Assembly (NCBI GenBank): GCA_017965425.1
Contig: JAGCPY010000033.1
Span: 1-64,000, forward strand
DNA: 64,000 nucleotides
Source: Bacteroidaceae bacterium
Lineage (GTDB): Bacteria > Bacteroidota > Bacteroidia > Bacteroidales > Bacteroidaceae
Reading direction: 5' to 3'
Shown here: piece after piece, positions 1-64,000 of the stretch
How the letters are laid out: each line of letters begins with the position of its first letter
Numbering within the stretch: the first letter of the stretch is position 1
Position numbers and translations under genes: made by a program
The notes under the pieces: model-generated
Database searches by the model: none
Told to the model about the DNA's origin: nothing
Seen by the model: only the letters and a program-made list of their open reading frames with translations

Positions 1-64
1 CAATCATGTTCTCTACGCCCATTTTCGTGGTGCTTAGGGCGGGACTGATATATGTCTTTTTCAT
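1..64 (-). CDS. Partial small conserved peptide of the MKKTYxxP type (runs off the window start)
   Basis: An ATG at 64 reads leftward out of the window, giving MKKTYISPALSTTKMGVEN and two more residues. Short peptides opening with MKKTYxxP are common in Prevotella and Bacteroides genomes and have no assigned function; this is recognition by N-terminal pattern only. The rest of the gene lies outside the window, so length and C-terminus are unknown. It is read in the same direction as the large secreted protein that precedes it, about 120 bp upstream. Confidence 0.45.
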   Translation of the reverse strand, partial: MKKTYISPALSTTKMGVENMI

Positions 65-100
65 TGTCGTATAAGTCTTTTTTAGTTATTCTTTCCATGG

Positions 101-176
101 GACGTCAATCTACGTAAATCTGTTCGGAAATCTTGTTGAATAAAGATTGACGTTCAGATTCCCGTAGATTGACGTC
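101..176. repeat. Inverted and direct repeats around GACGTCAATCT between the large secreted protein and the next gene
   Basis: GACGTCAATCTACG at 101-114 is the exact reverse complement of CGTAGATTGACGTC at 163-176. A further copy of the core AGATTGACGT lies at 144-153, 22 bp before the one at 166-175. The arms could form a hairpin with a 48-nt loop after the stop codon of the secreted-protein gene, but there is no clean T-run, so terminator function is uncertain. Confidence 0.6.
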
Positions 177-187
177 TTATTAGTTAT

Positions 188-3100
188 TTATTTCACTGCA
201 ACCTTCTTGCCGTTGACAATATAGATGCCCTTTTGAGCCTTGTTGACACGCTGGCCTGCGAGGTTGAAGATCTCAGCATTCTCGGTCTCTGCCTCGATGC
301 CATTGATAGCATCCTCGCCACCGAAGTCGAAGCCAAGCATCTTAACATCTGCACCTGCGTTGTAAGTCAGGTAGCACTTGTAAGGAGTTGCCGTGAAATC
401 AGACTTAACCTTGTAGAAAGCCTGAACACCTTCATTCTCGCCTTCAATCGGAGTCTGGAGCACATAACGGTTGTCACCATTGATGTTGGCATTGGTATAC
501 ACACCTGTCAGCAGGCCTGCTTCGTCAGTGTAGCTGTCAGCAGTAGCAACACCCCAGCCGGACACAGCCTTACTGAAGTTATCAGCGCCCTCGTTCTGGA
601 TGAGATAGGGGACATTAGCCTCAAGCGTTGACACCTCTTCAATCTGCACTCTATTCGATACGGAGTGAACGCTCTCGCAACTGTAGAACTTAACGCCGCT
701 AAGTGCTGTGATGTCGGCAGCAAACGGGAAGATGACAGTACCAAACTTACCAGCTTGGCAGGAAACGGTCACACTTGCCTGGGAAGCCTCGGCGATAGTG
801 AAGCTGACATTGCCGTCAGTGTACATGCCATTATCAGGATTCGTTGCATTACGGCCAATCACCTTATTGCCATCAGAAACATTCAGGAGCTGGAACTGAC
901 CAGATGTTGCAGCGGGCTGGATTTTCACCCAAGAAGCTTTGGAGGCATCGTCGGTAGTACGGATCTGTGTATTGTTTCCACCTTCATAGGTTGAACCCGT
1001 TGTGAGATACTGCTCACCACCATCTGCACGAATGGCGCTAATCTTATAAGTGTTGTCTTCACCTTCAACAGCCGTGAATTTCAGAGCCTGGCACATATAT
1101 GCATTTGCAGAAGCGAGATACTGAACAGCGAAATTACCCATGTCGGTACGTCCACCAGCAATGAAAGTGATGGCGTTTCCATCCCAAGCCTGGCCATCAT
1201 CAACGATGGATACATTATAGCGCTTGCTGGCGTCAGGAGCGTTGATAACAGCATTGCTGCTATAATTAGCCTGAGCTGTGGTCAGAGCTGTAGTCAGAGC
1301 GGTCACTTCCTCTACCTCTGTATTAGCAGCGAGTGTGAATGCCTCGGCATTGCTCTTAGCGGTGGAATAAGCGCTCCACAAGTTACCGTCGTTCGTTGCC
1401 TCGTACTGGAATACACCTGTGCCGACATTTGCGCGCTGCGTCAGCGTAGCAGCAGCCTTGGCATCGTTCAGAGCTACGAGAGCCTGCATCAGAGCAACGT
1501 TGTCTGCGTCATCCGTCTGAACAGTAGCATTGCAGAAGCTCATCCAACGGTACTGGGCATCGGCCTCAGCAACGACGGCCACCTGCACGGAAGCGGGATT
1601 AGCGAGGGTGAACTTCACATAGCGCCACTGCCAACCGCGACCAATGCCATTGTTAGCAAAGCCTTCAGCATCTTCTGCATCGAAGCTGGTTGCACCGGCC
1701 TTGTTGATACCGAGACCTACGTCGCCCTTCGGGAAGTCATTCACCGTGCCTAGTTGAACGGGGTTCTCACCATCGGTGACATCCGTTACGTTCAGATTAA
1801 TTGTCACATGGTCAGTTGCCGTGCGACCTGCAACCTTGAAGATATAGCTACCTGCGGGCAAGAAGAGCGTCTGATCGTATGTGACCGTCCAGCTGGGAAG
1901 GTTGTATGCTAAATCGCCACCGCCCTGTTCGAGATAAGAAGAGCCACCAATACCTGAGTCGTCCCAGTGCTGGCCAGTAAGTGTACCGGCATTAGCGCTG
2001 GCGTTCCAGGTGCCGAGTTCTACAGCATGGCTGTAGTTCGTGGCAACATAGTTGTACTCGTCAACCATCAGAGCCTGAGTGCTGGTAAGAGCGGTAGCGG
2101 CAGTTGTAGAAGATGTGGCTGCATAGTTGTCAACATCTTCATCATCCATGCCGAGAGCCTTGGCCTTAACGATTTCGCGTGCAAGAGCCTCGTAGTTCGG
2201 GCCTGCAGCATTAAAGGTGTTGAGAGCTGTTTGCAGAGCCTCAATTTTTTCGAGATAAGTAGCCTTGAGGTTGGAACCTTCGGGAGAGTCTGCGATGGCA
2301 GCATTCAATGCTGTCAGTTCAGAACCGTTACAATTTGCATAAGTTGTCTTTGCGGTGTTTGCCGCAGCAACGAGGTCTGCCCACTGATTCTCATAAACAG
2401 TATAGTCGGGAGCACCATAGTACTTCAGAGTGAAGTCACGGAAGATAGTCCACTTGTCGGTCTGTGTATCCTGGTTGTGGATACCAATCTCAACATCGCC
2501 AGCAGATTCGATGAGGAACTTCAGGGCGACCTTACCATTGCCGCCATCGAAATAGGTCTTGGCTTGAGCCATAGTGTTCACGACAGAACTTTCCACGCCA
2601 GGAATGAGAATCTTATCTTCACCTGCATAGAAATTGGTGGTGTGGTTACCTGCGCGGTGGAAACCAGTCACGCCGAACTCCCATGTACCAGGAGTCAGAG
2701 CCAGTGTCTGGTAGAATTTGAAGTTCTGTTGATAGAACTCGCACTCTTCGTTAGACACCACTGCCCAGCTATAGCCTCCATTGGGAGTTCCTTCGATAGT
2801 CCAATAGCCAGTGTTCTGACGAACAGAAGCGTTGTCCACCATAACGCCAGTAACATCAATGTAGCCAGGATCATTAGGAATCGAGACGTTGGGAAGCTCT
2901 GCAAGGAAAGCAGCACGGAGGGTGACGATAGCAGCGTCGATAGCAGAATTTGTTGTAGCTGCTTCTACGGCAGCATCAGCACTTGTAGCGTCAACGTCAT
3001 TGGAAATGGCCTTTGCAGCGCTCTTAATGCTGGTATAGCGGGCATAATTCGCGCCAAGAGTGTTAGCTGCTTCGTTAGCTGTTCCCATTGCTGTATTTAA

Positions 3101-4255
3101 TGCTGAAATCGCACTAAGATAATCAGACGTTACATCTGTATATGTAGTAATCGTACTATTGAGCGCGTTAACTACAGCCGTAGGAATAGTGCCTGAAAGA
3201 CTTGTTGCAAGTGCGTTGGCTGCTTCGAGCTTGTCTAAATAAGCCTTCTTGAAGGATGAATATTCCATCGTCACATTGTCGAAGGCAATCCATCCAACCG
3301 TAGTTGTACTGTTAGACTGAATACCCAGCGTGATATTGCTTGTTTCTGTGAGGTCAAGCTCAACAGATGTCTGTGTTGGAGGGTTTCCTGTCGTTGCAGC
3401 TGTAACTTTAGCACCATTGCCTATTTGAGCAAACCATTCCACACCATCGCCGCCGACGGTGTAAGCTGAAATCTTGTAGTGACCAGCAGGGAGATCGCTT
3501 ACAGTTTTTGAAGCAGTACGGCTGGTAAGAGCACTACCGCTCCAACATTCAATCCAATATTTATTAAAACCTGTGAGAGTCTGATTGTTTTGGCCTTTCC
3601 AATCGTTGCCAGAGAAGGTCCACGCATAGCGTGCCTTATAGCGATCAAAGCTGTTGTTGCTTGCGCCGATGTTGTTAGGGCCTTGTGCACCATGTACGAG
3701 CAAGGAAACATCAAGAGTCTCTTCGCTGTTCACCATCGTTGTTTTTACATCTTCAACGGAGATAAAACGCCATTTGCGATAAGTCTCGTTAGAGGAATTG
3801 TACTGGACATTGGCCCAAACATTACCGCTTTCTGCTGTAAGGTAAGAACCTTCTACATAGCGAGCTTGGTCGGAAGCCAACTGCACATTGAATGTTTTGT
3901 CACCATTAGAGGTGATTGTCCAGAAGTAATTGGCTTGATCGTTACGGTCGCAAAAGAGTGAAGAGCCATCGTTTGTGTCGACGAATAAACCATTTCCGCC
4001 ATTGGGGTTCGTGAAGACAATGGTGTATTTGCCGTTAGATAGCGTAACAGTTGCTGGCCCTGCCGGAGATTCATCCAAAGTGGCACGAGTACCCCAGTTG
4101 TTACCGGGAGTTATAAATAATCCTGTGGCGTCGTTCACGATGTAGTATGACTTACCACTCGTGATTGAGGATACGCCTTCCCAATCCGTCTGAGCGCTTG
4201 CGCCCATCGTGACCATAGCCGCAACAGCGGCCAAGAAGAGTTTGATTTTCTTCAT
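188..4255 (-). CDS. Large secreted multidomain protein with C-terminal sorting-like tail
   Basis: The 1355-residue product starts with a signal peptide (MKKIKLFLAAVAAMVTMGASAQ, cleavage probably after ASAQ). The N-terminal 170 residues look like a beta-rich carbohydrate-binding type domain. They are followed by beta-sandwich segments alternating with alanine-rich helical stretches resembling FIVAR linkers (about residues 335-465, 635-750, 925-1010). The last 25 residues (IFNLAGQRV, then KGIYIVNGKKVAVK) match the tail common on exported Prevotella proteins and distantly resemble type IX secretion sorting domains. No catalytic motif was recognised, so a surface adhesin or glycan-binding role is an inference. 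The start is supported by the signal peptide. The gene probably shares a transcript with the small gene upstream, and both have nearly identical leaders. Confidence 0.8.
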   Translation of the reverse strand: MKKIKLFLAAVAAMVTMGASAQTDWEGVSSITSGKSYYIVNDATGLFITPGNNWGTRATLDESPAGPATVTLSNGKYTIVFTNPNGGNGLFVDTNDGSSLFCDRNDQANYFWTITSNGDKTFNVQLASDQARYVEGSYLTAESGNVWANVQYNSSNETYRKWRFISVEDVKTTMVNSEETLDVSLLVHGAQGPNNIGASNNSFDRYKARYAWTFSGNDWKGQNNQTLTGFNKYWIECWSGSALTSRTASKTVSDLPAGHYKISAYTVGGDGVEWFAQIGNGAKVTAATTGNPPTQTSVELDLTETSNITLGIQSNSTTTVGWIAFDNVTMEYSSFKKAYLDKLEAANALATSLSGTIPTAVVNALNSTITTYTDVTSDYLSAISALNTAMGTANEAANTLGANYARYTSIKSAAKAISNDVDATSADAAVEAATTNSAIDAAIVTLRAAFLAELPNVSIPNDPGYIDVTGVMVDNASVRQNTGYWTIEGTPNGGYSWAVVSNEECEFYQQNFKFYQTLALTPGTWEFGVTGFHRAGNHTTNFYAGEDKILIPGVESSVVNTMAQAKTYFDGGNGKVALKFLIESAGDVEIGIHNQDTQTDKWTIFRDFTLKYYGAPDYTVYENQWADLVAAANTAKTTYANCNGSELTALNAAIADSPEGSNLKATYLEKIEALQTALNTFNAAGPNYEALAREIVKAKALGMDDEDVDNYAATSSTTAATALTSTQALMVDEYNYVATNYSHAVELGTWNASANAGTLTGQHWDDSGIGGSSYLEQGGGDLAYNLPSWTVTYDQTLFLPAGSYIFKVAGRTATDHVTINLNVTDVTDGENPVQLGTVNDFPKGDVGLGINKAGATSFDAEDAEGFANNGIGRGWQWRYVKFTLANPASVQVAVVAEADAQYRWMSFCNATVQTDDADNVALMQALVALNDAKAAATLTQRANVGTGVFQYEATNDGNLWSAYSTAKSNAEAFTLAANTEVEEVTALTTALTTAQANYSSNAVINAPDASKRYNVSIVDDGQAWDGNAITFIAGGRTDMGNFAVQYLASANAYMCQALKFTAVEGEDNTYKISAIRADGGEQYLTTGSTYEGGNNTQIRTTDDASKASWVKIQPAATSGQFQLLNVSDGNKVIGRNATNPDNGMYTDGNVSFTIAEASQASVTVSCQAGKFGTVIFPFAADITALSGVKFYSCESVHSVSNRVQIEEVSTLEANVPYLIQNEGADNFSKAVSGWGVATADSYTDEAGLLTGVYTNANINGDNRYVLQTPIEGENEGVQAFYKVKSDFTATPYKCYLTYNAGADVKMLGFDFGGEDAINGIEAETENAEIFNLAGQRVNKAQKGIYIVNGKKVAVK

Positions 4256-4285
4256 TTTGTTTTGTTTGTTAGTTAATTATTGAAT

Positions 4286-4322
4286 GAATTAAAGTTGTGA
4301 ATTATAGAGTTGAGTTTATTTG
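4286..4322. repeat. 37-bp leader repeat, copy 1 (upstream of the large secreted protein)
   Basis: This 37-bp stretch matches 4681-4717 with two mismatches. Each copy lies about 30-50 bp upstream of a minus-strand start codon (4255 and 4629), so the two genes share a nearly identical 5' leader. A duplicated translation or regulatory leader is the simplest reading. Confidence 0.75.
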
Positions 4323-4359
4323 AATTCATTAAGGAACTCCTCAGGTGTAAAGACTGAAG

Positions 4360-4629
4360 TCATCCGTATTTCTGCATAAGATAATCTTTCCTCACCTTTT
4401 CGAAATCATAATCTGCAGGCAGAGGCGTGATGTCCTTGACTGGATCAAGCATATCTGCAGAGAGGACGAGGTCATCAGCGGTAATCTGAAGTCTCTTACC
4501 TGCCTTAGCTGCTTGTGTCTCTTCCTCAACAGCCTCATACAAATGGTCAGCCAGCCACTTCTTGTTGCTGGTGGTCAGTGTCAGGCTCTGAATATAGGAC
4601 CATAAGCTATTTAACGAAAGCGCATTCAT
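4360..4629 (-). CDS. Small conserved hypothetical protein (89 aa)
   Basis: An 89-residue soluble protein with an opening resembling a family of small Bacteroidales proteins (LNSLWSYIQSLTLTTSNKKWLA), followed by an acidic helix (EAVEEETQAAKAG) and ending DYDFEKVRKDYLMQKYG. Related proteins are often labelled hypothetical and are sometimes found beside toxin-like genes, but no toxin partner is visible here. Function is unknown. The ATG at 4629 is preceded by the duplicated leader at 4681-4717. A consensus promoter at 4865-4872 probably drives this gene and the large secreted protein downstream. Confidence 0.7.
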   Translation of the reverse strand: MNALSLNSLWSYIQSLTLTTSNKKWLADHLYEAVEEETQAAKAGKRLQITADDLVLSADMLDPVKDITPLPADYDFEKVRKDYLMQKYG

Positions 4630-4680
4630 ATCTTGTCTTCAAAAGAAGAGCGTATCTCTTCGTCTTGACTGTTCGTTAGT

Positions 4681-4717
4681 GAATTAGAGTTGTGAATTAT
4701 AGAGATGAGTTTATTTG
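4681..4717. repeat. 37-bp leader repeat, copy 2 (upstream of the 89-aa gene)
   Basis: Second copy of the leader repeat described at 4286-4322, 35 of 37 bases identical and in the same orientation. It sits 52 bp upstream of the start at 4629. Confidence 0.75.
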
Positions 4718-4864
4718 TCGTTGGAATGACCGTAGGAAGAGAGAATACTAATATCTAAGTGAATGAAGTGGTTAATTATTTAATTAGTTGTTTATAAATA
4801 TTTTCCCTCGTGTAGAAGGGTGGTGGATAAGGTGCGTGCGTGCGTAAGTGCGCACAAAACGCGG

Positions 4865-4872
4865 CAAAGGTA
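4865..4872 (-). promoter_or_regulatory. Bacteroidota -7 promoter box (TACCTTTG) for the 89-aa gene and secreted protein
   Basis: CAAAGGTA on the plus strand reads TACCTTTG on the minus strand, the canonical Bacteroidota -7 element. No perfect -33 TTTG was found 17-21 bp upstream. It predicts a leader of about 230 nt before the start at 4629. The rest of the 4630-5010 gap holds the leader repeat and a GTGCGTGCGTGCGT run near 4832, and no other gene. Confidence 0.6.
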
Positions 4873-5010
4873 CAAAGAAGTGTGCAAAGTACACGTGCGA
4901 TTTCGTTAAATAACATTAAAATGGGTTTGAAGCGATGTTTTTTAACGAATTGGCACGAATAGGTAGGTTTCGCATTTGTTTCAACAGGCGACAGGGGCGA
5001 GTCGCCTTTT

Positions 5011-5847
5011 TCATGCGAGGGTGTGCGCAGGTTGATTTTGGTCATCGGGCTCTGCCTGCTGGCTCGCATGTCGTTCTCTGGCCTCGAGGATGCTGGCGAC
5101 GAGCTGTTTGTCGGCCTTGAGTGCTTTCAAGGTGGCCTGTGCAGCCAGCTGGTGACTCTCTTTCTTGCTGTAGCCTTTTCCTGTCTCACAATCAAGCCCT
5201 TCGAGCACTACGCGTGTGATGAAGACAGGTGTGGCGCGGTTCTCTTTCTGTTCGTCAATGAGGCGGAACTCGAGGTGGAGACGGCGTTTCTGAGCCCATT
5301 CAATAAGTTTGGACTTGAAGTTGACTTCTTCGTGTGCGACGGAATCGACATTGACAAGCTGTCCGAGGATGCGGTTGCGCATGAAGAACATACATGCGTC
5401 GTAGCCTCGGTCGAGATAGATGGCGCCTACGAGTGCCTCGAAGGCGTTGCCGCCCATGTAGCTGTTGTGGGTAGCATTGGTGCTGTTGGATCGTATGAGG
5501 CGTTCGAGCCCCATTTCCTTGGCGAGCCGGTTGAGGGTTTCGCGCTGAACGATTTTGCTGCGGGTGTTGGTGAGGAATCCTTCTCGCTGGCAGGGGAAGT
5601 GGTGATAGAGGAGGTCGCTGGTAATGGATTCGAGGACGGCATCTCCGAGAAATTCCAGCCGCTCGTTGTGCTGTGGCTCAGCTTCGCGTGAGTTGTGTGA
5701 GGCAAATGACTTGTGCATCAAGGCCAGCTTGTAGTGCTTGATGCGGTGTGGATAGAAGCCGAGGATGTCAAAGAAAGCCGCATAAAGTTCCTTGTCTCGG
5801 CGGAAAGGTAACTTTATGCGGTCAATAAGGTTCGATTTCAGGAACAC
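5011..5847 (-). CDS. rnc: Ribonuclease III
   Basis: The 278-residue product is an endonuclease cleaving double-stranded RNA in rRNA maturation and mRNA turnover. The catalytic signature NERLEFLGDAVLE lies near residues 62-74 and the second acidic patch FEALVGAIYLDRG near 135-147. A C-terminal double-stranded RNA-binding domain follows (about 170-245, ending SKKESHQLAAQATLKAL), then a short acidic tail. Length is normal for Bacteroidota RNase III. The ATG at 5847 follows fabF by about 40 bp of heptamer repeat on the same strand, so acpP, fabF and rnc form one operon, an order common in bacteria. Confidence 0.95.
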   Translation of the reverse strand: MFLKSNLIDRIKLPFRRDKELYAAFFDILGFYPHRIKHYKLALMHKSFASHNSREAEPQHNERLEFLGDAVLESITSDLLYHHFPCQREGFLTNTRSKIVQRETLNRLAKEMGLERLIRSNSTNATHNSYMGGNAFEALVGAIYLDRGYDACMFFMRNRILGQLVNVDSVAHEEVNFKSKLIEWAQKRRLHLEFRLIDEQKENRATPVFITRVVLEGLDCETGKGYSKKESHQLAAQATLKALKADKQLVASILEARERHASQQAEPDDQNQPAHTLA

Positions 5848-5859
5848 GGGCTAGGGAGC

Positions 5860-5894
5860 GTTTAACGTTTAGCGTTTAATGTTTAACGTTTAAG
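5860..5894. repeat. Five tandem copies of a 7-bp unit (GTTTAAN) overlapping the fabF stop
   Basis: Reading 5860-5894 gives GTTTAAC, GTTTAGC, GTTTAAT, GTTTAAC, GTTTAAG: five consecutive heptamers, with the fourth and fifth supplying the fabF stop codon at 5890-5892. Such heptamer runs are frequent between Bacteroidales genes and are slippage-prone. Confidence 0.85.
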
Positions 5895-7158
5895 CCTCGT
5901 ATTTCTTGAAGATGACGCAGGCGTTGTGTCCACCGAAGCCAAAGGTGTTGCTGAGGGCGGCACGGACGGTGCGTTTCTGTGCGACGTTGAAGGTGAAGTT
6001 GAGGTCATAGTCGATTTCTTCGTCGCGGTCATCGTCTTCGTGGTTGATGGTAGGAGGCACGATGTCGTTCTTCACGGCCAGTACGCTGGCCAGGGCTTCG
6101 ACGGCACCTGCGGCACCGAGTAGGTGCCCTGTCATGGACTTGGTACTGGAGATGTTGAGCTTATAGGCATGCTCACCAAAAACATCTTTGATGGCCTTTG
6201 CTTCGGAGATGTCGCCAACGTGGGTGGAAGTGCCGTGGACGTTGATGTAGTCGATGTCCTCGGGCTTCATGCCAGCATCCTCCAACGCGTTCTCCATGAC
6301 GAGCTTAGCACCGAGTCCTTCTGGATGGGATGCCGTGATGTGGTGTGCGTCGGCACTCATGCCTTCGCCAACCATTTCGGCGTAGATCTTTGCTCCGCGA
6401 GCCTTGGCGTGCTCGAGCTCTTCAAGGATGAGACATCCTGCACCTTCGCCCATGATGAATCCGTCGCGACTGGCGCTGAAGGGACGACTGGCGTGCTCAG
6501 GGTCGTCGTTGCGGGTGGAGAGGGCTTTCATGGCGTTGAAACCTCCGACGCCACCTTCTGTGATGGCCGCTTCTGCGCCACCGCTGACGATGACATCGGC
6601 CTTGCCCAAACGGATGAGGTTGAAAGCATCGGCCAGCGCGTTGGTGCTGGAAGCACAGGCAGAGGTGGTCACGAAGTTTGGACCGTGGAAGCCGTACATG
6701 ATGCTGATGTGTCCAGCTGCGATGTCGGCAATCATCTTAGGGATGAAGAAAGGACCGAACTTGGGTCCAATGTTGTCGGCTGTCCGTTCGTAGCTGCGGA
6801 TTTCCTCTTCGAAAGTCTTGATGCCTCCGATGCCCACTCCAAAAACGACGCCGATGCGGTTTTTGTTGACAGCCTCCAGATCCATGCCGCTGTCATCGAC
6901 AGCCTGCTTGGCTGCGGCGATGGCGAACTGGCAATAGAGGTCCATCTTGCGGGCTTCCTTGCGGTCGATGCCAAAGTCTTCGGGACGGAAGTCTTTAACT
7001 TCACATGCGAACTGCGATTTGAACTTTTCGGGATTGAAATGGGTGATGGGGCCGGCTCCGCTGACGCCAGCAACAAGGTTCTTCCATGTTTCTTCGGCGG
7101 AATTACCGAGCGGCGTGACGGCTCCAAGTCCTGTTACTACAACTCTTTTCAGTTCCAT
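5890..7158 (-). CDS. fabF: 3-oxoacyl-[acyl-carrier-protein] synthase II
   Basis: The 422-residue condensing enzyme elongates acyl-ACP with malonyl-ACP in type II fatty acid synthesis. The active-site cysteine is in TTSACASST (about residue 168), with histidines in VHGTSTHVGD (about 310) and KSMTGHLLGAAGA (about 345), and the C-terminus carries the glycine-rich NTFGFGGHN motif. Length and motif spacing are typical of FabF. Its substrate carrier acpP lies 126 bp upstream on the same strand and rnc follows. The start at 7158 gives the usual MELKRVVVTGLG N-terminus. Confidence 0.96.
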   Translation of the reverse strand: MELKRVVVTGLGAVTPLGNSAEETWKNLVAGVSGAGPITHFNPEKFKSQFACEVKDFRPEDFGIDRKEARKMDLYCQFAIAAAKQAVDDSGMDLEAVNKNRIGVVFGVGIGGIKTFEEEIRSYERTADNIGPKFGPFFIPKMIADIAAGHISIMYGFHGPNFVTTSACASSTNALADAFNLIRLGKADVIVSGGAEAAITEGGVGGFNAMKALSTRNDDPEHASRPFSASRDGFIMGEGAGCLILEELEHAKARGAKIYAEMVGEGMSADAHHITASHPEGLGAKLVMENALEDAGMKPEDIDYINVHGTSTHVGDISEAKAIKDVFGEHAYKLNISSTKSMTGHLLGAAGAVEALASVLAVKNDIVPPTINHEDDDRDEEIDYDLNFTFNVAQKRTVRAALSNTFGFGGHNACVIFKKYEA

Positions 7159-7196
7159 AATTATATATAAAGGTTGTGAGTTTTAAAGACAAAAAA

Positions 7197-7275
7197 ACAA
7201 CGGAAAGACACGAGAAAGGACGGAAGAAACGGAAAATTCCGTGTCTTTCCTGCCTTTTCCGTGTCTTTCCGTTGT
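7197..7275. repeat. Nested inverted/direct repeats between acpP and fabF
   Basis: ACAACGGAAAGACACG (7197-7212) is perfectly complementary to 7260-7275, forming a 16-bp stem. Inside the loop lie a 12-bp palindrome CGGAAAATTCCG (7230-7241) and a direct repeat TTCCGTGTCTTTCC (7237-7250 and 7257-7270). A possible role is attenuating or processing the acpP-fabF transcript; this is inferred. Confidence 0.75.
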
Positions 7276-7284
7276 CTCTGTGGA

Positions 7285-7518
7285 TTATTGATGAGCCTCG
7301 ATGTAAGCGATGGCATCGCCCACGGTTGAAATCTTCTCGGCTTCGTCGTCGGGAATGGTAATGCCAAATTCCTTCTCAAACTCCATGATGAGTTCAACAG
7401 TGTCGAGAGAATCTGCGCCCAGGTCACCCGTGAAGCTCTTCTCTGCACTTACTTCAGCTGCATCAACTCCCAGCTTGTCAACGATAATGTCTTTTACTTT
7501 GCTTTCAATTTCAGACAT
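7285..7518 (-). CDS. acpP: Acyl carrier protein
   Basis: The 77-residue acidic protein carries growing fatty acyl chains on a 4'-phosphopantetheine attached to the serine in [15 protein letters not shown] (about residue 38). The open frame extends 12 codons upstream, but the family start [13 protein letters not shown] at 7518 is chosen by homology, and a promoter ending at 7572 supports it. It is followed by fabF. Length and composition are normal. Confidence 0.95.
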
Positions 7519-7571
7519 AGTAGTAATGTTTAATTTGTGATAATGATATTCCAATTCTCGTTTTCGGGGTG

Positions 7572-7603
7572 CAAAGTTCGTACTTTTTATTCAGACTACC
7601 AAA
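7572..7603 (-). promoter_or_regulatory. Probable acpP promoter
   Basis: On the minus strand a TTTG (7603-7600) lies 20 bp before GAACTTTG (7579-7572), matching -33 and -7 spacing, although the -7 box has G instead of T at its first position. It sits 54 bp upstream of the acpP start. Confidence 0.45.
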
Positions 7604-7644
7604 TAAAAAGATGAAAAAGTGTATATTATTGCACACTTGGAATG

Positions 7645-8697
7645 TCAGTGTGCAAAAAATGAACATTCTTCGCGCCTTAAAGGATAGTTTCCACGTAGTT
7701 GTTCGAAAGATTCGGGACGCATTTTCAGTTGTTGGCTGTCGCGTCGGGGGTCATAAAGTTGCAGTGCCTGTTCGTCGGGCGTCCCAGTAAGATGAAATTC
7801 TGCAGGCAGGGTAGGGGGGTGGATGTCGAATGTCATTGGCTGTCCAAGGAAGTTGCAGATGTGTTCCAGCGCCATGCGGGTTGCGTTGGCTTTTCCATCT
7901 GCACTATAGCCCGCAATGTGTGGTGTGGAGAGGTAGGCTTTCTGTAGGAGGCTGCGTCGTACTTGGGGCTCGTGTTCCCAAGTATCAATGATGGCTTCCC
8001 GTATCAGGCTGTTATCGAGTGCATGGCAGAGGGCCACTTCGTCCACAATGCCACCACGAGCTGTGTTGATGAGCACTGGTGTCCGTTGCAGGGAGTCGAA
8101 GAAGGCGGCATTGACCAAATGATATGTTTTGAAAGCTCCTTGCATCATCAATGGCGTATGCAGGGTAATGACATCGGCCTCGGCCTGAAGCGTCTCTATC
8201 GGGCTCCAGCAAAGGCTTTCCGGCGCGGGGTCACTAGCAACCTCACGTGGAGGATCATTCAAGAGGATGCGACGGACGCCAGCTTGCCGTAGGGCATGAA
8301 GGACAGCTGTGCCTACATGCCCCACACCGACGATGCCCACTGTGGCATTGGTCAGCACGAAGTCTCGGTCTTGTTGGAGGGCAAAGAGGCTGTTGCGGAC
8401 GTACTGAGCCACGCTGGTAGCATTGCATCCAGGACAGTTGGCCCAGAGGATGCCAGCCTTCTCCAGCCACTTCGTATCGAAATGGTCATAGCCGATGGTG
8501 GCAGTCACGACCAGGCGGACTGATGAGTTTTTCAAAAGACGACGGTCACAACATGTACGGGTGCGGACAACCAAAATGTCTGCATCGCGGACATCGCTGG
8601 AGGTGATTTCCTTACCTGCCTTGAACACTACTTCATCGGCTAAGGCCTGCAAGGCTGGTTGGATGTAAGGTATTTTGTCGTCAGCAACAATCTTCAT
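7645..8697 (-). CDS. pdxB: Erythronate-4-phosphate dehydrogenase
   Basis: A D-2-hydroxyacid dehydrogenase family enzyme of 350 residues that oxidises 4-phosphoerythronate in the DXP-dependent pyridoxal phosphate pathway. The Rossmann motif GIVGVGHVGTAV is near residue 118 and the family signature NTARGGIVDEVALCHAL near 205. The DTWEHEP segment supplies the catalytic histidine region. The MKIVADDKIPYI N-terminus fixes the start at 8697; the longer open frame is antisense-like junk inside murF. The ATG overlaps the murF stop by four bases (ATGA), so the two genes are translationally coupled. Confidence 0.9.
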   Translation of the reverse strand: MKIVADDKIPYIQPALQALADEVVFKAGKEITSSDVRDADILVVRTRTCCDRRLLKNSSVRLVVTATIGYDHFDTKWLEKAGILWANCPGCNATSVAQYVRNSLFALQQDRDFVLTNATVGIVGVGHVGTAVLHALRQAGVRRILLNDPPREVASDPAPESLCWSPIETLQAEADVITLHTPLMMQGAFKTYHLVNAAFFDSLQRTPVLINTARGGIVDEVALCHALDNSLIREAIIDTWEHEPQVRRSLLQKAYLSTPHIAGYSADGKANATRMALEHICNFLGQPMTFDIHPPTLPAEFHLTGTPDEQALQLYDPRRDSQQLKMRPESFEQLRGNYPLRREECSFFAH

Positions 8698-10055
8698 AGG
8701 AGATCTGGCAGTTGGTGGAGACGGGTGCTGTTGGAACCTTTGATGAGGATGAGGCTGCCGTGAGGCGGGTTGGTGGCAAGCACTTCCTTGACGGCTTCCA
8801 CGTCGGGATAGGTTTCCCATTGGACATGCTCCGGATGAGGCATCTTTGACACGGCATCCTTGAAAGCACTGCCCACAAACCATGCTGTACGTACATCGCT
8901 GCCAATAACCTCGGAGATTACACGCATGTGTGCTTCCTCGCTGGCGGTACCCAGTTCCTTCATGTCGCCGAGGATGACCATCTTCTGGGGATGGGTGATG
9001 TGGCGGAAGTTCTCAAGTGCCACCAGCATGGATGTGTAGTTGGCATTGTAGGCATCGATAATTAGTTCGTTGGTTGCCGTTTCCCTGTATTCAGAACGTC
9101 CGAGACTGGGCTGGTATTCGGCCAAGGCCTTACTGATGTCGTGGGAAGGGATGCCGAAATGAGTGCCTACGCAGATGGCGGCCATGATGTTGTCCAAATT
9201 GTAGTCGCCAATCAAATGGGTCGCCACATCTTCACAGACAGTTCCGGCGTGATTCTGCCATTGCACGTGGACAAAGGGGGTGCAATCTGTGACATGGCCA
9301 TGCACAATGGCTGTGGTTTGGGACGAATTCTTGGTGTGGGTATAGCCAATGCATTTGTCGGATTGTCCGTCGATATCGCGTTGTTCCATCATTTCCATCA
9401 AGTCCTTGTCGCAGGTGTTGATGAACAGATGTGCCTTTCTTTTTCGGCTCAGATAATCGTAGAGTTCTCCCTTAGTGTTCTTGACGCCTTCAAAAGAACC
9501 GAAACCTTCGAGGTGAGCCCGACCTACATTGGTGATGAGGCCGTAGTCGGGTTGTACAATCTTCGTGAGAAAAGCAATTTCGCCTGGATGATTGGCACCC
9601 GTTTCGATGACGGCTATATCATGTGTTCCCGGCCTCAAGCGGAGAAGTGTTAAGGGAACGCCGATGTGATTGTTGAGGTTGCCTTGAGTATAAAGCACAT
9701 TGAACTGTGTCCCCAGCACTTTCGCTATCAGTTCTTTTGTGGTAGTCTTGCCGTTGGTTCCAGTGATTTGCAGCACAGGCCCCTTGAATTGTTGGCGATG
9801 ATGTGCAGCCAGCTGTTGCAGTGCTGTCAACACATCGTCAACCAACAAGTAACGATCATCACCTGCGGGTATGACTGACGGGTCATCTACCACGGCTGCG
9901 GCAGCACCTGCTTCCAAAGCTTTCGCGGCAAAACGATTGCCGTCGAACGAGTCGCCTTTCAAGGCAAAAAACAAGCTCCCTTCAGGACAATGGCGACTGT
10001 CTGTCGTCACTTCGGGATGTACCTTATATATTTTATATAATAAGCCCTTTTCCAT
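8694..10055 (-). CDS. murF: UDP-N-acetylmuramoyl-tripeptide--D-alanyl-D-alanine ligase
   Basis: A Mur ligase of about 453 residues that adds D-Ala-D-Ala to the peptidoglycan precursor in the cytoplasm. Visible signatures are VTTDSRHCPEGSLFFALKG at the N-terminus, the ATP loop TGTNGKTTTKELI, ETGANHPGEI, and the C-terminal DAYNANYTSM and GDMKELG. Two starts are possible (10070 and 10055). The -7 box at 10079-10086 predicts transcription from about 10072, which makes 10055 (MEKGLLYKIY) the better choice. The final residues overlap the pdxB start. Confidence 0.93.
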   Translation of the reverse strand: MEKGLLYKIYKVHPEVTTDSRHCPEGSLFFALKGDSFDGNRFAAKALEAGAAAAVVDDPSVIPAGDDRYLLVDDVLTALQQLAAHHRQQFKGPVLQITGTNGKTTTKELIAKVLGTQFNVLYTQGNLNNHIGVPLTLLRLRPGTHDIAVIETGANHPGEIAFLTKIVQPDYGLITNVGRAHLEGFGSFEGVKNTKGELYDYLSRKRKAHLFINTCDKDLMEMMEQRDIDGQSDKCIGYTHTKNSSQTTAIVHGHVTDCTPFVHVQWQNHAGTVCEDVATHLIGDYNLDNIMAAICVGTHFGIPSHDISKALAEYQPSLGRSEYRETATNELIIDAYNANYTSMLVALENFRHITHPQKMVILGDMKELGTASEEAHMRVISEVIGSDVRTAWFVGSAFKDAVSKMPHPEHVQWETYPDVEAVKEVLATNPPHGSLILIKGSNSTRLHQLPDLL

Positions 10056-10078
10056 AGCTCTAAACTTCAAATCGGCGA

Positions 10079-10086
10079 CAAAAGTA
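10079..10086 (-). promoter_or_regulatory. -7 promoter box for murF-pdxB (TACTTTTG)
   Basis: CAAAAGTA on the plus strand reads TACTTTTG on the minus strand, a TAnnTTTG match 24 bp upstream of the chosen murF start. The -33 box is not obvious. Confidence 0.5.
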
Positions 10087-10152
10087 CAGAAAAAACGTGA
10101 TGCTTTACCCCCTTTCTGTAAAAAATATCAAAATAGTTGTTCTTTTTCTGTC

Positions 10153-10180
10153 TTTGCGTCGCAAAAAATAAGTATCTTTG
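10153..10180 (+). promoter_or_regulatory. Promoter of folP-cdaA
   Basis: TTTG at 10153-10156 is followed after 16 bp by TATCTTTG at 10173-10180, close to the Bacteroidota consensus. It places the transcript start about 10 nt before the GTG start at 10198 and rules out the long upstream open frame as folP N-terminus. Confidence 0.65.
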
Positions 10181-10197
10181 CGCCAAAATATGAAAGA

Positions 10198-11037
10198 GTG
10201 ACTATTAACCTTCGTGGACAGTTGCGGGATGTGAGCCGACCGATGGTCATGGGCATCCTGAACGTTACTCCCGACTCCTTCTACGCTAACAGCCGTATGG
10301 AGAATGAGGAGGCCATCTGTCGGCGTGTCGGTGACATCCTGTTAGAGGGAGGTGACATTATTGATGTAGGAGCCTATAGTTCCCGCCCGGGAGCAGCCGA
10401 TGTCAGCGAAGATGAAGAGATGCGGCGTCTTGCCAAAGCGCTTGATATTATCCGTCGTCATCATCCAGAAGCACTCGTCAGCATTGACACGTTCCGGGCT
10501 TCGGTGGCACGTCGTTGTGTGGAAGAGTTCAATGCCGACATCATTAACGACATTTCAGGGGGGCAGTTGGACGAGGAAATGTTTCAAACGGTAGCCGCTT
10601 TGCGAGTGCCTTATATTCTCATGCACATGCTTGGTACACCACAGACCATGCAGCAGGCACCACACTATGAGCATCTGTTGGCTGAGGTGGCTCAGTATTT
10701 TGCCTTTCGGCTTCAGCGGTTGCATGAAGAAGGTGTTGCCGATGTCATCCTTGATCCTGGTTTTGGATTTGGCAAGACGTTGGAGCATAACTATGATCTG
10801 CTGCGACATCTCGGTGATCTCGTTGGCCTGTTCCCAGACAACGCTTTCCTCGTCGGTGTGTCACGGAAATCCATGATTTATCAGTTGCTGGATATTTCTC
10901 CCGAAGAAGCTCTCAACGGCACTACGGTTCTCCATACGATAGCCCTTCAAGCGGGTGCCCGCATCCTGCGCGTTCATGACGTGAAAGCCGCTGTGGAAAC
11001 CATCCGTATTTGGCAGGCAGTACAAACTAAAATGTAA
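10198..11037 (+). CDS. folP: Dihydropteroate synthase
   Basis: The 279-residue enzyme condenses p-aminobenzoate with the pterin diphosphate in folate synthesis and is the target of sulfonamides. Signature motifs are GILNVTPDSFY near the N-terminus, DVGAYSSRPGA, SIDTFRASVA, INDISGG, LDPGFGFGKT, and the C-terminal RVHDVKA. The open frame runs upstream to 9871, but those codons lie antisense to murF and upstream of the promoter. A GTG start at 10198 gives the family N-terminus TINLRGQLRDVSRP. It is followed after 22 bp by cdaA, a pairing seen widely in Bacteroidota. Confidence 0.93.
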   Translation: MTINLRGQLRDVSRPMVMGILNVTPDSFYANSRMENEEAICRRVGDILLEGGDIIDVGAYSSRPGAADVSEDEEMRRLAKALDIIRRHHPEALVSIDTFRASVARRCVEEFNADIINDISGGQLDEEMFQTVAALRVPYILMHMLGTPQTMQQAPHYEHLLAEVAQYFAFRLQRLHEEGVADVILDPGFGFGKTLEHNYDLLRHLGDLVGLFPDNAFLVGVSRKSMIYQLLDISPEEALNGTTVLHTIALQAGARILRVHDVKAAVETIRIWQAVQTKM

Positions 11038-11059
11038 ATGGTATAATCGCAATAACACT

Positions 11060-11827
11060 GTGTTCTTCTCGTTAGGTCTCAAAGATATATTGGATATTCT
11101 GCTGGTGGCTGTTCTGTTGTACTACAGCTATCGGATGATGAAAGAATCACGTTCGCTGAATATTTTCTTTGGCGTACTTATCTTCATTGTCTTGTGGCTC
11201 TTTGTATCCCAAATTCTGGAGATGAAACTGCTGGGAACCTTGTTGGATCGTATTGTCAGCGTGGGTGCCATCGCGTTGTTGATTCTGTTTCAGGATGAAA
11301 TCCGCAAGTTCTTTTATACTATTGGCACTCATGAGCGGGTACGTGCTGCCATTCGTTTTTTCAGTGGTGAGGAGAAACAAACCCATACACGTGAGGACAT
11401 TATCCCCATCGTCATGGCTTGTCTGTCTATGTCCAAGCAGAAGGTAGGGGCGCTGATTGTCATGCAACGTTCCTTGCCTTTAAACGACTTCATCCGGTCG
11501 GGTGAGTTCATCGATGCGAAAATCAGTCAGCGTCTTATTGAAAACATCTTCTTCAAGAATTCTCCTCTGCATGACGGAGGAATGATAATCAGTCATAAAC
11601 GCATTACTGCCGCAGGCTGTATCCTGCCTGTAGCTCATGATATGAGTATGCCAAAGGAACTTGGCCTTCGCCATCGTGCTGCATTGGGCGTCTCACAAGA
11701 AACCGATGCTCTGGCGATTGTGGTCAGTGAGGAAACTGGCAATATCTCCATAGCCTTCCGTGGCTCTTTCCAACTGCGGGTGAGTGCCGAGGACTTGGAG
11801 CGTATCCTAACAGAAGACGCGTTTTAG
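11060..11827 (+). CDS. cdaA: Diadenylate cyclase (c-di-AMP synthase, CdaA family)
   Basis: The 255-residue membrane enzyme makes the second messenger c-di-AMP from two ATP. Three N-terminal hydrophobic helices (about residues 10-85) precede a DisA_N catalytic domain with the LHDGGMII motif (about 170) and GLRHRAALG (about 205), both needed for nucleotide binding and catalysis. The start is a GTG at 11060; an ATG at 11038 is followed immediately by a stop. It lies downstream of folP, presumably co-transcribed. No c-di-AMP phosphodiesterase is visible nearby. Confidence 0.92.
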   Translation: MFFSLGLKDILDILLVAVLLYYSYRMMKESRSLNIFFGVLIFIVLWLFVSQILEMKLLGTLLDRIVSVGAIALLILFQDEIRKFFYTIGTHERVRAAIRFFSGEEKQTHTREDIIPIVMACLSMSKQKVGALIVMQRSLPLNDFIRSGEFIDAKISQRLIENIFFKNSPLHDGGMIISHKRITAAGCILPVAHDMSMPKELGLRHRAALGVSQETDALAIVVSEETGNISIAFRGSFQLRVSAEDLERILTEDAF

Positions 11828-11913
11828 GTATCTTCCCTGTCATTTTTCTGCATGAATAAAGTGAGTAAAGAAATAGATTCAACTTTTGCAGGTATGTTGA
11901 CACAGGTATATAG

Positions 11914-12016
11914 CGGCCTGCGCTCGGCCCAAAGGGACGCTCCACACTTGGAGAAAGGCCAACAAACCCAAAGCCCAAGGCGATTCCGGGCTATGAGAAG
12001 ACTGCCCTTTCAGGGC
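11914..12016. repeat. Probable degenerate repetitive extragenic palindromic region
   Basis: The 250-bp gap before the transporter gene holds short GC-rich hairpins that resemble Bacteroidales interspersed repeats: GGCCTGCGCTCGGCC (914-928), GCCC/GGGC arms at 11973-11991, and GCCCTTTCAGGGC at 12004-12016. No coding potential was seen. Identification as a REP-like relic is by appearance only. Confidence 0.4.
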
Positions 12017-12077
12017 GATAAGGCAACTGGCGAAAGTTGAAAGATTGAAATAATGTAATAATATATATTGCTTTATT

Positions 12078-14129
12078 ATGAAAGACAAACAAATTGCAAA
12101 AGATGCAAATCTCCATTCTGCTGAAAAAGACGGGATGAGGGTGAGTCTTCCTGACAATGCCTTCAGAGAATTGAAGGAGGGCGAAATCTATGAGCCGTTG
12201 ATGTGTGCAGACAGGGATTATCCCGAGGTGAACGTGTGGAGTGTCGCCTGGGGCATTCTCATGGCCGTGTTGTTTTCGGCAGCCGCAGCTTATCTTGGCT
12301 TGAAGGTGGGGCAGGTTTTTGAGGCAGCTATTCCTATAGCAATCATTGCTGTGGGCGTCTCCACGGTGGCTAAACGCAAAGGGGCGTTAGGTGAGAATGT
12401 GATTATTCAGAGTATCGGAGCTTGTTCGGGAAGTGTGGTGGCTGGAGCCATCTTCACTTTGCCGGCATTGTATATCCTTCAAGCCAAGTACCCTGAAATG
12501 AGTGCTGACTTCCTGAGCATTTTTCTCAGTTCCCTGCTTGGCGGAATCCTTGGCATTCTGTTTATGATTCCTTTTAGGAAGTACTTTGTTAAGGACATGC
12601 ATGGCAAATATCCGTTTCCTGAAGCAACAGCTACGACACAGGTGCTGGTGAGTGGACAAAAGGGCGGCGGTGATGCCAAACCTCTTCTCATAGCAGGGCT
12701 TGTTGGTGGATTGTACGATTTTGTCGTAGCCACCTTCGGCTGGTGGAATGAAAACTTCACCACTCGCGTTGTCGGTTGGGGTGAAACGTTGGCTGATAAA
12801 GCAAAACTTGTTTTCAAGGTCAATACGGGGGCTGCTGTTCTTGGATTAGGTTATATTGTGGGACTGAAATATGCGGCAATCATAACAATCGGTTCCCTTT
12901 CTGTCTGGTGGCTTATTGTTCCAGGTATGGCTTTGCTGTTTCCAGACACAGTGCTGAATCAATGGGATCCCAGTATTACAACAGCTGTAGGTGAGATGAG
13001 TCCCGAACAAATTTTCCGTGCTTACGGAAAAAGCATCGGAATCGGTGGCATTGCCATGGCAGGACTCATTGGCATCTGGAAGAGCCGGGGGATTATTTTG
13101 GAGGCCGTGAAGCGGTTGAAACCCAACTCATCCAACGATGCGATGAGTACGATGAGCCCAATAAGTTCTATGGCTATACCGCGCACAGGCCGCGACCTTC
13201 CTTTGAAGATAATAGGCTTTGGAGCCATCGCTACCATCCTTGTCACTTTCCTCTTTTTCTGGTTAGGCGTGATGCAAGGGAATCTGTTGTTTGCCGTGGT
13301 GGGCATTGTGTTGGTGACAGCCATTGCTTTCCTGTTTACGACCGTAGCTGCCAATGCCATTGCCATCGTCGGTTCGAATCCCGTATCTGGCATGACGTTG
13401 ATGACACTCATTCTCGCTTCTGTGGTGATGGTAGCTGTTGGTCTTAATGGTACTGGCGGCATGGTTGCAGCTCTTATCATGGGTGGTGTTGTTTGCACGG
13501 CACTTTCCGTGGCAGGCTCTTTCATTACAGACCTTAAGATTGGTTACTGGCTTGGTACGACACCAGCTAAGCAGGAGACATGGAAGTTCCTCGGTGTGCT
13601 CGTTTCCGCAGCTACTGTTGGAGGCGTGATGATTCTCCTGAATGAAACTTACGATTTTGCTTCTGGTGAACTGGCAGCGCCTCAGGCCAACGCGATGGCA
13701 GCCGTTATCGAACCCCTCATGAGCGGCGTCGGTGCTCCGTGGATCCTTTATGCCATTGGTGCCGTCATAGCCCTTCTCCTTACTTGGTGCGGTGTACCAG
13801 CCTTGGCCTTCGCATTGGGTATGTTCATTCCATTAGAGTTGAATGTCCCACTTGTGGTGGGCGGTGCTATCAACTGGTATGTTACATCACGTTCCCAAAA
13901 TGCTGCCGTGAACACAGCTCGTGGTGAACGTGGCACCCTCCTTGCTAGCGGCTTCATAGCCGGTGGTGCCTTGATGGGGGTAGTTTCTGCTCTTCTCCGC
14001 TTCGTGGGATATAATCCCATTAACGAGTCATGGCTGGCGAATCCGTTCTCTGAAGTCTGCTCCCTTGTCGCCTACGCATTGCTGATTTTCTATCTCGTGC
14101 ATGCATCCTTGAAAGCTTCTCGTTCATGA
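12078..14129 (+). CDS. OPT family oligopeptide transporter
   Basis: A 683-residue integral membrane protein with about 14-16 hydrophobic helices, of the bacterial OPT branch that imports small peptides or metal chelates. The N-terminal GEIYEPLMCADRDYPEVNVWSV segment, the YLGLKVGQVFEAAIPIAI helix and the NAIAIVGSNPVSGMTLM region are typical of the family. Length is as expected. The start ATG at 12078 follows an AT-rich leader. It lies directly upstream of a secreted GH2 enzyme, with a 22-bp gap, so peptide uptake and glycan hydrolysis may be co-expressed; the substrate cannot be read from sequence. Confidence 0.9.
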   Translation: MKDKQIAKDANLHSAEKDGMRVSLPDNAFRELKEGEIYEPLMCADRDYPEVNVWSVAWGILMAVLFSAAAAYLGLKVGQVFEAAIPIAIIAVGVSTVAKRKGALGENVIIQSIGACSGSVVAGAIFTLPALYILQAKYPEMSADFLSIFLSSLLGGILGILFMIPFRKYFVKDMHGKYPFPEATATTQVLVSGQKGGGDAKPLLIAGLVGGLYDFVVATFGWWNENFTTRVVGWGETLADKAKLVFKVNTGAAVLGLGYIVGLKYAAIITIGSLSVWWLIVPGMALLFPDTVLNQWDPSITTAVGEMSPEQIFRAYGKSIGIGGIAMAGLIGIWKSRGIILEAVKRLKPNSSNDAMSTMSPISSMAIPRTGRDLPLKIIGFGAIATILVTFLFFWLGVMQGNLLFAVVGIVLVTAIAFLFTTVAANAIAIVGSNPVSGMTLMTLILASVVMVAVGLNGTGGMVAALIMGGVVCTALSVAGSFITDLKIGYWLGTTPAKQETWKFLGVLVSAATVGGVMILLNETYDFASGELAAPQANAMAAVIEPLMSGVGAPWILYAIGAVIALLLTWCGVPALAFALGMFIPLELNVPLVVGGAINWYVTSRSQNAAVNTARGERGTLLASGFIAGGALMGVVSALLRFVGYNPINESWLANPFSEVCSLVAYALLIFYLVHASLKASRS

Positions 14130-14151
14130 AACCCAAAGAACACAAACAATT

Positions 14152-17100
14152 ATGACGATGAAAACTAAAAACTTATTCATGCTGGCTGTGACTCTGTTGT
14201 TCAGTGTCACTGCTCATGCGGCTGAATGGCAACGTCTTTCGGCTAACCTTATGACACCATGGGGCGAACAGATAGATCCTACACATGTTTGGGAGGAATA
14301 TCCTCGTCCACAATTAGTTCGTCCCGATTGGATGAACCTCAATGGCGTGTGGGGCTATTTCCGTCGCGACAACCGCATTATGCTCACCTATGAGCGTCTT
14401 ACTAATAGATTCAATCAGCGCATCCTCGTTCCTTTTGGTGTAGAATCTGCTCTCTCTGGCATCATGCACACCGATCTCGGCACAGTCGCTAACTCGACGC
14501 TGATGTATCGTCGCACCTTTGAGTTGAGCGAGGCATTCAAGGGCAAGCGAACTCTGTTGCACTTCGGAGCAGTAGATTGGCGCTGTGTGGTTTTTGTCAA
14601 TGGGGAAATGGTGGGACAGCACGATGGAGGCAATGATCCATTCTATTTCGACATCACTAACTACCTGAAGGCCGAAGGTGAACAGGAGTTGCAGGTTGCT
14701 GTCTATGATCCCAGCAATCGAGGTGGGCAACCAAGAGGCAAGCAGACAATCAATCCCGGCAGTATCTGGTACACCAGCTGCAGCGGAATATGGCAGACCG
14801 TTTGGTTGGAACCCGTGAATCCTTCCTATATAGAGCGTTACGAGGTCGTTCCAGATGCTTCCAATGGAACGGTGCGCATCAAGGTCTTTGCCAACGATTC
14901 TTCGTGCAAGTTCTATCTTGTGGCACGTGACGGTGAGACCATTGTCGCCTCGTCGGACAAGGTTCGTGTAGGAGAGGATGTCACCCTGGCCATTCCCGAA
15001 GCCAAGCTATGGTCGCCAGATTCTCCATTCCTATATAACCTTGACATCTATCTTTGTGCAGACAATTGTCAGGAATGCGATCGTGCCCGTGGTTATTTCG
15101 GAATCCGCACACTTACCAAGGGTATGATAGACGGACATCCTGGTTTCTTGCTGAATGGCAAGCCCATTTTCATGTTTGGTCCTTTGGATCAAGGTTGGTG
15201 GCCAGATGGATTGTTGACACCTCCTTCCTATGATGCGATGATTTATGATCTTCAGACCATCAAGAATCTGGGCATGAACATGGTGCGCAAGCATATCAAA
15301 GCCGAAAATGACCTCTGGTATGAATGGTGCGACCGTAATGGTCTCATCGTTTGGCAAGACATGCCTAATGGTAGCGAGGGAGGCAATCTCGGCACTAAGG
15401 AGGAATTACAACATATCTTCTACAACGAGAGCGAACGTATCGTCACTGCCTTGAAACAGCATCCAAGTATCTGTGTATGGATTCCATATAACGAGAGTTG
15501 GGGGCAGGATGCCGATGGCGGTGCTGGTCACACCATGCGTGGATATTTGGTGGTTCGCAATGCAGATGCAGACATGGGGCGCTTGATGAACGCAGCTTCT
15601 GGTTGGCATGATTTTCAAATTGGCGATATCACAGATGCTCATAGCTATCCCTCACCCAATGGTACAGGCAACCCTGGTAACAACCGCGTCAATGTCTGCG
15701 GAGAGTTCGGTGGCATCACATACCTTATTGACGGACATCTTTGGGCTGGTAGTGATATGGTTTACACGTCTGTTGATAACAGCGATGATTACACAGAGCG
15801 ATTCAATCAATATGTCTCTGCATTACAGAGCCTGCAATTGGAGAAGGGCTTGTGGGGAGGCGTTTATACACAGATTACTGACGTGGAACAGGAAGTCAAC
15901 GGTATTCTCACATACGACCGCAAGGCGTTGAAGGTCAATAATGAGCAGCTTGCCTCGATTCGCAGAGAAGTGGAACGTACGATCCATCAGCGCCTGAATG
16001 GTTCCAGAAGCGTTTTGAAGGCGGGCGACATTTCATCCACCGTCTATTGGCGCTACACGACAGACGCTCCTGCAGAAGGCTGGGAACAACCCTCTTTTGA
16101 TGACAGCTCTTGGAAACGTGGTGCAGCAGGATTTGGCGACATCAGTCAGCCAGCAGCAAAAACTCGCACCAAATGGAGCACACCTGAGATTTGGATTCGA
16201 CGCACCTTCCAATTTACGGATTTGGCAGCCGAGGACCTTCAAGATCTTTGCCTGCGTCTTTTCTATGATGAGGACACGGAGGTCTATATTAATGGTGTAC
16301 TGGCAATGAGCATCACTGGCTATAACACCTCCTACCAGCTTTTTGGCATTTCCGAGGCAGCACGTCAAGCCATTCACCTTGAGGGCGACAATGTGATTGC
16401 CATCCACACTTTGCAGACAGGGGGCGGTCAGTATATTGATGCAGGGTTTAGTGTTCGTTCTTTTAAGGATAATAGTGAACTCATTGTTGAGCCGATGGCG
16501 GTGCAGGTATTCCCAAAACCAACCAATGACGGTCGGCGTGCTTACCTCTATTGCTATTCTAAAAACAATGATGACCGCTTATTCTATGCCTATAGCTATG
16601 ATGGTCTTACATGGTATAATCTCTTTGAAGGTAACAGTGTTTTCGGTGGAACAGCAGGTCAGCCTCCTGTGCGTCACCCTTTTCTCTTCAGGCTGGAGAA
16701 TGAAGGTCAATCGACTTTCCATCTCGTTTTCGGAGGTAACGACGATGCTCCTGGCCTATATCATCTAACCTCTTCGGACCTTGCTACGTGGAAACCCTTA
16801 GACGGTCTTGATATGAAGATTGTTGATGCTGATGTGATCGCTCCGGAGATTGCCTTCGATCCTGTGAGCAAGTACTATATTTATTACTGGTCGTCTTTTG
16901 CCAGAGGTCAGTATTCTATTCAATATAGTCGTTCCCTTGATATGCAATCTTTCTCGCGGCCAGCCAGCTATTTCAATCCTGGTTATTCCGCGACGGGCCT
17001 TCATACGTTTCGGGCCACAGACAAGTTCGTAGCTCTCTATACAGATCCCGATGAACATGGTCTTTGTATGGCTAATTGTTCTTATCTCAACCCAACGCGC

Positions 17101-17511
17101 AGCCGCTTTGCAGATTTTACGAGCGTGTTTGAACAGCCTCGTCTCATCATGAATCCTGTTGTTTTTGAATCCTTTGACGATAATGGTTGGCTGCTTCTTG
17201 GTTCTGAGAATGGTGCAATCAAGCTCTTTGGAACTCAAAAAACTAATGCGGCAGATATAAAGTGGTGGGAGTTCCCAACCCAGATTCCTCATTTGCCTTC
17301 TGGAGCCGATGGCGGCAAAGTCCTGGTGGTGTCGCGTGAAGAACTATCTCAACTGCAAAAGACACTCGCGGATGGCATACCTCATGTAACCTCAACTCTG
17401 TATAATGAATCCAACCATTCCATTTACACCCTGCAAGGTACACATGTTTCCAATATGAATCGCAAGGGAATCTATATCACACGTGGAAAGAAAGTGGTGG
17501 TGAAGAATTGA
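14152..17511 (+). CDS. Secreted glycoside hydrolase family 2 enzyme with C-terminal beta-propeller-like region
   Basis: A 1119-residue exported protein with a signal peptide (cleavage near TAHAAEW). It opens with a GH2 sugar-binding domain (WMNLNGVWGYF; residues 30-200), an Ig-like domain and the TIM barrel. The likely acid/base glutamate is in PYNESWG (about 447) and the nucleophile in VCGEFGG (about 518). Residues 630-780 resemble a second jelly-roll (RFYDE-like LRLFYDEDTEVYINGV). About 790-1080 has GH43/GH32-like blade motifs (YCYSKNNDDRLFYAYS, YYIYYWSSFARGQYSIQYS). The end, RKGIYITRGKKVVVKN, matches the sorting-like tail of the 188-4255 product. Specificity is unknown; beta-galactosidase-like annotation would be a guess. 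The start may be the second Met at 14158. Confidence 0.85.
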   Translation: MTMKTKNLFMLAVTLLFSVTAHAAEWQRLSANLMTPWGEQIDPTHVWEEYPRPQLVRPDWMNLNGVWGYFRRDNRIMLTYERLTNRFNQRILVPFGVESALSGIMHTDLGTVANSTLMYRRTFELSEAFKGKRTLLHFGAVDWRCVVFVNGEMVGQHDGGNDPFYFDITNYLKAEGEQELQVAVYDPSNRGGQPRGKQTINPGSIWYTSCSGIWQTVWLEPVNPSYIERYEVVPDASNGTVRIKVFANDSSCKFYLVARDGETIVASSDKVRVGEDVTLAIPEAKLWSPDSPFLYNLDIYLCADNCQECDRARGYFGIRTLTKGMIDGHPGFLLNGKPIFMFGPLDQGWWPDGLLTPPSYDAMIYDLQTIKNLGMNMVRKHIKAENDLWYEWCDRNGLIVWQDMPNGSEGGNLGTKEELQHIFYNESERIVTALKQHPSICVWIPYNESWGQDADGGAGHTMRGYLVVRNADADMGRLMNAASGWHDFQIGDITDAHSYPSPNGTGNPGNNRVNVCGEFGGITYLIDGHLWAGSDMVYTSVDNSDDYTERFNQYVSALQSLQLEKGLWGGVYTQITDVEQEVNGILTYDRKALKVNNEQLASIRREVERTIHQRLNGSRSVLKAGDISSTVYWRYTTDAPAEGWEQPSFDDSSWKRGAAGFGDISQPAAKTRTKWSTPEIWIRRTFQFTDLAAEDLQDLCLRLFYDEDTEVYINGVLAMSITGYNTSYQLFGISEAARQAIHLEGDNVIAIHTLQTGGGQYIDAGFSVRSFKDNSELIVEPMAVQVFPKPTNDGRRAYLYCYSKNNDDRLFYAYSYDGLTWYNLFEGNSVFGGTAGQPPVRHPFLFRLENEGQSTFHLVFGGNDDAPGLYHLTSSDLATWKPLDGLDMKIVDADVIAPEIAFDPVSKYYIYYWSSFARGQYSIQYSRSLDMQSFSRPASYFNPGYSATGLHTFRATDKFVALYTDPDEHGLCMANCSYLNPTRSRFADFTSVFEQPRLIMNPVVFESFDDNGWLLLGSENGAIKLFGTQKTNAADIKWWEFPTQIPHLPSGADGGKVLVVSREELSQLQKTLADGIPHVTSTLYNESNHSIYTLQGTHVSNMNRKGIYITRGKKVVVKN

Positions 17512-17553
17512 TTTATTTATAAATAGAACATATTAGTTAAACAGTAGATCAAG

Positions 17554-18555
17554 ATGACATTGATTGAAAAGATTATTGCACGTGCGCAGTCTAATCGTCA
17601 GCGTATCGTGCTGCCCGAAGCCGAAGAAGAGCGTACGCTCATCGCGGCTGACAAGGCTCTGGCCAATAAGTTGGCCGACATCATCCTTATTGGTAACCCT
17701 GACAAGGTTCACACACTGGCCAAGCAACACGGCCTCACACACATCGGGGAGGCGACTCTCATTGACCCCGAGAATTACGAGCGTAGTGAGGAACTGGCCC
17801 AATTGCTCTGTGAGCTTCGCAAGAGCAAGGGAATGACCATTGAGCAGGCCCGCACTCTCGTTAAGAACCCACTCTACCTTGGTTGCATGATTATCAAGAC
17901 AGAAGGTGCGGACGGGCAAATCAGCGGTGCACTAAGTACCACTGGCGAGACCCTTCGTCCTGCCCTCCAGATTATCAAATGTTCACCGGGCATCACCTGT
18001 GTCAGCGGAGCCATGCTTCTGATTACCGACAAGCCGGAGTATGGTGAAGATGGTGTCCTCGTCGTAGGTGATGTAGCCGTTACGCCTATGCCAGATGCCG
18101 ACCAACTTGCACAGATTGCTGTCTGCACTGCTCAGACAGCAAAGAGCGTGGCAGGCTTTGAAGACCCGCGTGTGGCCATGCTCAGTTTCTCCACCAAGGG
18201 CAGTGCCAAGCACGAAGTGGTAGATAAGGTTGTGGAAGCTACCCGACTGGCGAAGGAGCGTTGTCCCGAACTGAAGGTGGACGGTGAGTTGCAGGCCGAT
18301 GCCGCCCTTGTTCCCAGTGTGGGCGAGAAGAAGGCTCCTGGCAGCGCTATTGCCGGACACGCCAATGTTCTCGTCTATCCGAATCTTGAAGTGGGAAACA
18401 TCAGTTACAAACTTGTACAGCGTCTGGCTGGTGCCATTGCTATTGGCCCTATTCTTCAGGGAATTGCACGTCCCGTCAACGACCTCAGCCGCGGCTGCTC
18501 TGTCGATGACATTTACTACTTAATCGCTATAACGGCCTGTCAGGCGATGAAGTAG
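17554..18555 (+). CDS. pta: Phosphate acetyltransferase
   Basis: The 333-residue enzyme converts acetyl-CoA and phosphate to acetyl phosphate and CoA, the first half of the acetate-producing ATP pathway. It is the short form with only the PTA_PTB catalytic domain (RIVLPEAEEERTL at the start, GCMIIKTEGADGQISGA, and the C-terminal NDLSRGCSVDDIYYL). Length is normal for this form. It is followed by ackA after 144 bp, the standard pta-ackA pair. Confidence 0.96.
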   Translation: MTLIEKIIARAQSNRQRIVLPEAEEERTLIAADKALANKLADIILIGNPDKVHTLAKQHGLTHIGEATLIDPENYERSEELAQLLCELRKSKGMTIEQARTLVKNPLYLGCMIIKTEGADGQISGALSTTGETLRPALQIIKCSPGITCVSGAMLLITDKPEYGEDGVLVVGDVAVTPMPDADQLAQIAVCTAQTAKSVAGFEDPRVAMLSFSTKGSAKHEVVDKVVEATRLAKERCPELKVDGELQADAALVPSVGEKKAPGSAIAGHANVLVYPNLEVGNISYKLVQRLAGAIAIGPILQGIARPVNDLSRGCSVDDIYYLIAITACQAMK

Positions 18556-18657
18556 CTTCACCCTCTATCTCTCTCCGACAGGCGAGGAGTGTATATAATA
18601 AAAACTGTAACCAATAATCATTTTTAAATAAATACTCAACCCCCATTAGGTAATTCT

Positions 18658-18692
18658 CCCCTCGCCTTTCGGAGAGGGGCTGGGGGTAAGCC
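18658..18692 (+). repeat. GC-rich palindromic repeat copy just upstream of ackA
   Basis: CCCCTCGCC and GGAGAGGGG around a TTTC loop (18658-18679) are followed by CTGGGGGTAAGCC. This matches the 30-bp repeat at 56698-56727 in order and orientation, with a slightly longer loop. It ends 8 nt before the ackA ATG, so in RNA it would form a hairpin over the ribosome-binding region. Confidence 0.65.
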
Positions 18693-18699
18693 CGAAATT

Positions 18700-19893
18700 A
18701 TGAAAATTCTTGTTCTTAACTGCGGAAGTAGCAGTATAAAATACGCTCTCTACAACATGGATGATCGCTCGGTCATCACCAGTGGCGGCATCGAGAAAAT
18801 CGGTCTGCCCGATTCCTTTATTAAATATAAAGCCGATGGAGAAAAGTTTCAGTTCGAGACTCCTGTGCCTGAACACACCGCTGGGGTACAGCTTATCTTC
18901 AAAGTGCTTACGGAGGGCCAGCACGCCGTACTCCGCGACTTACACGAACTTACAGCTGTTGGTCATCGCATGGTGCACGGGGGAGAGAAATTTCAGAAGA
19001 GTGTGCTTCTCACTCCAGAGGTGATGGATCAGTTTGCAGCCTGCAACGACCTGGCTCCTCTGCATAACCCCGCCAACATCAAGGGTGTCAATGCAGTCAA
19101 GGCTTTGTTGCCAGACCTGCCGCAGGTGGGTGTCTTCGACACAGCTTTCCATCAGACCATGCCAGACTATGCTTATATGTACGCCCTTCCTTACGAGTTA
19201 TATAAGAAGCATGGAGTGCGTCGATACGGCTTCCATGGAACCAGCCACCGTTATGTCTCTCAGCGTGTGCTGGAGTTCCTTGGAATGCCAGTAGAAGGCA
19301 GCAAGATTATCACATGCCATATCGGTGGTGGTGCTTCCATCGCAGCTGTCAAGAATGGCAAAGTTGTTGACACGTCCATGGGTCTCACTCCTTTGGAAGG
19401 TCTGATGATGGGCACACGATCCGGCGACATTGATGCAGGCGCTGTGACGTTCCTTATGGACAAGCTTGGTCTCGACACCAAGGGCATCTCTAACTTGCTG
19501 AACAAACAGAGCGGTTTGCTTGGAGTTAGTGAAGGACGCAGTGATTTCCGCGATATTTTGGCTGGCATCGCAGAGGGCAACGACCATGCTCGCCTGGCCA
19601 AGGAGATGTACACTTATCGTATCAAGAAGTACATCGGTTCCTACGCCGCCGTCATGGGAGGTGTGGATGTCATCCTCTTCACGGCAGGAGCAGGTGAGAA
19701 CCAATGGGAGGTGCGTGAAGGTGCTACCCGCGGGCTCGAATTTCTCGGTGTGGAGCTGGACGACGAAAAGAACCGTGCATGCCGCGCCACCGAGGCTGTC
19801 ATTTCAAAAGAGTCTTCTAAGGTTAAGGTATGTGTCATTCCCACCGACGAAGAGTTGATGATAGCTTTGGACACACTGGAATTGGTAAAGTGA
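18700..19893 (+). CDS. ackA: Acetate kinase
   Basis: The 397-residue enzyme transfers phosphate from acetyl phosphate to ADP, producing ATP and acetate. Signature motifs: VLNCGSSSIKYAL at the N-terminus, VFDTAFHQTMP (about 148), YGFHGTSHRYVS (about 178), HIGGGAS, and FTAGAGEN (about 327). Length is typical. The pta gene lies upstream; the intergenic 18556-18699 stretch carries an AT-rich segment and a GC-rich palindrome ending eight bases before the start codon. Confidence 0.96.
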   Translation: MKILVLNCGSSSIKYALYNMDDRSVITSGGIEKIGLPDSFIKYKADGEKFQFETPVPEHTAGVQLIFKVLTEGQHAVLRDLHELTAVGHRMVHGGEKFQKSVLLTPEVMDQFAACNDLAPLHNPANIKGVNAVKALLPDLPQVGVFDTAFHQTMPDYAYMYALPYELYKKHGVRRYGFHGTSHRYVSQRVLEFLGMPVEGSKIITCHIGGGASIAAVKNGKVVDTSMGLTPLEGLMMGTRSGDIDAGAVTFLMDKLGLDTKGISNLLNKQSGLLGVSEGRSDFRDILAGIAEGNDHARLAKEMYTYRIKKYIGSYAAVMGGVDVILFTAGAGENQWEVREGATRGLEFLGVELDDEKNRACRATEAVISKESSKVKVCVIPTDEELMIALDTLELVK

Positions 19894-19909
19894 TTTTAGG
19901 CCTAATGTT

Positions 19910-19940
19910 TTTGAAAATCGCTTCTTTTGCCGTATCTTTG
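19910..19940 (+). promoter_or_regulatory. Promoter of the GH3-family gene, giving a near-leaderless transcript
   Basis: TTTG at 19910-19913 and TATCTTTG at 19933-19940 are 19 bp apart, a good Bacteroidota promoter. Transcription about 7 nt downstream of the -7 box would begin within one or two bases of the ATG at 19949. Confidence 0.65.
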
Positions 19941-19948
19941 CCGCCCGA

Positions 19949-21457
19949 ATGAGTCTGACAAATATTATACGCCCCATCTTTGATTCGCGCTACCGCGAAT
20001 TAACAACCTATGCTGAGGCTGCGGAAGAGCTGCAGATGGCAGTTCTCCGCCGTCTTATAGGTTGTGCGAAGGGTACGGAATGGGGGCAACAACATGGTTT
20101 TAGTGGCATTGATTCTTACGACCAATTTGCTGCTTCCAGTCAGGTCAACAGTTATGATGATCTGAAAGCTTTCATCGATCGTATGCGTCATGGCGAGATG
20201 AATGTGCTATGGCCTGGAAGGGTGCACTGGTATGCCAAGTCCAGTGGAACGACCAGCGACAAGAGCAAGTTTATTCCTGTCTCATCCCAAGGTTTGAAGG
20301 ATACACACTATGCAGGTGGCAAGGACGCGGTAGCCTGCTATTTGCATCATCATCGCGAGAGCCGCCTTTTCGATGGACGGGCGCTCATTTTGGGCGGTTC
20401 ACATGCACCCAACTACAACCTTCCGCATTCGTTGGTGGGAGATCTCAGTGCCATCCTTATTGAAAATATCAACCCGTTGGTGAACCTTGTTCGGGTACCG
20501 AGCAAGCAGACAGCTCTTCTTAGTGACTTTGAGCAGAAACGTGATAGAATAGCCCATGAGGCACTTCACAAGAATGTGACTAACCTTAGCGGCGTACCTT
20601 CTTGGATGCTTTCTGTGCTAACGCGTGTGCTGGAAATCTCTGGTAAGTCATGCATCAGTGAAGTATGGCCACATTTGGAAGTCTTCTTTCATGGTGGCGT
20701 AGCCTTTACTCCTTACCGCGAACAGTACCATCGCCTGATTCCTTCGTCCAAGATGCACTATCTGGAGACATACAATGCTTCGGAAGGTTTCTTTGGTGTT
20801 CAGAGCGACCCCGCTGATCCCTCCATGTTGTTGATGTTAGATTACGGTGTGTTCTATGAGTTCATTCCATTGGATGAGTTGAACAAGCCACAGCCGACGG
20901 TAGTGCCTCTATGGGGCGTTCAAACAGGGCGTAATTATGCGATGATTATCTCGACCTCCAGCGGGCTTTGGCGTTATCTTATCGGTGATACGGTTCGCTT
21001 CACCTCAACGGCTCCCTTCAAGTTTGTTATTACGGGACGTACGAAGTCGTTCATCAATGCCTTTGGCGAGGAATTGATTGTGGACAATGCAGAACGTGGT
21101 TTGCAGGAAGCTTGCCGACAAACAGGGGCTGAAGTGTTGGAATATACTGCGGCACCAGTGTTCATGAACGAAGAAGGGCGGTGTTGTCACCAGTGGCTGA
21201 TTGAGTTTTCGCAAATGCCTTCGGATGTGGAGACTTTTGCTGAAATTCTTGATAAAGCCTTGCAGACTGTCAATTCAGACTATGAGGCGAAACGCTTTAA
21301 GAGTATCACCTTGCAACGGTTGGAAATCGTGGTTGCTCGATCAGGGCTCTTCAACGAATGGCTGAAGAGTTGTGGTAAGATGGGCGGGCAACATAAGGTG
21401 CCACGACTTAGCAACAGCAGGGACATCATTGAACAGATGCTGAGGTTGAATAAATAG
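19949..21457 (+). CDS. GH3 superfamily acyl-adenylate-forming enzyme
   Basis: A 502-residue protein of the GH3 auxin-responsive-promoter superfamily, which adenylates a carboxylic acid and joins it to an amine in plants; bacterial members are uncharacterised. The nucleotide-binding segment YAKSSGTTSDKSKFIPVS (about residue 98) and the later ETYNASEGFFGVQ and WRYLIGDTVRFTS segments carry the family signatures. Length matches Bacteroidota members. It is followed after 37 bp by an Ig-like lipoprotein, and may be co-transcribed with it. The substrate is unknown. Confidence 0.85.
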   Translation: MSLTNIIRPIFDSRYRELTTYAEAAEELQMAVLRRLIGCAKGTEWGQQHGFSGIDSYDQFAASSQVNSYDDLKAFIDRMRHGEMNVLWPGRVHWYAKSSGTTSDKSKFIPVSSQGLKDTHYAGGKDAVACYLHHHRESRLFDGRALILGGSHAPNYNLPHSLVGDLSAILIENINPLVNLVRVPSKQTALLSDFEQKRDRIAHEALHKNVTNLSGVPSWMLSVLTRVLEISGKSCISEVWPHLEVFFHGGVAFTPYREQYHRLIPSSKMHYLETYNASEGFFGVQSDPADPSMLLMLDYGVFYEFIPLDELNKPQPTVVPLWGVQTGRNYAMIISTSSGLWRYLIGDTVRFTSTAPFKFVITGRTKSFINAFGEELIVDNAERGLQEACRQTGAEVLEYTAAPVFMNEEGRCCHQWLIEFSQMPSDVETFAEILDKALQTVNSDYEAKRFKSITLQRLEIVVARSGLFNEWLKSCGKMGGQHKVPRLSNSRDIIEQMLRLNK

Positions 21458-21494
21458 ATCAACAGGCTATAAAAGATAATAAGAATATATAGGG

Positions 21495-23546
21495 ATGACA
21501 GGGGGCTTCAGCCATATTACGAACAATCAGTTCTGCTTCCAAAGTGGCAAGCAAGGCATTACAACAGGACATCGACAGAGCCGTTCCTTATTTCTTATTT
21601 TCTATTTTCTGTTTTTTATTCTGCTCCTTTCGGCTTGCGCCAGCATCGGATCACCCGATGGAGGACCTTACGATGAGACTCCTCCAAAGGTTCTCTATGC
21701 CATGCCTGCCAATCAGGCCGTGAATGCCGATAAACAGAAGATGTCCATTTTCTTTGATGAATACATCAAGATTGAGAATGCCAGTGAAAAGGTCGTCGTC
21801 TCACCACCCCAGAAAGAGATGCCCAATGTCCGTGCTGTCGGCAAGCACATTAGCATTGAGCTGTTTGACACATTGCTGCCCAATACTACTTATACGATTG
21901 ACTTTTCTGATGCCATCGTTGACAATAACGAAGGTAATCCGATGGGTAATTACACATACTCATTCTCTACAGGTGATGTCATCGACACGATGGAGGTTTC
22001 TGGTTATGTTCTGAATGCTGCCGACTTAGAACCTCTCAAAGGTGTTCTTGTAGGACTTTATGAAGAAAATGCCGACGGCTTAGTACCGGATAGCCTTTTC
22101 AGGACACGTGCTTTTGATCGTGTTAGTCGCACCAATGGCAGCGGACGTTTCGTCATCAGGGGCGTCGCCCCAGGCCGACGTTATCGTGCTTTCGCACTCA
22201 AGGATATGGACAACGACTTCCGTTTCAGCCAGAAGAGCGAGCTGTTGGGATGGGATACAACGCTGTTCTCAGCCTCATGTGGTCCTGATATCCGATTAGA
22301 TACTATTTGGGCGGATTCTACCCACTATGACAGCATTCAACCAGTGCACTACACTCACTTCTATCCGGACGATATCGTCATCCGTGCCTTCGTCGAAGAG
22401 GGGCAAGACCGCCATTTGCTGAAAACACAGCGCGACATTCCAGAGAAGTTTACCGTCTTCTTCACCGCTCCGGCAGACTCGCTGCCGCGCATCAATGGCA
22501 TCAACTTTGAAGGTGATGGTGGCTTCATCGTGGAGCCTTCTGCCAAGGGTGATACCATTACCTATTGGATTACCGATACTGCTATTGCCTACAACGACAC
22601 GCTCATCTTCGATTTCACCTACTTGGATACTGACACTTTACATCAGTTGGTTTGGAAGACAGATTCTGCTTTGGAACTGGTGCCGAAAACCACCAGGGCA
22701 AAACAACTGCAAGAGTTGGCTAAGAAAACCGAGGAATGGGAGAAGGAGCAGAAAAAGAAACAGAAGAAAGTCAAGAATCTGCAGCCTGAGGAGAATCCCT
22801 ATTTGATAACGTATCTATCCATGAGCTGTAAACCCTCTGGAGGGGTGGATCCTTTCCAGAAGCCTCGACTTACCTTCTCGGAACCAGTGAGCTTGCCAGA
22901 CTCATCGGCGGTCCATTTTCGCATGAAGGTCGATACGCTATGGACGGACGTGCCTTTTGAACTTACGACCGTTGAGGGGGCACCATGCGATTTCCAACTC
23001 TCTGTGGAATGGGAGTTAGGACAGCAGTATTCTCTTGAAATCGACAGTGCCGCTGTGCGTGGGGCTTTGGGACACACGAACCAGCCTTTGAAACAGGACT
23101 TCCGAGTCCGCAAGGAAGAAGAGTACGGTGCACTTTTCATACATGCCCTTCTTCCTGATACGGGAGTGGTCGTACAGCTTTTGAATGGTTCTGATAAACC
23201 AGTTCGCACCGAGCGCGCAGACCCTACTGGCCGTGCAGACTTTTTCTATTTGAAGCCAGGCGATTATTATCTGCGCTGTTTTGTCGATCGCAACGGTGAC
23301 GGGGTTTGGACGACTGGTGAGTTCGATAGTGCCAATTCGGCAGAAGAAGTCTTTTATTTCCCCAAGCCTATGACAGTCAAGGCACAATGGGAGATCGACC
23401 AGCAGTGGGATGTTCGGGGTATCGCCGTGATGAAACAGAAACCAAAGAAGATCACCAAGCAGAAACCAGATAAGGAGAAGAAAACGAAGGACCGTAACAA
23501 AGAACGAGATGCGGCGATGAAGCGTCAGAACAAAGGCAAGCGTTAA
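21495..23546 (+). CDS. Ig-like domain lipoprotein
   Basis: A 683-residue protein with a hydrophobic helix ending in the lipobox LLSAC (Cys about residue 52), followed by SIGSPDGGPYDETPPKV, the start of a bacterial Ig-like (Big_5) domain containing KMSIFFDEYIKI and TYTIDFSDAIVDNNEGN. A carboxypeptidase-regulatory-like fold and further beta domains follow, and the C-terminus is very basic (KKTKDRNKERDAAMKRQNKGKR). Homologues are conserved single genes of unknown function in Bacteroidales, probably anchored in the outer membrane. The N-terminal 30 residues before the hydrophobic helix are odd for a signal peptide, so the true start may be a non-ATG codon further in. Confidence 0.75.
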   Translation: MTGGFSHITNNQFCFQSGKQGITTGHRQSRSLFLIFYFLFFILLLSACASIGSPDGGPYDETPPKVLYAMPANQAVNADKQKMSIFFDEYIKIENASEKVVVSPPQKEMPNVRAVGKHISIELFDTLLPNTTYTIDFSDAIVDNNEGNPMGNYTYSFSTGDVIDTMEVSGYVLNAADLEPLKGVLVGLYEENADGLVPDSLFRTRAFDRVSRTNGSGRFVIRGVAPGRRYRAFALKDMDNDFRFSQKSELLGWDTTLFSASCGPDIRLDTIWADSTHYDSIQPVHYTHFYPDDIVIRAFVEEGQDRHLLKTQRDIPEKFTVFFTAPADSLPRINGINFEGDGGFIVEPSAKGDTITYWITDTAIAYNDTLIFDFTYLDTDTLHQLVWKTDSALELVPKTTRAKQLQELAKKTEEWEKEQKKKQKKVKNLQPEENPYLITYLSMSCKPSGGVDPFQKPRLTFSEPVSLPDSSAVHFRMKVDTLWTDVPFELTTVEGAPCDFQLSVEWELGQQYSLEIDSAAVRGALGHTNQPLKQDFRVRKEEEYGALFIHALLPDTGVVVQLLNGSDKPVRTERADPTGRADFFYLKPGDYYLRCFVDRNGDGVWTTGEFDSANSAEEVFYFPKPMTVKAQWEIDQQWDVRGIAVMKQKPKKITKQKPDKEKKTKDRNKERDAAMKRQNKGKR

Positions 23547-23622
23547 ACCTTTGAGCCTTTCTGGCATCAAAGGGATAAACCTGAGCAGGGCAACTTACCT
23601 TGTTCTTTCAATAATATCTCAC

Positions 23623-24429
23623 ATGAAAAGAATCATCTATACTTTCTTCTTGGCAGTTGCTGCCGCTGTGGCATACGCACAATGTCCGATGGAAAACACC
23701 GCTTTTAAGGCTGGGGAAGACCTCAAATATCAACTCTATTTTAACTGGAAGTTCATCTGGATTAAGGCAGGAACAGCCAATTTGAATATCAGTCAAGTTC
23801 AATATCAAGATGAGCCTGCGTACCGATGTCATCTAATTACTAAAGGGAGCCCGCGCACGGACAAGTTTTTTGTCATGCGTGACACCCTCTTGGGCGTAAT
23901 CACTCCCAACTTGATGCCGCTTTACTATCGCAAGGGAGCCCTGGAGGGAAAGCGTTACTATGTGGACGAGGTCTGGTATTCCTATCCGTCGGGAAATGTG
24001 CAGCTCAAGCATCGCTACGTCAATCCTAGCGGAGAAGTACGGGACAACACGTCAACGTCCGACGAGTGTGTGTTCGACATGGTGAGCATGTTGTTACGTG
24101 CGCGTTCCTTCGATCCCTCAATGTTTAAAGAGGGTCAGCGTCTCCAGTTCAAGATGGCCGATGGTAGCAAGGTGGCTGAAGAGACACTTGTTTATCGTGG
24201 TAAGAAAAAATTCAAGATGGAGAACACAGGAACCACCTACAGATGTTTGGTTTTCTCATTCGTTGAGTATGAGAAAAAGAAAGAGAAGGAAATCGTGACT
24301 TTCTATATTACCGATGATGCCAACCATCTCCCTGTTCGACTCGACCTATTTCTTCGGTTTGGAACGGCAAAGGCTTTCCTGACGAACGCGTCGCAGTTGC
24401 GCAATCCACAAGATGCCATCATTCAATAA
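23623..24429 (+). CDS. Secreted DUF3108 family protein
   Basis: A 268-residue exported protein with signal peptide MKRIIYTFFLAVAAAVAYAQ. The mature part starts with FKAGEDLKYQLYFNWKFIWIKAG, the DUF3108 signature of beta-barrel-like lipid or cofactor-binding proteins of unknown role. The ATG at 23623 is chosen over 23551 because it begins the signal peptide. It follows the Ig-like lipoprotein by 76 bp on the same strand and is likely in one transcript with it. Confidence 0.82.
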   Translation: MKRIIYTFFLAVAAAVAYAQCPMENTAFKAGEDLKYQLYFNWKFIWIKAGTANLNISQVQYQDEPAYRCHLITKGSPRTDKFFVMRDTLLGVITPNLMPLYYRKGALEGKRYYVDEVWYSYPSGNVQLKHRYVNPSGEVRDNTSTSDECVFDMVSMLLRARSFDPSMFKEGQRLQFKMADGSKVAEETLVYRGKKKFKMENTGTTYRCLVFSFVEYEKKKEKEIVTFYITDDANHLPVRLDLFLRFGTAKAFLTNASQLRNPQDAIIQ

Positions 24430-24540
24430 GAGGCCCCAATGTGTTAAAGTACGCATAATTTAATAAACGCGTAATGGGCTTTAAAGTAAAAAAAAGTCAA
24501 AAGAAGCCTCTTTCCTGAAACTTAACCCCTCTTTCTGAGA

Positions 24541-24575
24541 TTGTCATGAAATTTAGTTGTAATTTTGTGACAACT
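24541..24575 (+). promoter_or_regulatory. Promoter with an overlapping inverted repeat, likely autoregulatory operator
   Basis: TTG at 24541-24543 and TAATTTTG at 24560-24567 form a plausible -33/-7 pair. The -7 box lies inside the inverted repeat AGTTGT (24555-24560), 9 bp, ACAACT (24570-24575), 19 bp before the repressor gene. BlaI/MecI proteins bind as dimers to dyads over their own promoters, so self-repression is inferred. Confidence 0.5.
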
Positions 24576-24594
24576 TTAATCACTTAATCTGGAT

Positions 24595-24975
24595 ATGAGG
24601 GAAAAGAAAATCTTAACACGTGCAGAGTTCCAAGTCATGCAAATACTGTGGAACCTTCCTGGTCAGGCAGGATACACAGGCGACATTTTAAAGAAGTATG
24701 AAGCCCCCAAACCTGCCTACACTACACTCGCAACCTTTTTGAAAATACTGACCAATAAAGGTTTTGTCAAGTTCCGTAAGAAGGGAAACAAACTCTACTT
24801 CATGCCGGTTGTCACCAAGACGGAATACGCAGAAACCTATTATGCTCCTGTAAAGGACGCATTCTTTCAAGGGTCGTTCCTGGAACTGATGCGTTTCCTC
24901 TTGAAGAAAGAAAACCTTTCAGAGGAAGAAGTCAACGAGCTTATCCAGCTCATCCATGAAACACAGGGCAAGTAG
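24595..24975 (+). CDS. BlaI/MecI family transcriptional repressor (orphan)
   Basis: A 126-residue winged-helix regulator. The N-terminal LTRAEFQVMQILWNL and YTTLATFLKILTNKGFVKFRKKGNKLYFMP match the BlaI/MecI DNA-binding domain, and the C-terminal helices (FLLKKENLSEEEVNELIQLI) match the dimerisation region. In antibiotic-resistance systems such repressors pair with a BlaR1/MecR1 sensor protease; none is present here, the next feature being a tRNA gene. Related orphan regulators are frequent in Bacteroidales. Its targets are unknown beyond the probable operator over its own promoter. Confidence 0.87.
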   Translation: MREKKILTRAEFQVMQILWNLPGQAGYTGDILKKYEAPKPAYTTLATFLKILTNKGFVKFRKKGNKLYFMPVVTKTEYAETYYAPVKDAFFQGSFLELMRFLLKKENLSEEEVNELIQLIHETQGK

Positions 24976-25028
24976 CGTGATGGATAAAGAAAAAGCGACA
25001 ACCGAATTTCTCCGATTGTCGCCTTCTG

Positions 25029-25101
25029 TCGGAAAGAGGCGACTCGAACGCCCGACCCCTACGTCCCGAACGTAGTGCGCTACCAACTGCGCTACTTTCC
25101 G
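25029..25101 (-). tRNA. tRNA-Pro (anticodon CGG)
   Basis: Read on the minus strand the sequence folds into a cloverleaf: acceptor CGGAAAG/CTTTCCG, D arm GCGC...GCGC, anticodon stem CTACG/CGTAG with loop TTCGGGA (anticodon CGG), and T arm with TTCGAGT loop. The discriminator is A and CCA is not encoded. A TACCTTTG promoter box lies 35 bp upstream. Confidence 0.93.
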
Positions 25102-25135
25102 AATGCAAAGGAACTTTCGTCCCGATTTGCGGCTG

Positions 25136-25143
25136 CAAAGGTA
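25136..25143 (-). promoter_or_regulatory. -7 promoter box for tRNA-Pro
   Basis: CAAAGGTA on the plus strand gives TACCTTTG on the minus strand, 35 bp upstream of the tRNA 5' end. Confidence 0.6.
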
Positions 25144-25214
25144 TAATCTTTTTGTCATATATGGAAGAAAAAGTACTTTTTTTTATATTGGGTGTAAGTT
25201 TTTCGCTAAAAATG

Positions 25215-25245
25215 TTGCAGGAATCATGAAAAAGCTCTACCTTTG
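25215..25245 (+). promoter_or_regulatory. Promoter of tRNA-Cys
   Basis: TTG at 25215-25217 is followed after 20 bp by TACCTTTG at 25238-25245, 46 bp before the tRNA-Cys gene. The two tRNA promoters are divergent. Confidence 0.6.
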
Positions 25246-25290
25246 CACCCGCAAAACGGAAACACCTCTGTCTGCATTCATTTAATTGAT

Positions 25291-25363
25291 GGTGTCATAG
25301 CTCAGTTGGTAGAGCAAAGGACTGCAAATCCTTGTGCCCCCGGTTCGATTCCTGGTGACACCA
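25291..25363 (+). tRNA. tRNA-Cys (anticodon GCA)
   Basis: Cloverleaf with acceptor GGTGTCA/TGACACC, D arm GCTC...GAGC, anticodon stem AAGGA/TCCTT with loop CTGCAAA (anticodon GCA), T loop TTCGATT, discriminator A, no encoded CCA. A strong terminator follows six bases later. Confidence 0.95.
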
Positions 25364-25368
25364 CTTCA

Positions 25369-25413
25369 GAGAAAGCGGGGCTGTCAAATGACAGCCCCGC
25401 TTTCTCTTTTTTA
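25369..25413 (+). terminator. Intrinsic terminator of tRNA-Cys
   Basis: A perfect 18-bp stem (25369-25386 with 25389-25406, core AAGCGGGGCTGTCA) closed by a 2-nt loop is followed by a T-rich tract at 25407-25413. This is the cleanest terminator in the window. Confidence 0.95.
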
Positions 25414-25502
25414 TTCGATGCAATGGCTTTGTTCCGTGGAGGCCTTTCTTTTTCGGCATAGAGCCTCTTTTTCGTTTGTCGGTTCATAAAAAGGGTGGAA
25501 AG

Positions 25503-25534
25503 TTTGGCAAGTTGACGATGAGTGTGTACCTTTG
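25503..25534 (+). promoter_or_regulatory. Promoter of the glycosyltransferase-radC-sufT-lpxH run
   Basis: TTTG at 25503-25506, 20 bp, TACCTTTG at 25527-25534: an exact match to the Bacteroidota consensus. It predicts initiation near 25541, 17 nt upstream of the glycosyltransferase ATG at 25558. Confidence 0.75.
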
Positions 25535-25557
25535 TGCCCAGAATAAGCACGAGTGGC

Positions 25558-26637
25558 ATGAAGTATAGTATTATCATTCCTGTCTTTAACCGCCCAGATG
25601 AAGTGGACGAATTGTTGGCAAGTCTGTGTGGGCAGACTTGCAAGGACTTTGATGTCCACGTGGTGGAGGATGGCTCTGACATCCCCTGCCGTGATGTCTG
25701 CAAGCGTTATGAGGGTTGTCTCTCCCTCCATTATTATGTGAAGCCGAACGGGGGGCCTGGTGCCGCCCGTAACTATGGTGCCGAACGTGCCACTGGCGAC
25801 TACTTCATCGTCTTGGATTCCGATGTCGTCCTTCCGCCTGGCTATATCACTGCCATTGATGATGAATTGCAGGCTGCGCTCGCCAGTCCCTCAGGAAGGG
25901 GGAGGGCTTGTGATGCTTTTGGTGGTCCTGACCGCGCTCACCCAGACTTCACCCCTGTACAGAAAGCTATCAGCTACTCGATGACTTCTTTCTTTACCAC
26001 AGGTGGCATCCGAGGTGGCAAGAAGAAGCTCGATAAGTTCTATCCGCGCTCGTTCAATATGGGTGTGAGTCGTGAATTGTGGAATCGTTTGGGCGGCTTC
26101 CGTGCCATGCGTTTTGGTGAAGATATAGACTTTAGCTATCGCCTCGTCGAGGCCGGTGCCTGTTGTCGTCTTTTCCCCGAAGCTTGGGTGTGGCATAAGC
26201 GGCGCACTGACTTCCTTAAGTTCTTCCGCCAGGTTCGCAACTCTGGTGTGGCTCGCATCAACCTCCATCTCTTGCACCCCGGTTCGATGAAGCTGGTGCA
26301 CCTGCTGCCTGCAGTGTTCACTATAGGTTGCCTGGTGCTTCTCATTCTCTTCCTCTTCGGGCTCTTCCTGTACCTTTTCGGTCCCGATCACATGAACAAG
26401 GCGGTCGGCTTTGCTCTCTGCGAACTGACCATCCTGCTGCCCTTGCTCTATGCATTGCTCATCTTCGTAGATTCCTCCATCCGCAACCGCAGCCTGTGGG
26501 TCGGCGTACTATCTGTCCCAGCCTCATTCATCCAGCTCTTCGGTTATGGTTCGGGCTTCCTCGGTGCTGCTTGGAAACGGTTGGTGCTGAAGCAAAAGGT
26601 TGAGGGATTCGACAGCAACGAGTTACTGTATAAATAG
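25558..26637 (+). CDS. Family 2 glycosyltransferase, membrane-associated
   Basis: A 359-residue GT-A enzyme. The N-terminus MKYSIIIPVFNRPDEV, the nucleotide-sugar motif GPGAARNYGAERATGDYFIVLDSDV with DSD metal ligands, and the later GEDIDFSYRLVEAG with acidic catalytic residues are classical GT2 signatures. Two or three hydrophobic helices near the C-terminus (about 245-330) anchor it in the inner membrane. The ATG at 25558 is set by homology and the promoter. A short SPSGRGRA segment (about residue 110) interrupts the conserved stretch before DAFGGPD and coincides with a GC-rich repeat. The acceptor is unknown; cell-surface glycan synthesis is likely. Confidence 0.88.
   Translation: MKYSIIIPVFNRPDEVDELLASLCGQTCKDFDVHVVEDGSDIPCRDVCKRYEGCLSLHYYVKPNGGPGAARNYGAERATGDYFIVLDSDVVLPPGYITAIDDELQAALASPSGRGRACDAFGGPDRAHPDFTPVQKAISYSMTSFFTTGGIRGGKKKLDKFYPRSFNMGVSRELWNRLGGFRAMRFGEDIDFSYRLVEAGACCRLFPEAWVWHKRRTDFLKFFRQVRNSGVARINLHLLHPGSMKLVHLLPAVFTIGCLVLLILFLFGLFLYLFGPDHMNKAVGFALCELTILLPLLYALLIFVDSSIRNRSLWVGVLSVPASFIQLFGYGSGFLGAAWKRLVLKQKVEGFDSNELLYK
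25887..25906 (+). repeat. Possible GC-rich palindromic repeat inside the glycosyltransferase gene
   Basis: TCCCTCAGGAAGGGGGAGGG is a degenerate member of the palindromic repeat family seen at 56263 and 27550. It encodes PSGRGRA between the conserved ELQAAL and DAFGG segments. Confidence 0.4.
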
Positions 26638-26683
26638 GAACGGCCAATGCTCTTTTCGTGGAGGGGCATTTATATCAAGAATA

Positions 26684-27436
26684 ATGAAAGAACAAAAGAA
26701 CGTCCAGCCTAAAGCGATTTCTTCCTATCCGATAAAGGAGGGGCAGGGCTCATTAACTCTCAAGGATCTCCCGTTTGAGGAGCGCCCTCGGGAACGCTTG
26801 ATGGAACAGGGTGCTGCGGCACTCTCTCCGGCAGAGCTGTTGGCGATTCTGATAGGAAGCGGAAATACCGAAGAGACGGCGGTGCAGTTAATGCAAAGGT
26901 TGCTGGCGGACTGCGGCGGAAGTCTGAAAAATCTCAGCCGTCTTTCATTGAGCGACTTGACCAAGAACTACAAAGGCCTTGGACCCGCTAAGGCGGTAAC
27001 TATCCTTGCGGCCTGTGAACTGGGCAAGCGTCGTGCGATGGAAGTGGCAGCCGAGAAACGGTTCATCCAAAACTCCATCGATCTTTATAATATTATGTAC
27101 CCGCTCGTGCGCGATCTCGCTCACGAAGAATGCTATGCCCTCTACCTTCGTGCCGACAGCAGCCTTGAAGGACTGCCTTTCCTCATCAGCAAGGGAGGCA
27201 TCGCCGGTACGCAAGTGGATATCCGCCTCGTTCTGCGTGAGGCCCTCATCCGCCAGACGCCGACCATAGCCTTGGCACATAACCATCCTTCGGGCAGCAT
27301 CCGGCCCAGCAGGGAAGATGATAACCTCACCGAACGTCTTGGGCGTGCCTGTCAGGTCATGAACGTTCGTTTGCTGGACCACATCATCGTCACAGATGGT
27401 AATTTCTACAGCTATCGGGAGCAGGGGAAGCTGTAG
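26684..27436 (+). CDS. radC: RadC-like JAB domain protein (DNA repair-associated)
   Basis: A 250-residue RadC family protein with an N-terminal helix-hairpin-helix region (LSPAELLAILIGSG, YKGLGPAKAVTILAACELGKR) and a C-terminal JAB/MPN metalloprotease-like domain whose zinc ligands are visible in LAHNHPSGSIRPSREDD. Length is normal; the precise biochemical activity of RadC is unsettled. The ATG at 26684 (MKEQKNVQP) is chosen because the upstream codons overlap the end of the glycosyltransferase gene. It is transcribed with the surrounding genes. Confidence 0.92.
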   Translation: MKEQKNVQPKAISSYPIKEGQGSLTLKDLPFEERPRERLMEQGAAALSPAELLAILIGSGNTEETAVQLMQRLLADCGGSLKNLSRLSLSDLTKNYKGLGPAKAVTILAACELGKRRAMEVAAEKRFIQNSIDLYNIMYPLVRDLAHEECYALYLRADSSLEGLPFLISKGGIAGTQVDIRLVLREALIRQTPTIALAHNHPSGSIRPSREDDNLTERLGRACQVMNVRLLDHIIVTDGNFYSYREQGKL

Positions 27437-27447
27437 GATTATGGTTT

Positions 27448-27475
27448 TCCCTCTGCCCTCTCCAAGGGAGGGGGC
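27448..27475 (+). repeat. GC-rich palindromic repeat between radC and sufT
   Basis: The sequence reads CCCTCTGCCCTCTCC, AA, GGGAGGGGGCG, a palindrome of the same family as the copies at 18658, 27550 and 56263. It occupies most of the 83-bp gap. Confidence 0.6.
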
Positions 27476-27519
27476 GTTTACAGAACAAGACAATTCATCA
27501 AATAGAAACATTCCCTTTC

Positions 27520-27894
27520 ATGAAAGAAAAATCAAATAGTCAAATATATCCTTCTCCTTCTCTCACGGAAGGTGCCGGGGGGGAGTCAGCCTCCATATAC
27601 GACCGTGTAGTCGAACTTTTGAAGACGGTCTATGATCCCGAGATTCCCGTCAATGTCTATGATTTGGGGCTTGTTTATCGCATTGAGCTCAGCGATGACC
27701 TCACTCAGCTGGATGTGGATATGACGATGACGGCTCCTTCCTGCCCGATGGCAGATTTCATCCTGGAGGATGTGCGTCAGAAACTGGAGACCATCGAAAG
27801 TCTCAAGAACGTAAATGTCAACCTTGTCTTTGAACCAGAATGGGACAAGGATATGATGAGTGAAGAAGCGAAACTGGAACTTGGAATGCTATGA
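27520..27894 (+). CDS. SufT/MIP18 family iron-sulfur assembly protein
   Basis: A 124-residue DUF59 (MIP18) protein thought to help mature iron-sulfur proteins. VVELLKTVYDPEIPVNVYDLGLVYRIEL and the MTMTAPSCPMADFI motif with its conserved cysteine are diagnostic. Residues 11-23 (PSPSLTEGAGGES) precede the normal start of the domain and are encoded by a GC-rich repeat copy, so the original protein probably began near SIYDRVVELL. The last four bases overlap the lpxH start (ATGA). Confidence 0.9.
   Translation: MKEKSNSQIYPSPSLTEGAGGESASIYDRVVELLKTVYDPEIPVNVYDLGLVYRIELSDDLTQLDVDMTMTAPSCPMADFILEDVRQKLETIESLKNVNVNLVFEPEWDKDMMSEEAKLELGML
27550..27588 (+). repeat. GC-rich palindromic repeat inside the sufT-like gene
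   Basis: CCTTCTCTCACGGAAGG followed by TGCCGGGGGGGAGTC is read in frame as PSPSLTEGAGGES. The proA copy at 43411-43446 encodes the similar peptide [12 protein letters not shown] in the same reading frame, suggesting one subfamily of the repeat. Confidence 0.6.
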
Positions 27895-28655
27895 AACCTA
27901 TCTATTTTCTCTCAGATGCCCATTTGGGCAGTCGCGCCATCAAGCACGGACGCACCCAGGAGCGCCGGCTGGTTCGTTTTCTGGATTCCATCAAGGAGAA
28001 GGCGGGCGCTGTGTATATGCTTGGTGACATGTTTGACTTCTGGTATGAGTACAAGCTGGTGGTGCCAAAGGGCTACACGCGGTTCCTCGGAAAGGTGAGT
28101 GAGCTGACCGACCTTGGCGTGGAGGTACATTTCTTCACGGGAAACCACGACATCTGGTGTTGGGACTATCTGGAAAAGGAATGCGGCGTGATCATTCATC
28201 GCCAACCCTTGACCGTGGAGCTTGGGGACAAACTTTTTTTCTTGGCTCACGGCGACGGAATGGGTGACCCAGACCCAAAGTTCAAACTATTGCGTGCCAT
28301 TTTCCACAACCGATTCTGCCAAATCCTCTTCTCTGCACTACATCCCCGTTGGGGCGTGGAGCTGGGTCTGACTTGGGCCAAACATAGCCAGATAACTCAT
28401 GAGGCAGAGGGTGAGCCAGGTTACATGGGAGAAGATAAAGAACATCTGGTTCTCTTTGCCAAGGATTATCTGCGTACTCACCCTAACGTCAACTATTTCC
28501 TCTTTGGGCATCGCCACATTGAATTGGATTTGATGCTCAGTCATCAAGTTCGCTTGATGATACTTGGGGATTGGATCAGCCATTTCACCTATGCGGTGTA
28601 TGACGGTGAGCAGCTTTGGATGGAGAACTACATTGAGGGCGAGACAGAGCCTTAG
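27891..28655 (+). CDS. lpxH: UDP-2,3-diacylglucosamine diphosphatase
   Basis: A 254-residue calcineurin-like phosphoesterase that hydrolyses UDP-diacylglucosamine to lipid X in lipid A synthesis at the inner membrane. Metal-binding motifs are in order: SDAHLGSR, GDMFDFWYEY, TGNHDIW, LAHGDGMG and FGHRHIE. Length matches Bacteroidota LpxH. It overlaps the end of the sufT-like gene by four bases and closes the operon; the next gene is convergent. Confidence 0.9.
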   Translation: MKPIYFLSDAHLGSRAIKHGRTQERRLVRFLDSIKEKAGAVYMLGDMFDFWYEYKLVVPKGYTRFLGKVSELTDLGVEVHFFTGNHDIWCWDYLEKECGVIIHRQPLTVELGDKLFFLAHGDGMGDPDPKFKLLRAIFHNRFCQILFSALHPRWGVELGLTWAKHSQITHEAEGEPGYMGEDKEHLVLFAKDYLRTHPNVNYFLFGHRHIELDLMLSHQVRLMILGDWISHFTYAVYDGEQLWMENYIEGETEP

Positions 28656-28664
28656 ACGGCTTTC

Positions 28665-29171
28665 CTATGGCTGTTGCCCGTACTGTTGCCAAAGCAGATA
28701 GGCCACGACGGCGACGAGGGCAAGGATGATGAGTGTTGCCAGACATCCGAGGGCAGCGCAGCCCCATGAGCAGCCTTGTTGCTCTGTCAGTTGGGTGTCC
28801 TGTCCGTTGCTGTTCGCCTGTGATGTTGTTTGCTGAGCCTCGGCTTCGGCAATTGCTTCGTCGAGCGACGGAACCGTTGCGCCTTTCTTGCCTTTAGCGA
28901 CCGCTTTGGTGTCTTTGCCTTTTTTCGCGGTCTTGGATGCTGCGGCAGCTCCGCCGATGCCTAAAATGCTCAACAGGTTCAGCTTCTTCCATGTGACGAG
29001 CCGTTTGCTGTAGCCAACGCCTTTGCCGAGGCTGACGTTGACATTGATGCCCGTGCTGCCGATGTTCAGGGTCTTGCCTTTGGGGCCTATGGTGAGGCTG
29101 ACACCACTTTTGCCGACGTTCATCTTCAGCCACGGCAGTATGTTCATTCGTTTATTGAATCTTACGCCCAT
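28665..29171 (-). CDS. DUF4236 protein with a C-terminal membrane helix
   Basis: A 168-residue protein whose first 60 residues (MGVRFNKRMNILPWLKMNVG, then GKTLNIGSTGINVNVSLGKG) match DUF4236, a short beta-rich module of unknown function. A basic linker (SKTAKKGKDTKAVAKGKKG) and an acidic region follow. The end is a cysteine-containing membrane helix (about 140-162: ALGCLATLIILALVAVVAYLL). It is convergent with lpxH and has its own promoter upstream. Confidence 0.82.
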   Translation of the reverse strand: MGVRFNKRMNILPWLKMNVGKSGVSLTIGPKGKTLNIGSTGINVNVSLGKGVGYSKRLVTWKKLNLLSILGIGGAAAASKTAKKGKDTKAVAKGKKGATVPSLDEAIAEAEAQQTTSQANSNGQDTQLTEQQGCSWGCAALGCLATLIILALVAVVAYLLWQQYGQQP

Positions 29172-29226
29172 TGGTCGGATGTTTATAGTTGATTGTTTAA
29201 AGTTGAAGAGGGGATGATTTTGAGTG

Positions 29227-29258
29227 CAAAGGTATATCCTTTCTCTTGATAAAACAAA
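29227..29258 (-). promoter_or_regulatory. Promoter of the DUF4236 gene
   Basis: On the minus strand TTTG (29258-29255) precedes TACCTTTG (29234-29227) by 20 bp, a consensus promoter about 56 bp before the start at 29171. Confidence 0.7.
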
Positions 29259-29313
29259 AAATCATGTGAAGAATTTGCATAAGTCTTCCTCGACGCACAC
29301 ACCTGTTTTCAAT

Positions 29314-29650
29314 AAAAAAAGTCTCAATCCCTCACCTCTTCTTCTTACTGGCTGTCTTACAGTCGTTTGCTGGTGAGGGATTGGTGAGGAATAGGTGAGG
29401 GATGGTGAGGGATGGTGAATGGACTCTATAATGACGTCCACCGCCATCCCCTTATGTGGGCCGTAAAAAAGCCACCATTTGGCGCTACTTGAGGGCTGCG
29501 ATGGTTCTGTCATCATCTTATGACCAATCAGGGTTCAATGTTCAAACTAAATCCCTCACCATCCCTCACCTATTCCTCACCAATCCCTCACCAGCAAACG
29601 ACTGTAAGACAGCCAGTAAGAAGAAGAGGTGAGGGATTGAAACTTTTTTG
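29314..29650. repeat. Composite element A: long inverted repeat of CCCTCACC-N35-GGTGAGGG modules
   Basis: Arms 29324-29413 and 29551-29640 are perfectly complementary over 90 bp; with one mismatch they extend through poly-A/poly-T ends (29314-29413, 29551-29650). Each arm has CCCTCACC, exactly 35 nt, then GGTGAGGG followed by three more GGTGAGG(G) copies at 10-11 bp spacing. The 137-bp centre (29414-29550) has no gene. The divergent neighbours (DUF4236 and the thiamin operon) each have their own promoter outside the element. Confidence 0.9.
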
Positions 29651-29696
29651 TGGAAAAAGAACAGAGTAGTGAGTGGTGAATGATAAACGAAGGTGG

Positions 29697-29750
29697 AATG
29701 TGTACACGCTCAGGCAGGAATGTGTACACGCTCAGGCAAGAATGTGTACA
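29697..29750. repeat. 22-bp array with GTGTACAC cores (element A)
   Basis: GTGTACAC at 29700-29707 and 29722-29729 and GTGTACAT at 29744-29751 are spaced exactly 22 bp. The first two units are identical (GTGTACACGCTCAGGCA then R/GGAAT). It lies 50 bp from the inverted repeat of element A. The spacing equals two helical turns. Confidence 0.85.
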
Positions 29751-29777
29751 TGTTACGTGCTGTTTTTCCGCACAAAT

Positions 29778-29809
29778 TTTGGCGGTTCGGTAAGAAGTGA
29801 TTACCTTTG
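29778..29809 (+). promoter_or_regulatory. Promoter of the thiamin salvage operon
   Basis: TTTG at 29778-29781, 20 bp, TACCTTTG at 29802-29809. Initiation about 7 nt later would start the transcript at the base of the TPP riboswitch. Confidence 0.75.
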
Positions 29810-29817
29810 CGGCTGTT

Positions 29818-29901
29818 TTATCAAGGGGTGCTCGTTGGTGTGGCGGGCTGAGAACAGACCCTTCAGACCTGATGCGGGTAGTGCCGACGTAGGGATGATA
29901 A
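29818..29901 (+). promoter_or_regulatory. TPP riboswitch (THI element)
   Basis: The conserved core is readable: GGGGTGC (29825-29831), GGCTGAGAA (29846-29854), GACCCTTCAGACCTGATGCGG and GGTAGTGCCGACGTAGGGA. P1 is closed by TTATCA (29818-29823) with TGATAA (29896-29901). A hairpin GCAGGC/GCCTGC at 29918-29934, 44 nt before the start codon, is a candidate expression platform. Thiamin diphosphate binding would shut off the receptor-PnuT-kinase operon. Confidence 0.93.
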
Positions 29902-29978
29902 GTGGAATCTTCTTGTGGCAGGCAGCGAGCCTGCACCCCTTTATTGTTTAACTAATAACAAATAAAGGAAAAAAGACA

Positions 29979-32348
29979 ATGAAAAGAGAACTGAAGAGAA
30001 CGATGGTCGCAGCCCTCATCGGGTTGTTGTCATTTGCCGGTAATGCGTTCGGGGCAGTAGCCTTGGATGTGGTAGGCGATGCTGTGGACGACGGCGACTC
30101 GCTGCAGACGGCGCAGCTGCAGGAAATGGTGGTGCGAAGCGTCAGGGCTTCGCGCAAGACGCCAGTGGCCTTCACGAACATGACCAAGGATCAGCTGAAG
30201 CAGGTGAACTACGGTCAAGATGTGCCCTACCTGCTCTCGCTCACTCCGAGTGTGACCATGACCAGTGATGCCGGTAATGGCATCGGATACACTTCGTTGC
30301 GCGTGCGCGGCAGCGACCCCTCGCGCGTGAACATCACGGCCAACGGCATCCCGCTAAACGATGCAGAGAGCGCCACGGTCTTCTGGGTAAATATGGGCGA
30401 CTTCGCCAGCAGTGTGCAGTCCATGCAGATTCAGCGCGGCGTGGGCACCAGCACCAATGGCGCAGGTGCCTTCGGAGCCACGCTGAACATGCTGACAGAG
30501 AATATTGGCATGAAGCCCTATTTCGGTCTTGACCTCAGCGGCGGTTCCTATAGCAGCCACAAGGAGACGCTGCGCTTCGGAACGGGTATGCTGGCGGAGC
30601 ACTGGGGAATCCAGGGGCGCCTATCGAACATTGGTTCGAAAGGTTATCTGGACCGTGCTTCCACGAAGCTGAATTCTTACTTCCTGCAGGCAGGATGGTT
30701 AGGAGCTGATGCTGCGGTGAAGTTCATCACCTGGAACGGAGTGGAGGAGACATATCACGCATGGAACTACACGTCGAAGTTCGAGCAGAGCCTCTACGGA
30801 CGCAGGTACAACTCCTGCGGAGTCATGGGCTTCGATGCCGAGGGCAAGCCCAACAGCTACTACGACGACCAGACCGACAACTACCACCAGCAGAACTACC
30901 AGATCATCTGGAACCAGCACATCACACCTATGCTGAATTCCAACGTGGGTCTGCATTACACGAAGGGCCAGGGCTACTACCAGCAGTTCCAGAGTGAGGC
31001 CACGCAGCTGATGTATGGCAAGTCGTGGGCTGACTTCGGACTCAGCCAGGACCCCACCGTTACGGGTGACCTGGCAGACCAGCAGAAGATGGACAACGAC
31101 TTCTACGGAGTGGTGGCATCCCTGAACTACAACAACCGCAAGAACTTGGAAATCATAGGCGGAGGAGGATGGAACTGCTACTCGGGTGACCAGTTCGGAC
31201 ACATCGTCTGGGCTAAACCGGGCGTGGGCACAATGGTACCTGAGCCTGCGGCGTTGACGCCCGACTTCGAATACTACCGCAATCACTCGCGCAAGACGGA
31301 TTTCAACATCTACGCTAAGGCATCGTATGAGTTCCTTAGGGGCATGAATGCCTTCGTGGATTTGCAGTACCGGCACATCACCTATAAGCTGCAGGATCCC
31401 ACGGTGGCGTATGGCGTCAACCAGGATAAGAGCTACGTCATCGACAAGAAGTACGATTTCTTCAACCCGAAGTTCGGCATCAACTACGACATCACCGACC
31501 AGCACAAGGTCTACGTCTCCTATGGCATCGGGCACAAGGAACCCGTGCGCAACAACTTTATGCAGCAGATTGCCAACCCCCTCCGCACGGACACGCAGGC
31601 TCGCCCGGAGCGGCTGGGTGACCTGGAGGCCGGCTACAAGTTCCAGAGCACCCGCTTCTCCGCCGGAGCTAATATCTATTGGATGCACTACAAGGACCAG
31701 CTGGTGCTGACGGGCGAGCTCAACGCCATCGGCGAGGCACTGACCAAGAATCTCGACAAGAGCTACCGCCTGGGTCTGGAACTGGAGGCTGCCTGGATGC
31801 CTGTGGACTGGTTCCGTTGGGACGCCAATGCCACTCTCTCGCGCAATCGCGTGAAGGACATGGTCGTCACTCTTACCGACGGCTCCAATGCCAACCTGGG
31901 CGAACAGCCACTGGCCTTCTCGCCCAACCTGATTCTGAACAACGTCTTCACCTTTACCTACAAGGGTGCCAAGGCCAGCATCCATAGCCAGTACGTCAGT
32001 GATCAGCTGCTCACGAACACGGGTTTCGAGGAAATGGAGTGCACGGACGCCAACGGACAGCGCACGATGGAGACATTGATGCTGAAGAAGCACTTCACCA
32101 CGAACGTGGATTTAAGCTACAATTTCACCCTCAGCCGCTTCGGCATCAAAGATGCTTCCGTGGGCGTGACGTTCTACAATATCTTCTCTGCCAAGTTCGA
32201 CAACAATGGCTGGGCAGCACCTCAGTTCGTCAACAACAACGGGCGTATCAAAGCCGTGAACGAATGGGACATCCGGGACTGCGGGGCTGCAGGATTTGCG
32301 CCGTCGGCACCCTTCAACGTGATGGCTCATCTCTCCGTCAATTTCTAA
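29979..32348 (+). CDS. TonB-dependent outer membrane receptor for thiamin (OMR1 type)
   Basis: A 789-residue receptor with a signal peptide (cleavage near AFG-AV), a plug domain (about residues 50-170, with TSLRVRGSDPSRVNITANGIPLNDAES and GVGTSTNGAGAFGATLNM), and a 22-strand beta-barrel ending in the aromatic AHLSVNF. It lacks an N-terminal CarboxypepD_reg or STN domain. The TPP riboswitch in its leader and pnuT downstream identify the substrate as thiamin or a precursor; this follows the known Bacteroidota OMR1-PnuT arrangement. Energy comes from TonB-ExbBD encoded elsewhere. Confidence 0.92.
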   Translation: MKRELKRTMVAALIGLLSFAGNAFGAVALDVVGDAVDDGDSLQTAQLQEMVVRSVRASRKTPVAFTNMTKDQLKQVNYGQDVPYLLSLTPSVTMTSDAGNGIGYTSLRVRGSDPSRVNITANGIPLNDAESATVFWVNMGDFASSVQSMQIQRGVGTSTNGAGAFGATLNMLTENIGMKPYFGLDLSGGSYSSHKETLRFGTGMLAEHWGIQGRLSNIGSKGYLDRASTKLNSYFLQAGWLGADAAVKFITWNGVEETYHAWNYTSKFEQSLYGRRYNSCGVMGFDAEGKPNSYYDDQTDNYHQQNYQIIWNQHITPMLNSNVGLHYTKGQGYYQQFQSEATQLMYGKSWADFGLSQDPTVTGDLADQQKMDNDFYGVVASLNYNNRKNLEIIGGGGWNCYSGDQFGHIVWAKPGVGTMVPEPAALTPDFEYYRNHSRKTDFNIYAKASYEFLRGMNAFVDLQYRHITYKLQDPTVAYGVNQDKSYVIDKKYDFFNPKFGINYDITDQHKVYVSYGIGHKEPVRNNFMQQIANPLRTDTQARPERLGDLEAGYKFQSTRFSAGANIYWMHYKDQLVLTGELNAIGEALTKNLDKSYRLGLELEAAWMPVDWFRWDANATLSRNRVKDMVVTLTDGSNANLGEQPLAFSPNLILNNVFTFTYKGAKASIHSQYVSDQLLTNTGFEEMECTDANGQRTMETLMLKKHFTTNVDLSYNFTLSRFGIKDASVGVTFYNIFSAKFDNNGWAAPQFVNNNGRIKAVNEWDIRDCGAAGFAPSAPFNVMAHLSVNF

Positions 32349-32393
32349 AAGCGTTCTCCAGAAGGCGCCCCGTAAACACCATCTTCGAGGAAC

Positions 32394-32972
32394 ATGGAAT
32401 TTCTTGTCAATCATTGGCTTGACCTACTGACCACGGTACTCGGCCTGCTCTATATCTGGCTGGAGTTCCGTGCCAGCATTGCCCTGTGGTTCGTCGGAAT
32501 CGCCATGCCTGCGTTGGATATATTCCTGTATTGGAGCCATGGCCTCTATGGCGACGCGGGCATGGCGGTTTACTACACCGTGGCGTCGGTCTACGGCTAC
32601 GTGGCCTGGTCGTGTGGCAAAGGTGAGCGGCAGGAGCGCCCAATCACCCACATGCCCGTCCGTCTTTATGTACCCACCTTTGTCTGCTTCCTGGCAGCGT
32701 GGGGCATTACCTATTATATATTAATACGCTGGACCGGCTCCACGGTTCCGTTGCTGGACTCGTTCACCAACGCCCTGTCGTTCGTCGGCTTGTGGGCTCT
32801 GGCTCGCAAGTACCTGGAGCAATGGTTCTTCTGGATTGTGGTGGATGTTGTCTGCTGCGTTCTCTACGTGCAGAAGGGCATCCCCTTCAAGGCGGGTCTC
32901 TACGGACTCTATGTAGTCATCGCTATTGCAGGATATTTCAAATGGAAACAACTTTCGAAGCAGTTGTCGTAG
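32394..32972 (+). CDS. pnuT: Thiamin transporter, PnuC family (PnuT)
   Basis: A 192-residue inner-membrane protein with about seven hydrophobic helices. The PnuC-family signatures are visible: LGLLYIWLEFRAS near the start, YGYVAW, and near the end QWFFWIVVDVVCCVLYVQKG and GLYGLYVVIAIAGYFKWKQL. PnuC proteins take up vitamins; riboswitch context makes thiamin the substrate. Its last 31 bases overlap the start of the kinase gene. Confidence 0.9.
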   Translation: MEFLVNHWLDLLTTVLGLLYIWLEFRASIALWFVGIAMPALDIFLYWSHGLYGDAGMAVYYTVASVYGYVAWSCGKGERQERPITHMPVRLYVPTFVCFLAAWGITYYILIRWTGSTVPLLDSFTNALSFVGLWALARKYLEQWFFWIVVDVVCCVLYVQKGIPFKAGLYGLYVVIAIAGYFKWKQLSKQLS

Positions 32973-33559
32973 CTGCCGGCAGCTTCCCCGCACATCCCGT
33001 GCCGCTCGGCATCCTTCGGCGGACGCCGCACATCGTGGCCTGCGACGGGGCAGTGAGCAGCGTGCCCGAGGCAGAAGCCGTGGTGGGCGACGGCGACAGC
33101 GTGCCCGCAAGCTTCGCACAGCGGCTGGTGCGCATTGATGAACAGGAGGACAACGACCTGACCAAGGCCACACGCTACTGCCTGGAGCAGGGATGGCGTG
33201 ACATCGCCTACCTCGGAGCCACGGGTCGGCGTGAAGACCACACGCTGGGCAACATCTCACTGCTTATGCGCTACTACCGCGATTTTGGCATCCGTTGCTT
33301 GATGTTCACGGACTATGGATTCTTCACGCCTGCCCGGGGGGCTCGCACCTTCGATGCCTTCGCGGGTCAGCAGGTGAGTATCTTCAACTTCGGTAGCACC
33401 CACCTCACCTCTACGGGGCTGAAATGGAACTCGTATGCTTACGGGCAATGGTGGGAGGGTACCCTGAACCAATCCGTCGGCAACCATTTCTCGCTGGACG
33501 CCGACGGATTCTTCCTGGTCTTTCAGACCTATGAGCCGAAGGATGCAGTCATTTCCTAA
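32942..33559 (+). CDS. Thiamin pyrophosphokinase
   Basis: A 205-residue kinase making thiamin diphosphate from thiamin and ATP, which traps imported thiamin and feeds back on the riboswitch. TPK motifs: ACDGAVSS, VVGDGDSVP, EQEDNDLTKATRYC and LGATGRREDHTLGNI. The open frame extends 81 codons upstream inside pnuT, but METTFEAVVVAAGSFPAHP at 32942 is the natural N-terminus. It overlaps pnuT by 31 bp in a different frame, implying coupling. Confidence 0.9.
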   Translation: METTFEAVVVAAGSFPAHPVPLGILRRTPHIVACDGAVSSVPEAEAVVGDGDSVPASFAQRLVRIDEQEDNDLTKATRYCLEQGWRDIAYLGATGRREDHTLGNISLLMRYYRDFGIRCLMFTDYGFFTPARGARTFDAFAGQQVSIFNFGSTHLTSTGLKWNSYAYGQWWEGTLNQSVGNHFSLDADGFFLVFQTYEPKDAVIS

Positions 33560-33702
33560 GATAACGGGAACAATGTACCTGATGGTTCCTCACTATTATT
33601 CCTTTGGCGGTTGGGCTTCTTTTTCTTGATGGTCGGTTTTTTGATGATTGCCTGCTGCAACGTAGTGTCCTCGCGCAAGTCGGCCTATAAGGAGTTGCGA
33701 TA
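33556..33702 (-). pseudogene. Remnant of a second rlpA C-terminus
   Basis: On the minus strand 33700-33556 reads YRNSL, a stop, then ADLREDTTLQQAIIKKPT and a lysine-rich tail. The intact rlpA at 34216-34851 has YRDSLASTLREDTTLREKAIKV at the same place relative to its end. The in-frame stop and absence of the upstream domain show a dead fragment. It abuts the end of the kinase gene. Confidence 0.6.
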
Positions 33703-34130
33703 GGACAGCACGACGGCTACAACGCCAAGTTCCTCGAATTGGATGATGGTGCGCTGGCGAAGCAAAACCTGGACATCGACAAGCATTACCTTTTTCTGAA
33801 TCCCAAGGCCGGTGTTATCTGGCACCGCGACGACCACACGGCGTACTTCTCCGAGGCCATCAGCCACTGAGAGCCTAAGCGTAACAACTTCACAGACAAC
33901 GGCAACTATCCAGCTCCGAGGTTGGAGTGGGGGCTCGACGACGAAGACGGCTACAATTTTGCAAACCCTCGCGTGCGTGCGCGAACCTTTATTTCATGTT
34001 CTACTCCAACCATTTCGTGCAGACAGGCGCCCAAAGCGACGTTAGCGAGAACCTAACGACCAACATCGCCCCCAGCTATCGCATGGGTGCAGGGCTGACA
34101 GCAGCTTGGGACATCACTCAGTGGTTTGTG
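33703..34130 (+). pseudogene. Decayed TonB-dependent receptor fragment
   Basis: Plus-strand frames encode receptor-like barrel sequence: AKQNLDIDKHYLFLNPKAGV, YFSEAISH, an in-frame TGA at 33868-33870, then EPKRNNFTDNGNYPAPRLEW. After a frame change near 33985 it continues FMFYSNHFVQTGAQSDVSE and SYRMGAGLTAAWDITQWF. These match the family pattern seen in the intact receptor (YDFFNPKFGINY, GHKEPVRNNF). Stop, frameshift and missing ends mark it as a relic of a second receptor. Confidence 0.75.
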
Positions 34131-34280
34131 TAGATTGCGGTGGATTTGGTGACCTGTTGGCTCTACTGGAAGAAGGACATCCCTATTACGGCGTCGCTGT
34201 ATGGGCTGAATGTGGTCATCGCCGTTTTCGGTTTTTTCCGCTGGCAGCACCAAATGTATGCACAGGCTTCACCACTTTGA
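34131..34280 (+). pseudogene. Decayed PnuT C-terminus fused to the receptor fragment
   Basis: Immediately after QWFV and a TAG, in the same frame, the sequence reads IAVDLVTCWLYWKKDIPITA, then LYGLNVVIAVFGFFRWQHQM. The intact PnuT has QWFFWIVVDVVCCVLYVQKG and GLYGLYVVIAIAGYFKW, so the TAG replaces a tryptophan codon. The join at the shared QWF suggests a deletion between a receptor gene and a pnuT gene. Its end lies antisense to the 3' end of rlpA. Confidence 0.75.
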
Positions 34281-34851
34281 TAGCCTTCTCGCGTAAGGTG
34301 GTGTCCTCGCGCAGTGTCGATGCCAACGAGTCTCGGTAAGCTCGAACAACTGCCGTGCGGGAGAGACGATGTTGTTCCATGTATATACTATCGTCTTGCC
34401 AGACGGGCGGGGCGTCGAAGATATCTGTGCTGAAGCCCAAGTCAAATTCAGACTTCTCATTAGAGCGCTCCAACTTGAACGGAACTTTGCCAGGTACGAA
34501 AGGGATGATTTCCACAGGTCGCCAACCATAGTGTATGATGTCAAGTTCACGAGCAGCAGCACGCGAAAGGTCTATCACAAATTTGCGGGAATAGGGGCCG
34601 CGGTCAGTCACTTCTACTGCTACTTCCTTGCCGTTGGTCAGGTTGCGCACCATTAACCACGTCCCCAGCGGGTATCGGAGGTGGGCACATGTCATGCTGT
34701 CGCGGTGGTACAGCTCTCCGTTGGCCATCCGCCGACCATGAAAGCTGTCGGCGTAGTAGGACGCATTGCCTCGCTGTTCACGAAGCTGTTGAGGACGGCT
34801 CGTGATGAGGGGCACGAAAAGCACCACAACAAATAGAAAAATACGGTTCAC
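34216..34851 (-). CDS. rlpA: RlpA-like septal/peptidoglycan-associated protein
   Basis: A 211-residue exported protein with an N-terminal hydrophobic signal segment (MNRIFLFVVVLFVPLITS). The double-psi beta-barrel domain is clear: GNASYYADSFHGRRMANGE, DSMTCAHLRYPLGT and VTDRGPYSRKFVIDLSRAAA. RlpA proteins are lytic transglycosylases or glycan-binding septal proteins; no SPOR domain is present, and the C-terminal 70 residues are basic and unique. About 65 bp of its 3' end lie antisense to the PnuT remnant, so its C-terminus may have been altered by that rearrangement. Confidence 0.85.
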   Translation of the reverse strand: MNRIFLFVVVLFVPLITSRPQQLREQRGNASYYADSFHGRRMANGELYHRDSMTCAHLRYPLGTWLMVRNLTNGKEVAVEVTDRGPYSRKFVIDLSRAAARELDIIHYGWRPVEIIPFVPGKVPFKLERSNEKSEFDLGFSTDIFDAPPVWQDDSIYMEQHRLSRTAVVRAYRDSLASTLREDTTLREKAIKVVKPVHTFGAASGKNRKRR

Positions 34852-34879
34852 AAGCTACTATTTCTTGATTTTACGGGCG

Positions 34880-34909
34880 CAAGTTAGCGATTTTGTCGCA
34901 ACTGACAAA
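34880..34909 (-). promoter_or_regulatory. Possible rlpA promoter
   Basis: On the minus strand TTTG (34909-34906) precedes TAACTTG (34886-34880) by 19 bp. The -7 box is one base off consensus. Confidence 0.35.
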
Positions 34910-34926
34910 CATTTTTCCCTTTTTTG

Positions 34927-34958
34927 TTGGAATCCTTCAATAAAAATGAGTACCTTTG
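34927..34958 (+). promoter_or_regulatory. Promoter of the polysaccharide export operon
   Basis: TTG at 34927-34929, 21 bp, TACCTTTG at 34951-34958, 44 bp before the start codon at 35003. Confidence 0.65.
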
Positions 34959-35002
34959 TCCGCTTTTTTAGAATAATAACTCCATAAACCTCCATAAAAG
35001 AC

Positions 35003-35836
35003 ATGAAGACTTACGTGAGAATGACGCTTGTTGGATCCTTTGCCTTGTCATTGATGACAAGTTGTATCTCTGACAAACGTATCATCTATTTACAAGGAGC
35101 CGACGAAGCATACGCTACTCCTAAAAACATTGATCAAGCTTATGAGCTGAAAGTGCAGAAGGACGACCAATTGGCCATCTCTGTAGCCTCTCAAGACAAG
35201 GAGCTTATTGAGCCGTTCAATAATAATACTCTTATTGGTGGTGGCGTCAATGGCTACACGGGTACCAACACTGCGAACACCACATCTGGAGTCAGCTATT
35301 TCCGCGTTGACCTCAATGGCGAGATAGCTTTTCCTATCTTTGGCCAGCTAAAAGTGGAAGGCTTGACAACTAAGGAAGTTAGCCAGCTCATACAAAACCT
35401 GCTGCGGAATGGTGATGCCACACATGATGCTTTCATCAAGGATGCCATTGTCAATACTAAGGTGATGAGTTTCAAGGTGACAATCCTTGGCGATGTCAAA
35501 GCACCTGGAACCCAGACATTCACTGGTGAACGACTGACCTTGCTCGAAGCTATCGGACGTGCAGGAGACCTTAACAATTCTGCCAAGCGCGAACACGTGC
35601 AAGTCGTTCGTGAAGAAGATGGAAAGCGTGTCGTGTATGACATAGACCTGCGTGACCAGGCCAGCATCTTCCAGTCGCCTGCCTATTACTTACAGCAGAA
35701 CGATGTCGTCTATGTCAAGCCCAACAAGTCGGTGCGTGTCAAGGGCTCTACGAGCTACACGTTGCTTAGTGTCAGCTCGACTCTCGTTAGCATGGTTGTC
35801 AGCATTGTTTCGCTCATCGTTGCCATTAACAAGTAA
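35003..35836 (+). CDS. Polysaccharide export outer membrane lipoprotein (Wza family)
   Basis: A 277-residue lipoprotein with the lipobox LMTSC (Cys about residue 21). A Poly_export domain (YELKVQKDDQLAISVAS, YFRVDLNGEIAFPIFGQLKVEGLTTKEV) is followed by an SLBB domain (VTILGDVKAPGTQTFTGERLTLLEAIGRAGD). The C-terminus ends with a hydrophobic helix instead of the long Wza amphipathic helix. It forms the outer-membrane exit for exopolysaccharide together with the kinase encoded 15 bp downstream. Confidence 0.9.
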   Translation: MKTYVRMTLVGSFALSLMTSCISDKRIIYLQGADEAYATPKNIDQAYELKVQKDDQLAISVASQDKELIEPFNNNTLIGGGVNGYTGTNTANTTSGVSYFRVDLNGEIAFPIFGQLKVEGLTTKEVSQLIQNLLRNGDATHDAFIKDAIVNTKVMSFKVTILGDVKAPGTQTFTGERLTLLEAIGRAGDLNNSAKREHVQVVREEDGKRVVYDIDLRDQASIFQSPAYYLQQNDVVYVKPNKSVRVKGSTSYTLLSVSSTLVSMVVSIVSLIVAINK

Positions 35837-35851
35837 CACCTCCCTCAAGAT

Positions 35852-38242
35852 ATGGAAAAGACAATTAAGAAAAGTCAGCTGAAGAGCACCGATGATATTA
35901 TTTCGTTGCGTGACATCATTGATATCTTCCTAATCAACTGGAAGTGGTTCATCCTTTCGGTCATCATCTGCCTTGGATTGGGTTATCTCTACTTGATGAC
36001 CAAGCCTCATATCTACAAACGGTCGGCAGTCATGCTGGTCAAAGACGATAATGGAAACATGGGCAGTGCTGCACGCTCCAAGATTGGTACCGACGCATTG
36101 ATGCAACTCAATGGCGTTATCATGGGTTCCAGTGTAAAGAATGAAGTGTATATTCTTCAGAGCCATCAGATTATGATGGATGTGGTTCGTCGACTTCGTC
36201 TCGATGTAACTTACGATTGTAAATATCACCTCAAGAATATCAGTCTCTATGACCTTCGTCCGTTCACGGCTGTCTTTGATACGATTGAAACAGAACATCC
36301 CTATGCTTTCCGCGTGGAACTTCACGGAAACGAGGCACATATTGGTGACTTGCAGACGGAATACGGTAAAGTGGAATTCGAGAAGACTGTCAAGTTGGGA
36401 CAGCCTGTGAATACGCCTTTTGGCAAGCTGACTTTGCTTCCAGCAGGAGCCGATACTCTTCAGTTCTTTGACGGACGAGCGATTACCGTTACTCATCTGA
36501 CTGTTGACCAGGCTGCTAACGGTTTTGGTTCACGCTTGAAAGCGGGCGAAATAGATAAGGAGAGTACGCTCGTTGGTATCACATATACCGATCAGAACAT
36601 CCAACGTGCAGATGATATTCTTAACGCAGTCCTTTCATCCTATCAAAAAGGTATCATTGATGACAAAAACCGTATCGCACAAAGTACGGCTGAGTTTATT
36701 GACCAACGTATCTCGCTCATCAGTAAAGAACTGAGTGAGGTTGAAGGAGAACTGGCTGAGTTTAAGCAACGTAATAAACTCGTCAACCTTAAAGAAGATG
36801 CTACTGCTTTCATTCAGCAAAGCAGTCAGGCACGCCAGCGTAGCATCCAGTTGGAGTCGCAGGTACAGGCTATTCAGTATCTTTTGGAAAACTTGAAGGA
36901 TAAGGCTAACGGCAACGACCTCATCCCGTCCTTGAGCGGCGTGACAGATGCGGGCATACAGTCTCAAATCATGAAGTACAATGAGCTTTTGCTTGAGCGC
37001 AACCGTTTGTCTGAAAATACGGGCCAGAGCACTCCTATTATCGTCCAGACCAACCAGCGTCTTGAGCAGATGCGTAATGCTATCATTGCTTCCACCGAAG
37101 CTTTCCTGTCTTCGATGAACGTGCAGTTGCGTCGTGCCAAGCAGGAAGAACAAGGACTCAGCGGAACCCTTTCCACGGTGCCAGAAAAAGAAAAGAGGGC
37201 TCTCGACATCCAGCGTCAGCAGACTATCAAGGAAACTCTCTATACGTATCTGTTGAACAAACGTGAGGAGACTGCCCTTCAGTTGGCCATCACCGAGGCA
37301 AACATCCGTGTGGTTGAGACTCCTTTCGGCAGCGATATTCCCATATCACCACGTCGTAAAATCATCATGCTCATCGCGCTCATGCTTGGTGTCGTGATTC
37401 CCTTCGCATTCTTCCACATCCGTAATCTCTTGAATGTGAATGTCCGTGGACGCAAGGATATTGAAACTTATACTTCTATTCCTGTCCTCGGAGAGATTCC
37501 GCATCATAAGAAGAATGAGGATGATAGTGAAATCCTTGTGGGTGAACAACGCACAGACCCCATCAATGAAGCTTTCCGAATGTTGCGCTTCAGCCTTAAC
37601 TTTGTCAACAAGGATGCGCGTGTCATCATGTTCACTTCCACCACACCAGGTGAAGGCAAGACCTTTGTTTCGCGTAACTTCTCGGTCACTTTGGGCATGA
37701 CAGGCAAGAAAGTAATTTTGGTAGATACAGACATTCGTAAGCGTACACAGTCAAAACTGGCTGGTATCACCCATCGCGAAGGATTGACGTCTTACCTCAG
37801 TGGCAATACGGATAATATAGAGAAGTTGATTGTCAAAGACTTGTCAGAGCACAATGTTGACATGTTGCCCGCAGGTATCATACCTCCCAATCCTTCAGAA
37901 TTGCTCATGAGCAACCGTCTTGAACAGCTCATTGATGAACTGAAGAAGACTTACGATTATATTGTCATCGACAATGTGCCTGCTCAGGTTGTTGCCGATG
38001 CAGGTATTGTCAACCGTGTCGCCGATGTCACGCTATATATTATCCGTGAAGGCATTATCGACCGTCGCTATCTGCCTGAATTGCAACGTCTATATGAAGA
38101 GAAGAAGTTCAACAACCTCTGTATCATCATTAACGATGCACGTAGGGAACAGAAGCGTTACGGCTACGGCTATGGCTATGGTTACGGCTACGGCTACGGC
38201 TATGGTTACGGAGGTGAGAAGTCCAAGAAATCAAAGAAGTAA
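35852..38242 (+). CDS. Wzc-like polysaccharide co-polymerase with BY-kinase domain
   Basis: A 796-residue inner-membrane protein. An N-terminal Wzz domain with a first helix (about residues 28-50), a long periplasmic coiled-coil region with a GNVR-type segment, and a second helix (about 508-528) lead to the cytoplasmic tyrosine kinase. Walker A is STTPGEGKTFVSRN, Walker A' ILVDTDIRKR and Walker B YDYIVIDNVP. The C-terminal tail has nine alternating YG dipeptides before GEKSKKSKK, the autophosphorylation cluster. No glycosyltransferase or Wzx/Wzy genes follow, so export of a polymer made elsewhere is inferred. Confidence 0.92.
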   Translation: MEKTIKKSQLKSTDDIISLRDIIDIFLINWKWFILSVIICLGLGYLYLMTKPHIYKRSAVMLVKDDNGNMGSAARSKIGTDALMQLNGVIMGSSVKNEVYILQSHQIMMDVVRRLRLDVTYDCKYHLKNISLYDLRPFTAVFDTIETEHPYAFRVELHGNEAHIGDLQTEYGKVEFEKTVKLGQPVNTPFGKLTLLPAGADTLQFFDGRAITVTHLTVDQAANGFGSRLKAGEIDKESTLVGITYTDQNIQRADDILNAVLSSYQKGIIDDKNRIAQSTAEFIDQRISLISKELSEVEGELAEFKQRNKLVNLKEDATAFIQQSSQARQRSIQLESQVQAIQYLLENLKDKANGNDLIPSLSGVTDAGIQSQIMKYNELLLERNRLSENTGQSTPIIVQTNQRLEQMRNAIIASTEAFLSSMNVQLRRAKQEEQGLSGTLSTVPEKEKRALDIQRQQTIKETLYTYLLNKREETALQLAITEANIRVVETPFGSDIPISPRRKIIMLIALMLGVVIPFAFFHIRNLLNVNVRGRKDIETYTSIPVLGEIPHHKKNEDDSEILVGEQRTDPINEAFRMLRFSLNFVNKDARVIMFTSTTPGEGKTFVSRNFSVTLGMTGKKVILVDTDIRKRTQSKLAGITHREGLTSYLSGNTDNIEKLIVKDLSEHNVDMLPAGIIPPNPSELLMSNRLEQLIDELKKTYDYIVIDNVPAQVVADAGIVNRVADVTLYIIREGIIDRRYLPELQRLYEEKKFNNLCIIINDARREQKRYGYGYGYGYGYGYGYGYGGEKSKKSKK
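38159..38212 (+). repeat. TAYGGY hexanucleotide tract encoding the Tyr-Gly tail
   Basis: Nine tyrosine codons alternate with glycine codons (TAC/TAT then GGC/GGT) at the end of the BY-kinase gene. The tract is a slippage-prone hexanucleotide repeat, so tyrosine number could vary between strains. Confidence 0.85.
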
Positions 38243-38270
38243 CAAAGTACTCCACGTACATATTTAATTT

Positions 38271-38329
38271 GGTTCTGCGTCAATGAGGAGCAATTACAGC
38301 ACCTCAACAGACGCAGAACCTTGTTTTTT
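38271..38329 (+). terminator. Terminator after the BY-kinase gene
   Basis: GGTTCTGCGTC (38271-38281) pairs with GACGCAGAACC (38310-38320), with a nested TGAGG/CCTCA stem in the loop, followed by TTGTTTTTT. Confidence 0.85.
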
Positions 38330-38331
38330 GT

Positions 38332-38594
38332 AAAAAAAGTCTCAATCCCTCACCTGTGGGGCTATTACGCTGTGAATAAACTGGTTACTGGTGAGGGATT
38401 GGTGAGGGAAAGGTGAGGGATGGTGAGGGTTTTCTGATAAATATGAGTGAAGTAATAATAACTCATTCTCAATTGTTTAAGTCTGTCCCCTCACCATCCC
38501 TCACCTTTCTCTCACCATTCCCTCACCATTCCCTCACCTGCAATTCACTCAGATACAAGGCTATAACGGGTAAGGTGAGGGATTGAGGTTTTTT
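38332..38594. repeat. Composite element B: facing CCCTCACC-N35-GGTGAGGG modules with different N35
   Basis: The left module has a poly-A start, CCCTCACC, N35 (38355-38389) and four GGTGAGGG copies. The right module (38487-38594) is its mirror image, ending in GGTGAGGGATTGAGG and a T run. The two N35 segments are the same length but not complementary to each other, unlike in elements A and D. No gene is present in the 38243-38744 gap. Confidence 0.85.
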
Positions 38595-38656
38595 GTGGTA
38601 AAACAGGGGTGTGGGTATCTGGGTAAGTATAAAAGCTAAACCATACGTTTGGGAAA

Positions 38657-38708
38657 GTGTGTACCTTACAGACAAAACGTGTACACGTTCTGCATGGAAG
38701 GTGTACAC
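38657..38708. repeat. 22-bp array with GTGTACAC cores (element B)
   Basis: Units start at 38657 (GTGTGTAC), 38679 (GTGTACAC) and 38701 (GTGTACAC), exactly 22 bp apart, 63 bp from the inverted repeat of element B and just past the end of the convergent argF' gene. Confidence 0.85.
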
Positions 38709-38744
38709 GTTGACAGTTGATGGATAAGACGGGACGTGCGGTGT

Positions 38745-39719
38745 TTATAATGCTTCGAGCATTCTTTTGAGGACTACTTGTGCTGAGATTTCGCGGTTGG
38801 CGGCTTCGGGGATGACGAGGCTTCGTGGCGATTCGATGACATCGTCCGTCACAATCATGTTGCGGCGAACGGGAAGGCAGTGGAGGAATCCTGCATTGTT
38901 GGTCACTGCCATCTGGCGAGCGCTGACGCACCAGTCCATCATCGTGTGGTAGTCGTGCAACACCTTACCGTAGTCTTCTGGATGGGTGACACCTGGGCAA
39001 CTCCAGTTTTTTGCATAAACGAAATCTGCACCTTCGAAAGCCTTCATCTGGTCATACTCCACCCGGGCACCTTTCACAAACTGCGGGTCAAGTTCATAGC
39101 CCTTCGGGTGCGTAACGACGAAATCTACGTCAGCAGCCAGCATCCATTCGGCGAACGAGTTAGGAACGGCTTGCGGCAATGATTTGGGATGGGGAGCCCA
39201 TGTCATCACCACTTTAGGACGAGTTTTTCCTTTCCAGTCCTCTTTTATAGTGATGAGGTCTGCAAAGGCCTGTAAAGGATGCACCGTGGCACTCTCCATG
39301 AAGAAGACGGGGCGGCCGCTGTACTGGATAAATTGCTGGAGGATTTTCTCTTCGTAGTCATCTTCGCGGCTCTCGAAGCGGGCGAAGCTGCGCACGCCGA
39401 TGATGTCGCAGTACGATGCCATTACGGGGATGGCTTCCAGCAGGTGTTCGCTTTTGTCGCCGTCCATGACGACGCCGCGCTCCGTCTCGAGCTTCCATGC
39501 ACCCTGGTTCACATCGAGCACGATGACGTTCATACCTAAGTTCATCGCCGCCTTCTGCGTGCTGAGGCGTGTGCGGAGGGAATTGTTGAAGAAGATGAGC
39601 AGCGCTGTCTTGTTCTTGCCCAGGTGCTGCCACTGGTAGCGGTCGCGCTTCACTTCCTGCGCTTCCGCGAGGGCGACGTGGAGGTCGCCGATGTCTTGTA
39701 CGTGTTGGAAGATTCTCAT
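38745..39719 (-). CDS. argF': N-succinyl/N-acetylornithine carbamoyltransferase
   Basis: A 324-residue transcarbamylase of the Bacteroidota ArgF' branch, carbamoylating an N-acylated ornithine in arginine synthesis. The carbamoyl phosphate motif is FFNNSLRTRLSTQKAA (family SxRT), and WAPHPKSLPQAVPNSF, LHCLPVRRNMIVTDDV are characteristic of this branch. Residue 90 (GDKSEH) is serine, where I recall proline in the B. fragilis succinylornithine enzyme and glutamate in acetylornithine enzymes, which argues for a succinylated substrate. Last gene of the arginine/proline block. Confidence 0.92.
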   Translation of the reverse strand: MRIFQHVQDIGDLHVALAEAQEVKRDRYQWQHLGKNKTALLIFFNNSLRTRLSTQKAAMNLGMNVIVLDVNQGAWKLETERGVVMDGDKSEHLLEAIPVMASYCDIIGVRSFARFESREDDYEEKILQQFIQYSGRPVFFMESATVHPLQAFADLITIKEDWKGKTRPKVVMTWAPHPKSLPQAVPNSFAEWMLAADVDFVVTHPKGYELDPQFVKGARVEYDQMKAFEGADFVYAKNWSCPGVTHPEDYGKVLHDYHTMMDWCVSARQMAVTNNAGFLHCLPVRRNMIVTDDVIESPRSLVIPEAANREISAQVVLKRMLEAL

Positions 39720-39722
39720 AAT

Positions 39723-42700
39723 TTATCTGTTTTTTGGAAATGTCAGCGTAAGCTTGGCCTTCTGGGCTGTGGTTGGGGCTGGCACTTCACAGTCGGTGAG
39801 GAGCATGGCCTTGGGACCTACGATGGAGAATGGGGTGCCGTTAACATACTCCGTAACTGCTTCCTGCTCAGAAGAGAGGGCCGTGATGTGGCGAAGCTGA
39901 TAGGAATTAGGATGAAGGTTGTTCATGTTGATGAGCGTCTCTGTGCCATCCTTGATATTGATGCGGTAGTAGCCCATGGGTCGGAAGATGTAGGCGTGGT
40001 CATAGCCCTCGTGCTTGGCGGCTTGCAGCAGCTTGCTGAGCATCTTCTTGAAAGGCATAGTCTTGCTGCTCTTGACGCGGATGACACCTGGAATGTCGTT
40101 GAGTCTCAAACCACCGCCAACGTTGGGGTTGACGAAGCGCAGATTACCTGTCGGTCGTGATGTGCAGAGCGAGGGTACACGTCCGCATAGCTGTCCTCGG
40201 AACATGCCTTTGTCCACCAGCGTCACAGCCTGAGGTGCCTGTCCGTTGGCGTCAGCTGTATAGTAACCGATAAGGCGTTTGTCGTTCCACGTGCTAAGTG
40301 TGGGATCCTGGGCGATAGAAATCTTATCGTCGTAAATCTTGTGGTTCATCTTTGAGAGCACCGTGCGGTTTGACCTCATGGGGTCGTGAGTGGCGATGAA
40401 ACCATTTGAGCTGATGTAACCATTTGCGCTGGTGTAAATCATCTTGCTGGCATCGCCCTCGACGAGTACGGGTCCCACATAATAGTCTTCCTCGGCTGTG
40501 CGATTCAGGAGATCCAGCCGTTGACGGATATAGGAGCGTAGTTCGCTGATGAACTGTGTGCTGTCTGCCAGCATTTCGGCGGTGGTGCTGTATGCTTTGG
40601 AATGAGTGCTGTTGATGTTGCCTCCGCCGGCATTTCGATAGATGAAGAAGGTGAAGAAGAGCTCGAAATTATCTCCTACGGGTTGTGCTACCCGCACGCC
40701 TTCCGACGTCAGTCGCCAGACATCACCCTGGAAGCCTTGCACGCGGGCAAGACTGTAGGTGAGTTCCGGGAACTCCTGTGCGATGAGCGAGATGCGGCTG
40801 ACGTAGGCTCTGAGCTCGTCCAGATGCAGGTCCTCGGCTTCCGGTGAGCGATGCTCAATGAAGGTGGTGGGCTTGGCGGCAAGGAGGTCTGACAGTGCAG
40901 CCTCGTCTGCGGGTAGTGTAACCTTGTTCCTCTGTTGGGTCTTGCCTTCCATGTCTGCTATGGCTCGCTTGTAGGCTCTATCGGTAACCATCCAGGCCGT
41001 GCGACGCAAGTTGTTGTAGTCCAGTGCCTCTGGTATGCTGGTTGTGAAGTTCGAGAAACTGCTGTTGGTGCTATTGTTTCGATGGTAGTCACCCACGAGT
41101 ACTTCGGCATTGAACCTCTGGAACCAGGGAGCGACGTGATCCCTGACAGTAACGCCATTGCGGACTACCATATTATAGTTGCGGTTGCGCATAAAACGGT
41201 AGTCAATGAGGAACGGAGCTGGCTGTCCCTCGATACGCAGGCTGTCCATGGAGCGCTGAAGCTCGGAAGAGAGGGCGGAGAAGACGAGGGAATCTCTATT
41301 CGTTTCGGCGCTAGCAGCGCAGAAACTAACAGGGTTAAGTATTGGCATCAACGCTCCTTTCTCCTGCCTCCTCTGTGTTTCAATCTTGGAACAAAAGATC
41401 ATTGGTGATGTAGCACTGACAGGCACCCAACCGCTTTCAGCTCCGCAGACGCCGATAAAGGTGGAAGGGGTGTCGCCGCCGGCAGCGATATTCGAGAACA
41501 TAGAGAGGGGCGTGCCGATGAGATCCACACCGCGGACGAGTTCGTCGGGACGGTCGTCCACATAGATGCGATAGACCTCCAAGGGGGTTACGTTGAAGGA
41601 GTTGATACTGCCTCCTTCGCCCGTCTGTGTGAAGCCTCCGCTGACACTCTGGAAGAGGTAACCGTATTCTTTCCCTTGGCGTTTTGCTTCGTCGCGCAGG
41701 AACTGACGCAACTGCGCTTCGGTGTAAGGCTTACGTGTTTCTACTACGAGGTTGGACTGACGGGAGACGGGGTCGCGACCTTCGGCTGTTCGTCCGTGGC
41801 CATTGCTCTGGGGGAAACTGTCGAGGGGCACACGGCTCATCAGGAATTCCTTGAGCACACCATCCACCACATTATTTACTCTACGCGCGCGGGTGCCTTC
41901 GTCATCGTAGCGGAAACCGCCATTCAAGGGCTGGGCACCATAGTGCGTAAGCGTGGGGTCGCAATAGACTTGGAACTCTGTGGGCAGAACGCGCTCGCCA
42001 ATCATGTTGCGGAACGTCTGTCCGCCCGTCTTCATGCGGTGACCCTCCAGACGGTGACCGAAGATCTCGTGGAAGAAGACGCCGCTGGCAGGACCGCTCA
42101 TCAGTGCAGGACCCGTGAAGGGATCGGCTACGGGAGCTTGGGCGAGAGCGATGAGGCGCCGTCCGATGTCTTCCGCATCGCGAGTCATCGTGGCTTCATC
42201 GGGCAGCGAGTCGAGCGTGGTGGCATAGTAGCTTTGGGTGAGAGGCAGTTCCATGCCGTCGTCGGTCTTCATTTCAGCTTGGATGAACACCCGGTAGCTG
42301 ACGCGATTCTGCACGACGGCTGTGCCTTCGGTGTTGACGAGGTGTGTGCGCTGGTTCTCCATCTGCAGGTTGACAACGGCATCGCTGAGTTGTGGCCACT
42401 GGCAAAAGACAGCACTGATGCGGCAAAGGCGCTCCTCCCATTCGCGCTGCTCGGTAGGAGTGAGCAAGGGATGTGTGAGGGGAGGCTCGTAATAGGTCTC
42501 GGCGGGGGAACCGCTGAGCACGCTGAAGCAGGGAGCCTTGTCCTCGTTGTCGGCTTGTGTTCGAAGCCGATTTTGTGCATTGCGGTAGGCATTGGCAGCA
42601 CGATCATAGGCATCAAGCATCATCATCCAGATGCTAGCACGAAGGGCATCGGGTGAAGCATCTGTCAGGGGAATGGGTATTGGGCCATTGTTGGACTGGT

Positions 42701-43004
42701 TGTTGAACTTGAAGTTGTCCAGCTCCGGCGAACCCAAGCGTATTTGGGGACTGAAGGTGCGTTTGTGGTTTTGTTCCGATGCGCCGAGGTAACCGAAGGT
42801 TGCTATGATGCGGGCATCAAAACTCTCTTGCACACGAAAGCTCATGAAGTAAGGTTTCAGTTCCTGCTGCTGTAACTCTTTGAAGTCGGCGGCCAGTTCC
42901 TCGCGGAGGACTCGGAGGAGGGTGTCTGACTCAGCAGTCTGGGCGGCAACGCCTGTGGTCATCAATAACAACAGGCATACAGCGAATAGTTTTTGTAGTT
43001 TCAT
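39723..43004 (-). CDS. Exported TldD/PmbA-like metallopeptidase, duplicated and fused
   Basis: A 1093-residue protein with a signal peptide (MKLQKLFAVCLLLLMTTGVAAQ). Residues 25-580 form a TldD-type peptidase with the zinc motif HEIFGH at 312-317 and GHR following. Residues about 585-1093 repeat the same architecture: LSSELQRSMDSLRIEGQPAP and FLIDYRF parallel LREELAADFKELQQQELKPY and FMSFRV in the first half. At the aligned position the second half has MIYTSANGY instead of FFHEIFGH, so it lacks the zinc site. TldD/E normally act as two proteins, one active and one inactive, so this is a natural fusion of the pair. Substrate unknown. It ends 3 bp before argF'. Confidence 0.88.
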   Translation of the reverse strand: MKLQKLFAVCLLLLMTTGVAAQTAESDTLLRVLREELAADFKELQQQELKPYFMSFRVQESFDARIIATFGYLGASEQNHKRTFSPQIRLGSPELDNFKFNNQSNNGPIPIPLTDASPDALRASIWMMMLDAYDRAANAYRNAQNRLRTQADNEDKAPCFSVLSGSPAETYYEPPLTHPLLTPTEQREWEERLCRISAVFCQWPQLSDAVVNLQMENQRTHLVNTEGTAVVQNRVSYRVFIQAEMKTDDGMELPLTQSYYATTLDSLPDEATMTRDAEDIGRRLIALAQAPVADPFTGPALMSGPASGVFFHEIFGHRLEGHRMKTGGQTFRNMIGERVLPTEFQVYCDPTLTHYGAQPLNGGFRYDDEGTRARRVNNVVDGVLKEFLMSRVPLDSFPQSNGHGRTAEGRDPVSRQSNLVVETRKPYTEAQLRQFLRDEAKRQGKEYGYLFQSVSGGFTQTGEGGSINSFNVTPLEVYRIYVDDRPDELVRGVDLIGTPLSMFSNIAAGGDTPSTFIGVCGAESGWVPVSATSPMIFCSKIETQRRQEKGALMPILNPVSFCAASAETNRDSLVFSALSSELQRSMDSLRIEGQPAPFLIDYRFMRNRNYNMVVRNGVTVRDHVAPWFQRFNAEVLVGDYHRNNSTNSSFSNFTTSIPEALDYNNLRRTAWMVTDRAYKRAIADMEGKTQQRNKVTLPADEAALSDLLAAKPTTFIEHRSPEAEDLHLDELRAYVSRISLIAQEFPELTYSLARVQGFQGDVWRLTSEGVRVAQPVGDNFELFFTFFIYRNAGGGNINSTHSKAYSTTAEMLADSTQFISELRSYIRQRLDLLNRTAEEDYYVGPVLVEGDASKMIYTSANGYISSNGFIATHDPMRSNRTVLSKMNHKIYDDKISIAQDPTLSTWNDKRLIGYYTADANGQAPQAVTLVDKGMFRGQLCGRVPSLCTSRPTGNLRFVNPNVGGGLRLNDIPGVIRVKSSKTMPFKKMLSKLLQAAKHEGYDHAYIFRPMGYYRINIKDGTETLINMNNLHPNSYQLRHITALSSEQEAVTEYVNGTPFSIVGPKAMLLTDCEVPAPTTAQKAKLTLTFPKNR

Positions 43005-43080
43005 GTAATGTGGTTAAGTTTAAACGCTTCTTAATGTTGACTGATGGATAGTGGTGACCCCGCTTTGTAATGAAATCATA

Positions 43081-44316
43081 TCAGGGGCGTGTCTGCCCCT
43101 CTCCTTTGATTAGCCATTTGTAAGTGGTAATTTCTTCGAGTGCCATAGGCCCGCGGGCGTGCAGCTTCTGAGTGGAGATACCGATTTCTGCGCCTAATCC
43201 AAACTGAGCACCGTCTGTGAAGCTGGTGGGGGCATTGTGATATACGCAAGCGGCATCGACTTCGTTGAGGAAGCGGCATGCAGCCTCCTCGTCCTCGGTG
43301 ACGATACTCTCGCTATGACCGGAGCCATAGCGGGCTATATGCTCCAGCGCCTCGTCTAAGGAATTCACCACTTTCACCGCCATGCGCAGGGCGAGGAACT
43401 CTGTGCCAAAGGACTCTCCACCTGCCCTCCCTAATAGGGAGGGAGCAATTCCCTGAATGACCTTGTAGGCATCCTCATCTGCCTCTATAAAAACGTTTTT
43501 ATCAAACAAGGGTTGGCAGATAGCGGGCAGGCCAGCTAGGCGGTCGCGATGGATGATGAGGCAGTCGAGGGCGTTGCAGACGCTGACGCGGCGTGTCTTG
43601 GCGTTCACTACGATGGGGATAGCCTTCTGAAGGTCGGCGGCACGGTCGATGTAGCAATGCACGACACCGGCTCCTGTCTCGATGACCGGCACACGGGCGT
43701 TCTTGCGGACGTAGTTGATGAGGCGGCTGCTGCCTCGCGGAATGATTAGATCCACGAGACCGCGAGCCGAGAGCAGGCGGTCGGTGTCCTCGTGGCTGGT
43801 GAGCAGCAGGGCGCTGTCTGTGGGGAGGCCGTGGAGTTGGAGTACCTTGTGGATGAGGGCAACGATGGCTGTGCAGCTGTCCTTGGCATCGCTGCCGCCT
43901 TTGAGGACGCAGGCACTGCCTGCCTTCAAGCAGAGGGCAAAGCAGTCGAAGCACACGTTGGGACGTGCTTCGAAGATGATGCCGATGACACCGAAGGGAA
44001 CGCTCACGCGGGTCAGTTCCAGACCGTTGGGAAGGATGTTATGCTTCAGCGTACGACCGAGAGGCGAGGGTAGGGAAGCTACCTTCCGGAGGTCTGCGGC
44101 GATGTCTCGGAGTCGCGCCTCGGTCAGCTGCAGGCGGTCGAAGCGGGGGTCTGCCTTGTCCATCCGGGCAAGGTCGAGGGCATTGGCGGCTAATAGCTCG
44201 GATGCCTGGCTCTCGGTCATGTCTGCCAGGTCGAGTAATACGGCGTTGAACTCATCGTCGGAGCAGCAAGCCAGTTTACGGCTGGCTGAGCGTACGGCAC
44301 TGAAATCGTTAATCAT
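43081..44316 (-). CDS. proA: Glutamate-5-semialdehyde dehydrogenase (gamma-glutamyl phosphate reductase)
   Basis: A 411-residue enzyme reducing glutamyl phosphate to the semialdehyde in proline synthesis. Family motifs: [42 protein letters not shown], the catalytic cysteine region [11 protein letters not shown] (about 250), and [32 protein letters not shown]. Near residue 290 the peptide [12 protein letters not shown] coincides with a GC-rich palindrome. The stop of proB overlaps its start by four bases (ATGA). Confidence 0.95.
43411..43446 (-). repeat. GC-rich palindromic repeat inside proA
   Basis: CCCTCCCTAATAGGGAGGG (43425-43443) is a palindrome read in frame as part of [12 protein letters not shown], the same frame and near the same peptide as the copy in the sufT-like gene. 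A native segment of similar length exists in other ProA proteins, so an insertion is probable but not certain. Confidence 0.45.
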
Positions 44317-45077
44317 TGCGGCTGGAAATTAGTGAAGGGAACCTTTTCGGGATTCTGCATCAGGTCGATGAGGATGTTCTCGCGTTCGCCATTGGCGATG
44401 ATGACGCGGATACCTGCTGCTTGCACACGGCTCGCCGTGGTGTACTTGGAGTGCATTCCGCCTCGTCCGAAGGCACTCTTTTCCGTACGGATATAGGTCG
44501 AGAGGTCTGTACCTGGAGCCACGTTGCGAATCAGCTGCGATTGCGGATCGTCGGGGTGACCGGTGTAGATTCCGTCGATGTTGGAAAGGAGGATGAGCGT
44601 GTCGGCTTCCATCATCTGTGCGATGAGGCCGCTGAGTTCATCGTTGTCGGTGAACATCAGCTCGGTGACGCAGACGGTGTCGTTCTCGTTGACGATGGGC
44701 AGCACACCATTCTCCAACATTACCCTCATGCAGGCTCGTTGGTTCTCGAACTGTTCGCCGGGCTGGAAGTTCTCCTTCATGGTCAGCACCTGTCCCACGT
44801 GGATATGGAACTCGCGGAAGAGGTCGTAGTAGAGCCCCACCAGCTTCACCTGTCCGAGGGCAGAGAACAACTGGCGCTGTTCCACGGTATCAAGTGCATG
44901 ATCCACCTTTAACTCGCGGCGGCCACAAGCCACAGCACCACTGGACACGAGAATGACCTCATGACCCTGCTGCCGCAGCCACGCCAGCTGATCCACGAGG
45001 GCAGAGACGCGTGTTACATCCAGCTTACCGTCCTTGCGGGTGAGGACGTTGGAGCCGATTTTGATGACGAGTCTCAT
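44313..45077 (-). CDS. proB: Glutamate 5-kinase (short form without PUA domain)
   Basis: A 254-residue amino acid kinase phosphorylating glutamate for proline synthesis. [67 protein letters not shown] and [16 protein letters not shown] are diagnostic. E. coli ProB has a C-terminal PUA domain (about 367 residues); it is absent here. It overlaps proC upstream and proA downstream by four bases each, forming a tightly coupled proC-proB-proA unit. Confidence 0.95.
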
Positions 45078-45871
45078 TTTTGAGGAATGGAAGCCATCAG
45101 GCCTTCAATAATACTGGTGGTGAAGCCGTTGCGCTCCATGGCGTTGAGACCACGGATGGTCAGACCCGCAGGAGTGGTTACCTTATCGATTTCAGCTTCC
45201 GGATGCGAATGATCAGTGCTCAACAGGCTGGCAGCACCTTTCATGGTCTGAGCCACAATGCGCTGTGCATCGGCAGGGGTGAAGCCAAGGAGCACGCCGC
45301 CCTGGGTGTTGGCACGGATGTAGCGCAGGGCGTAGGCGATACCGCAGGATGCCAGCACGAGTCCTGCATTCATCAGGCGCTCTTCCACCAGCATGGCGTC
45401 GCCCAACTCCTTGAACACAGCCAGTAGTGCCTCGTCCTGTTCCTTTGTGGCTCCTGCCGAGCTGAGGAAGGTCATGCTTTGGCGGGCAGCGATGGCGGTG
45501 TTGGGGATGAGGTAGTAGAGGGCTGGCACCTTGCCGTCCTTAGCGAAGATCTCCTGCAGGTCGCTGAGCCCTACGCCTCCGACCATGGATGCCACGATCT
45601 GGTGGTCGTAGTCCAGCCAGGGCTTCAGCTGCTCAGCGGCTTCCTTCAACTTCCAGGGTTTCATGGCCAGTACCACCACGTCAGCTCCTTCGATACAGGT
45701 GTGGTTGTCGGTGGTGGTGCGGATAGCAGGATCGAACGCCTTGATGCGCTCCAACTTCTCGGGGTGAGTATTGCTGATGCAGATGTCCTCTGTGCGGACA
45801 AGTTTGCTTTGTGCGAGGCCAAAGGCCAGTGCACTGCCGATGTTTCCGGCTCCAATGATGGCAAATTTCAT
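45074..45871 (-). CDS. proC: Pyrroline-5-carboxylate reductase
   Basis: A 265-residue NAD(P)H-dependent enzyme for the last step of proline synthesis. N-terminal Rossmann motif FAIIGAGNIGSALAFGL, and C-terminal signature PAGLTIRGLNAMERNGF. SVMVGGVGLSDL and NTAIAARQSMTFL are typical. It overlaps the acyl-CoA ligase stop by four bases and proB by four bases. Confidence 0.95.
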   Translation of the reverse strand: MKFAIIGAGNIGSALAFGLAQSKLVRTEDICISNTHPEKLERIKAFDPAIRTTTDNHTCIEGADVVVLAMKPWKLKEAAEQLKPWLDYDHQIVASMVGGVGLSDLQEIFAKDGKVPALYYLIPNTAIAARQSMTFLSSAGATKEQDEALLAVFKELGDAMLVEERLMNAGLVLASCGIAYALRYIRANTQGGVLLGFTPADAQRIVAQTMKGAASLLSTDHSHPEAEIDKVTTPAGLTIRGLNAMERNGFTTSIIEGLMASIPQK

Positions 45872-47502
45872 TTCTTATTATCTTTATTGCGGATTTCCAC
45901 CCTGCGGATTTTTCCGCTAATGGTCTTGGGCAGTTCGTCCACGAATTCGATGATGCGGGGGTATTTGTAGGGGGCAGTGACGCGCTTTACGTGCTGTTGC
46001 AGTTCCTTGATGAGGTCGTCGCCAGCGCGCTCTTTCCATTCTTTGCCGAGTACGATGGTGGCTTTGACGACCATGCCACGGATGTCATCGGGCACTCCTG
46101 TGATGGCGCATTCCACCACGGCGGGGTGGGTCATCAGAGCACTCTCCACCTCGAAGGGACCGATGCGGTAGCCGCTGGACTTGATGACGTCGTCTATGCG
46201 TCCTTCGAACCAGTAGTAGCCGTCCTCGTCGCGCCATGCCATGTCGCCGGTGTGGTAGAGTCCGTCGTGCCATGCCTCGTGCGTCAGTTCCGGGTCGCGG
46301 TAGTATTCCTTGAAGAGTCCTACGGGTTTCTGTTCGCCCACCCGGACGACGATTTCTCCCTTCTCACCATCCTCGCACGGAGTGCCGTCGGGTTTCAAGA
46401 GGTCTATCTCGTATTGTCCGTTGGGTTTTCCCATGCTGCCTGGTTTGGGCTCCATCCAGGGCATGGTGCCAAGGGTCATTGTTGTCTCGGTCTGTCCGAA
46501 ACCTTCCATGAGGCGGATGCCTGTCTGCTCCAGGAACTTATCGTAAACGGCGGGGTTCAGTGCTTCGCCTGCCGTGCAACAGTAGCGCAGGGCGCTGAGG
46601 TCGTACTTCGAGAGGTCTTCGCGGATCATGAAGCGGTAGATGGTGGGCGGCGCGCAGAAACTGGTGACGCGGTACTTCTCCATCTGGCGCAGCAGGCGGT
46701 CGGCATCGAACTTCTCGTGGTCGAAGACGAAGACGGTGGCTCCGGCGAACCACTGACCGTAGAATTTACCCCAGACGGCCTTGCCCCATCCCGTGTCTGC
46801 CACGGTCAGGTGGAGGCTGTCTTCCGAGAGGTTGTGCCAGAAGACGCCCGTGGTCAGGTGACCCATTGCGTAGAGGAAGTCGTGGGCTACCATCTTCGGC
46901 TCGCCTGATGTGCCGCTGGTGAAGTACATGATCATCGTGTCTTCGTTGTCGTTCTTCTCTGCAGGACGTTGGAAGGTGGAGAAGGCAGTGATTTCGGAGT
47001 GCCAGCGTTCCATGGTGATGACCTGCTCCACGGTGGGACTCTCGGGCAGTGCCTCGTGAATCTGTCCGACCACATACGGGTCGTCCACGCAGATGATTGC
47101 CTTCACGCTCGCGCGCGTGTTCCGATAGACTATGTCGTGTTTGGTGAGCATGTGGGTGGCGGGGATGACCACAGCGGCCAGCTTGTGCAGGGCCAGCATG
47201 GCAATCCACCACTCGTAACGGCGCTTCAGGATGAGCATCACAGGGTCTCCCTTTCCGATGCCAAGGGATTGGAGGTAAGCAGCGGCCTGGTCACTCTCAG
47301 CTTTGAGCTGACCGAAGGTGGTGCGGCGCTCCACTCCTTCGTCGTTAGTCCAGAGCAGCGCCAGCTTCTCCGGTGCCTCCTCTGCCCAAGCGTCCATGAC
47401 GTCGTAGGCGAAGTTGAAGTGCTCAGGGATGATGAACTCCAGGTGCTCGTTGTAGTCCTCGTAGGACGTGAATTGTGTTTGTTTGAGGAATCGTTCTACC
47501 AT
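45868..47502 (-). CDS. AMP-forming acyl-CoA synthetase (acetate/medium-chain type)
   Basis: A 544-residue adenylating enzyme. The ATP motif YFTSGTSGEPKMVAHDF, the A5 motif LMEGFGQTETTMTLG, YHTGDMAWRDEDGYYWFEGRIDDVIKSSGYRIGP and the catalytic lysine region PKTISGKIRRVEIR are all present. The closest known group activates acetate, propionate or medium-chain acids. It follows an XRE-cupin regulator by 29 bp, a partnership conserved in Bacteroidales, and couples to proC. Confidence 0.9.
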   Translation of the reverse strand: MVERFLKQTQFTSYEDYNEHLEFIIPEHFNFAYDVMDAWAEEAPEKLALLWTNDEGVERRTTFGQLKAESDQAAAYLQSLGIGKGDPVMLILKRRYEWWIAMLALHKLAAVVIPATHMLTKHDIVYRNTRASVKAIICVDDPYVVGQIHEALPESPTVEQVITMERWHSEITAFSTFQRPAEKNDNEDTMIMYFTSGTSGEPKMVAHDFLYAMGHLTTGVFWHNLSEDSLHLTVADTGWGKAVWGKFYGQWFAGATVFVFDHEKFDADRLLRQMEKYRVTSFCAPPTIYRFMIREDLSKYDLSALRYCCTAGEALNPAVYDKFLEQTGIRLMEGFGQTETTMTLGTMPWMEPKPGSMGKPNGQYEIDLLKPDGTPCEDGEKGEIVVRVGEQKPVGLFKEYYRDPELTHEAWHDGLYHTGDMAWRDEDGYYWFEGRIDDVIKSSGYRIGPFEVESALMTHPAVVECAITGVPDDIRGMVVKATIVLGKEWKERAGDDLIKELQQHVKRVTAPYKYPRIIEFVDELPKTISGKIRRVEIRNKDNKK

Positions 47503-47531
47503 AACGGTATTTTATGATTTGAGTCATTAAA

Positions 47532-48086
47532 TCAGAAGATGATGGCGAAGAAGCGCACTTCCTTGTTTCCGAGGGCTCTCATGCCGTGGGGCTGGGTGGC
47601 GTCGAAGTAGATGCTGTCGCCTTCCTCGAGCACGAGCGTCTTCTGGCCGATGGTGAGCTCCATGGAGCCTTCCAGCACCATGTTGAACTCCTGGCCGGGG
47701 TGGGAATTGCTCTCGCGCGGAGCGTCCTCGGGCTTGGGCTCCACGGTGACGATGAAGGGGTCTGCCTTGCGACCGCGGAAGCCGCTGGCCAAGCTCTCGT
47801 AGTTGTAGGCCTTGCGGCGTTCTACGTGCAAGCCCTGTCCCTTGCGGGTGAGGAAATATGTGCTCATGTGAGGCTCTTCGCCGAAGAGCAGCACGTTCAG
47901 CTCCACGCCATATTCCTTGGCGATTTTCTGGAGGTTGGCCACAGAGAGTTCGCCCTCGCCGCTTTCCATCTTCAGATAGTGTTCCAGCGAGATGCCGCAG
48001 AGGTCGGCCATCTCTTGTGCTTCGATGTCCAGCACGTCGCGCAGACCGCGCAGGCGCTCGCCGATTTGTTTCAGTTGTTCGTCCAT
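47532..48086 (-). CDS. XRE-family regulator with cupin domain
   Basis: A 184-residue protein: an N-terminal helix-turn-helix (about residues 5-62, MADLCGISLEHYLKMESGEG), and a C-terminal cupin (about 105-182, HPGQEFNMVLEGSMELTIG, EGDSIYFDATQPHGMRAL). Such proteins bind a small ligand in the cupin and control adjacent genes; the acyl-CoA ligase downstream is the likely target. It begins two bases after the argD stop. Confidence 0.88.
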   Translation of the reverse strand: MDEQLKQIGERLRGLRDVLDIEAQEMADLCGISLEHYLKMESGEGELSVANLQKIAKEYGVELNVLLFGEEPHMSTYFLTRKGQGLHVERRKAYNYESLASGFRGRKADPFIVTVEPKPEDAPRESNSHPGQEFNMVLEGSMELTIGQKTLVLEEGDSIYFDATQPHGMRALGNKEVRFFAIIF

Positions 48087-48088
48087 AG

Positions 48089-49216
48089 TTATAGTGTTTT
48101 TTGAAGTTTCTCCAGGAATTCATCCGCCTCGTCCATACTTAGGCAGAGTGGCGGCAGCAGGCGCAGCACATTCGTCCCGGCACATCCCGTGAAGATGTGC
48201 TCGTCCATGAGCAGGCGCTGGCGGATTTCCTTATAGGGGACATCCAGCTCGATGCCAATCATCAGGCCGCGACCGCGCACTTCTTTAATTCTCTCATTCT
48301 TTAAATTCTTAATTTCCGAAAGCAGGTGCTCGCCCACCTTTCGCGCATTCTCGACGAGTCCTTCGCCCTCGATGACATCCAGCACCGCCAGCGCTGCCGC
48401 ACAAGCCAGATGGTTGCCTCCGAAGGTGGTGCCGAGCTGACCATAGACTGCCTCGAATTTGGGCGAAATCAGCACGGCACCCATTGGGAAGCCGTTGGCG
48501 ATGCCCTTGGCCACTGTGATGATATCCGGGCGGACGTCCAGCCATTGGTGGGCAAAGAACTTACCGCTACGTCCGTAGCCGCACTGGATCTCGTCGCAGA
48601 TGAGTACGGTGCCCGTCTCGTCGCATGCCTGGCGCAGGCCTTGCATGAACTCCACCGTGGCCAGCTGGATGCCACCCACGCCCTGGATGCACTCCACGAT
48701 GCAGGCTGCCACGTCGCCCTTCTGCAGTTCTGCCTTCCAAGCCTCCACGTCGTTCAGCGGCAGGAACGTAGTGTGTCCGTTAGCGTTGATGGGAGCGATG
48801 ATTTTCGGGTTGTTCGTTACCTCTACAGCCAGCGAGGTGCGTCCGTGGAACGCCTTCTGTGCGGAGAGCACCCTTGTGCGTCCCGTGTGGAACGAAGCCA
48901 GCTTCAGCGCGTTCTCGTTGGCCTCGGCGCCGCTGTTGATGAGGAAGAGGCTATAGTCCTCGTAGCCGCAGGCCTTTCCCAACCGCTCAGCCAGCTGGCG
49001 CTGGAGCGTGTTCACTACGGAGTTGGAGTAGAAACCCAGCTGCGCCACCTGACGACTCACAGCCTCCACATAATGCGGATGGGCGTGACCGATGGAGATG
49101 ACGGCGTGGCCACCATAGAGGTCCAGGTATTCTGTGCCCTGATCGTCCCACACGCGGCATCCCTGGCCGCGCACGATGTTGATGGGGAAGAGGGGATAAA
49201 CATCGAAGAGTGTCAT
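48089..49216 (-). CDS. argD: Acetylornithine (or succinylornithine) aminotransferase
   Basis: A 375-residue PLP class-III aminotransferase of arginine synthesis. DLYGGHAVISIGHAHP, FLINSGAEANENALKLA, ICDEIQCGYGRSGKFF, and the PLP-lysine region IITVAKGIANGFPMGA are visible. Length is usual for Bacteroidota ArgD. It starts its own transcription unit with a -7 box 33 bp upstream. In related genomes I recall argD next to argC; here four unrelated genes lie between them. Confidence 0.93.
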   Translation of the reverse strand: MTLFDVYPLFPINIVRGQGCRVWDDQGTEYLDLYGGHAVISIGHAHPHYVEAVSRQVAQLGFYSNSVVNTLQRQLAERLGKACGYEDYSLFLINSGAEANENALKLASFHTGRTRVLSAQKAFHGRTSLAVEVTNNPKIIAPINANGHTTFLPLNDVEAWKAELQKGDVAACIVECIQGVGGIQLATVEFMQGLRQACDETGTVLICDEIQCGYGRSGKFFAHQWLDVRPDIITVAKGIANGFPMGAVLISPKFEAVYGQLGTTFGGNHLACAAALAVLDVIEGEGLVENARKVGEHLLSEIKNLKNERIKEVRGRGLMIGIELDVPYKEIRQRLLMDEHIFTGCAGTNVLRLLPPLCLSMDEADEFLEKLQKTL

Positions 49217-49248
49217 AATCTATACGAATGATTAGTTATAAATCGCTG

Positions 49249-49256
49249 CAAAGATA
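49249..49256 (-). promoter_or_regulatory. -7 promoter box of the argD operon
   Basis: CAAAGATA on the plus strand is TATCTTTG on the minus strand, 33 bp before the argD start. The -33 box is weak. The rest of the 49217-49668 gap holds element C and no gene. Confidence 0.55.
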
Positions 49257-49454
49257 CATAAAATAACTGACGAATCGTTATTATCTGTGAGAGAATCCAT
49301 CAATTTAGTAGGTTTTTGCTTCACTTCTCCCTTTTAGGGATAGGAATAGGACAAAATATCATCAGTTATTCGTGATTCGGCTGTTCGGGTATGGGTCAAG
49401 TACGCTCCGATTCTTTCTTGAACACTCCCGACCTGAGTTGCTGAAAGCGTGAAG

Positions 49455-49506
49455 GCGTACACGGTTTGCCTGGAAGGTGTGTACCTTCTTCGAGTAAGGT
49501 GTACAC
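49455..49506. repeat. 22-bp array with GTGTACAC cores (element C)
   Basis: Units start at 49455 (GCGTACAC), 49477 (GTGTGTAC) and 49499 (GTGTACAC), each 22 bp apart, with GGAAGG and CCTTC flanks as in element B and D units. Confidence 0.85.
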
Positions 49507-49572
49507 CTTCCAAAGACTTTGTCCAAACATGCGTTCCTGACTCCTCCTTACAGATGGCTTTTTGGTAAAAAA

Positions 49573-49641
49573 TCCCTCATTCCCTCACCTTTTTCGTCAT
49601 GTGCTTGCTATTCAATGGTTTATGGGTGAGGGATTGAGGGA
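49573..49641. repeat. Composite element C: single CCCTCACC-N35-GGTGAGGG module
   Basis: 17-bp arms (49573-49589 and 49625-49641, one mismatch) enclose exactly 35 nt (49590-49624). Only one module is present, without a facing partner or the longer GGTGAGGG array, so this is a half element. It lies 66 bp from the 22-bp array. Confidence 0.85.
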
Positions 49642-49668
49642 TTATGAATGAAAAAACAATGGGGTGAG

Positions 49669-50475
49669 TTATTTCTTGATTCCTATACCATCTTTCTCTA
49701 TGATTCTCAAAAGGTTGTTGGCCCATATCTCAGCCAAGCGTTGTGCGCCAAGAACATTGGGATGGAGGAAGAAATCGCCAGAGTGGCCGGTCTCCTTGGT
49801 GAACAATATGTTGTTGTTCTCGAAGAAGTCCCAAACATCTCGGTTGCCGGCATGGACCTGGGCATATTCCTTTGCGATGGCGTCGATGATGGGGTAGTAG
49901 CTGTGAAGCCGTTCGAGGCCCTCTTGCAAGTACATGGCGCTGTTGTGTGTGTTGGGACTATACCAGATGGGATAGTTGAGGAGGATCCTGCAATCCGGCA
50001 CACCAGCGATGAGTGAGTCTATGATGGCCTTGATGTTCTTGCGATAGGTGTCAGTGGAGACGGGTGCTCCTTCCGTTGTGGTACAGGCGCTGTCATTGGT
50101 GCCAAGCATGATGGAGAAGTAGATGAGCCCACCATTGTCGTTCTTGTATGCCTTGGCAGCTGCCAGTACACGTGTAAAGTCTTTGCGGCCAGGCAGAAAA
50201 CCCAGCGTGGTGATGCCCGAATGGCCACCATTATAGACATTGGTCGTCACACCCGTTGCTTCCTCAATCAGTTTGCCGCAGACGATGGGCGGGGCCTGTG
50301 TGGAAGGACTGCTGAGTGTGGCTCCGGCTGTGATGCTGTTGCCGATGAACAACAGGTTGATATGGGTCTTTGCCGACCTGGCTCTGTCTGTCGTTCCAAC
50401 CTTAGCCTGTTTTTGAGCTTGCATCGAAGTACAAAGCAAAGTAAGGAAGGCACAAAAAATGAAGAGTCGTTTCAT
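49669..50475 (-). CDS. Secreted SGNH/GDSL hydrolase
   Basis: A 268-residue exported esterase-like protein with signal peptide MKRLFIFCAFLTLLCTSMQAQ. Block I is LLFIGNSITAGATL with the catalytic serine, block III GTNDSAC, and the C-terminal DFFLHPN supplies the Asp-His pair. Likely removes acyl groups from glycans, judging by its GH20 neighbour 48 bp upstream. It is the last of four secreted-hydrolase genes. Confidence 0.85.
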   Translation of the reverse strand: MKRLFIFCAFLTLLCTSMQAQKQAKVGTTDRARSAKTHINLLFIGNSITAGATLSSPSTQAPPIVCGKLIEEATGVTTNVYNGGHSGITTLGFLPGRKDFTRVLAAAKAYKNDNGGLIYFSIMLGTNDSACTTTEGAPVSTDTYRKNIKAIIDSLIAGVPDCRILLNYPIWYSPNTHNSAMYLQEGLERLHSYYPIIDAIAKEYAQVHAGNRDVWDFFENNNILFTKETGHSGDFFLHPNVLGAQRLAEIWANNLLRIIEKDGIGIKK

Positions 50476-50523
50476 AGCAAGGAGTCTAAAGAAGGTTTGA
50501 AAATCAAGGAATAAAGTGCGTCT

Positions 50524-52242
50524 TTACTCAACTTGATGGCAATAGATGTACCCGAACTTGTCATAGAGCTTTTCTAATTGTGGCAATCGTGCCTTGAAAC
50601 TCTCAAAGTCCTTTTGCTCTGAACGACACCATTGCACTTCACACATGGCACCGAGACGAGGCAAGAGTTGGTAGAAGGCGTGCTCCGGAAAGGCCACATG
50701 CTCGGACCACAGATTTGCCTGTACACCGAGGATGCACTTTTGCTCCTCATCGGTCAGTTCTTCGGGGATGACAGGTTCGAAGGAATAGATTTTACTGCAC
50801 GAAACCTGATAGCTGTCTGTCGTACGTGGCTGCTTGCCATAGTCTTTTAATTGCGGGTGATCGATGTACGCAAAGACATTCGGGCTCATGATGACGCGGT
50901 GCTTCTGTCTGGCAGCTGCAATGCCGCCTTTCGTGCCGCGCCAGGACATGACGATGGCATTTTCGGTGAGTCCGCCGGCCAGAATCTCATCCCATCCGAT
51001 GAGGCTACGACCGCGAGAAGCCAAGAACTGCTCGATTTCGTGATTGAGGTAGGCCTGCAGCTTGTTTTCGGCACTGCGACCATCTTGACTCCCTCTCCCT
51101 CCGTCGCCGTCAACCTTTACGTGGAGTTCGTTTGTCAAACCCAGCTCCTTGATTTTGGCCTGACACTTCTCGCACTTCTGCCAACGTTCTTTGGGGCATT
51201 CGTCTCCGCCAATATGGATAAACTTCGAGGGGAATACATCGCACAATTCACCAAAGACGGTTTTCAAGAAGTCAAGCGTCTCGGGGTTGCCGCCGCAGAG
51301 CACATCACGCATGACGCCCCAATGAGGAGCAACGGGATAAGGACCGCCAGTGCAGCCAAGATTCGGAAATACATGCAAAGCCCCCATCATGTGTCCTGGC
51401 ATGTCAATCTCCGGCACGACGTTGATATAACGTTCAGCGGCATAGCGGACGATGTCGCGGCAATCTTCCTGGGAGTAGCTGCCACCGTAAGGAATATTGT
51501 CATAGATGCGCATGTTGCCTGGGCCGATGACCGTCTTCTCGCGGACGCTTCCTTCCAAAGCCAGCCGCGGAAGTGACTTCACTTCGAAACGCCAGCCTTG
51601 GTCATCGGTGAAATGCCAATGGAACTGATTACAGCCGTGAAGTGCCAAGACATCGAGAAACTGTTTGATGACATCCACCGAGAAGAAATGGCGGGAACAG
51701 TCGAGGAGAACGCCTCGGTAGATGAACCGAGGATGGTCGGTGATGCTGACGAAAGGCAATTCGATGGATGAATGAGTTCCGACAGGGAGTGCTTTGCGCA
51801 AAGTCTGTGCTGCACGGAAAAGGCCTACAGGTTTGTGGGCGGCAAGGACAATGCCTTTCTTGTTGACGGTGATGGTGTAAGCTTCTTGCAGAGGAGAATC
51901 TTCATCTAAGGATTCCTGTTTGTACACCTTTTTACTTTTCTTAGCTGTTTGAGGCTCCGTCACGAGTTGGATGGGGGCTTTCTTGTCGTTGGGAGACAAG
52001 GACAGTTTCAAACCCGTCTGCAGTTCCACCCATTTACATAGGAACTCTGCATTACGTGCCACTTCCTGATTGTTGGCATCATAACCGATGCCCATGCCCT
52101 CACAAAGAGTAAACACTTGCGTCGTATCTGTCCGAATCTCCTTGGGGAGAGGAATGATTTGGTAACTCGCTCGCTGGGCGTGGGTGGCAAGGGGAATCGT
52201 TGCCATGAAAAGCAATGAGAAAAAGATACTGCAATTCTTCAT
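50524..52242 (-). CDS. Secreted beta-N-acetylhexosaminidase, GH20
   Basis: A 572-residue exported enzyme removing terminal GlcNAc or GalNAc. The signal peptide MKNCSIFFSLLFMATIPLATHAQ fixes the start at 52242. A GH20b domain (about 25-145) precedes the TIM barrel with HWHFTDDQGWRFEVK and the catalytic Asp-Glu pair in HIGGDECPKERW (about 340). SLIGWDEILAGGL follows. A VDGDGGRGSQDGRS loop (about 380) before SAENKLQAYL seems longer than in homologues and overlaps a GC-rich stretch (51086-51112) like the palindromic repeat. It starts one base after the upstream stop. Confidence 0.9.
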   Translation of the reverse strand: MKNCSIFFSLLFMATIPLATHAQRASYQIIPLPKEIRTDTTQVFTLCEGMGIGYDANNQEVARNAEFLCKWVELQTGLKLSLSPNDKKAPIQLVTEPQTAKKSKKVYKQESLDEDSPLQEAYTITVNKKGIVLAAHKPVGLFRAAQTLRKALPVGTHSSIELPFVSITDHPRFIYRGVLLDCSRHFFSVDVIKQFLDVLALHGCNQFHWHFTDDQGWRFEVKSLPRLALEGSVREKTVIGPGNMRIYDNIPYGGSYSQEDCRDIVRYAAERYINVVPEIDMPGHMMGALHVFPNLGCTGGPYPVAPHWGVMRDVLCGGNPETLDFLKTVFGELCDVFPSKFIHIGGDECPKERWQKCEKCQAKIKELGLTNELHVKVDGDGGRGSQDGRSAENKLQAYLNHEIEQFLASRGRSLIGWDEILAGGLTENAIVMSWRGTKGGIAAARQKHRVIMSPNVFAYIDHPQLKDYGKQPRTTDSYQVSCSKIYSFEPVIPEELTDEEQKCILGVQANLWSEHVAFPEHAFYQLLPRLGAMCEVQWCRSEQKDFESFKARLPQLEKLYDKFGYIYCHQVE

Positions 52243-52243
52243 G

Positions 52244-53113
52244 TTAGAATTTGATACGGGCAAAAATAGGATAATGGTCAGAAAGGGTGCGTCGAGATAT
52301 CTGATTATTCGTGTCCTTCGTCCAATAGCCGCTGGTGAGCACGGCGAAAGCTTCTACGGAGGTGCTGGGTGTCACGAAGATGTGGTCGATGCGTTCCGTG
52401 GTGTAGGTCTTGGGGTCGAAACTGTTGTAGGTGCCGGTTTCGGCAAAACGGTCTTTGGCACAAGTGTAGCAGTCTTTCAGGACACCGGATTGAGTGAACA
52501 AGGAATAGAGTTCATTCGTCTGGGGCACGTTGAAATCGCCTGTCAACACGGCCAACTTCTTGCCACCGTTGGTCATTTTGGTAATGCGCTCCATCACCAA
52601 CTTGGCTGATTCACTGCGGGCCTTGACACCCACATGGTCCATGTGCAGATTCAGGAAATAGAATTCTTTCTTGGTTTTGCGGTCGCGAAAATGTCCCCAA
52701 GTGCAGATGCGGATGCAGGCGGCATCCCAACCTAAAGCTGGACGGTCAGGGGTTTCGTTCAACCAGAAATTGCCTTGTTCCAACAGCTCCACACGGTCGG
52801 GCTTGTAGAAAATTGCGGAATATTCGCCTGCTTCTTTGCCATCATCGCGTCCAATGCCAATCCATCGGTAGCCGGAGAGAAGAGCTTCCAAATCGACAAG
52901 TTGATGATGGAGGCATTCCTGAGTGCCAAAGATGTCAGGGCGTTCCCATTTAATCTGATTGGCAATGGCTTTGCTGCGAATCTGCCAGACGTTGCCGTTG
53001 ATGCTGTCGTTCCTATTCTTGTTGCGAATGTTATAGCTGCCCACGGTCAGTTCCTGAGCTGTTGATCCGAGGTAAAAGAGGAAACCAAGGAGGAAAAGAA
53101 GCGTCTTTTTCAT
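52244..53113 (-). CDS. Secreted endonuclease/exonuclease/phosphatase family protein
   Basis: A 289-residue exported EEP-fold enzyme with signal peptide MKKTLLFLLGFLFYLGSTAQ, which sets the start at 53113. EEP motifs: VGSYNIRNKN, GTQECLHHQL, LNLHMDHVG, LTGDFNVPQTNELYS, RIDHIFVTP and LSDHYPIFARI. Substrate could be DNA, a phospholipid or a sugar phosphate; secretion and neighbours favour nutrient scavenging. Twelve bases after the SGNH gene. Confidence 0.87.
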   Translation of the reverse strand: MKKTLLFLLGFLFYLGSTAQELTVGSYNIRNKNRNDSINGNVWQIRSKAIANQIKWERPDIFGTQECLHHQLVDLEALLSGYRWIGIGRDDGKEAGEYSAIFYKPDRVELLEQGNFWLNETPDRPALGWDAACIRICTWGHFRDRKTKKEFYFLNLHMDHVGVKARSESAKLVMERITKMTNGGKKLAVLTGDFNVPQTNELYSLFTQSGVLKDCYTCAKDRFAETGTYNSFDPKTYTTERIDHIFVTPSTSVEAFAVLTSGYWTKDTNNQISRRTLSDHYPIFARIKF

Positions 53114-53124
53114 AGTACTGATAT

Positions 53125-53808
53125 TTACTTGACAACCTTTTGTATGGCAGCTTTCACCAATGGTTCCATGATGAAATAGCCGTCTGTATTGGGATGGCAA
53201 CCTTCTTGAGAAATGCCCTTACGCATGGCTCCACGTTCGTCGGCCATTGCAGAGAAGTAATCCACGAACTGGCATTGGTTTTTCTTGGCATAAGCGGCAA
53301 TCTTGGCATTGAGACTTTTAATCTTGGCAATGACATCGGTCACGTCCGGACGCCAGTTGTAGTGGTCGCAGGGCGTGATGGTAGAGAGAATGACCTTGAT
53401 GTTGTTGGCCTTGGCCATTTCTGCCATCGTGATGATGTTCTGCAGGGTGCGTTCTTCCACATAGACATGATTGTTTAGTGCGATGTCGTTTGTTCCAGCG
53501 TTGATGACAACAGCCTTCGGATGAAGCTTGACGACGTCTTCAAAGAAGCGCAAGACCATTTGGTAGGTGGTCTGCCCGCTGATGCCACGTCCGATATATC
53601 CGTTCTCCTTGAAAAAGTTCGGACGCATACTGGCCCAATTGTCCGTGATGCTGTTTCCCATGAATACCACTTTCCGCTGGTTTTGTGGCAATGCCTTTAC
53701 GGTTTGGTTGTCGCTCTCATAGCGGCTGAAGTTGGCAAAATCGTTCTGAGCTATTATGCCATTAGCGCTCAAGGCCATCAAGGCCAAACAAATCATTTTC
53801 TTTAACAT
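53125..53808 (-). CDS. Secreted SGNH hydrolase (platelet-activating factor acetylhydrolase-like)
   Basis: A 227-residue exported esterase with signal peptide MLKKMICLALMALSANGIIAQ. Block I VVFMGNSITDNWA carries the nucleophile, RGISGQTT the oxyanion glycine, NAGTNDIALN block III, and EGCHPNTDGY the Asp-His region. Usually these deacetylate sugars or polysaccharides. First gene of the inserted hydrolase run, immediately downstream of argC. Confidence 0.87.
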   Translation of the reverse strand: MLKKMICLALMALSANGIIAQNDFANFSRYESDNQTVKALPQNQRKVVFMGNSITDNWASMRPNFFKENGYIGRGISGQTTYQMVLRFFEDVVKLHPKAVVINAGTNDIALNNHVYVEERTLQNIITMAEMAKANNIKVILSTITPCDHYNWRPDVTDVIAKIKSLNAKIAAYAKKNQCQFVDYFSAMADERGAMRKGISQEGCHPNTDGYFIMEPLVKAAIQKVVK

Positions 53809-53810
53809 AG

Positions 53811-53848
53811 TTCGTTACAGGTTAGTTAATTCGTTACAGGTTAGTTAA
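53811..53848. repeat. Perfect 19-bp tandem duplication between argC and the SGNH gene
   Basis: TTCGTTACAGGTTAGTTAA occurs at 53811-53829 and again at 53830-53848 without a gap, in the leader of the SGNH gene. Confidence 0.9.
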
Positions 53849-53871
53849 TAAGATGTTTTAATTTTGATTCT

Positions 53872-54846
53872 TCAGAATGCGCTGGGCTTGAGAAGCAAGC
53901 CAGCATGTTCATCGATGCCAAACATGAGGTTCATGTTTTGCACGGCCTGACCGCTGGCACCTTTGAGAAGGTTGTCGATGACGCTGGTGACAAGCAGTTT
54001 GTTTTCGTGCTTTTCAACGTGGACGAGTGCCTTGTTGGTATTCACGACTTGTTTGAGGTCGAGGTCGCAGTCAACGTAGTGTGTAAAGGCAGCCGTCTCA
54101 TAGAACTGTCGATATAACTTCACGATGTCATCCTCTGGTAATTCGGCGTCAATGCGGATGACCTCGGTGCAAAAGATGCCACGTGCGAAGTCACCCCGGT
54201 ACGGAATAAAATCTACAGCGGCGTTGAAGCCAGGTTGCAGCTGCGCCAACGACTGCCGAATCTCAGGCACGTGCTGGTGCTGAAAAGCTTTATAGATGCT
54301 CATATTTCCTGTCCGCCACGAGAAATGGGTCGTAGCGGATGGCTTGACACCTGCCCCAGTAGATCCTGTGATGGCGTTCACGCTGATGTCGTCATGCAAC
54401 AACCAGTTGGCGGCCAGAGGCAAAAGACCGAGTTGGATGGCCGTGGCGAAGCAACCTGGGTTGGCAACGTGGCGTGCCGAACGGATTACCTCTCGGTTGA
54501 GTTCAGGCAGGCCATAGACATAGTCATGCTCTGGGCTTGAGAGGCGGAAATCCTGTGCTAAGTCAATGATGCGCACGTTTGCGGGTATGGCGTTTTCCGC
54601 AAGGAACTCCGCACTCTTTCCATGCCCCATGCACAGGAACAGCACATCGACGCTCTTCAGCGGCAGACGGTCGGTGAACTTCATGTCTGTTTCGCCCAAC
54701 AGTCCCTCATGTACGTCGGTCAACAGGTTCTTGGCGTTGCTGGTGCTGTGGACAAAAGCTAATTCCGCTTCGGGATGATGCAGCAGCAGGCGGATGAGTT
54801 CGCCTGCCGTGTAACCTGCACCGCCAATGATTCCAACTTTTATCAT
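53872..54846 (-). CDS. argC: N-acetyl-gamma-glutamyl-phosphate reductase
   Basis: A 324-residue NADPH-dependent enzyme of arginine synthesis. The Rossmann motif VGIIGGAGYTAGELIRLL opens the protein, the catalytic cysteine is in ARHVANPGCFATAIQL (about 132), and TGSTGAGVKPS and VPEIRQSL are typical. The longer frame is discarded because MIKVGIIGG at 54846 is the family start. Directly downstream of pspC-like and argG genes. Confidence 0.95.
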   Translation of the reverse strand: MIKVGIIGGAGYTAGELIRLLLHHPEAELAFVHSTSNAKNLLTDVHEGLLGETDMKFTDRLPLKSVDVLFLCMGHGKSAEFLAENAIPANVRIIDLAQDFRLSSPEHDYVYGLPELNREVIRSARHVANPGCFATAIQLGLLPLAANWLLHDDISVNAITGSTGAGVKPSATTHFSWRTGNMSIYKAFQHQHVPEIRQSLAQLQPGFNAAVDFIPYRGDFARGIFCTEVIRIDAELPEDDIVKLYRQFYETAAFTHYVDCDLDLKQVVNTNKALVHVEKHENKLLVTSVIDNLLKGASGQAVQNMNLMFGIDEHAGLLLKPSAF

Positions 54847-54850
54847 AGTG

Positions 54851-55045
54851 CTAAAATTTATAATCCTGTGGCATGATAAGCCATAACACCAAGTACACGA
54901 TACCGCCACAGAAGGCTGTGGATACGGTCATTAAGACCCAAATGAGTCGTAACAGATCTGGATTCCAACCGAAATAATCGGCGATGCCGCCGCACACACC
55001 AGCAATCCACTTGTTGTTGCTCGAACGTAACAATCTCTTCTCCAT
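54851..55045 (-). CDS. PspC domain membrane protein
   Basis: A 64-residue protein consisting of one PspC domain: LLRSSNNKWIAGVCGGIADY, then FGWNPDLLRLIWVLMTVSTAF with a hydrophobic helix and VYLVLWLIMP. PspC proteins are small inner-membrane stress or regulatory components. Its place between argG and argC (gaps of 4 and 15 bp) indicates cotranscription, without an obvious role in arginine synthesis. Confidence 0.88.
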   Translation of the reverse strand: MEKRLLRSSNNKWIAGVCGGIADYFGWNPDLLRLIWVLMTVSTAFCGGIVYLVLWLIMPQDYKF

Positions 55046-55060
55046 TGCTGTTTCGGGGGC

Positions 55061-56323
55061 TTATCTTTCTTCGTCTTTGTGAATCCCGTAGTACACTCTG
55101 AGCGGTGTAGAGAGAACTTTGATGAAGCCCTTAGCCTCGTCGGCGGTCCACCCTGTCTGTGTTTCGCCATATTCTCCGAGTTTACTCTTTGTCAGGTCGT
55201 TGTCGCTGTCAACACCTACGGTCTCGAAGCCAAAAGGTCGGAGCTTGAGGATGGCCGTGCCGGTGACGTTGCGCTGTGAAGATGAAAGAAAAGCCTCAAT
55301 GTCAGGCATGACAGGCTCCAAGTACTGGCTTTCATGGAGGAACATGCCATACCAGTTGGCCACTTGGTCCTTCCAGTACTGCTGCCATTTGGAAAGTGTG
55401 GATTTCTCCAGGAGTCTGTGAGCTTCGATGATGAGCTTCGGTGCGGCGGCCTCAAATCCTACGCGCCCCTTGATGCCAATGATGGTGTCACCCACATTGG
55501 CATCGCGACCGATGGCATAGCTGGCACCAATTTCCTCGATTTTCTGAATGGCCTTCACGCGGTCGTCGAACCGCTCACCGTTGACCCCCACAATCTCTCC
55601 CTTCTCAAACTGAATCTTCAAGAGCGTAGAAGGCTCAGTGGCAGTCACGTGCTTCAGGTAGGCTTCCTCGGGCAGTCCCTGTGTGGCATCGAGCAGTTCG
55701 CCGCCGCAGATGCTGGTGCCCCAAATGCCTACGTTGTAGCTGTACTTCAGCTTGGCGAAGTCTGCGCTGAAACCGTGGGCGTTGAGGTAGTCCACTTCCT
55801 CCTTGCGCGTCAATTTCTTGTCGCGTGTGAGGGTGATGATTTCCACTCCGGGAGCCATCACCAGGAAAGTCATGTCGAAGCGTATCTGGTCGTTGCCGGC
55901 TCCGGTGCTGCCGTGGGCGATGGCATCGGCACCGATTTCGCGGGCATAGCGAGCGATGGCAATGGCCTGGAAGATGCGCTCGCTGGAGACGCTGATGGGG
56001 TAGCAGTTGTTGCGCAGGACGTTGCCGAAGATCATGTATTTCAGCGACTTCTCGTAGTACTCCTGCGTCACGTCGAGGGTGACGTACTTCGTGGCGCCCA
56101 GCTTGTAGGCATTCTCCTCGTTGGTCTTCAGCTGATCGGCGCTGAAGCCGCCCGTGTTGGCGCAAGCCGCATGTACTTCGTAGCCCATTTCCTTGGCGAG
56201 GTACATCACGGTGTAAGAGGTATCAAGGCCGCCGCTAAAGGCGACGACGACTTTGCGGTTCAGCCCACCCCCAGCCCCTCCCTGGGGAGGGGTGTTCGTT
56301 ACTGCTTGTTTGTTAGTTTCCAT
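55061..56323 (-). CDS. argG: Argininosuccinate synthase
   Basis: A 420-residue enzyme joining citrulline and aspartate with ATP. VVVAFSGGLDTSYTVMYLA is the ATP pyrophosphatase loop; AHGSTGAGNDQIRFDMTF and SYNVGIWGTSICGGELLD are conserved. Other Bacteroidota ArgG proteins begin within a few residues of the P-loop; here the first 22 residues include TPPQGGAGGGLN encoded by a GC-rich palindromic repeat, so the N-terminus was rewritten. It overlaps the upstream GNAT-DUF559 gene by 25 bp. Confidence 0.94.
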   Translation of the reverse strand: METNKQAVTNTPPQGGAGGGLNRKVVVAFSGGLDTSYTVMYLAKEMGYEVHAACANTGGFSADQLKTNEENAYKLGATKYVTLDVTQEYYEKSLKYMIFGNVLRNNCYPISVSSERIFQAIAIARYAREIGADAIAHGSTGAGNDQIRFDMTFLVMAPGVEIITLTRDKKLTRKEEVDYLNAHGFSADFAKLKYSYNVGIWGTSICGGELLDATQGLPEEAYLKHVTATEPSTLLKIQFEKGEIVGVNGERFDDRVKAIQKIEEIGASYAIGRDANVGDTIIGIKGRVGFEAAAPKLIIEAHRLLEKSTLSKWQQYWKDQVANWYGMFLHESQYLEPVMPDIEAFLSSSQRNVTGTAILKLRPFGFETVGVDSDNDLTKSKLGEYGETQTGWTADEAKGFIKVLSTPLRVYYGIHKDEER

Positions 56324-56727
56324 ATTTCTTCTTTTATAGTTGTTATTACGTTGTCTGTGTCTGCTATGACTTGGTCGTTTGAAAAACGAAGAATAGTGAA
56401 GCCTTTAGCCTCTAAATAGGTTGTCCGTTCCTCGTCTATCACTTGTTGCTCGGGCAGACAGTGATACCCGCCGTCAACTTCGATCAGTAGCTTGATAGTG
56501 GGCGCGGACAAGTCAGCAATGAAAGGGCCTATGATATGTTGTCTTCTGAAAGAGACGCCTAATAGTTTCCCTTTTAGGTTTTGCCAGAGTATTCGTTCTG
56601 CATCCGTAGGATTCTTCCTATTCTTTTCGGCTAACTCTTTAAGTTTTCCATAAACAGAACAATCTGCCTGCTGGTAAGTTTTCAGCCTCTCTGGTCCCCC
56701 CTCCCCGGGGAGGGGTTGGGGGTGGGC
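56263..56727. mobile_element. Candidate DUF559 cassette bounded by inverted GC-rich repeats
   Basis: Two 30-bp repeats, 56263-56292 and 56698-56727, match in inverted orientation at 28 of 30 positions (left GCCCACCCCCAGCCCC then TCCCTGGGGAGGGG). Each is itself palindromic at its inner end. The 405 bp between them encodes almost exactly the DUF559 endonuclease part of the fused acetyltransferase gene. The left copy lies in argG codons 11-21, the right copy at the fusion point. Mobility is inferred from structure; no target-site duplication was identified. Confidence 0.6.
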
Positions 56728-57336
56728 TTTGTCCAACCTCCTGATCCGGTCCAGCACCTCCTGCGGAATCTTGGCGGGCAGGTGCTCCTCGGGGTCGAAG
56801 AGCATGGCGGTGCAGATGCAGAACTTGCGGTTTCTTTCGCGCAAGACGTTGATGTTCACACAGCCTTCACAACCCTTCCAGAACGCCTCGTCGTCCGTCA
56901 GGTCATCGAAGGTCACGGGCAGGTAGCCCAGCTGCGTATTCATTTTCATGACGGCCTTGCCGCTGGTGAGCGAGAAGATTTTCGCGTGTGGCCAGCGGGT
57001 GCGGGCCAGCGAGAAAGTCATGTCCTTGATTTTCTTGGCAATGCCCAATCCGCGGTACTTGGGATTCACGATGAGACCCGAGGTCGTCACATACTGCTTG
57101 TTGCCCCACGTCTCGATGTAGCTGAAGCCTGCGAACTCGTCGCCGCAGAGAGCGATGACAGCCTTTGCTTCGCGCATCTTGGTGGCCACGTATTCATGTG
57201 TTCGTTTGGCGATGCCAGTGCCACGCACTTTTGCAGCATCTTCAATCGTCTTCAGGATGGTATCGACATAGCGCTCGTGGCTTTCGTCTGCCACCAGTAT
57301 TTGTATGTTGTCAACCTTGACATTTGTTTCTTCCAT
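56299..57336 (-). CDS. GNAT acetyltransferase fused to DUF559 endonuclease domain
   Basis: A 345-residue product. Residues 1-200 are a GNAT acetyltransferase (NPKYRGLGIAKKIKDM acetyl-CoA loop, SLTSGKAVMKMNTQLGY); in Bacteroidales this gene sits between argR and argG and may be the first acyltransferase of the pathway. After repeat-encoded HPQPLPGEGG (about 205-214) come 130 residues of DUF559, a VSR-like nuclease fold: NPTDAERILWQNLKGKLLG, FRRQHIIGPFIADL, LLIEVDGGYHCLPEQ, LEAKGFTILRFSNDQV. The start METNVKVD-like MEETNVKV at 57336 is chosen by homology; 57372 is possible. Confidence 0.85.
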   Translation of the reverse strand: MEETNVKVDNIQILVADESHERYVDTILKTIEDAAKVRGTGIAKRTHEYVATKMREAKAVIALCGDEFAGFSYIETWGNKQYVTTSGLIVNPKYRGLGIAKKIKDMTFSLARTRWPHAKIFSLTSGKAVMKMNTQLGYLPVTFDDLTDDEAFWKGCEGCVNINVLRERNRKFCICTAMLFDPEEHLPAKIPQEVLDRIRRLDKAHPQPLPGEGGPERLKTYQQADCSVYGKLKELAEKNRKNPTDAERILWQNLKGKLLGVSFRRQHIIGPFIADLSAPTIKLLIEVDGGYHCLPEQQVIDEERTTYLEAKGFTILRFSNDQVIADTDNVITTIKEEIWKLTNKQ

Positions 57337-57361
57337 TGTTCTGTCTTGTGTTCGTTGGTTT

Positions 57362-57847
57362 TTATTGAACATTTGTTTCGGGAACCACTTCTGCCAGATG
57401 ATTGAGCAAGGCTGGTCGGCTTGCCTCTTCCGTCATGACGATGAGTACGGTATCGTCTCCGGCAATGGTCCCCACCACTTCGGGAATCTTTGCCTTGTCA
57501 ATATCGTAGGCAACATGTGCCGCATGTCCGGGAGGCGTGTGCAGGACGGCCAGGTTCTGGCTGAATTTCACGGACAAAGCCCCCAGGCGGTTCATGCGTT
57601 GGACGGTTATATGTGTGTCGCTCACGCGTTGGTATCGTCGTCGTTCGGGCAGCATATAGACACTCTCGCCCGCATCGTTCGGAGCCTTTGCGATTTTCAG
57701 CTCCCGCAAGTCGCGGCTCAAGGTGGCTTGTGTCGAAGGGAAACCAGCCTTTTCCAACTCACGCAGCAATCCGTCTTGCGTGCTGATTTCCTGACTTGAA
57801 ACAATCATCTTGACGACTTCCAGCCTGGTTCTTTTATTGGCTATCAT
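57362..57847 (-). CDS. argR: Arginine repressor
   Basis: A 161-residue ArgR. The winged-helix domain has [20 protein letters not shown] and [17 protein letters not shown]; the C-terminal oligomerisation domain has [20 protein letters not shown] and the arginine-binding [13 protein letters not shown]. The long upstream frame overlaps element D and is rejected; [11 protein letters not shown] at 57847 is the family start. First gene of the argR-GNAT-argG-pspC-argC operon, so probably self-regulating. Confidence 0.94.
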
Positions 57848-57882
57848 ATCAGCATGTATATGTGTGTGGTTGTAATTGTCTG

Positions 57883-57909
57883 CAAAGGTATGAATAATTT
57901 TCCAAATGC
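57883..57909 (-). promoter_or_regulatory. Promoter of the argR operon
   Basis: TACCTTTG on the minus strand (57890-57883) lies 36 bp before the argR start; a TTTG at 57909-57906 gives a slightly short 15-bp spacing. Confidence 0.6.
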
Positions 57910-58015
57910 GATGCAAGTTAAGCCGGTTTTTTTGAAAAAAGTGTAGATATTGCATAAAATACCCCGTTTTTGTTGAATATACTTGAACTATAGATGCGCT
58001 TCTCGGAAGGGGTAT

Positions 58016-58091
58016 GTGAACGTGGAAAATATGGAGCACGTTCGTAAGCGGTGGAAGGTGTACACGTTCCGGGAAGAAGGTGTGCACGTTC
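58016..58091. repeat. GTGTACAC-type array (element D)
   Basis: GTGTACACGTTC at 58058 and GTGTGCACGTTC at 58080 are 22 bp apart. Two decayed units precede them (GGAGCACGTTC near 58033, 26 bp before, and GTGAACGT at 58016). GGAAG flanks recur as in the other arrays. Confidence 0.75.
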
Positions 58092-58162
58092 ATGGAGGAA
58101 GATGCATATTTTTTCAATTATGCATTTTCACTCGTGCTACCCTATGTTTTTTCGCCAAAAAG

Positions 58163-58493
58163 TCTCAATCCCTCACCTTTCGGGATATCGCATTGTCTAT
58201 GAGCGGTTTGCAGGTGAGGGATTGGTGAGGGATTGGTGAGGGGAGGTGAGGGATTGCTCTTTCAATCGTGGTCGGTGAGGGAAATGGAAAAACGTGAGGC
58301 TTAGTGAATGGCTTAATGACAATTGAAAATCAGATGTTTGTGATGTTGATGATATAGCCCTTCATAAGGACCAAGTCTGATTTGGCTGCCATCCATAACC
58401 AATCCCTCACCTTCCCTCACCAATCCCTCACCAATCCCTCACCTGCAAACCGCTCATAGACAATGCGATGTCCCGAAAGGTGAGGGATTGAGA
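58163..58493. repeat. Composite element D: long inverted repeat of CCCTCACC-N35-GGTGAGGG modules
   Basis: Arms 58163-58255 and 58401-58493 are complementary with about two differences. N35 lies at 58178-58212 and 58444-58478; these pair with one mismatch (58187 region GATATCGC versus GACATCGC). Each arm has four GGTGAGGG copies at 9-12 bp spacing. It occupies the gap between argR and the kinase cluster; no gene lies in 57848-58782. Confidence 0.9.
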
Positions 58494-58512
58494 ATTTTTT
58501 AACAGAACAAGA

Positions 58513-58532
58513 GTGTGCGCGCGTGCGCGCGT
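58513..58532. other. 20-bp alternating purine-pyrimidine run
   Basis: GTGTGCGCGCGTGCGCGCGT alternates purine and pyrimidine without a break, a sequence that can adopt left-handed DNA under supercoiling. It lies just outside element D. Confidence 0.6.
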
Positions 58533-58684
58533 TGAATTTTATTGTGATGAGTTCAGGGAGAATAGACTGTCGGAACAATTTTTTTTGTCTTTCCAGGTAG
58601 CTTGTCAAAGGGTGAAAAGAGTAGAACATGTATGGTTTAATAAATATTAACGTTTAAAAATACAATAAGGCATGAATAAATCTT

Positions 58685-58692
58685 TACCTTTG
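58685..58692 (+). promoter_or_regulatory. -7 promoter box of the kinase/FHA cluster
   Basis: TACCTTTG, 91 bp before the first gene. The leader contains the hairpin TCCCCATTTAATGGGGA at 58721-58737. Confidence 0.6.
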
Positions 58693-58782
58693 CACCCAAA
58701 TAGAGCCAATTATCTGTACATCCCCATTTAATGGGGAGCGTGGGTTGGTTTCATGTGATAAAAGAAAAGATTTTGACGAAAC

Positions 58783-59529
58783 ATGAGATGTCAATATTGT
58801 GGCTGGGATAACCAGCCGGATGCCACGGCCTGTACGAAGTGTGGCCAACCGCTTCCTGTCGGCAGCGCAGCACCTGCTGCACCAGTAGCAGAGCCGCAAG
58901 TGGCGGCATCCTCCGCAGACAGGGCAACAGTGGTTTTCAGACGTGGTGAGATGCCTTCGTCCCAACAGAAGCAGGCGGTAGCAGCTCCGCGACAGTCTGC
59001 CTGTCCCGTTTGCGGCTATCCCGCCACAGGCGGCGACACGAATTGCCCCATGTGTGGCGCTTCCCTTGTGCAGGCGGCCCCTCCCGCTCCAGCTGTGGCC
59101 AAGCCTATTGTCCAACAGCCCTCGCTGAATGAAACTGTCGTTCAGTCTCCTCATGTCGAACAGCCGACAGTGCGTTTCAATCCCAACGCCATGCCATCCA
59201 TGTCCGTTCCTGAACCGCAGCCTTCACAGCAGCAGCCTTATATGGAACAGCCGACAGTGCGCTTCAATCCAGATGCTGTTCCTGTTATGCCAGTTCCTGG
59301 CGTACAGCCTTCTCGACCCCAACCTGTGGCGAAGGGCGTTTTTTCGCCTCTTCCAGCCGAGTTCCAGTCTCAGCCGCCCGTGGTGGCATGCGAGGATGGA
59401 CGCTGGTTCGTGGAAGCACAGAACAACGCAGCCGTACTGCTGCAGGTGACTCGCCGGATAGAAATCCAACCAGGTGACATCTTGCTGGTCGATGGTCGTC
59501 GCTTCCAGTTTGAAGTGACAGAGGCGTAG
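58783..59529 (+). CDS. Zinc-ribbon protein with repeated TVxF motifs
   Basis: A 248-residue protein with two zinc ribbons: CQYCGWDNQPDATACTKCG (about 3-21) and CPVCGYPATGGDTNCPMCG (about 73-91). The proline/glutamine-rich middle repeats DRATVVFRRGEMP, EQPTVRFNPNAMP and EQPTVRFNPDAVP. The C-terminal 55 residues (VVACEDGRWFVEAQNNAAV, IQPGDILLVDGRRFQFEV) resemble the edge strands of a beta-sandwich such as FHA. The threonines in the repeats are plausible targets of the kinase encoded 22 bp downstream; function is otherwise unknown. Confidence 0.75.
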   Translation: MRCQYCGWDNQPDATACTKCGQPLPVGSAAPAAPVAEPQVAASSADRATVVFRRGEMPSSQQKQAVAAPRQSACPVCGYPATGGDTNCPMCGASLVQAAPPAPAVAKPIVQQPSLNETVVQSPHVEQPTVRFNPNAMPSMSVPEPQPSQQQPYMEQPTVRFNPDAVPVMPVPGVQPSRPQPVAKGVFSPLPAEFQSQPPVVACEDGRWFVEAQNNAAVLLQVTRRIEIQPGDILLVDGRRFQFEVTEA

Positions 59530-59551
59530 AATCTATAGTCAGCAGGAGGTG

Positions 59552-60853
59552 ATGGCCAATCAGATGGTAGAACGATGTGACTTCAATGTCGGTGACCGCA
59601 TAGACGGGCGCTATATGGTCACGAAGGTCCTGGGCGAAGGTGCCTTCGGTAAAGTCTATAAAGTAACGGATGGTAACGGCTGCTTCCATGCCTTGAAACT
59701 GTTGCGTCTGTGGGAGATGACGCCCGATGTGCGGACACCAATGATGCAGCGTTTCGAGATGGAATTCCGCACGGGACAGATCGATTGCGACAACCTGGTG
59801 CGTTCCGAAGAATACGGTTCTGTTTCAGGTAATCCGTACATTCTGATGGAATTCTGTGGAGGCGGCGACTTGACGCCCTTGTTGGGCAAGGCCGGCAACC
59901 GCGCAGCCACCCTCTGCCAACAGATCCTCTTTGGAATGAGGGCTTTACACTTGAACGGCAAAGTGCATCGCGATTTGAAGCCAGAGAATGTCCTGCTGAA
60001 AGACAATGGCGTAGCGGCGCTGACCGACTTCGGCATCTCGGGCGACCGCAATCATCGCATGACTTCGCGGAATATCTTCGGCAAGCCAGATCAGATCTTC
60101 GGCACATACGCTTACATGGCTCCAGAGCAGGCTAATCGTGCTCGCGGCAATGCCACGGTGTTGCCAACGACGGACATCTTCTCGTTTGGCGCGATGGCCT
60201 ACCAGCTGTTGACGGGTCAGCTGCCCTTCGGGACGATGGAGGACTACAATGAACTGGCTGTATATCAGAAGAACAGCAAGAACGGCGTCTGGAACCGTCT
60301 GGCCTTGCGTACCTTGCCAGAGGCTGATGCCTGGACGACCTTGATAGAAGGCTGTCTGGTGCCCGACTTCAAACGCCGCCTTCAAACCGTGGACGAGGTA
60401 CTGGCCCTGCTGCCGAAGAACACCTTGCAGACGCCGTCGTCACCGTCAGTTCCAAAGGTGGCTCCGGCTCCTGTTGTGCAGCCTGTTGCCACACAGCAGC
60501 GTGGCACTTTCCTCCGTGTCATGCACGGCGAGGAATATGGCCGCCTCTACGACATCGGTGCCCTTACCTCCGGTTCACGCCGTATCATCACCGTCGGACG
60601 TGTGGAGGGCAATGACCTCGTGGTCAAGGACGAGCAGAACGCATACGTCTCGCGTCGCCATTGCACATTGGAGCTGCACGACGGACGCTTCATGATTCGC
60701 GACGGGCAGTGGCAACCCGAACTGCGGCAATGGACGCTCTCTCAGAACGGCACCTACGTTGGCTCTTCGGAAGTGACCCAGATGGGACTCTATCTGCGTC
60801 CGAACGATATCATTACCTTGGGTGATACAACCCTCAGATTTGAACAAGCATAG
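59552..60853 (+). CDS. Ser/Thr protein kinase with C-terminal FHA domain
   Basis: A 433-residue Hanks-type kinase. Glycine loop GEGAFGKVYKV, lysine in HALKLL, catalytic loop VHRDLKPENVLL, metal-binding TDFGISGD, and YMAPEQAN are all intact. A linker (about 295-325) leads to an FHA domain with TVGRVEGNDLVV, YVSRRHCTLEL and NGTYVGS, which binds phosphothreonine. No transmembrane helix, so cytoplasmic. AGGAGG at 59544 lies very near the ATG at 59552; ATG at 59564 is the alternative. Confidence 0.92.
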   Translation: MANQMVERCDFNVGDRIDGRYMVTKVLGEGAFGKVYKVTDGNGCFHALKLLRLWEMTPDVRTPMMQRFEMEFRTGQIDCDNLVRSEEYGSVSGNPYILMEFCGGGDLTPLLGKAGNRAATLCQQILFGMRALHLNGKVHRDLKPENVLLKDNGVAALTDFGISGDRNHRMTSRNIFGKPDQIFGTYAYMAPEQANRARGNATVLPTTDIFSFGAMAYQLLTGQLPFGTMEDYNELAVYQKNSKNGVWNRLALRTLPEADAWTTLIEGCLVPDFKRRLQTVDEVLALLPKNTLQTPSSPSVPKVAPAPVVQPVATQQRGTFLRVMHGEEYGRLYDIGALTSGSRRIITVGRVEGNDLVVKDEQNAYVSRRHCTLELHDGRFMIRDGQWQPELRQWTLSQNGTYVGSSEVTQMGLYLRPNDIITLGDTTLRFEQA

Positions 60854-60892
60854 TTATTTAACCACATTTATTTTAACTCAAAAACATTTTTT

Positions 60893-62293
60893 ATGGACAC
60901 ACAAAACTACAAACGCACCGTCGCTGGTTCCGTAGGTTCTGGCATGGGAGCCGTCTTCGGTTCTGGAAAGACCTATTACATCTTGGAGCACAAGACCAGC
61001 TCAAAATTCCATCAGGCTGGTGAAGCCCAGAAGATTATTGTTGATCAGATCGAGATGGGTCGCGATGCCAGTTGTCAGGTTCGTTTCGACGAATCCTTTG
61101 AAACTGTCAGCCGCAAACATGCCGCCATTAACCGCGACGGCGACAAGTGGCAGCTGGTGCATCTGTCTCAGTCGAACCCCACATTGGTCAATGGGCAGGC
61201 CATCAATGGCACCTACACGCTGAAGTCTGGCGATGAGATCCAGCTCTCTGTCAATGGCCCCCGCATGGGATTCATCATTCCTCAAGGCGGCCAGGCTCTG
61301 ACTTCCAGCATCGCCATGAGCGAACGTGTAAGTCTCTTCAGCAAGCAAGCCCTTCGTCCTTATCGCACCGCTCTCTGGATTATCGCCCTGTTGCTTCTGG
61401 CAGTTATCGCCGGGGCTGTATATTGGGCAAACCAGATGAAAGAAGCCAACAGGGCTCTCCAGAGCGAACTGGAAATGAAGGCCGACATCGAAGCTCCCGA
61501 GGTCATCAACCCCTCTTCCAACCTGCATGACTACTACAGCCAGATCTATACGCTGAAGCCCCAGAAGATTACCATTGAATATGACGGCATCAGCACCGAC
61601 GCCGGCATCGCTGTATCCGACATTATCTGCGGTACAGGCTTCATGCTCGCCGACGGCACATTCGTCACCGCCCGACAGAACATCGAACCTTGGATCTATG
61701 CTGGTATCGTGGAAGGAGCTTGGCGTGAACGTCTGGCAGAGTTCGTTGCTTACGGCTGCAAGGTGAACATCGAGTATCGTGCCTACAACCTCGAAGGCAC
61801 CGCTCATCCTCTGACGTTCACCAACAAGGACTTCATCATCGACACCAAAGGTGTGAACGTAACCCGTAAGGTGGAGCTGAGCGACGCTGTCAAGAAGTAT
61901 CTTCAGGACAACGGCATTGAACTTCCCGATGAAACGGTTGAGATTGAAGACGTCATTTCCACAAAGTCTCACAGCTACGCCTACATTCCCGGCAAGGGCA
62001 CAAAGGGCCTTCCCTTCGACGTAGAGCGTTCCAAGACCATCACCGACTTCAAGGAAATCACGGTTCTTGGCTTCAAAGGTAATCCCGATATACACCAGCT
62101 CGAAGAGTCCATCTCCTACTTCTCTGTCGGAGCCGTTGATTTCGACAAGAACGTCAACCTCGGATACCTTGGCTCCCCGGCCTTCTATCGCCAGCCCAAT
62201 GGCATCTATACCGTTATTGGCATCATGACAGGCAATTACAATTTAGGCGAATATAAGAAAGAACCCATCGAGGCTCTTCACACTTTTAAATAA
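60893..62293 (+). CDS. FHA domain membrane protein with degenerate trypsin-like domain
   Basis: A 466-residue protein. An N-terminal FHA domain (about 45-130: EMGRDASCQVRFDE, TVSRKHAAINR, NPTLVNGQAINGT) faces the cytoplasm, followed by one membrane helix (about 162-180, ALWIIALLLLAVIAGAVYW), a short coiled coil and a periplasmic region. The latter has the trypsin-like pattern CGTGFMLADGTFVTARQNI, where catalytic His is Gln, and LGYLGSPAF where GxSGG is expected. It is probably a non-catalytic sensor linking periplasm to the kinase system; this role is inferred. Confidence 0.8.
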   Translation: MDTQNYKRTVAGSVGSGMGAVFGSGKTYYILEHKTSSKFHQAGEAQKIIVDQIEMGRDASCQVRFDESFETVSRKHAAINRDGDKWQLVHLSQSNPTLVNGQAINGTYTLKSGDEIQLSVNGPRMGFIIPQGGQALTSSIAMSERVSLFSKQALRPYRTALWIIALLLLAVIAGAVYWANQMKEANRALQSELEMKADIEAPEVINPSSNLHDYYSQIYTLKPQKITIEYDGISTDAGIAVSDIICGTGFMLADGTFVTARQNIEPWIYAGIVEGAWRERLAEFVAYGCKVNIEYRAYNLEGTAHPLTFTNKDFIIDTKGVNVTRKVELSDAVKKYLQDNGIELPDETVEIEDVISTKSHSYAYIPGKGTKGLPFDVERSKTITDFKEITVLGFKGNPDIHQLEESISYFSVGAVDFDKNVNLGYLGSPAFYRQPNGIYTVIGIMTGNYNLGEYKKEPIEALHTFK

Positions 62294-62309
62294 TCCATAA
62301 AAACAAGTA

Positions 62310-63317
62310 ATGTCAGATATACGCATTAGAGTGGCCGCAGGCACCGACGTGGGCCTCGTCCGTACAAACAATGAGGATAACTTTGTCGTCTGCCCCGACC
62401 TGAACGTTTCTGACTGGACCATCCCCCAGGCCAACAAAGTCGTTGGCCTGGGGAGCTATGGCTCTCTTCTGGTCGTTGCCGACGGGATGGGCGGTGCCAA
62501 CGCTGGTGAGGTGGCTTCGGCCATTGCCGTCGAAAGCGTGCAGAAGAGATTTACCGAGGAGGCATTGGCCAGCGCCGTGGCTTCTGATGAGGCCATTCAG
62601 GACTTCCTTGTCAGCGTTGTCAAGGAGGCAGACCTCAATATCCTCAATGCCGCAAAGGAAAACGTCGAACATGCCGGCATGGGAACGACCATCGTCATGG
62701 CATGGATCATCGGTGCGAAAGCCTACATCTGCTGGTGCGGCGACAGTCGTTGCTATGTCTTTAATCCTAAACAGGGCTTGACTCAGCTAAGTAAAGATCA
62801 CAGCTTCGTACAGGAACTCGTGGATCGTGGCGAGCTCGAACCCGAGAACATGCACGACCATCCTTATAGCAATGTCATCACCCGCTGTCTGAGCGATGGT
62901 GAGCAACGGGCCGTGCCAGAGGTGCGACTCTATAATCTTCAGGTGGGCGACCTCCTGCTACTGTGCAGCGATGGACTCTCGTCTGTAAGTACGGACGACC
63001 AGATATTGGAAGTCCTCAAGAACCGAGGTGAGAAAGAATTGATGCAGGTGAAGGAAGAACTCATCAAGGCGGCATTGGACGCAGGAGGCTACGACAATGT
63101 CACCGTGGCGCTCTGTGAGGTCCTGCCATCCGCAGATGAAAACACCGACGAGGCTGTGGAAGAACCTCAGCCGATGGTCAGCACCGTAACGACGGCACCT
63201 GCCAAGTCCAAGGTTGGCTACTGGCTGCGTGTCTTGCTGTTCCTCGTGCTGACCGTCGCCGTCATTTTGTGGCTGGTTAATCCGGATTTGATGAAGACTT
63301 GGTTTCACCTTCAATAA
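62310..63317 (+). CDS. PP2C-family Ser/Thr protein phosphatase with C-terminal membrane helix
   Basis: A 335-residue phosphatase that would reverse the neighbouring kinases. Motifs: GLVRTNNEDNFVV, VVADGMGGANAGEVAS, GMGTTIVMAW, CGDSRCYVF, LCSDGLSS and GGYDNVTVALCE, including the metal-binding aspartates. A linker leads to a C-terminal helix (about 308-328: VLLFLVLTVAVILWLV), so it is tail-anchored at the inner membrane. It follows the FHA membrane protein by 16 bp. Confidence 0.93.
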   Translation: MSDIRIRVAAGTDVGLVRTNNEDNFVVCPDLNVSDWTIPQANKVVGLGSYGSLLVVADGMGGANAGEVASAIAVESVQKRFTEEALASAVASDEAIQDFLVSVVKEADLNILNAAKENVEHAGMGTTIVMAWIIGAKAYICWCGDSRCYVFNPKQGLTQLSKDHSFVQELVDRGELEPENMHDHPYSNVITRCLSDGEQRAVPEVRLYNLQVGDLLLLCSDGLSSVSTDDQILEVLKNRGEKELMQVKEELIKAALDAGGYDNVTVALCEVLPSADENTDEAVEEPQPMVSTVTTAPAKSKVGYWLRVLLFLVLTVAVILWLVNPDLMKTWFHLQ

Positions 63318-63332
63318 TACATAAATTGAAAT

Positions 63333-64000
63333 ATGGCTTTGTTCGATAACAGATATGAATTGGAACACCTGCTGGGACGTGGTGCCTTTGCCGAAGTCTG
63401 GCGTGCAAAGGACCAGCGTACGGGGGTTACCTTAGCGTTGAAAATCTATGCTCCATCTACAGGCTTGGACGACGATGGAATAGAAGGTATGACGCATGAG
63501 TTCTCATTGTTGGTGAATGCCAATCACCAGAACCTGTTGCGTCCCATGTATTTTGACATCTGCGATCGAAAGCCCTATCTGGTGCTTCCTTACTGTGCGC
63601 AGGGAAACATCAGCAACAAAGTGGGTAAGTTCACGGAACGCGAGACGTGGAAGTTGCTGCGTGACGTGGCGGCGGGATTGGCTTACCTGCATGCGATGAA
63701 ACCGCCTGTGATACATCAGGACATCAAACCCGCTAACATCCTTGTGGCCGATGACGGCACTTACATGATTACTGACTTCGGTGTCAGCACCAGTGCCAAA
63801 AGCACTTTACAGATGGCGGCCAGTAAGGACATGGATGCGGGTGGAACCATTGCCTACATGGCTCCAGAACGTTTCTCAAAGGACAACCGACCCATCATGG
63901 CCAACGACATCTTTTCTTTAGGCTGCATGGCATACGAAATGTTGGTGGGCGAACTCCCCTTCGGAAACCACGGAGGACTGCTCCCTCTCAATGGTGCAGA
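63333..64000 (+). CDS. Second Ser/Thr protein kinase (truncated by the window end)
   Basis: An open frame from the ATG at 63333 encodes MALFDNRYELEHLLGRGAFA and 200 more residues before the window ends. Glycine loop GRGAFAEVW, lysine in LALKIY, DFG in ITDFGVST, and AYMAPERFS are present. The catalytic loop reads VIHQDIKPANIL, with Gln replacing the HRD arginine. C-terminal domains lie beyond the window. It starts 15 bp after the phosphatase, in the same operon. Confidence 0.9.
   Translation, partial: MALFDNRYELEHLLGRGAFAEVWRAKDQRTGVTLALKIYAPSTGLDDDGIEGMTHEFSLLVNANHQNLLRPMYFDICDRKPYLVLPYCAQGNISNKVGKFTERETWKLLRDVAAGLAYLHAMKPPVIHQDIKPANILVADDGTYMITDFGVSTSAKSTLQMAASKDMDAGGTIAYMAPERFSKDNRPIMANDIFSLGCMAYEMLVGELPFGNHGGLLPLNGA

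Follow-up and report, generated by a model that had tools for sequence, protein, structure and literature searches.

A stretch of 64,000 nt (64 kb) from the genome of a rumen Bacteroidaceae bacterium, referred to here as the window, contains inverted copies of an intergenic repeat in which two short arms, CCCTCACC and GGTGAGGG, enclose 35 nt of largely variable sequence (N35), and it raises the question of why a spacer should hold its length while most of its content is left to vary. Counted on both strands, CCCTCACC is present 32 times in the window, where 1.8 copies would be expected, and none of 100 shuffled versions reaches that count. A preliminary description had reported five modules of the design CCCTCACC-N35-GGTGAGGG at four loci; the four loci stand, but the modules number seven (at 29329, 29585, 38347, 38531, 49582, 58170, and 58436; Table 1).

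Table 1. Repeat elements and adjoining palindrome arrays, in window coordinates
Feature	Position	Strand	Description
Locus A left half-element	29296..29413	+	T-tract/A-tract, GTCTCAAT, CCCTCACC, N35 29337-29371, GGTGAGGG, 11-nt array
IHF-like 25-bp core in locus A left N35	29345..29369	+	Predicted HU/IHF-family site (candidate for binding)
Locus A right half-element	29551..29668	-	Near-perfect inverted copy of left half; N35 29593-29627
Locus B left half-element	38314..38431	+	N35 38355-38389
Locus B right half-element	38488..38614	-	N35 38539-38573, unrelated to left N35
Locus C solo module	49568..49646	+	One CCCTCACC-N35-GGTGAGGG; outer ATCCCTCATT / ATTGAGGGAT
Locus D left half-element	58137..58256	+	N35 58178-58212
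Locus D right half-element	58400..58519	-	N35 58444-58478; inverted, 97% identical to left N35
GTGTACAC palindrome array, 22-nt phase	29694..29755	.	Adjoins locus A
GTGTACAC palindrome array, 22-nt phase	38659..38712	.	Adjoins locus B
GTGTACAC palindrome array, 22/44-nt phase	49452..49514	.	Adjoins locus C
GTGTACAC palindrome array, 22-nt phase	58055..58090	.	Adjoins locus D

The arms of locus A, described earlier as perfectly complementary over 90 bp, measure 99 nt at 99% complementarity (29315-29413 against 29551-29649), and those of locus D measure 100 nt at 97% (58157-58256 against 58400-58499). The stem of locus B is 41 nt long and 95% complementary, and its two N35s are 40% identical overall and 15% identical at the free positions. 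Beside all four loci lies a second dispersed repeat, a palindrome of 16 bp, GAASGTGTACACSTTC, arrayed with a 22-nt period; over 444 kb, 13 of its 16 clusters are found at most 185 bp from a GGTGAGGG element. Just past locus A, a TPP riboswitch (29814-29912) is located upstream of a TonB-dependent receptor gene. At the elements themselves, no Rfam match reached gathering level.

Across the host genome (G000; 3.73 Mb in 96 contigs), 147 matches were obtained to the two arms separated by 25 to 45 nt, against 0 for a reversed-pattern control, and the spacer is N35 at every one of the 50 places listed out of these 147. Spacings and modules were counted in a contiguous sample of 464 kb (the window together with twenty 20-kb stretches) to which seven small loci were added. 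When distances of 5 to 79 nt are scanned there, exact arms stand 35 (n=39), 46 (30), 57 (41), 67 (31), 68 (2), or 78 nt (2) apart and at no other spacing, the longer values being 35 plus the 10/11-nt steps of the inner GGTGAGGG array, which bears out the earlier claim that N35 is constant in length. Allowing for up to two arm mismatches and spacers of 25 to 45 nt, we find 56 N35 modules (39, 8, and 9 with zero, one, and two mismatches, respectively), copies without the arms or the spacing falling outside this count as modules were gathered by both. Spacers of other lengths are absent with exact arms and occur twice with one mismatch (both N43); with two mismatches, 21 are N43 and 13 are spread over other lengths. 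We read the N43 cases as the outer KYCTCAAT probably serving as a degenerate extra arm.

A matrix scan of the 464 kb gave 44 half-elements, arranged as 19 facing pairs, with the terminal inverted repeats by which MITEs are recognised, and six solo halves; in every facing pair the left half is on the plus and the right half on the minus strand. Taking the first arm as reference, conservation of the half-element begins near -32 and ends near +85 (~117 nt). From the outside inwards, it consists of a pyrimidine-rich stretch, a T-tract, five free bases, an A-tract, and KYCTCAAT, and then of CCCTCACC, N35, and GGTGAGGG, followed by further GGTGAGGG copies stepped by 11, 11, and 10 nt. The interior of a facing pair is free sequence, with mosaics of other repeats in some of the long copies. 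In shuffled sequence, matrix scores stay far below zero. No half-element among the 44 is wholly contained in a predicted gene, and two element spans overlap predicted gene ends by 4 and 55 nt. Relative to predicted genes, 25 elements are placed as eight convergent, 12 tandem (seven minus-minus, five plus-plus), and five divergent, compared with 17, 44, and 24, respectively, among 85 intergenic regions of at least 200 nt. Convergent sites are at most mildly enriched, which makes a pure terminator role unlikely. The repeat is an intergenic, non-coding element present in well over a hundred copies in one rumen bacterium.

Oriented from the outer to the inner end, the 56 modules (52 of them distinct) yield the N35 consensus TTTT-N4-TAW-N4-YTG-N5-nAR-N4-TTR-YA. 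Most landmarks named in the preliminary description are strong, with A10 in 52, T17 in 55, G18 in 51, A25 in 56, T31 in 52, and T32 in 56 of the 56 modules, whereas T1 (42) and T11 (27) are weak. Between modules, the 13 free positions are 27.6% identical against a random expectation of 27.0%, and the nine constrained positions 77.8%. Identity at the random level implies that the copies are old enough for saturation, and with the length and about nine positions holding nonetheless, the suspicion that constant length with variable content marks a maintained structure is supported. No excess of base pairing was detected within N35 in any column pair or helix register (i+j from 36 to 47), and the compensatory changes that the preliminary description had suggested looking for are likewise absent over these column pairs and registers. 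Mutual-information z-scores of up to 5.4 are seen in a few column pairs (21-33, 1-2, 11-13, 23-24), which were not taken as a stem because they are neighbours or lack a surplus of standard pairs from which one could form. Inspection by eye also spoke against translation of N35, the constrained positions having no three-base period. N35 is constrained as DNA rather than as RNA.

Within N35 lies a dyad-symmetric core of 25 bp, TAW-N4-YTG-N5-nAR-N4-TTR. The dyad centre is at N35 position 21 (r 0.65, with 0.36 for the next centre; 0.42% of 5000 column permutations reach 0.65), and the motif.AR....WTR, which was picked after the data had been seen, is present on both halves in 39 of the 52 distinct modules, where shuffles average 0.012. 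The core half-site nARNNNNTTR corresponds to the right part of the IHF consensus WATCARNNNNTTR, and the core steps Y16/T17 and A25/R26 are 9 bp apart. For IHF itself, PMC8421141 gives this consensus together with two intercalations 9 bp apart, a 35-bp site, and a bend of ~160 degrees. By prediction, then, the core looks like an IHF-type site. The agreement between N35 and the 35-bp IHF footprint is not probative, since the centre of the dyad is displaced by 3 bp from that of the arms and spacers of N36, N38, N40, and N49/50 are seen in other species.

The H' site of phage lambda reads AAA-AGCA-TTG-CTTAT-CAA-TTTG-TTG in the predicted core frame. With the G000 matrix it ranks 31 of 39,952 positions in a 20-kb lambda stretch (30 with a G000+G110 matrix, 19 with the symmetrised matrix); among the 30 positions scoring above it with the G000 matrix, we know of no established IHF site. 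The three other IHF-consensus matches in this stretch score 6.2, 2.5, and -0.6, so that only H' of the four lambda matches fits the core on both sides. Without an arm requirement the core matrix is a loose motif, with 50 hits in 200 kb of the host genome and 35 in shuffled sequence; with the arms required, there are 28 hits against 1 in the host genome and 11 against 1 in G110, a relative from the same genus.

Four matches to PF00216 are found in the host genome. One is an ordinary HU, and another is a protein of 92 aa with RGFGSF, as in IHF-beta, whose best solved relative is an engineered single-chain IHF (2iif/2iie, E 7.5e-16) and which in the alignment has Tyr at the position of the IHF-beta Glu before RGFGSF. 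The fourth match sits in a 405-residue open frame, and the NCBIfam scan took in the three small proteins, which score under the cut-offs of both the HU and the IHF models and are therefore called HU/IHF-family members here, not IHF proper. The evidence supports a predicted recognition of the symmetric core, as duplex, by an HU/IHF-type dimer.

The two halves of an element behave differently in their arms and in their N35s. The two N35s fall short of 65% identity in 19 of 24 pairs; the other five pairs reach at least 66%, four of them more than 90% (loci A and D included). The covariation test was carried out on the 19 pairs, those with an N35 identity of 65% or more having been dropped. In these, outer-segment identity is 0.936 within and 0.884 between elements (0 of 2000 permutations), and of the 19 pairs, 18 have matching halves at position 64, 14 at -7, and 14 at 54, where 10.4, 9.1, and 10.1 would be expected, respectively. 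The free N35 positions agree between halves at 0.186 against 0.267 by chance (0.15% of permutations, with the filter equal). Arms thus tend to stay mutually complementary and N35s do not. Any of three processes could bring this about: palindrome correction within the arms, a selective advantage of pairing, or selection acting against long perfect palindromes.

Related repeats were found in other genomes. G110, read de novo over 200 kb, has a repeat with arms GCTTCCACT ... AGTGGAGGC (arm word GTGGAGGC), the inner arm being repeated at 11 nt in three of five clusters; its whole genome holds 17 matches (12 distinct) with N49 (8) or N50 (9). The host core aligns with the 12 distinct copies at one offset (r 0.71, others at most 0.25; 0 of 3000 permutations). 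Twelve further relatives, each sampled over 18.8 to 200 kb, were then scanned for the core and tested for inverted arms around it; of these, only G250 stood out. Across its genome, the arm pattern CCTACAT ... ATGTAGG (N40) is matched 50 times when nested matches are counted, which corresponds to 30 places. The core is recovered there at a single offset, both over all 30 places (r 0.48, next 0.13-0.14; 0.3% of permutations) and over 17 distinct ones (r 0.51; 0.2%), and with orientation-free symmetrised scoring r rises to 0.68 (distinct 0.71; 0.07% and 0.03% of permutations, respectively); a relaxed core frame is fitted by 25 of the 30 places. Seven of the 12 relatives gave no core hit with arms in the sampled sequence, and G227, G238, G279, and G267 gave one core-and-arm hit each, with shuffles likewise giving 0-1. 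One similar place in G272, chosen by eye, did not pass the arm test. G218 and G220 carry N36 versions with GGTGAGGC arms (five modules), to which the core could be matched by eye only when reversed and with C at position 25. G121 and G135, which belong to another genus, have N38 and N40 versions; in N40, only the right half, CAANGGGTTA, is a good fit. Where such repeats occur, the arms differ between species and the core frame is retained; in most of the relatives, each sampled over a small part of its genome, none was seen.

Scans for the module itself matched 4 of 151 genomes of the family and 12 of 139 of the genus, the host being included in both; G218 and G220 are among the latter with their related repeats, and the nine remaining genomes have single hits that by eye are chance or unclear. 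In a phylum sample 13 of 395 genomes matched, again with the host, the others being unrelated by eye. Viral contigs gave 0 matches to a 21-base module pattern, and a 22-base pattern matched genome contigs in three stretches (own-genome records possibly left out), all on JAGCYV010000072.1 of the yak rumen MAG RGIG10247. Over the 2.4 kb compared this contig is 100% identical to G000:C63, and all six repeat matches of the MAG are on it; for these reasons we take it to be from the window's species, mis-binned. The same contig has a long open frame (L087 5300-6700) with a Y1-like HIH motif, DHIVMPEHIHCLMVV, that is absent from the own-genome Pfam matches.

Arrays of ~22-nt period were also read by eye in relatives, and in G110 additionally seen as a 22-nt spacing peak. 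They are built from other palindromes (CGACCGGTCG in G110, ATGTATATAC in G220, GTATCACCAGGTGATAC in G250, and GAGTTACATAACTC in G272), some of them beside argF or a core element, so that the period is common and the sequence species-specific. In G218 (L053 1630-1900), repeats of the TTCATGGTTAATGG type and of GGTAATTCGTGAAAAGCAATTTAT form a tandem array that adjoins the element.

On balance, we think that the repeats probably serve as DNA-architecture elements scattered between genes, which an HU/IHF-family protein bends and whose arms are specific to the species. A homodimer of such a protein would read the 25-bp core of each half as duplex DNA and, if it acts as the IHF structure suggests, would kink the DNA at two steps 9 bp apart into a U-turn. 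This would bring the inverted CCCTCACC/GGTGAGGG arms and the helically phased GGTGAGGG copies together, where a putative arm-binding protein may bridge them. By analogy with BIMEs, the outcome would most likely be insulation of neighbouring transcription units or supercoils. That an IHF-like site is kept while arms differ between species suggests a chromosome-folding element of unfamiliar type. More doubtful is the extension to a genus-wide chromosome-architecture system in rumen Bacteroidales, in which a conserved HU/IHF-family dimer reads the core wherever a species has such repeats, a fast-evolving arm-binder drives the arms, and the 22-nt arrays join as insulators or loop anchors; the arms (GGTGAGGG, GTGGAGGC, ATGTAGG) would then change in step genome-wide, tracking the arm-binder.

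It is unlikely that we are dealing with foldback or MITE-like mobile elements, whose arms and phased repeats would be transposase sites and whose core would be the bend of a transpososome, as at the ends of some transposons, with the autonomous copy elsewhere or lost. The conserved inverted halves are consistent with this, as is a subfamily of composite long copies that are 83-90% identical over pieces of 158-239 nt in several places, indicating that some of the spread is recent. So is the situation at locus B, the argF/Wzz-kinase locus, where G220 keeps the gene order but lacks a CCCTCACC element, its orthologous site next to argF holding just a terminator-like hairpin and an array of 22-nt period; in the other 11 relatives, by reading, the gene order is not kept on the element side. 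However, 24 pairs yielded no convincing target-site duplication (of 540 offset/length tests, the best gave z 3.9, at 35% identity), copies in decay would not be expected to preserve arms, spacing, and core once their free positions are saturated, and no transposase gene was seen between facing halves in the parts read by eye. The idea of a REPIN-like element moved by a transposase is not supported, given the same lack of duplications and the surroundings of the nearest Y1 gene. This gene (C21:58693-59031 in the region G000:C21:57193-60531), one of two PF01797 (Y1 transposase) matches in the host genome, has different palindromes, GCCCTGAAAGGGC/CCCAGGGC, on both sides and one GGTGAGGG element ~375 bp away, and the second match has no exact arm within 3.2 kb. 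The GCCCTGAAAGGGC and CCCAGGGC..CCCTGGG palindromes are probably the RAYT-like Y1 gene's own REP family; pieces of them also occur within long GGTGAGGG elements.

We regard as quite improbable a function at the RNA level, with the long inverted repeat transcribed as a hairpin and serving as a bidirectional terminator or mRNA stabiliser. It would agree with the A-tract and T-tract at the outer ends and with the co-variation of the repeat parts of the two halves, and the complementarity of these parts is what survives of the large RNA hairpin proposed earlier, pairing within N35 having shown no excess. Local palindrome correction would, however, likewise yield matched arms, and against an RNA-level role also stand the lack of pairing covariation in N35, the less-than-chance likeness of paired N35s at free positions, the five of 25 elements between divergent genes, and a separate terminator-like hairpin that, by eye, adjoins the element at locus B. 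The elements between divergent genes are also why termination as the sole function was dropped. A tyrosine-recombinase (Xer/dif-like) core, with two inverted half-sites around a 5-6 bp centre, would have the dyad symmetry and a suitable size, yet it is highly implausible: recombinase arms are conserved throughout, whereas the four-base blocks within the core half-sites are near random, and at least a hundred active inverted sites would, by reasoning, scramble the chromosome. Among the three guesses of the preliminary description (hairpin, REPIN-like element, and protein-binding array), the last is favoured as a prediction, in line with the HU/IHF-bent architecture element that we prefer.

The REP/BIME repeats of bacteria and the associated IHF sites were described decades ago, and no function has yet been agreed on for them. 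The claim that no described family has the present architecture holds for the exact element, for which no describing paper was recognised in the literature searched (where most subscription journals fall outside), but not for its plan, on which BIME-1/RIB is also built. In BIME-1, IHF interacts with the stretch that separates a pair of opposed REPs (PMC2817692). As described there, the BIME-1/RIB (RIP) elements of E. coli are alike in having opposed repeats that flank an IHF-binding stretch (here a predicted one), in being intergenic, and in their high copy number. They differ in that BIME-1 arms are REPs, palindromes of 20-40 nt, while the arms here are non-palindromic 8-nt words at 11-nt steps; in that most elements here have a facing pair of IHF-like sites; in that the arms here vary between species while the core stays; and in that the present elements, with their convergent, tandem, and divergent positions, are not confined to gene 3' ends. 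Having neither REP arms nor a 3'-end location, they are not filed under BIME-1/RIB, despite a likeness in how they would work.

REPIN/RAYT systems share the paired inverted short repeats dispersed between genes, but no RAYT tied to the GGTGAGGG elements was found among the two PF01797 matches. The Correia element of Neisseria is a small MITE-like repeat with an IHF site. Some small bacterial MITE-like sequences hold an IHF site according to the review PMC2229807; the elements here differ from these by two cores per element, saturated free positions, and no target duplications found. The BrickBuilt MITE of Porphyromonas gingivalis, as described in PMC4596501, is also an intergenic Bacteroidales element with a tandem repeat within an inverted-repeat structure, but it has a 23-nt tandem unit, IS5-family-like ends, and 19 copies, in contrast to the 11-nt phasing and IHF-like core seen here. 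PINSR of Prevotella intermedia (PMC4755523) is likewise an intergenic repeat specific to a species group, with 177 copies in one strain and 184 in another, but as described it measures 188 bp and lacks terminal inverted repeats. What the present repeat adds is a BIME-like plan outside Proteobacteria whose two parts are separable, the core being constant and the arms replaced genome-wide, so that a comparison of species can show which protein constrains which part.
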